This document shows positions 1-22,079 of a stretch of DNA of 22,079 bases, one piece after another. This DNA is from Bodo saltans. Lineage: Eukaryota > Euglenozoa > Kinetoplastea > Eubodonida > Bodonidae. Each line of letters begins with the position of its first letter. Positions within the stretch are counted from its first letter, which is position 1. A program made the translations under genes and the position numbers. The notes under the pieces were generated by a model. It ran no database searches. It saw only the letters and a program-made list of their open reading frames with translations, and was not told the DNA's origin. The DNA lies in contig CYKH01001927.1 of NCBI GenBank assembly GCA_001460835.1, positions 5,825 to 27,903 on the forward strand. Reading direction: 5' to 3'.

Positions 1-3000
1 GATGCTCTTCGCCGAGATGCAGTGCACCAATGGTTAGACGATACGTTCTTCCTGAATTGCCTTGCGAATCAACCATTGCGGTTCCCCATCGGCCACTACG
101 TCGATGCCCACGCTGCGAACGGATGGCAACGTGCCGTCGTCGTGGCTCACTGGGACGAAGGACACGCGTACCGCCTAAGGCTCATTGCGGATGAGCGCCT
201 CCGACACCCACAAGCAGCAGGAGGGGGTGGCGACATATGGAGCCCGTTGGACGAGGACGACTACGTCCGTGACGCTGACCCTACATATGGAGCCCGTTGG
301 ACGAGGACGACTACGTCCGTGACGCTGACCCTCTTCTCGGGAACAATGCTGCAGGGAACGACGTCCCTCATCTTGCCGTGGAGCGCCAGGTGATGTTTGC
401 GCCACCAAAGAGCACTGCCGTTTCTCATGCAGACAAGTTTCATGCGCTTCAAGTGTTCCCTGCCCGCACAGCCCCCATATCGCAAGACGTGTTTACCCTG
501 ACAACGCCCATACCGCAGCCTTCAGGACACGACACCACCAAAGCAAACCTCACACCTTCGTCACTTTGCGAGTGGGGGGCAACGTTCAAGTCGCGCCCGG
601 CACATCGTTACACCGCTCAACGCTTCGAGGTACTCCTCAACTTGGCGCTGCTGCAAGATGCCGAACTTGTTGTCAAACTTCAACGCGTCGTCGCAAATGG
701 AAACGTAAAACGCGGCGGAGGAGGAGGAGGAGGAAATCGTCGAGCTGCGTCACTTTTGTCATCGAAAGGCGCAGTTGCATCGATGGACCCGAAGACCAGG
801 TGGATGTGGCTCTTCGCCTCCATCTGGGAGCACGCCTTAACAGAATTGAAGCAGAGAATGGAGCGATCTGACCAACAGAACAACACGCAACATACGATTC
901 AAATTTATCCCGTGATTCTCAAGTTACAGGCTCACATCAGCAAGCTCACGAGCAGCCCCCAGGAGATGCACAAGAATGTGACCGCTGGGTGCACAGTGAC
1001 CCCCTACGACCCATTCAGCTGTTTCCTGTGGACCTTCGTGCAAGCCACTCCGCAGCAGCAGCCGTGCGAATGTGGATCGTTAAATCATTCCCCTGTCGTG
1101 ATCGCTGTGCGTGCCATGTGTGCGTTGTTCTCCATTCCGCTCATGCCTGTGCTGCTCGCCAATAATGTCAACCCAACGCTTCCGATGACTGCGGCCGTGC
1201 TCAAGGCTCACATTTCACCGCTTCTCGCGGATGCGCTGTTTCTTGCCGGTCTCGAGCATCTTCTCTCTCACGTCCCATCTACGTTGTTGTCGCAGCTGCT
1301 TCCTTCGTCCTCATCATCATCAACACACACATCTGCACCAGGAGACAAGGAATCTGCAAGCGCCGCAATCCTCAACATGCGCGAACTGTTCGTCAAATCT
1401 CTTCGTGGCGGCGAGTTGTGGAATTTTGATTGTGCGTTCTCCACGCCCATCAGCAGCACAGCGATATCACCCCCTGGACCTGTGGGCTATGTGATTCCGT
1501 CGTCTACCAACGCCGCCTCTCCCGTCACGGGAGTGTTTTCCTTTCATGTGCACAACATAGCCCAAGTACTCCTTGACCCGACGAGATTATTTTACGGCCC
1601 TCGATTTGAGTTTCACGGGCTGCACTGGTACCTCCTGCTCTCCTCCGAGAACGACGTGGAGAAAGAAGACTCAGCGGGCAAATCAGCGCCACCAGACATC
1701 GGCGTGTACTTGTGTGTGGAAGAGGGCAACGTTGGGTGCACGTTTCGCGTCGATTTGGTGAATGAGTGCCGCGATGACAGTGTCACCGTGGAAGCCAGTC
1801 ATCAATTTCCGAAGACGTACTGTGGGAAGGGGTGGGGCCGTGGGCTGTGCACTGCAAAGCAAACTCTTTGTCCAGCCTTGGGTTTCATCGTCGCCACAAC
1901 GGACCATCAAAATGGAGCCCCTCAACCGTCACCATGGTTCACCCAGCATTGGCCTTCCAACGCAGCTGCGCAGTGGACAGCACTGCACACTGTGACGCTG
2001 GAGGTCCAAATAAGCGTTCATCCTCACGACAACTACAGCGTCCCACCTCCACCTCCCCCCTCATCACAAAAAGCGACGCTCACGAGTAGCGCTGCACTGT
2101 CTGCGCCGCGTTTGGCGTCGCAAGAGCAGCTGCAACACGGCGGCGCTCCAATGCATGAGCAACTAGCGAAGGAGTTAGTTGACGAAGAGGACGCTAAGAT
2201 TCGAGCCAAAAACTTCGCTGCCAAATTTCAAAATTTGCTGAAACTTGAAGATCAACAGCGCCGTGCCATCCAACACGGAAGGAAAAATGACAAAACGAGC
2301 CTGTTTGTGGAGTGCGCACACGCGCTAGCAGCCGTTCGGCAGCAAGTCGATGAGCGCGCACAAGAGAGTGCATCAATCGTCTCGCATTATCATCACCTTC
2401 ATCATTACGATCAACACAATACTTCCGTAGACGTTGCTGAAGGACTTTCCTTGCATCAGCAGTCTTCGGCGGTGTTACCACCAGCTGTAACGAGCACCAG
2501 CAGCGGCGAGCCCATTCACAACAGCGACGACAAAGTTTTTCGAAGTGAAACGCTACATCGCATGAATGTTCTTCATCGAGACTGTCAAACGCTTCATCAG
2601 TCTACAATCATGATCAGTGCCGAAGTCGATGAGCTTGTGGTGGAGCGGCGGCGGCTGGCAACGCGACTTTCCCGGTCTGAAGACCTCATCGCTGCCACAG
2701 CTGCCACACAACGCGCTGTCGATAGGCAAGCAGTGATGATTGCTGAGCTGAGGAAACGAATGGACCGATTGTCGAAACGAGACAAACGCATCGAACGACC
2801 TTCAAGGGAAATGTTGTCATCCACCAACGACGATGACAGTGGGAGTGATGATGATGACGGCTCATCATCGAAACGTTCCCTCGGAGAACACCACAACACA
2901 CTCGATGCAGCATACACGAAGCCGCCTCCCTCGAGAGGAGGAGACGGAGGAATCAGAAGCCTCCCTTCCGACGCATTTACGACACAAGTGATTGGCAAAC

Positions 3001-3134
3001 CAATCGGCGGTGGGGGCGCGACACAGCAATGCGGTTGTGAAAGGGCAGCGTTTCTTAACCTTGAAGATTGGCTTGGGATGCACTTGTCAACTTGCTCGCA
3101 ACACAACAACAGTCACTGTGCTGACAAATGGTAA
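1..3134 (+). CDS. MATH-domain protein with SH3/Tudor-like segment and coiled coils (5' partial, frame broken by a 50-bp duplication)
   Basis: The reading frame is already open at base 1, so the true start lies upstream. Bases 1-282 encode a segment with the pattern IGHYVDA..GWQRAVVV..WDEG..YRLRL and, after a short insert, DIWSPLDEDDYVRD. This resembles a small Tudor/agenet-type SH3 barrel. A 50-bp tandem duplication then shifts the frame; dropping one copy joins 1-282 to 333-3134 and gives about 1,027 residues. Around 1530-2030 a MATH (TRAF-like) domain is suggested by FSFHVHN, FEFHGLHWYLLL, IGVYLCV, CTFRVDLVN and the GKGWGRGL motif. Charged helices typical of coiled coils follow at about 2160-2290 and 2540-2800, then an Asp/Ser-rich stretch (2818-2870) and a Cys/His-containing tail. 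MATH domains usually bind peptides, for example in ubiquitin-ligase adaptors or USP7-type deubiquitinases, but no catalytic domain is visible here. If the duplication is genuine, the 3' part could start at the ATG at 393. Confidence 0.72.
233..332 (+). repeat. Perfect 50-bp tandem duplication inside the MATH gene
   Basis: The 50 bases at 233-282 are repeated exactly at 283-332; the unit begins ACATATGGAGCCCGTTGG. Because 50 is not a multiple of three, the second copy moves translation from the frame open at base 1 to the frame that continues to 3134. The upstream frame ends at 391-393. No rotation of the unit begins with GT and ends with AG, so it is not a canonical intron. Confidence 0.95.
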
Positions 3135-3430
3135 TTTGAACCATTGAATTGTGTGTGGATGTGCAAAGGTTATCTTTAAAAAAAAACAGTTAAAAGGTCG
3201 TAACGAGACATGAAAGCAAACAAACAAAAAATGGCCCCTTGTGGGGGTGCGAAGTCGAGTAAAAAAAAAAAGACGAGTTGCGATTTTTTGCGTGTTTTAC
3301 ATCCACTTTTATTATTGCCAATATTTCAGCTATTCGTCCGCGTGAGGGAAGCACAAGGATTTTGTTACTTTCAAAAAGAAATGTAAACTTTTTTTTTTGA
3401 TAACTGAACCACTGCCAGTGATTATGTTGA
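3135..3430 (+). other. Intergenic region: 3' UTR and trans-splice signals
   Basis: This region between two same-strand genes holds A-runs, T-runs and pyrimidine-rich stretches, with no supported ORF. Two acceptor candidates for the downstream gene are visible. One is the CAG ending at 3329 after a T-rich stretch (about 3285-3326). The other is the AG at 3417-3418 after C plus ten T at 3388-3398. A minimal ATG-TAA lies at 3381. Confidence 0.55.
3388..3418 (+). promoter_or_regulatory. Putative pyrimidine tract and trans-splice acceptor
   Basis: A C followed by ten T (3388-3398) is followed by the AG at 3417-3418, just upstream of the ATGs at 3424 (out of frame), 3431 and 3473. This matches the kinetoplastid layout for spliced-leader addition. 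The CAG ending at 3329 competes with it. Confidence 0.45.
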
Positions 3431-6220
3431 ATGCTTCTCTTTTACTATTCCTCGCATCGTGTAAAAAAAAAGATGAGCTGCGCCGTCACCGCTCCAGAAA
3501 TTCGAGTCACCATCGCCGTGGAACAACAGCAGCAGCAGTGTGATGTGTTCTCACTCCCATGGTCCTCGGCATTAATTCACCACATCCTCCATCACTCTTC
3601 ACAATCGTCCTCCTCCTCCTCTCATCCAACGGCGGCTGACATCACTTCGCTGCCCCGACTTCCACGGATAATCGAAGAAGGGGTGACAGCACCGCCGTTG
3701 TTATCAGAGCGGGGAAGTACTTCTGGACGAAGAAGCGATGCGAGTGGCACCGGAGGAACGCTCCTTTTGCGCGCTATTGCATCATCATCTTCACTGTCGT
3801 TGCGGAACAGATGTCATCATCGTGGTACTCTCTTAGTGGGATGCTGCGTTTCGCACAGCATCGAAGACCGACGCCTCTTAACAACGACTCATTGTAGTGC
3901 TCATGAAAAAGACAAGGCTGAGCAGCAGAGACAAGAGGAGGAGCAGCACCAACAACATCAACAACATCATCACGCGATGACATCAGCAGCAGCAGTGTGG
4001 TGGGAGGTGGACTTAGTGCTACGCCTTCACTCCTGTGCGTTTCGATTGGTGCCGCTGATCGTTCCTCCTCACATTGTCGCCGCCATTGTGTCGTCCTCCT
4101 CCTCGGCGGCCACCTCCCCCCACCCTCCGCATGTACCTCATCAATCTATCTGCTGCATGGACGATGCAGATGATTCTTTTAACGAAGGTTGGCTCGGTGC
4201 GTGCGGCCTCCGCGTGATCTCCGCCCGTACGTCTTCGTCAACAGCCGGCAGCACTGCTGTGAAAGAATCAAGTGATCGTGGCGTTTGTCAGTTGGCGGTG
4301 GATGGGTGGCCACAGGTTCAAGTGGTGTATGTCGCGCTACACTTTCCCTCGCAACTGGTAGCAGCCGCTGCAGCTGCGCAGCAACGTGCTCGACCCGATG
4401 ATGATGACGAGCCCTGCGGGTCATCACCGCCGCCTCATGCATCCTCCGCAAAAACTTCCCTGAGCCCCATGATGTCCACTGCAAGGCAGCATTTGGCGAC
4501 ACTCTTCACAGTCCTCACGGCAGATGAGGAGGAGGGTGATGATGTCGATTGTTATCATGTACCCGCTGCATCGAGCAGCACCAGAACAACGTCGTCACCT
4601 CTTCAACGGTTCTACCGAGATGTGCTATGTTTGGAGGAGGAAGATCCAAATAGCAATATTCCTGCATGGTGCATCGTTCGCTACCCCAACGGAGTGCCTC
4701 GTTGTTTTGAGGCCTACAATGAAGTAATGCGGGGGCTGCCGGAGGCGAGCCCATTTTCGTGTTTCGTACTGCCCTCAACATTGTTGTTCCGCAACGTGGC
4801 GCGCATTCCCGTCGGCCTCAAACGACCAGATACAATGGTACCGAAAGAGGCGCTTCAACTCTCGTTGCCTTGTGAGCGCAGCACGGCGTCGCTGCACACA
4901 TCTGCAACAACGAATGTTGGTGAAGAAGTTGCAATTGATGTGTCGCGCTGGACTGGTGCATTGTTGTCCTTATCGCAACAACAACAACAACAGCCCAACA
5001 TCACCACCGTGGTAACCATGAACAAACGATGCAGTTTTCAAGTTCTGTCTGCGACACGCATCGAAGGATCGAACGAGAACAATGTGCAGCATGATGTCAA
5101 CACAAGACGCGACATGCATCAGCAGCGCACACTCAGTTTACGACCTCCTCCTCTCCCGATGCCGCAGCAAGCCGTCGCAATTCCAAAACCGTCGCAACTC
5201 CCAACAACACATGACAAACAGAAACAGACTGCTGGTAGTAGCGTGGCTACAACACTCAGAAGCTACGCCATGACGGTTGCAAAGCCTCCAACATGCAACC
5301 AACAACACTTCGTAGAAACACAAACAAATGGACGACAACTTTCTCACCAAACTTTAAGGCTCAATGATGTGCCGACTGCAGTTGCGCAAGTAGATGTTGC
5401 TCCTCGGCTGGAGGGCACCACTTACAGTGGTCCCCCCGTCACATCGCCCAAACAAGAAGGCTTGCCATCACGTCCTGAGAAAGCCTTGTCAACTCAGCTG
5501 GAGATGGTAGCGGCGGTTGTCGCAACAGCTGCACCCCCGCTCTCACTGCCAGTTGAGGTCACGACGAAAGTGAAAAGGGCTCCTCGTGCCAAGAAAGCCA
5601 GCACAACAGCTATCGTTGATGGTGGTGGTGACGTGCAGCACGACCACCCAGAATGCCCAACTGCTTCGGGAAGCCTCAACTGTTCGACCGTGGTGGCCCC
5701 GCGTCCTCAGCTGAAACGTACGCGCAAGCCTCCAGCAGTCGCATCTGTTGAGACTGAGCTCTCCATCGAAGGCAATGGTGCTGTCGTAGCGACTCCTCTG
5801 CCAAGAAAGCGAACTCGCAAGCCCGTTGTTGCAACCTCTGCTGTGCCTCCGGAAGGATGCTCTGACTGCCCAGCTTTGAGTGAACAAAGCGACGCGCTGT
5901 CCTGCACCAAGGAAACCGAAGCCGACTCGACGACCCCTACTACCAAGGAAGAGGTACTTGAAGACACAAGCCTCATCAGTACGCAATCACTCTCCATTAT
6001 TTTCTCCGATCCCTGCATTCATGTCACTGCGCATGCTGCCCGAGCTGAGGTCGACGCGGCCTATCGCTCAACAAAGCTGGCTCCACGGAAGGTGCCAACC
6101 AAACGCCCTCGACCTGCCCCCTCCGTCATGCGCAACAACGGCGGAGAGCCCAACTTGCCACTCAACGTCGACGACAACGCAACGTTGCTCGCTGCTTCCG
6201 CCTGTGCTGAGCTGAATTAA
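3431..6220 (+). CDS. Large low-complexity protein of unknown function with repeated basic motifs
   Basis: This 929-residue frame matches no family I recognise. The ATG at 3431 gives the longest protein. The in-frame ATG at 3473 (MSCAVTAPEIRV) looks more like a natural N-terminus and may be the real start. The N-terminal half alternates Ser, Gln and His-rich tracts with hydrophobic segments that could form folded islands, for example EVDLVLRLHSCAFRLVPLIV near 4007 and CQLAVDGWPQVQVVYVALHF near 4288. Another conserved-looking island at about 4600-4830 contains FYRDVLCLEEED, WCIVRYPNG and FSCFVLPSTLLFRNVARIPVG. Six glutamines are encoded by CAA/CAG at 4976-4993. The C-terminal third is Pro/Lys/Arg-rich, with KRTRKP at 5714-5731 and again at 5807-5824, plus related basic patches near 5570 and 6090. 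Such patches suit a nuclear or DNA-binding protein, but that is inference. No membrane segment is evident. Confidence 0.75.
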   Translation: MLLFYYSSHRVKKKMSCAVTAPEIRVTIAVEQQQQQCDVFSLPWSSALIHHILHHSSQSSSSSSHPTAADITSLPRLPRIIEEGVTAPPLLSERGSTSGRRSDASGTGGTLLLRAIASSSSLSLRNRCHHRGTLLVGCCVSHSIEDRRLLTTTHCSAHEKDKAEQQRQEEEQHQQHQQHHHAMTSAAAVWWEVDLVLRLHSCAFRLVPLIVPPHIVAAIVSSSSSAATSPHPPHVPHQSICCMDDADDSFNEGWLGACGLRVISARTSSSTAGSTAVKESSDRGVCQLAVDGWPQVQVVYVALHFPSQLVAAAAAAQQRARPDDDDEPCGSSPPPHASSAKTSLSPMMSTARQHLATLFTVLTADEEEGDDVDCYHVPAASSSTRTTSSPLQRFYRDVLCLEEEDPNSNIPAWCIVRYPNGVPRCFEAYNEVMRGLPEASPFSCFVLPSTLLFRNVARIPVGLKRPDTMVPKEALQLSLPCERSTASLHTSATTNVGEEVAIDVSRWTGALLSLSQQQQQQPNITTVVTMNKRCSFQVLSATRIEGSNENNVQHDVNTRRDMHQQRTLSLRPPPLPMPQQAVAIPKPSQLPTTHDKQKQTAGSSVATTLRSYAMTVAKPPTCNQQHFVETQTNGRQLSHQTLRLNDVPTAVAQVDVAPRLEGTTYSGPPVTSPKQEGLPSRPEKALSTQLEMVAAVVATAAPPLSLPVEVTTKVKRAPRAKKASTTAIVDGGGDVQHDHPECPTASGSLNCSTVVAPRPQLKRTRKPPAVASVETELSIEGNGAVVATPLPRKRTRKPVVATSAVPPEGCSDCPALSEQSDALSCTKETEADSTTPTTKEEVLEDTSLISTQSLSIIFSDPCIHVTAHAARAEVDAAYRSTKLAPRKVPTKRPRPAPSVMRNNGGEPNLPLNVDDNATLLAASACAELN

Positions 6221-6583
6221 CTTGTACCGTCTTGGAGGAAACTCACCTGCTCCGCATTATCAACAAAGTATTTACTCATGCGATGCTACAAGCGGTGGCG
6301 TGGGCGTCCTCATCATCACACAACACGTTCCTCAATTCATTTTTCATCTTCACAACGATATTTTTGGTTTCTCATTTTAGAGACCCTTACATACTTCCTG
6401 CAATTCCAGTTTCGCTCAACCCTAACTGATTGCCTTTCCTTTTCTTTTCTTTTTTTGAAGATTCAGCGCAAGGGATTTGAAGGGATATCTCTTGATAAAA
6501 GAAACCATCCAGGACTTCGGCGCCGCAATAACCGCAGATTTTATCACAGACCACTTCACAAAAAAAAAATTCACAAGAAAAAT
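6221..6583 (+). other. Intergenic region: 3' UTR, splice acceptor and 5' UTR
   Basis: No supported gene lies here. The second half has a strong pyrimidine tract at about 6432-6457, with AGs at 6459-6460 and 6465-6466. From there to the ATG at 6584 no other ATG occurs, giving a clean 5' UTR of roughly 118-124 nt that ends in an A-rich stretch. Confidence 0.6.
6432..6466 (+). promoter_or_regulatory. Putative trans-splice acceptor for the RCC1-like gene
   Basis: A nearly unbroken C/T tract (6432-6457) is followed directly by GAAG and ATTCAG, giving AGs at 6460 and 6466. The first ATG downstream is that of the RCC1-like gene at 6584, which decides its start against in-frame ATGs further upstream. 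Confidence 0.65.
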
Positions 6584-8557
6584 ATGTACGTTTGGGGCAA
6601 CACAAACTTTCAAACCAGCGCGGTCTCGATGAGCGGCGGTCTCAAGTTCCCCACGCGTGCACCCGTATTTCCTAGCGGTCACAACACCGACGCAGCTGCG
6701 CGAAACGAATACCTCGTTTCCCACGCAGGTTTTCCATCTGGCGCTGTGTCGTCACACGCCTCCGGCATCAACCACCACCTTCTTATTATCGGCGGTGTTC
6801 TCTACGGCTTCGGTTCTAATCACCAAAATCAACTGGGTTCGGGTATTGCCACGTACGCTGCCACGGTACGTGCCGTGCCATTCCGTGGTCGCAGCGCCCC
6901 AGTGGAAGTTGCTTGTGGCCGCCGCCATTCTCTCATTCGCACTGCGGACGGAATGGTGTACACAGCCGGAGATAATACCCATGGACAACTAGGGAGGTCG
7001 CTGGGGAAGCAGGCTGGTGGCAAGCAGCAGTCTGCCCCTGTCAACAGCGCGATGCTCGATTTTGCCGAAGTTGCCCTCGGAGGTGTTGTGCAAATCTCAG
7101 CGGCAGAAAACTCTTCATTTGCATTGACTGACAAAGGAGCGTTGTACTCCTGGGGCTTCCAAGCATCTGGCCATCTTGGCCACGGTGATAGAGGCGAGGG
7201 CATGCTGCAAACGGACAAGGGCGGAGAAGTGATGGGCAACGCTACCGTAGATCGGCCCACGCATGTCCGCTGGTTCACGGAAAAGCGTGTCAAGCTGGTT
7301 CAAATCTCTGCAGGAAAAGAGCACCTCGTGGCTCGCAGCGAGACGGACGTGTACACAATGGGCGAAGGTTTCTACGGAAAACTTGGCACCAACGATGTGT
7401 CTGTGGTGTTCTTCCCTCATCGTGTGTCGTTTCCTGCCCGCAAAACTCCGGAGAGACTTGTGAGCGTTGCTGCCGGGAATAACCACACGCTGGTGCTGAA
7501 GCACAGCGGTGAGATGGGTTCCGTTATGTACCACTTTGGTCAAGTCAGCGGTGATACCGGCAGCCTCAGCGCAGTCGTGGTGGAGTCGCCGTACAATGAC
7601 ATTTCCAGAGTATTTGCTGGAAACTACTGCTCCATGGCTGCTGTGACGGAGGACGGCACGCTTCTCGTGTGGGGGGATTATGGGCCATTGTCCAACGGTG
7701 TCCCGAAGCTCGCAGCCCGCACCTCTCGACAAGTACCTGCTCCCGTCAAGGCGCTCGGAGATTTCCACGTTGTCTCCTTCTGCTCCTCGGGATCCACGAT
7801 CCTCGTGTTCACCGACGACAGCAAAGCCAGCCCTGTTCGAACTCAGCCACACGCCACGAAAGGATCTCCCGTCAAGACCATCCATCTCATTGACAATGAA
7901 GAAGAAGTGGACGCCACCGCCACTCAAAAGATATCAGACGTGTCCTCGTCGAACGAAGGCAACATCGAGGAGGGGCTCGTGAGGTACCACACCGCGTTCG
8001 ACACGATCATTCCTATCGCCGATCGTGCAGGAGCCCACACGGCGGTTGATAACTTCGATCAAGCCCGCCAAGAGTTTTACACTCGTTGGATGGGAGATGC
8101 TGAGGGTATGGCATACTTCAACAGTATTCCTGTGGCGCTGGAGGAAGTGCGAGCACAGAAGGTCATCGCCAAGAAAGGTGTTCACGGACTGCGAGCAGGG
8201 GACAAGGTGCGCCTCTGGATGACGGATGTCTACGCGCTTGCCGTCGTTGGAGAGCAGCCGGCGGGACTTGTTGTTGCTGGTGGCGGTGGCTCTTCATCGC
8301 AGCTTTCATCACAGCAAGCAACGAGCGACAACCTCCTCACGCAGCCTTTGGCGTCTGTGGATGGAGATGATGCTGACAAAGACAATATCATTCACGGAAA
8401 AGGTCGTCCTGTCTATCTAGAGTGGATGCGAGATGATTGGGTGCCTGAGGAGGTGGAGCTCTACAGTGACGACGAAACGCAAAACGAAGAAAATCCAAAC
8501 CGCTGGCAGAGCGTTTGGTTTGTGGAAGCTCCTACTAATGGCACGGTGGGGGTGTAA
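6584..8557 (+). CDS. RCC1-repeat beta-propeller protein with C-terminal extension
   Basis: The protein has 657 residues from the first ATG after the splice acceptor. RCC1-type blades are visible at about residues 65-100 (GVLYGFGSNHQNQLGSG), 106-160 (EVACGRRHSLI, TAGDNTHGQLG), 168-230 (ISAAENSSFAL, SWGFQASGHLGHG), 236-285 (ISAGKEHLVA, MGEGFYGKLG), 291-335 (VAAGNNHTLVL, HFGQVSG) and 340-390 (FAGNYCSMAAV, LVWGDYG). The N-terminal MYVWGN probably closes a seventh blade with residues 394-412, the velcro seen in RCC1 folds. Residues 420-500 are linker and helix. At 534-625 the pattern GLRAGDKVRLW, VYLEW and DDWVPEEVELY suggests an SH3/Tudor-like barrel split by a Gly/Ser insert. RCC1 proteins can be Ran exchange factors, ubiquitin-ligase parts or chromatin binders. 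No HECT, RING or kinase domain is present, so the role is open. An in-frame extension to 6278 exists but lies upstream of the splice site. Confidence 0.88.
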   Translation: MYVWGNTNFQTSAVSMSGGLKFPTRAPVFPSGHNTDAAARNEYLVSHAGFPSGAVSSHASGINHHLLIIGGVLYGFGSNHQNQLGSGIATYAATVRAVPFRGRSAPVEVACGRRHSLIRTADGMVYTAGDNTHGQLGRSLGKQAGGKQQSAPVNSAMLDFAEVALGGVVQISAAENSSFALTDKGALYSWGFQASGHLGHGDRGEGMLQTDKGGEVMGNATVDRPTHVRWFTEKRVKLVQISAGKEHLVARSETDVYTMGEGFYGKLGTNDVSVVFFPHRVSFPARKTPERLVSVAAGNNHTLVLKHSGEMGSVMYHFGQVSGDTGSLSAVVVESPYNDISRVFAGNYCSMAAVTEDGTLLVWGDYGPLSNGVPKLAARTSRQVPAPVKALGDFHVVSFCSSGSTILVFTDDSKASPVRTQPHATKGSPVKTIHLIDNEEEVDATATQKISDVSSSNEGNIEEGLVRYHTAFDTIIPIADRAGAHTAVDNFDQARQEFYTRWMGDAEGMAYFNSIPVALEEVRAQKVIAKKGVHGLRAGDKVRLWMTDVYALAVVGEQPAGLVVAGGGGSSSQLSSQQATSDNLLTQPLASVDGDDADKDNIIHGKGRPVYLEWMRDDWVPEEVELYSDDETQNEENPNRWQSVWFVEAPTNGTVGV

Positions 8558-8762
8558 CAACCTGCTATTGTCTTCTTTGAGGAAACATAGACATATCACA
8601 CAAAGACAAAGACAACAACAACAACAACAGAAAATTATTTCATTTTTGCTCAACCCCCTCCCTGCTAAGGGGGGCATAACCATCATAGAGCGTAAGCATC
8701 ACCACAAAAGAAGCAACAACGCATTCAGTGACAGCACACAAATTACTCTTCGAGAGCAACAA

Positions 8763-8799
8763 TCTTTCACTTGTCGTTGTTGTTTTCGCTCCGTTGCAG
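8763..8799 (+). promoter_or_regulatory. Putative trans-splice acceptor for the NACHT gene
   Basis: A T/C/G-rich, A-poor stretch (TTGTCGTTGTTGTTTTCGCT and flanks) ends in the CAG at 8797-8799. It lies 41 nt before the ATG at 8841 and no other ATG intervenes. The rest of the 283-base gap from 8558 is A-rich 3' UTR, including five CAA repeats plus CAG at 8613-8630. Confidence 0.6.
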
Positions 8800-8840
8800 A
8801 AAATTCTTGTAGATATCGTAGCATAATTTTCTGTCACAAC

Positions 8841-11800
8841 ATGTCCCGTCGCCTCGCAGGGGCCGTCCAGGACGGTAACGCACAGTTCCGCGTCACGCAG
8901 ATGTGCAACACCCTTCAGGACGCCGTCATGAACGGCGATCAGCAGAACCGCATGGCAATGCTCAAACAGCTCCTCGCCGTCGACCTCAACGACGCCGAGA
9001 TCGACCAGCCGCTGCTCATTTTCGAGATTCTGCTCCAGACGCTGGCCATGCCCAAGGCCGCCGACTTGGACTGCAACAACCGCGTGGAGATTGCGACCCA
9101 CGCCTCACGCTACCTCACCATCTTCTTCGTGCGGTGCGGCGACCGCGTGACCATCAGTCTCCACCGCTTCCCCGTACCCTGGTGTGGCGCTCACCTTAAT
9201 CCAAGCCGCCGCCACGCTGTCGCTCTCGAACCTCGCAGACGCCGCGATCGAAGCGCTGAAGGTCATCGCCGCGGATCTCGTTGATCGCGCCATCCAGATG
9301 CTCGAAGGCGAGCTGCTGTCGCGTCTTGCTGCACTCGACCTGCTTCGCGTGGCGCCGAGCCTAGCACGCTTGAGCGAGGCGCTCGAGGAGAAGGGCGTCG
9401 ACTCGGATGAAATCGATGTCCCGGAGTTTGACGTGGACGACACCATCGAGACGCTTGCCGCGACGCTCCCTAACTCTGTCGATGTTTATTGGATGCACGG
9501 GTACGCGCTGATGGACACGCTCATGGCCTTGTGCAAACTAGGCATGAGTGTTCAGCGTATCTCCGTCGTGCTGTTTGGTGGACGCGAAGGAGCCTTCGAC
9601 CCGAAGAACAAGTCCTGCATTGCCGCCTACTGCGCCCATGGAGCTGGGTTCTTCGACTCCCTCAACCCGCTCAGCAACAACTGGCGCATTCGCGAAAAGG
9701 CCGTCAGCTGCCTTATCGCAGCCCAGAAGCAGACAAAGAACAAGGGGCTGCGCGCCGCCATCGCCTCTGTTCTTGCCGACCGCCGCATGCTCGAGAAGGA
9801 CAAACGCGTGTCCCTCATTCTGAACGCCCCTGAGCTGGTGACCGAGTTCAACGAGGTGCTGAAGAAGGACTGGCAGGAGCGGTCCGATGTGTACCTGACT
9901 GCCATCGGCGAGCTGAATGCAAAGATCTCCGAGATGATGGGCAAGGCGGAGCAGACAACGGACGAGAGCGAGCGCGTCGAGACGCAGCAGCAGATCGCCG
10001 AGGCGCGAGAGTACTTATCGACAATGATGGAACGAATGACGGACGTCTCGACGCAGCTTGGCAAGCTCGACACCATCAACGACAAGCTGACCGAGTTCCG
10101 CGAAGAGCACGCGAAGCAGTGGCAGAAGTTCGAGCAGCGCTTCGGTGCGGAGATGGCGCGGCTGGAGCAGCGCCGCGAGGCGGACCAGGCGGCCGTGATG
10201 GGCAAACTCGACCAGATCCACGCGATGATGGCGGCGATGCAGGCGGGCGGCGGCAGCAACGCTGAACCGGTGCTGCAGCTCGAGGAGATCGTTGCGAAGC
10301 TCAAGGCGCAGTACCGCGACCAGGAGCTCGACATGGTCATGACAAAGGACCGCATCCCGCTCGAGAAGATCTTCATCCAGCTGGCCGTCGTTGAGTCGAA
10401 CATCGGCGGCAAGCTGTCCGAGGACACAAAGCGCCACGCCGTACCTCTCGCGCAGATGTTCCGTGAGCGCAAACGACGCCTTGTCAAGAAGGTGCTCATC
10501 GTCGGCAAGGCGGGTGTCGGCAAGACCACGCTGTGCAAGAAGTTCACCTTCGACTGGGCCACCGGCGCGCTGTGGCCGCAGTTCCGCTTCGTCTTCGTGC
10601 TCAAGTTCCGCAACGTCAACCGGCAGCGCTACGCGCAGCCCGACGAGCAGCACCTCGCGCACGCGCTCGTTCGCGAGCAGCTCAGCGACCGCGGCGTCGA
10701 GCACACGTCGGCGCTGTTGACCGCCGTGCGCGACATCCTCAAGAACCACCTCGAAGAAACGCTCATCGTGTGCGACGGCTACGACGAGTCCACCGACACG
10801 CCGCCGTCGATCATCGACGACCTGTTCCGCTGCCCCAACGTCATCTTCACGTCGCGCCCGTACGGCATCGAGCAGATCGTCAACCGCTTCGACCTGCACA
10901 TCGAGAACATCGGCTTCACGCCGGTGCACATCAAGGAGTACGTGCGCATGTTCTTCGAGGCACTGCAGGGCGGGCCGGAGGGCGCTTCTGCCGCCAGGGC
11001 CCTCATCACATTCCTCGACACAAATCCCAACATTCTTGTCACGTCCACCGTGCCCGTCAACCTGCAGCTCGTCTGCAGCCTCTACCTCCGACAGCGCGAC
11101 GTATTCGTGGGTGGGCACATCAGCATCGGCTCGCTCTACAACAAGCTCGTCGAGTACCTCATTGAGGGCTACTTCGAACGCGAAGGCGTCGCGGATCCCG
11201 CTGCCATGGACCAAGCCGTGCGGCGCACGTGCGGCAAGATCGCGTTCGAGGGCCTCAACAACAGCCACGTGGTGCTGCCGAATCGGCTGCTGACGGCTGC
11301 TGTGCTCGAAGAGCCGCTGTTCGAAAAGAAGCTGGTGAATCTGTTCACCGTCGGCCTCATCAAGCCAGCGATCGAAGGCAAGCACGTGCCCCTGTGGAAG
11401 CAGGACGGCTTCTTCCTGCACCTCACGTTCCAGGAGTTCTTCGCGGCGACGTGGCTTGCGGCGCACATGTCGACCGCGGAGCGCCACGCGTGGCTGCGCG
11501 CCAACAAGTTCACGCCGCGCCTCAGCCTCACCATCTGCTTCACGATGAGCATCCTGATGATCGAGGGGCGCACCGACGAGATCGTCGACGCGTTTGGCGC
11601 GATCATGGAGGCGCCGGTGGACGAGGCGCGCCTAGTGCAGTCGCTGCTCGTGCTCCGCGCCTTCGACGAGCTGTCCGTTGCGGTGATCCGTAGGGTCGAA
11701 GATGCGACGAAGGCAGCGTCGTTTGCGATGCGGCTGATGGGCGACGTCATCCGGCGCGGCGAGTCGGACGCAGTTGGCCACGTTGCGGACTTCATGGAGA

Positions 11801-14800
11801 GCACGTCGCTCATCACCGGCGCGCCGGAGATCGCGGGCTCCCTCGACGCCGTCCTTGGCGACCCGAGGAGCAGCGACGCCGCCTCGCGCGTCCTCCTTGC
11901 GATGGGCAAGTACTACCCCACCCACCCCGTCACGCTGCGCGCGTACGTCGCGTCCCTCGGCCTCTTCCAAGAGGCGGGAACACCCAAACAGATTCGCACG
12001 ATCGTCGGAGCCGCGGTGTCCAGCGGGAAGATGGAGCGGTTTGTGAGCCTTGTGCGTCATCACCGCGACGACAAAGCAGTGTTCGAGTACATCCTCACCA
12101 CTGCTGCCAAGTCAACACTTCTCATCCTCGGGCTAATGAAGCCACTCCTTGTTGGTGCGTCGATACACCGTGACATGCGAGCTGCTGCACTTATCCGCGA
12201 CACGCTTGCGCGGAACACGACCACCACTCTCGAGCAGCACGTGTACTATGACGAGACTGATGACTGGCAAGCGCGTTTCGAGTCCCGCGCAAGTGGCACG
12301 ATCGTTGACAGCGGCGCGGCGGACCCTTTTGCGAGCCGGCGGCAGGAGTGGGAGTCTAAACCCTCCGTAGTGCCGAAGCTAGACTTCGTCAACGACGTCA
12401 TTCTCCGCGAGGTTCTTGACGCCTTTGGTCGTGAACGGAATCCGTCCATGCAAAAAGCGTTGTTGAAGGTTGTCGGCCCTGACGCTGCGCTCAAAGAAAT
12501 TGAGCAGGCATGGACTGCTCTCGGTGATGATGCGCTCGACGAGGCACTCATCCGTGTCCATTTCGAGCACCACTTCGACGATGGCGACAACAGCTTCGTG
12601 TCGCGCTGCATCGCATGCCGCATGGAAGGCTTCACGGCGTCTGAGGGGCTGCGGCAGTACTGGAGCTTTTTTGTGTGCCACGACGCGCTCTCGTCCTCGT
12701 GGACCTCGGTGCAGAAACACTGTCCTCCCGCTCTTGCCCAGTGGCTTGTAGCGCAAGTACTCCGCAAGCTAGACCGCATCGTTGGTCTCAGTCGAGCCCC
12801 TGCTACTGCTCTCATCGAAGAGCTGTCAAACGTGTTCACGAGCCCTCGCGATGCCTGCGACGACGCGGCGGCTCTTGCCTACACTAATCTCCTCGACGCA
12901 TCCCACCGCCTGCGCTCGTTGCTCACGGAAATATGTGGCCCAGAAGAGGTGGCTGCCCGCTTAGAGCGCCTCTCAGCGGCGGCTCCTACCCCCAACCACG
13001 CCCTTGCTCTCAAGTATCAAATGTGGGTGGTGTGGTGCAGCGAGTTCAACGACCGCGACACACTTCCTGGCGTTGTCGCAACACTCACCGAGCTCAACGA
13101 TGCCTTCCAATACCGAAAAGCCGCTCCTCGCTCCGATCCGAACGATGAGCTCGACCCGGAGCTTCGATTGACGCGCTCCAATGCAGATCGATGGTCAATG
13201 TTTATCGAATTGTTGTCGATGCCAGTCGCCAGCCACACCGCTGTGACGGAACACGACCTCCGGATAGTGTATCTTGGCCTGATCATCCGCCGAGACCCAC
13301 GAGTCCTTGACGGGTTTGGTAACGATGAGAGCGCAGGACGGCTGCTTAAGAAAGTGGAAAGTATTCTCGTAAAGCACCCACAGTGGCACGGCTCGTTTCG
13401 CGTTTGGAGAGGGCACGCTGCGCGATACAGGCAACGAAATGAAAGGAGCGACATTGGGTCGGGGGCATGTGGCCAGTGCCGAGCAGTCATTCGACGGCAC
13501 TGGTCACACCAAACTCAGAGACTGCCAGTTGCCGGACTTCTCCGTGTTAACGCATTACGTCCTCAGCTCATTCCCCGGCTGCTCGACATGGCCCAGCACA
13601 AGGAGCTCACCAACACAGCAATGCAGTTGCTGTTTGACGGCAATGTCTCGCCGCTCGAGGCCAGATCGATTCTGCTGCGCATCGTCGAGATTGTCCCTCG
13701 CCTTGGGGGCTTTGTCGGGTTCACCGGAACAAACTACCTTCACCGCGTGGCCTTCTCGCTCCATCATCAACATTCGAACCATCTCGAGGTAACAGCCGTT
13801 CTTGACAACGCCCAGTCGAGTCGTTCGATGATCCTTCGCTCGTTTGCGAAAGAGATCGCGCCTCCTTTGGCATGGAATCCAGAGGCGGGGCCGATAGCTG
13901 TGGACCACTACACCGCAGCGGTTGCCACCTCCCTAGATCAGCCGCTTGCCTTCATTCAGAAGCAGCTCATCGACGCCATCCAGAGCCAAGACGAACTACT
14001 GCAGACAGCACTGGCAACTGCTGCCGGCCGCTTGTGCGAGCAGAGCGCTCATCTTCTCGACACCTTAGCCACTGAGGCCCCTCTGGCCTCGCTGTTTGTA
14101 CTTCCTGCCTTGTCGAAGACGTGGCGCTCAGACAGGAAGCTGCACCGAACTGCCATCACTCAGTACCAGCGCGTTGTCGCCTCATCCACCGTGGCAGAGA
14201 GGCAAGCAACTACGTCCAACGTATCACTGGTGTTCGATGTGGATGACGACGGCACGACTAACGAACCAGCAGAGTCAAGCAATCTTAATCACGAAAACGA
14301 CGACGATGAGGACGCTCCAAAAGAAGCGAACAATGAGGAGAGCGAGCTTAAGTCGTTTCCGTTCCTGAGAGCTGTTGCAATCCAACTTTACGGTGGACCT
14401 TCGATCAAGGCCGACGCAAAACTGTCGAACATCAGCGAGCTGCTGCCGCTGATCTCAATGTCGACCTCGGATCTTTTTCACACTCTGTTGACTTTTCTTG
14501 CCGCCGAAGGAATGGAGGGCACCCTTGTCCAGACGTTTGATGACATCAATGAACAGCACTGGTTCTTCTTTGAGAATTCGCCGGACCGGAAACTCCCTGA
14601 TGAATGCTTTCCGTTGTGGATCTCAGCCCTCGCCCATCCAAATTTAGGGGATCAAAAGTTGCACATGGGCGCGAAGGTGTTGACGGATGCAATGCTTCGG
14701 AAGAATGCTCCGTTGCTCAATCGACTGATGGCAGCAGCTGGCGAGGTTGAGGACAGCAATACCCTCGCCGCCCTCGTTGAAGCAGTTCCAGAACTACTGG

Positions 14801-17800
14801 CAACGCTGACAACCTTTCTAAACTCTCGTAATACGGATGTGATCTTCAATGCAGCAAAGACAACTCAGAAGTGGGACTTGTTGCTCTTGATGTCTCCTAG
14901 TTGCTTCAAACACACCCCTCTGACGGTGGCGGCGTTGCCTCGGGTTGCAGGCGGCGAAGACGTTATTACGCTTGAAGATTCGTTGGTGTGCCTTGACGCC
15001 GCCCCTGCACTGGTTTCGGAGTGGAGTGTGCGAGGAATTGGACGATCTGCGTTCCTCGCGCTGATGCCGGTAGGCTGCGATGCCGCCGGTTTTTCCGTGG
15101 GGAGGGATCCCGCCGTTTTTCCCTATGTGGTCCGTGCTCTCGCGCAGATGCTCGCCGATGACAATTCAGAAGAAGCAAAGCAAAACTTCATGGTGAACCT
15201 TCAAGCGAACCGAGCGCTCTGTACTGCAATGAGCGACTTGGCCAAGCGCGGCGGCGGGACGAACGTGACTGCTGAGGCAACGAGAGCCGATGGTGCTGGC
15301 ATGCTTCCTACCCTCAGCACAAAGCACCTGTCGATGCTGTTCAACGAGTCTAGTGCCCCCGAATGGCGTGAGTGGCCCGATGTGGCCCCTCCACTTTCCC
15401 GCGACCACGGCAACCCAGACCTCTTCGCGTTGCTTGCTGAGCCCTTCTCCCTCACCTCCATCATTCACCGCTACGCAGTCATTGCGCGGCAACGGGCCTC
15501 CAACTTCCTGCACATCTCGCAGGACTACGTGAAAGGAATACAGAGCATTAAACATCATCTCTCGAACGGGACTGTCTATCGCTCAGATGATAATGCAGAC
15601 GTGGTTGACAACAAGGACGACGATGACGACGACTACGACGACGACGACGACGATGGCGTCATCGAAGAACTCCTTCATCCTCAGCTGCTTCCCGGCGACG
15701 ATCACTTCTACGCGGTGTACATCGTGGAGCTATTCTGCAAGGCGTACGGCCTCATGCTGTGTGATAAGTGCATCACGATGATGAAAACGCCAGGAAATGT
15801 TGTAGAGCAGAACCTCGGCACACGCTTCGCAGCCTCGGATGTCTTGCCTGTGCTGTTTTCAAAAGCGTGCTCATCCTGCACCGGGCAGCTCGGTCAAATC
15901 TTAACGTCCATTAGAAAAACGCCGATGGAACCATCATTTCACGTCATTCAGCGATTCTTTGAATCTTGGGCTCTCAACGAGCCTGCCACGTTGCACCGAT
16001 TTATTCTCTCGCATATTGAGAAGCTGAAGAACGCCCTGCGCAGCAAAGACACGCCATCTGCTGCCGAACTCGTTGAGCAGCTCAGCAGCGTTGCGGACAG
16101 CTTTGACAACGTGCGCGATGTTGAAGGAGCATCATCGCAAAGCGCTGCAGGGGGAGGAAGACAGCAGCAAAATTGGAAGTTATGGTACAACAGCATCCTC
16201 ACCGTCGCCAACAAAGCGCCGCCAAGCATCGAGGTGGACTATCGCGCAACGTTGTTTTGGCTTTTCCGCGACGTCATGAACAGCAACTATCTCGGCGCTG
16301 ACGGCGTGGCACTCGCAACGTCCAACGACCCCAGATTAGATCATTTCTTGCATTTCATTGCGAATGTTGTGTTCAAAACAGACGCCTTGTCAGAAATGAT
16401 CTCCGCGTCCGTCGCCGACTCCCCAGAAACAGCGCGTCGCCTCGTTGAGAGAATGATTGCTATTGACGCTGCATCTGCGTACAATGCAACCTCGACGTTT
16501 ATTGACCAAGAGCAAGGTACCAACGAAATTGACTTCGAGGAGGAGAACCATATGCTCATGTACCAGCTTGTTGATCGCCCCGAGTTCGATGTCGAAGATA
16601 TTCCGTTGCCGACTGGGGAGGGCATTGTCGTCGACCTTTCGCCAGAGATTGTCAAGAAAATGAAAGAAAACGGCGCAGAAGTCACTTGGGATTTGGTGAT
16701 GAACAAAGCCGTTTCCATCGCGCACAACAGTGGCACCAAGCAAATGCTCAATGAATTGCGATCGTATTCCAGCCCACCACAGGCAGTCATGCACGTCATG
16801 GAAACAGTTGCAGCGCTTATTTTGCGCCAACCAGTGACAGGCTGGGTCCTCGTGCGGCGTGCGCTTCAAGACACAAATACCTTCCTTAGTCGCTTCACAG
16901 ATCCTACATTTGTCACACTAGCACTTGCCACCGCCAGCATTCCGTCATCATTTGCTCGCTTCCATAGACCTGGAAACGTTGCGAGCTTCGGAAAATTGAT
17001 TGAAGACTTGGCGGATTGGTGCGATTTGGTCCACAAGTATTGCACCAAAACAATGGAGCTTATCGACGCTCGACGCCGGGCCATTGAAATCGCCTCTCAA
17101 GGCGCCATACAGCTTAGAAAAGTGAAAGAGTCGTTGTACCGCATCATTGACCTACCTGATGGCTATCTTGACTTCATTCGGGACTCCACACGAGCCGCTC
17201 AAATCGACGCTGCAACAAAAGCTGCTGATTTGTTGAACAAAGCCGCGACAACATTTTTAAAGAATCAGTGCTCCAGTGAATGGAAGTCCTTTCTTGCGGG
17301 TCCACTTAACCCACCAAAAGGTCTCCAGCACATCGCGACAATTCTTGCCAAGATTTTCTGTGGACGGCACATCAAAGTTTGGTCGTCTCTGCGTATTTTC
17401 CTGATGGGTATTTCTGTGTCCGAATACCTTGGTCAGCATTCCGTTGGTAAGTTCTACTCCGAATCCATGATGTTGTTTCTGAAACAAGAACTCGATTCCG
17501 ACGAGTGGAAGTCCAGTGTCGCTGAATCGGAAGGCGTGTTGCAGTTTCCTAACCACATTGATCGCATTCTGCGCCAAGTGTTACATTACTGGGAGCAGGC
17601 CGAGCCTCTCCTATCGTACCATCGCCAAGAAGTCGACGACAAGCAGCAACGCAAGCTGAAGGAGCGAGAAGAGAAACGAAATCAGCGAGTCAACACGTTG
17701 ATGTACAGCATGTGGATATGGCCTGTGGCGCCGGAAGACTTCAGGCAGCGTCAAGTGAACCTTTTCCCCATTCGCACCGTGCTTGATGCCGTCGCCAATG

Positions 17801-17967
17801 CCCACAAGGCCAACAAAACTCTCCTTGAAACGTGGTTGAAAGATGCGGCCGCCACTATCTGCAGGGCCCAGCAGCGTGCGTTAGTGTTCCACAAGGACAC
17901 TCCGAATGTATTTACATTCACAGAAGATAACGCTGTTGTTGAGTACACTGCTACTTTTGAAGTGTGA
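8841..17967 (+). CDS. Giant NACHT-type STAND ATPase (about 3,041 residues) with one frame change near the 5' end
   Basis: Translation from the ATG at 8841 (MSRRLAGAVQDGNAQF) runs helix-rich in one frame to about 9170, then continues in the +1 frame to the stop at 17965-17967. Omitting one C of the CCCC at 9171-9174 joins them smoothly (RF/PYPGVALTL). In joined numbering, residues 1-340 look like ARM/HEAT-type helices and 344-474 a long charged coiled coil. The NACHT core shows Walker A GKAGVGKT (555-562, Lys561), Walker B LIVCDGYDES (641-650; Asp645, Asp648, Glu649), sensor FTSRP (Arg672) and the late signature FLHLTFQEFFAATWLAAH near 858-875. Proteins with this core are ATP-driven oligomerising switches, such as NLRs, TEP1 and bacterial Avs. 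Residues 900-3041 are mostly helical with no recognised repeat family, broken by acidic linkers near 1798-1836 and 2255-2275 and ending in a charged helix near 2927-2953. An immune-like or scaffold role is inference. If the frame change is real and not bypassed, only a 2,927-residue frame from 9184, lacking an upstream ATG, remains. Confidence 0.85.
9165..9187 (+). other. Frame-change point in the NACHT gene (CCCC run)
   Basis: The frame from 8841 reads CGC TTC CCC GTA CCC TGG here and then turns Arg-rich until its stop at 9282-9284. The frame of the main ORF has a stop at 9148-9150 and is open from 9151. Sense therefore passes from one frame to the other between 9151 and 9184, most simply through one extra C in 9171-9174. 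It may be a sequencing or assembly error, a natural indel, or less likely +1 ribosomal frameshifting on CCC. Confidence 0.75.
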
Positions 17968-18346
17968 TTTCAAAGCATGACAGCGGTAGTTCATAATGCA
18001 ACAATCTCGTAGATCAATTCATATCCTTCTTTGCCCCCCAAAGCACACATGTCGCCCCCTCTCCCCCCATCACTGTAATTAGCTGCAGGTTTACACACGA
18101 CGTGCACCACCACTCGCCCCCACACAAACTAACTATTCATTTATACACGTCATATCGTCCTATTGGGAAGAAAAAAGTTCACACATTTTTCGTTGGATAT
18201 GATTTACTTTTCTCGTCGATTATTTTGCGTTTGTTTTTTTTTTTTCCTTTTCTTTTTTGTGTGTATTCGCTGCGGAATTTCATACAGAAGAGTTTCAAAC
18301 ATTAATTATCATTTCAACACATCACACAAAATTAATTATCAGGCAC
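17968..18346 (+). other. Intergenic region: 3' UTR and splice signals
   Basis: No supported gene. The first part is C- and A-rich, including C-runs at about 18032-18070. The second part is T-rich and carries the acceptor of the aldehyde dehydrogenase gene. Confidence 0.55.
18231..18287 (+). promoter_or_regulatory. Putative trans-splice acceptor for the aldehyde dehydrogenase gene
   Basis: A long pyrimidine tract with a run of twelve T (18234-18245) and CCTTTTCTTTTTT is followed by CATACAG, whose AG is at 18286-18287. The next ATG is at 18347, in frame with the enzyme, so the in-frame codons upstream to 18257 are not used. Confidence 0.65.
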
Positions 18347-19789
18347 ATGCAAATGATCTCAAACTTCATCAATGGAGCACTCGTCCCGGCAGTCTCCAAA
18401 GAATACATCGACGGGATCGAGCCCGCTACAGGCGCCGTATATTCCAAGATTCCCCGCTCACAGAAAGCAGACGTGGATGCCGCCGTAAGTGCAGCAGAGA
18501 ATGCATTCCCGTCGTGGAGCGCAACGCCAGCCGAAGTCCGCGCGAGTTTCCTGTTTCGCATCGCTGATTTACTCGAATCCCGGCTCGACGCTTTCGCACT
18601 AGCTGAATCTCGCGACCAAGGAAAAACTGTGACCACCGCCCGCACTGTTGACATTCCTCGTAGCATCGAAAACTTTCGTTTTTACGCCACATTTATCACT
18701 CAAATGGAAGAGATCACCGTTGAGAGCAAACAGTGCATTCACTTTGCACTCCGCAAACCGATTGGAGTGGTGGGCCTCGTCTCCCCGTGGAACTTGCCGC
18801 TTTACTTGGCGACCTGGAAGATTGCGCCAGCTATCGCATTCGGGAACACTTGTGTGATCAAGCCCTCTGAACTTACCCCAATGACGGTATTTTTGCTGTG
18901 CAGCGTGCTGCAAGAGGCGAAGCTCCCGCCGGGTGTCGTCAATGTTGTGCATGGATATGGTCCTGAATGCGGTCAAGCCATTGCCGAGCACCCTGGCATC
19001 CCAGCGATTTCCTTCACCGGTGGCACCGTCACAGGTAAACGACTTGCCAGCACCACCGCGCCGCTCCTCAAGAAATTATCTCTTGAGCTTGGTGGCAAGA
19101 ACGCCAATATTGTCTTCGAGGATTGCGACCTTGCAGATTGTGTTGCAACCTCCGTCAGATCGAGCTTCACAAACCAAGGCGAGATTTGTCTTTGTGGCTC
19201 TCGAATTCTCGTCCAACGATCGGTGTACGCCTCATTCCTCGAGCAATTCGTCGCTGCCACAAAGAAGTTTCAAGTTGGTGATCCCCAGGACGCCTCTAGC
19301 AACATGGGGGCGTTGATCAGCAAGGCACATCTTGAGAAGGTGATGTCGTATATTCAAATTGCAAAGGACGAGGGCGGCACAATTGTGCTTGGCGGTGAAC
19401 GACCTACGAAGCTGTCCGCAAGATGTCGTGAGGGTTTCTTTCTACTGCCCACCATTATCACCGGTCTACCGCCATCAGCACGGTGCAACCAAGAAGAAAT
19501 CTTCGGCCCTGTCGTCACTGTGATTCCCTTCGACACTGAGGAGGAGGCGATTCGGATCGCCAACGGCACGCAGTACGGTCTATCTGCGACCGTGTGGACA
19601 GGCAACGCAAAGCGTGCGAATCGAGTCAGCCAGCAGTTGGACACCGGCTACGTGTGGGTGAATTGCTGGTTGATTCGAGACTTGAGAATGCCGTTTGGCG
19701 GGGTGAAGGCAAGCGGCATTGGAAGAGAGGGGGGAAAATTCGCAATGGACTTCTACACAGAAGTGAAGACAGTATGCAGCAAGCTGTAG
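18347..19789 (+). CDS. Aldehyde dehydrogenase, ALDH8/2-aminomuconate semialdehyde dehydrogenase-like
   Basis: This is a full-length 480-residue NAD(P)-dependent aldehyde dehydrogenase, oxidising an aldehyde to the carboxylate. Visible landmarks are SPWNLPL with the oxyanion-hole Asn149, cofactor-binding Lys172 in KPSELTP, the SFTGGTVTGK turn (222-231), general base Glu247 in LELGGKN, nucleophile Cys281 in NQGEIC, and EEIFGPV (383-389). The C-terminal VWVNCWLIRDLRMPFGGVKASGIGREGG region (436-463) is the style of ALDH8A1 and bacterial 2-aminomuconate or 2-hydroxymuconate semialdehyde dehydrogenases. Those enzymes act in tryptophan/kynurenine breakdown or meta-cleavage of aromatics, and Arg444 in WLIRD may contact an acidic substrate. 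The subgroup is less certain than the family. Two in-frame ATGs (18347 and 18353) are close, and the first is chosen. No targeting peptide is evident, so it is probably cytosolic. No pathway partner lies nearby. Confidence 0.93.
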   Translation: MQMISNFINGALVPAVSKEYIDGIEPATGAVYSKIPRSQKADVDAAVSAAENAFPSWSATPAEVRASFLFRIADLLESRLDAFALAESRDQGKTVTTARTVDIPRSIENFRFYATFITQMEEITVESKQCIHFALRKPIGVVGLVSPWNLPLYLATWKIAPAIAFGNTCVIKPSELTPMTVFLLCSVLQEAKLPPGVVNVVHGYGPECGQAIAEHPGIPAISFTGGTVTGKRLASTTAPLLKKLSLELGGKNANIVFEDCDLADCVATSVRSSFTNQGEICLCGSRILVQRSVYASFLEQFVAATKKFQVGDPQDASSNMGALISKAHLEKVMSYIQIAKDEGGTIVLGGERPTKLSARCREGFFLLPTIITGLPPSARCNQEEIFGPVVTVIPFDTEEEAIRIANGTQYGLSATVWTGNAKRANRVSQQLDTGYVWVNCWLIRDLRMPFGGVKASGIGREGGKFAMDFYTEVKTVCSKL

Positions 19790-20398
19790 AGTGTAGATTG
19801 ATGTGAACCAAAGCAACAAAGTCGTGTCGCTGGTACCAGGTGTGTGGTGACCACGAGGCGCATGAAGAAACACTTCACACAAACTTTGCTTCCCTCATTT
19901 CTTCGCATGCTCTGTGGTTTTTTAAAAAAGGGCTGCTCAGCATCCTTAGAAATTCCGAAAACTCAGATTCAGATGTGAAAAAAAAAAAAAGTGGCCTTCG
20001 TGGCAACTTTCTCCTTCCTGCAAATAGAGTACTTCGACTTTCCCCCATTTTATTTTTAAGGTGACGATCACTGATGGTAAGAAAGTGGATTAAGAGTGAA
20101 AACGACGGAGATCTTTGTTTTGTTGTTGTTTGATGCTTTTGTTGATTTGCAACAAAACATGAGAGTAATCGAATTGACCGACGATCTCTGTTCACATGTT
20201 GTTGCTCACTGTACTATTTTCGTGGCATTTATCAGAGGCGCCTGAAATATTCCTCGGCGGGCCAAGAGCTAAAAGGAGGAGGGTTACTTTCTGCACTTCA
20301 GTTGCTGACCATAAATTCTCCGGATTGAACTCTTTCTTTCTATCACCTCTCTTTCCTTCACTACGTGAAAGGGCATCACAAAACTGCTACTTCGAATC
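19790..20398 (+). other. Long intergenic region (609 bases) without a recognised gene
   Basis: The region holds the 3' UTR of the aldehyde dehydrogenase gene, an A-run at about 19978-19990 and two pyrimidine-rich stretches. One, ending in TTTTTAAG near 20060, could be an alternative acceptor. The strong tract at 20331-20361 serves the next gene. Short ORFs here have unremarkable composition and no start context, and no tRNA or snoRNA boxes were recognised. Confidence 0.5.
20331..20371 (+). promoter_or_regulatory. Putative trans-splice acceptor for the coiled-coil gene
   Basis: A C/T-rich tract (20331-20361) is followed by CTACGTGAAAG, with the AG at 20370-20371. That is 27 nt before the ATG at 20399, with no ATG in between. 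Confidence 0.6.
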
Positions 20399-21604
20399 AT
20401 GTCAGTCGTCACCGCCACAAATCGTTGTGCGCAACAGAATGCAGACGTCCACCGTAAACTTCACCTCCTGCGCAATGCTATCGAACAACTCGAAGCGGAT
20501 ATTCAGTCGACTCGCTGTCGTCACTCACGAAAACAAGAAGAACTTAAAACTCTTCTCCTGCGCAATCTGCAGCAGCATCACGAGCAATCAACCAGTTGCC
20601 GCACTCCGTCGTCAGAACTTACTCTCACCACAGCCGCTGCCCTAAACGCTTCTTCTGTATCCGCACGAAAGTCAGTCACCTTCTCTCGCGACCCGCTAGA
20701 CATCCGCGCACTTGATGACACCGGGCACAATGCCTCTGCATCGTCTCGATGCAGTTCCATTTCCAAGAATCTTCAGAATCAGAATGAATGCCCCACTGTA
20801 GCCAAAGAGCAGCTGCACAACGCACCCAGCCCTTCGACCATCGTTGACGACCTGCACACGAACAACACCACTCCGTTGACTGGTGCGACGAAGAAACGAT
20901 CTCGAACAGATTATGCCCTTATCATCGACGGACCAGTGGAAGACGCGCAACGGCGAAGTCAATCAATACCAGCTGCCTCTGTGCTGGAGAATGCTGTGAA
21001 CAATCGCCCCCGTCGTACCTCAGCTGCGGGATCTTGTGCACCAGAGGATTCATTCCCGTCGGGAGCAGCACAGCAACTGTTGCCGCGGCGGCGTCTACAA
21101 CTGACATTTGATGATTCGAGTCCCATTTGCCTCTCTCCCCCAACAACAAGGAACGACGACATCAATATCAGAAGCAATCACGTCACTATCCGCCGCAGCA
21201 ACAATATTTCACCTACCCCAGTGCGAAGCGATTTCGCAATCAAAGTCAACAGTGCACAAACACAACTTGTGTCGATTCACGAAGTTCAACCGAAAGTCGG
21301 AACAACTGAAAAACAGACGGCACCCCTCACAGCCAGAAATGTCAACGCAGTTGCGCAACCAGCAAAGAAGAAGCGTACTGACACTCTGTGCATTGTGAAA
21401 GGGCACGATGATGTCGTCGCATCGCCCGTGGCGCATGCCCCGCGCAAAGTTGAATGGCCTGAATCTTTTTCTGACAATGTTTGCAACGACAGCGACAACA
21501 CTCCAGGGTCCCAGCTCCTCTCAGCCATGGTAGCGGCAAGGCGAGCCCTTGCGCGCTCCTCGATTGTTCTTGCTGGCGGGGAGACGGAGTATTTGGATCT
21601 ATGA
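20399..21604 (+). CDS. Basic coiled-coil protein of unknown function, probably nuclear
   Basis: The protein has 401 residues and starts at the first ATG after the splice acceptor. Residues 8-60 (HRKLHLLRNAIEQLEADIQS and onward) form a likely coiled coil; the rest is Ser/Thr/Asn-rich and probably disordered. A short motif occurs twice, KKRSRTDYALIIDG from residue 165 and KKKRTDTLCIVKG from 323. Each begins with a basic cluster that could be a nuclear localisation signal. KSVTF (91-95) and RKVEW (349-353) fit the RVxF consensus for protein phosphatase 1 docking, though such short motifs arise by chance. A helical C-terminal segment (SQLLSAMVAARRALARSS) is followed by the acidic end ETEYLDL. I do not recognise the family. 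A chromatin or kinetochore adaptor is possible but only speculation. Confidence 0.75.
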   Translation: MSVVTATNRCAQQNADVHRKLHLLRNAIEQLEADIQSTRCRHSRKQEELKTLLLRNLQQHHEQSTSCRTPSSELTLTTAAALNASSVSARKSVTFSRDPLDIRALDDTGHNASASSRCSSISKNLQNQNECPTVAKEQLHNAPSPSTIVDDLHTNNTTPLTGATKKRSRTDYALIIDGPVEDAQRRSQSIPAASVLENAVNNRPRRTSAAGSCAPEDSFPSGAAQQLLPRRRLQLTFDDSSPICLSPPTTRNDDINIRSNHVTIRRSNNISPTPVRSDFAIKVNSAQTQLVSIHEVQPKVGTTEKQTAPLTARNVNAVAQPAKKKRTDTLCIVKGHDDVVASPVAHAPRKVEWPESFSDNVCNDSDNTPGSQLLSAMVAARRALARSSIVLAGGETEYLDL

Positions 21605-21757
21605 GAACGCTGTAATGATTCTTCACATCTTCACAATTCACACGAACTACTTCTTCTTTCCCTTTTCTTTTTTTTTTTGCTCGTTCCTCTTTGCTGACAA
21701 AAAACTGTACAGATAAACGAAAAATGGTTGCACATTTTCCGTTCTTCTCTTAATGTA

Positions 21758-21802
21758 CTTCTTCTTCTTCTTCTTCTTCTTTTTATCGTTGCTATTGTCA
21801 AG
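21758..21802 (+). promoter_or_regulatory. (CTT)8 microsatellite forming the pyrimidine tract of a trans-splice acceptor
   Basis: Eight CTT units (21758-21781) and further T-rich sequence lead to CAAG, with the AG at 21801-21802. That is 14 nt before the ATG at 21817. The rest of the gap from 21605 is a T-rich 3' UTR with nothing else visible. Confidence 0.6.
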
Positions 21803-21816
21803 GAGAACAAAACAAA

Positions 21817-22079
21817 ATGTTTGTGTTGCCCCACTCAGTAAGGCCCCGGCGTGCAAGCGAGACCGTTTTCGAGAACTTCTTCATGCTGTGCTTGCTCGTC
21901 AACGTTGCCGGCTTCGTCATTTGCTTCGCAGATTTCTACGACCGCCAAAAGAACACATTTGAAGAATTCTTTGGAAACGTAGGATTTGCTTTCTCATCAC
22001 CCCTCGCCATCATTTTTGCCAACTGCACCTACACCGAAAGCGTTGAGCTCGGCACCGTCACCGCCACCTCGAGTGTGAC
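21817..22079 (+). CDS. N-terminal part of a putative membrane protein (3' end outside the window)
   Basis: From the ATG at 21817 the frame stays open to the window end, giving 87 complete codons. It is the first ATG after the acceptor AG. The start, MFVLPHSVRPRRASETVFEN, is basic. A hydrophobic segment at about residues 21-38 (FFMLCLLVNVAGFVICF) is a likely membrane helix or uncleaved signal anchor. A second, weaker hydrophobic stretch lies at about 54-70 (GFAFSSPLAIIF), followed by NCTYTES, which contains a potential N-glycosylation site. The family cannot be told from this fragment. Confidence 0.65.
   Translation, partial: MFVLPHSVRPRRASETVFENFFMLCLLVNVAGFVICFADFYDRQKNTFEEFFGNVGFAFSSPLAIIFANCTYTESVELGTVTATSSV

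Follow-up and report, generated by a model that had tools for sequence, protein, structure and literature searches.

A giant NACHT protein with an NLR-type switch module in the free-living kinetoplastid Bodo saltans

The locus described here raises the question of whether a single-celled flagellate encodes a genuine NACHT-type STAND ATPase of very large size and, if so, to which proteins its switch is related and what it may do in the cell. The window, i.e., the whole stretch of 22,079 nucleotides that was analysed, forms the end of one contig (C766) of a Bodo saltans assembly of 29.3 Mb in 934 contigs. An earlier note, made from the letters of the window alone, took their source to be a probable kinetoplastid, and this assignment is supported at the genome level by one match of the KMP11 profile (178 bits) and nine of a flagellar-rod protein profile in the contigs. 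Both are protein families characteristic of kinetoplastids and related organisms. Neither profile had a match in 14 control genomes, which are uninformative on other eukaryotes because, as far as they are named, they are prokaryotic. The long intronless frames and the pyrimidine tracts before ATGs are also consistent with a kinetoplastid. A spliced-leader consensus pattern of 34 places, allowing two mismatches, was not matched in the contigs of this genome, but this counts little against a kinetoplastid because the tandem arrays may be missing from the contigs. The published assembly of B. saltans comprises 39.9 Mb in 2,402 scaffolds (PMC4728078), and gene counts from the 29.3 Mb examined here are therefore lower bounds.

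The largest open reading frames (ORFs) of the window are all on one strand, and the gene of interest, which is present in a single copy in the assembly examined, is arranged with its neighbors as follows (window coordinates):

6221-8557, same strand as the NACHT gene: gene for an RCC1-repeat protein, ordinary by Pfam
8771..8840, + strand: pyrimidine-rich tract with probable trans-splice acceptor and 5' UTR (direct sequence reading)
8841..9170, + strand: 5' coding part, first ~110 codons, in a frame different from that of the main ORF
9151..17967, + strand: main open reading frame of 2,938 codons, uninterrupted until the stop codon that ends at 17967
18203-19789, same strand as the NACHT gene: aldehyde dehydrogenase gene, ordinary by Pfam

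Two large ORFs before the RCC1-like gene and one after the aldehyde dehydrogenase gene showed no Pfam family above cut-off. Bacterial contamination of the window is thought unlikely in view of the one-strand arrangement of the ORFs, the presence of RCC1-like and aldehyde dehydrogenase genes among them and the pyrimidine tracts before ATGs, one of which also precedes the ATG of the aldehyde dehydrogenase gene; it is further disfavored by a base composition unlike that of the 24 bacterial relatives examined. The AG of the tract upstream of the NACHT gene is at 8799 and is followed, 41 bases on, by the ATG at 8841, and the role of this region as trans-splice acceptor and 5' UTR is assigned from kinetoplastid gene structure. 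By codon usage, the frame beginning at 8841 scored +41.4 nats, and the remaining two scored −79.3 and −81.1. Codon usage strongly favors this frame until about 9170 and from there on the main one, the switch of frame being put at 9156-9185. Examination by eye of a few GT-AG pairs near the junction showed no intron of fitting length across this break. The break may be a slip of the assembly, a real mutation or something else, and given its presence the gene may be damaged.

The features of the encoded protein on which its assignment is based are the following:

9829..10245, + strand: long helical or coiled-coil segment ahead of NACHT (AlphaFold2 model)
10279..11670, + strand: complete NLR-type switch module, consisting of nucleotide-binding domain, HD1, winged helix and HD2
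10492..10962, + strand: NACHT domain (PF05729), residues 448-604, 62.2 bits, E 7.1e-17
10504..10530, + strand: Walker A, GKAGVGKTT
10762..10788, + strand: Walker B, LIVCDGYDE
10846-10860, + strand: sensor, FTSRP
11413..11454, + strand: winged-helix signature FLHLTFQEFFAATW with conserved His (direct reading)
11671..17964, + strand: C-terminal region of ~2,100 residues, helical where modelled, a proposed solenoid sensor

The score of the NACHT domain may be compared with a curated Pfam cut-off of 26.7 bits, whereas the runner-up model in this region, AAA_16, reached 28.8 bits and remained under its own cut-off. In an alignment of the window protein with 35 bacterial relatives, 17 columns were invariant, including the winged-helix pattern F.HL.FQE; the residues conserved in all 36 rows comprise G455, G457 and K458 of Walker A, D542, D545 and E546 of Walker B, the R of the sensor and F755, H757, L758, F760, Q761 and E762 of FLHLTFQEFFAATW. 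The protein also shows the NBD-HD1-WHD-HD2 module with a winged-helix His that belongs to the animal type of NLR. Two other explanations of the match were rejected: another P-loop class, in view of AAA models that score far below NACHT and the lack of any NB-ARC (PF00931) match at a threshold of E 0.1, and a chance motif, which is excluded by the E-value of 7e-17 together with the fold of the full module. The profile match and the predicted fold confirm that the gene product is of the NACHT/STAND class. The earlier note had reached the same class from the two Walker motifs, the SRP sensor and the late FLHLTFQEFFAATW, all of which were located in one frame, and the span of 10250..11700 that it gave agrees with the ends of the module. 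Its estimate of about 3,000 residues also holds if the approximately 110 codons upstream in the other frame are added to those of the main ORF, and the helical and coiled-coil segments that it described before NACHT are borne out by the model at 9829-10245.

In this segment AlphaFold2 predicted helices at residues 227-268 and 272-365, one of which is 94 residues long, with pLDDT values of 64-89 over residues 231-360, and no Pfam family was found in it above cut-off. Pfam searches of residues 1-433 and of the 5' part revealed no CARD, PYD, BIR, death or TIR domain at E 5, and no effector domain was recognised at the N-terminus. In the C-terminal region, no Pfam repeat or other family exceeded its cut-off. 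Helical hairpins were predicted here at residues 841-1050 (pLDDT 36-73); the last 1,138 residues, modelled alone from the single sequence, were helical, but with a pLDDT of 39 that is too low to use. The usable tail model ends at about residue 1050, and the fold searches cover the protein to about residue 1,030 only. At E 0.1 no LRR was detected in the window protein, although five paralogues scanned with that library do show this repeat, and WD40 and the TEP1 domain were likewise absent at this threshold. The tail contains a run of aspartates, DDDDDDYDDDDDDG, at window 15616-15657.

The window protein has the same ATP-driven switch module as the animal NLRs (NOD2, NLRP3, NLRC4, NAIP), of the NOD2/NLRP3 type, with 15-21% identity to NLR chains in structural alignments. 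Unlike these proteins, it has a helical tail, extends to ~3,000 residues and showed no LRR, CARD, PYD or BIR. We do not class it as an NLR proper, since the searches for LRR and for the customary N-terminal domains were negative, and describe it instead as a STAND protein of the NACHT group in which a complete NLR-type switch lies in unusual surroundings. TEP1 and other NWD-type proteins similarly contain NACHT within a very large eukaryotic protein. However, the window protein resembles animal NLRs rather than TEP1, and the WD40 type of this genome is represented by a separate gene (on C136). A STAND/NACHT switch joined to a long sensor tail is also characteristic of the Avs antiphage proteins. 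No Avs model of PADLOC matched the window protein at E 0.01, where AbiLi and mad8 were the only matches (about 15 bits), and unlike Avs and other antiphage NACHT proteins it carries no recognised effector domain.

The nearest relatives of the switch among the sequences compared are from bacteria, many of them belonging to intracellular groups, with scores of up to 147 bits and a top identity of 31%. They were obtained by scanning prokaryote genomes with an alignment of the window protein and its paralogue on contig C820, and with motifs from both. This yielded 63 loci, whose E-values are relative to the candidate stretches only; because these motifs were used to fetch it, the set is biased toward look-alikes. 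Forty loci were found at E<=1e-20, comprising, by record title, 20 from Chlamydiae, six from Rickettsiales (among them two of Midichloriaceae and one from an endosymbiont that lives in Peranema, a euglenozoan), eight from other Proteobacteria (one Legionella), three from Campylobacterota, two from Verrucomicrobia and one unclassified; they are not independent, seven being from one Chlamydiae genome and six from one Parachlamydiaceae genome. When 31 of the 64 bacterial ORFs were profiled, all 31 showed NACHT, 17 HEAT_2, five Ank_2, seven NLRC4_HD2 and seven a trypsin-like domain. The NACHT-HEAT and NACHT-ANK proteins of Chlamydiae, Rickettsiales and further bacteria (L021-L063) have the module in common with the window protein, and in them it is followed by a repeat tail. 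They are mostly shorter (about 1,000-2,150 codons, several being cut by contig ends), and HEAT or ankyrin is recognised by Pfam in many of them whereas the window tail, helical where modelled, is unrecognised. A joint profile of the bacterial relatives finds NLRP3 at 164 bits. In a single scan of a viral collection, L084 was the sole relative, and a weak one at 24% identity.

A search of the genome with the window protein detected a single further locus, that on C820, with 25% identity over 422 aa. Its product is like the window protein in having NACHT above cut-off, a sub-cut-off NLRC4_HD2 hit and a GC-rich core, but the two have no N- or C-terminal region in common. The C820 module is 32.6% identical over 506 aa to a protein of a Rickettsia endosymbiont, and the N-terminal 58 residues are also common to both (48%), which makes this gene a candidate for transfer between symbiont and protist. 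As a further observation, the C820 protein (L017:6342-9344) matches Rickettsiales proteins better than it does the other proteins of its own genome that were compared. A NACHT ATPase gene has been described in Rickettsia felis, with a pseudogene in other Rickettsia genomes (PMC4316617). In the records of R. tamurae (L062) and R. australis (L082), the best-matching region contains no more than short ORFs, of 366 and 52 codons, respectively, which is consistent with decay there.

The earlier note had called for a NACHT phylogeny including Avs, NLR and TEP1. Trees were constructed with the bacterial rows and one animal NLR (NLRP3), both in a careful analysis of 55 rows and a quick one of 59; Avs, TEP1 and the C136 gene are not among the rows. 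In the 55-row tree C820 grouped with four Rickettsiales rows (support 100/99), whereas the window gene joined, weakly, seven rows of one Chlamydiae genome (70/82); in the quick tree it joined these seven and an eighth row of the same genome with a support of 84. Seven clades were tested, and their p-values are uncorrected, with groups that were named after the first tree, long branches and a single animal row. A clade of the window gene and C820 was rejected (p 0.006), as was one that also contained the six LRR-family rows of Bodo described below (p 0.003). These results read as separate histories for the two genes, and as they have different bacterial neighbors, transfer probably occurred more than once. 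By these comparisons the bacterial connection appears firm for C820 and likely for the window gene. The module would then share descent with NACHT proteins of bacteria, many of them intracellular, and the putative transfer may have run either way.

The same tests bear upon vertical descent of the module from an old eukaryotic NACHT common to the animal NLRs, which was later copied from hosts to intracellular bacteria. A clade of the window gene with NLRP3 was not rejected (p 0.26), nor was one of the window gene with the LRR family (p 0.14), and many of the bacteria with close relatives are host-associated and thus possible recipients. However, a clade of all eukaryote rows of the tree was rejected (p 0.005, with one animal row and post hoc groups), and under the same limits C820 with the LRR family was also rejected (p 0.020) and C820 with NLRP3 marginally so (p 0.044). 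We consider vertical descent to be improbable.

The base composition of the gene is uneven. Third-position GC is 0.84-0.92 in the 5' coding part; within the main frame, codons 180-960 have values of 0.82-1.0 and those that follow have 0.48-0.78 (60-codon bins). The C820 gene reaches 1.00 between codons 180 and 420 and drops to 0.35-0.63 past codon 540 (60-codon bins). The extreme values span window 9151-12030 and L017:6342-8000, and the tails fall to the level of the genome, where the median was 0.545 in 28 long ORFs (gene status proven for part only). The LRR-family paralogues show 0.45-0.71 throughout (300-codon bins), and the only whole genes nearing the core are that of the flagellar-rod protein (0.86) and the shorter KMP11 gene (0.88). 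Both of these encode abundant proteins. The 24 bacterial relatives examined have an ORF GC of only 0.23-0.45 and hence do not explain the GC-rich core, which is ruled out as a donor signature for the relatives found. Together with the frame break at 9156-9185 and the bacterial origin of the nearest relatives among the sequences compared, the difference between core and tail in both genes could be taken to indicate a decaying chimera, in which a horizontally acquired module was newly fused to host sequence and is not yet, or no longer, functional. We regard this as very unlikely, as 2,938 codons are open and every switch residue is kept, the GC-rich core is not that of the bacterial relatives, and a single small break of the frame could be an artefact of the draft assembly.

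The switch is not confined to these two genes. A NACHT profile search of the contigs gave nine matches, and a NACHT-WD40 gene is present on C136 (L010:2047-5781), where an overlapping frame holds further WD40-like repeats. When a NACHT protein on C178 was used as query, the NACHT region was matched on 12 contigs (C178, C109, C620, C355, C745, C647, C379, C331, C436, C373, C326 and C377), and on a thirteenth, C57, in the N-terminal part only; the loci of the NACHT family are designated L011-L020 and L097-L103. Pfam shows LRR in five of these contigs (C331, C178, C745, C620 and C355), the C178 match extends into LRR sequence on another four (C647, C379, C373 and C326), and no LRR was seen in C109 and C436. 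The C377 protein (L018:751-9999 with L019) has 3,431 residues and an end similar to the ankyrin tails of bacterial NACHT proteins. Stops occur within the C178 match in three of the 13 contigs (C109, C379 and C436), and further copies look split over frames. The count of paralogues proposed in the earlier note thus gives one gene of the same type (C820) and a minimum of 15 NACHT loci, whether intact or disrupted and with several tail types, in the assembly examined. Such a set resembles the layout of animal and fungal NLR sets. The NACHT-LRR proteins (C178, C355, C620, C745, C331 and others) are, like the window protein, long kinetoplastid proteins with a NACHT switch, but they differ from it in their LRR tail, their conserved helical N-terminal domain and their multiple copies, and the members compared had no blastp similarity to it at E 1e-4. 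This N-terminal domain, which looks helical and is some 200 residues long (L013:3839-4501 and nine homologues of it), was matched by the Pfam family MLKL_N in two of 10 cases, under cut-off and with a best E of 0.026. The E-values of unrelated families were as good or better, and the profile search of the PDB yielded just three chains, all unrelated (E 0.47 or worse). An MLKL-like N-terminus is hence a lead only; if true, it would be an executioner domain of the cell-death type.

With regard to function, it seems somewhat probable that the product of the window gene is a cytosolic, NLR-type STAND ATPase of giant size, whose helical tail senses an intracellular microbe or damage. In the resting state NACHT, HD1, WHD and HD2 would be closed around ADP, with H757 of the winged helix touching the nucleotide. 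Binding of a ligand, most plausibly from an intracellular bacterium, a virus or cell damage, to the tail of ~2,100 residues would free the module, ADP would then be exchanged for ATP, copies would form a ring via NACHT, and the N-terminal helical or coiled-coil part would pass the signal on or build a scaffold. A cycle of closed ADP and open ATP states with NACHT assembly is established biochemistry for NLRs. By analogy the nucleotide cycle and ring assembly may apply to the window protein, and the sensing role of the tail and the output role of the coiled coil are likewise proposed. An immune role of the gene is plausible, and candidate triggers exist, since B. saltans has been reported to have a giant virus of the Mimiviridae as well as endosymbionts that were placed in Paracaedibacter (PMC8061765). 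Its single copy speaks against a sensor, as pathogen sensors are often expanded. The main rival to a sensor is a housekeeping role, in which nucleotide binding to the protein would control the assembly of a cytoskeletal, flagellar or RNP complex. NACHT proteins such as TEP1 and those of the nephrocystin type are regarded as scaffolds or assembly switches of this kind. Its single copy, very large size, coiled coil and helical tail, the lack of a recognised effector domain and a core with third-position GC like that of the flagellar-rod and KMP11 genes would suit this role, but the module matches NLRs and the bacterial NACHT-repeat proteins, NPHP3_N scored only 13.9 bits in the window protein, below its cut-off, a WD40 propeller is lacking, and the same genome has several NACHT genes with varied repeat tails. 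Such a scaffold role is in our view rather unlikely, and a sensor is preferred.

The earlier suggestion that such a system is little described agrees with the literature, in that, among the titles and abstracts listed by searches that included pairings of NACHT with kinetoplastid terms, none described NACHT or NLR-like proteins in kinetoplastids (subscription journals and preprints being outside the scope of this search). The words NACHT and NLR are absent from the main text of the B. saltans genome paper (PMC4728078), and a word search of PMC9816063 found none of NACHT, NLR, HEAT repeat or ankyrin. A choanoflagellate survey reported NACHT and LRR proteins but no death or CARD domain and considered that NLRs may be animal innovations (PMC6040629), and the LRR regions of green-algal NLRs have been proposed to be derived from Kinetoplastida (PMC7145615). 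We tentatively suggest, at somewhat less than even confidence, that free-living kinetoplastids possess a real NLR-like repertoire for innate sensing, made up of a NACHT family spread over 12 or more contigs (LRR tails being recognised or matched on nine), a NACHT-WD40 gene and two NACHT genes of a separate type, and that at least two of its NACHT modules were exchanged with intracellular bacteria of the Rickettsiales/Chlamydiae type. Immune receptors combining NACHT and LRR are commonly treated as having arisen in animals, by convergence with the NB-LRRs of plants. If the above suggestion is true, the kinetoplastid branch would have evolved the NACHT-LRR architecture separately from animals, and a predator consisting of one cell would employ NLR-type switches against its own symbionts or a giant virus. 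The NACHT-LRR, NACHT-WD40 and giant helical-tailed NACHT proteins of a kinetoplastid would extend NLR-like repertoires to a very distant branch of eukaryotes, and their link to the NACHT proteins of intracellular bacteria makes an origin by exchange, and its direction, testable.
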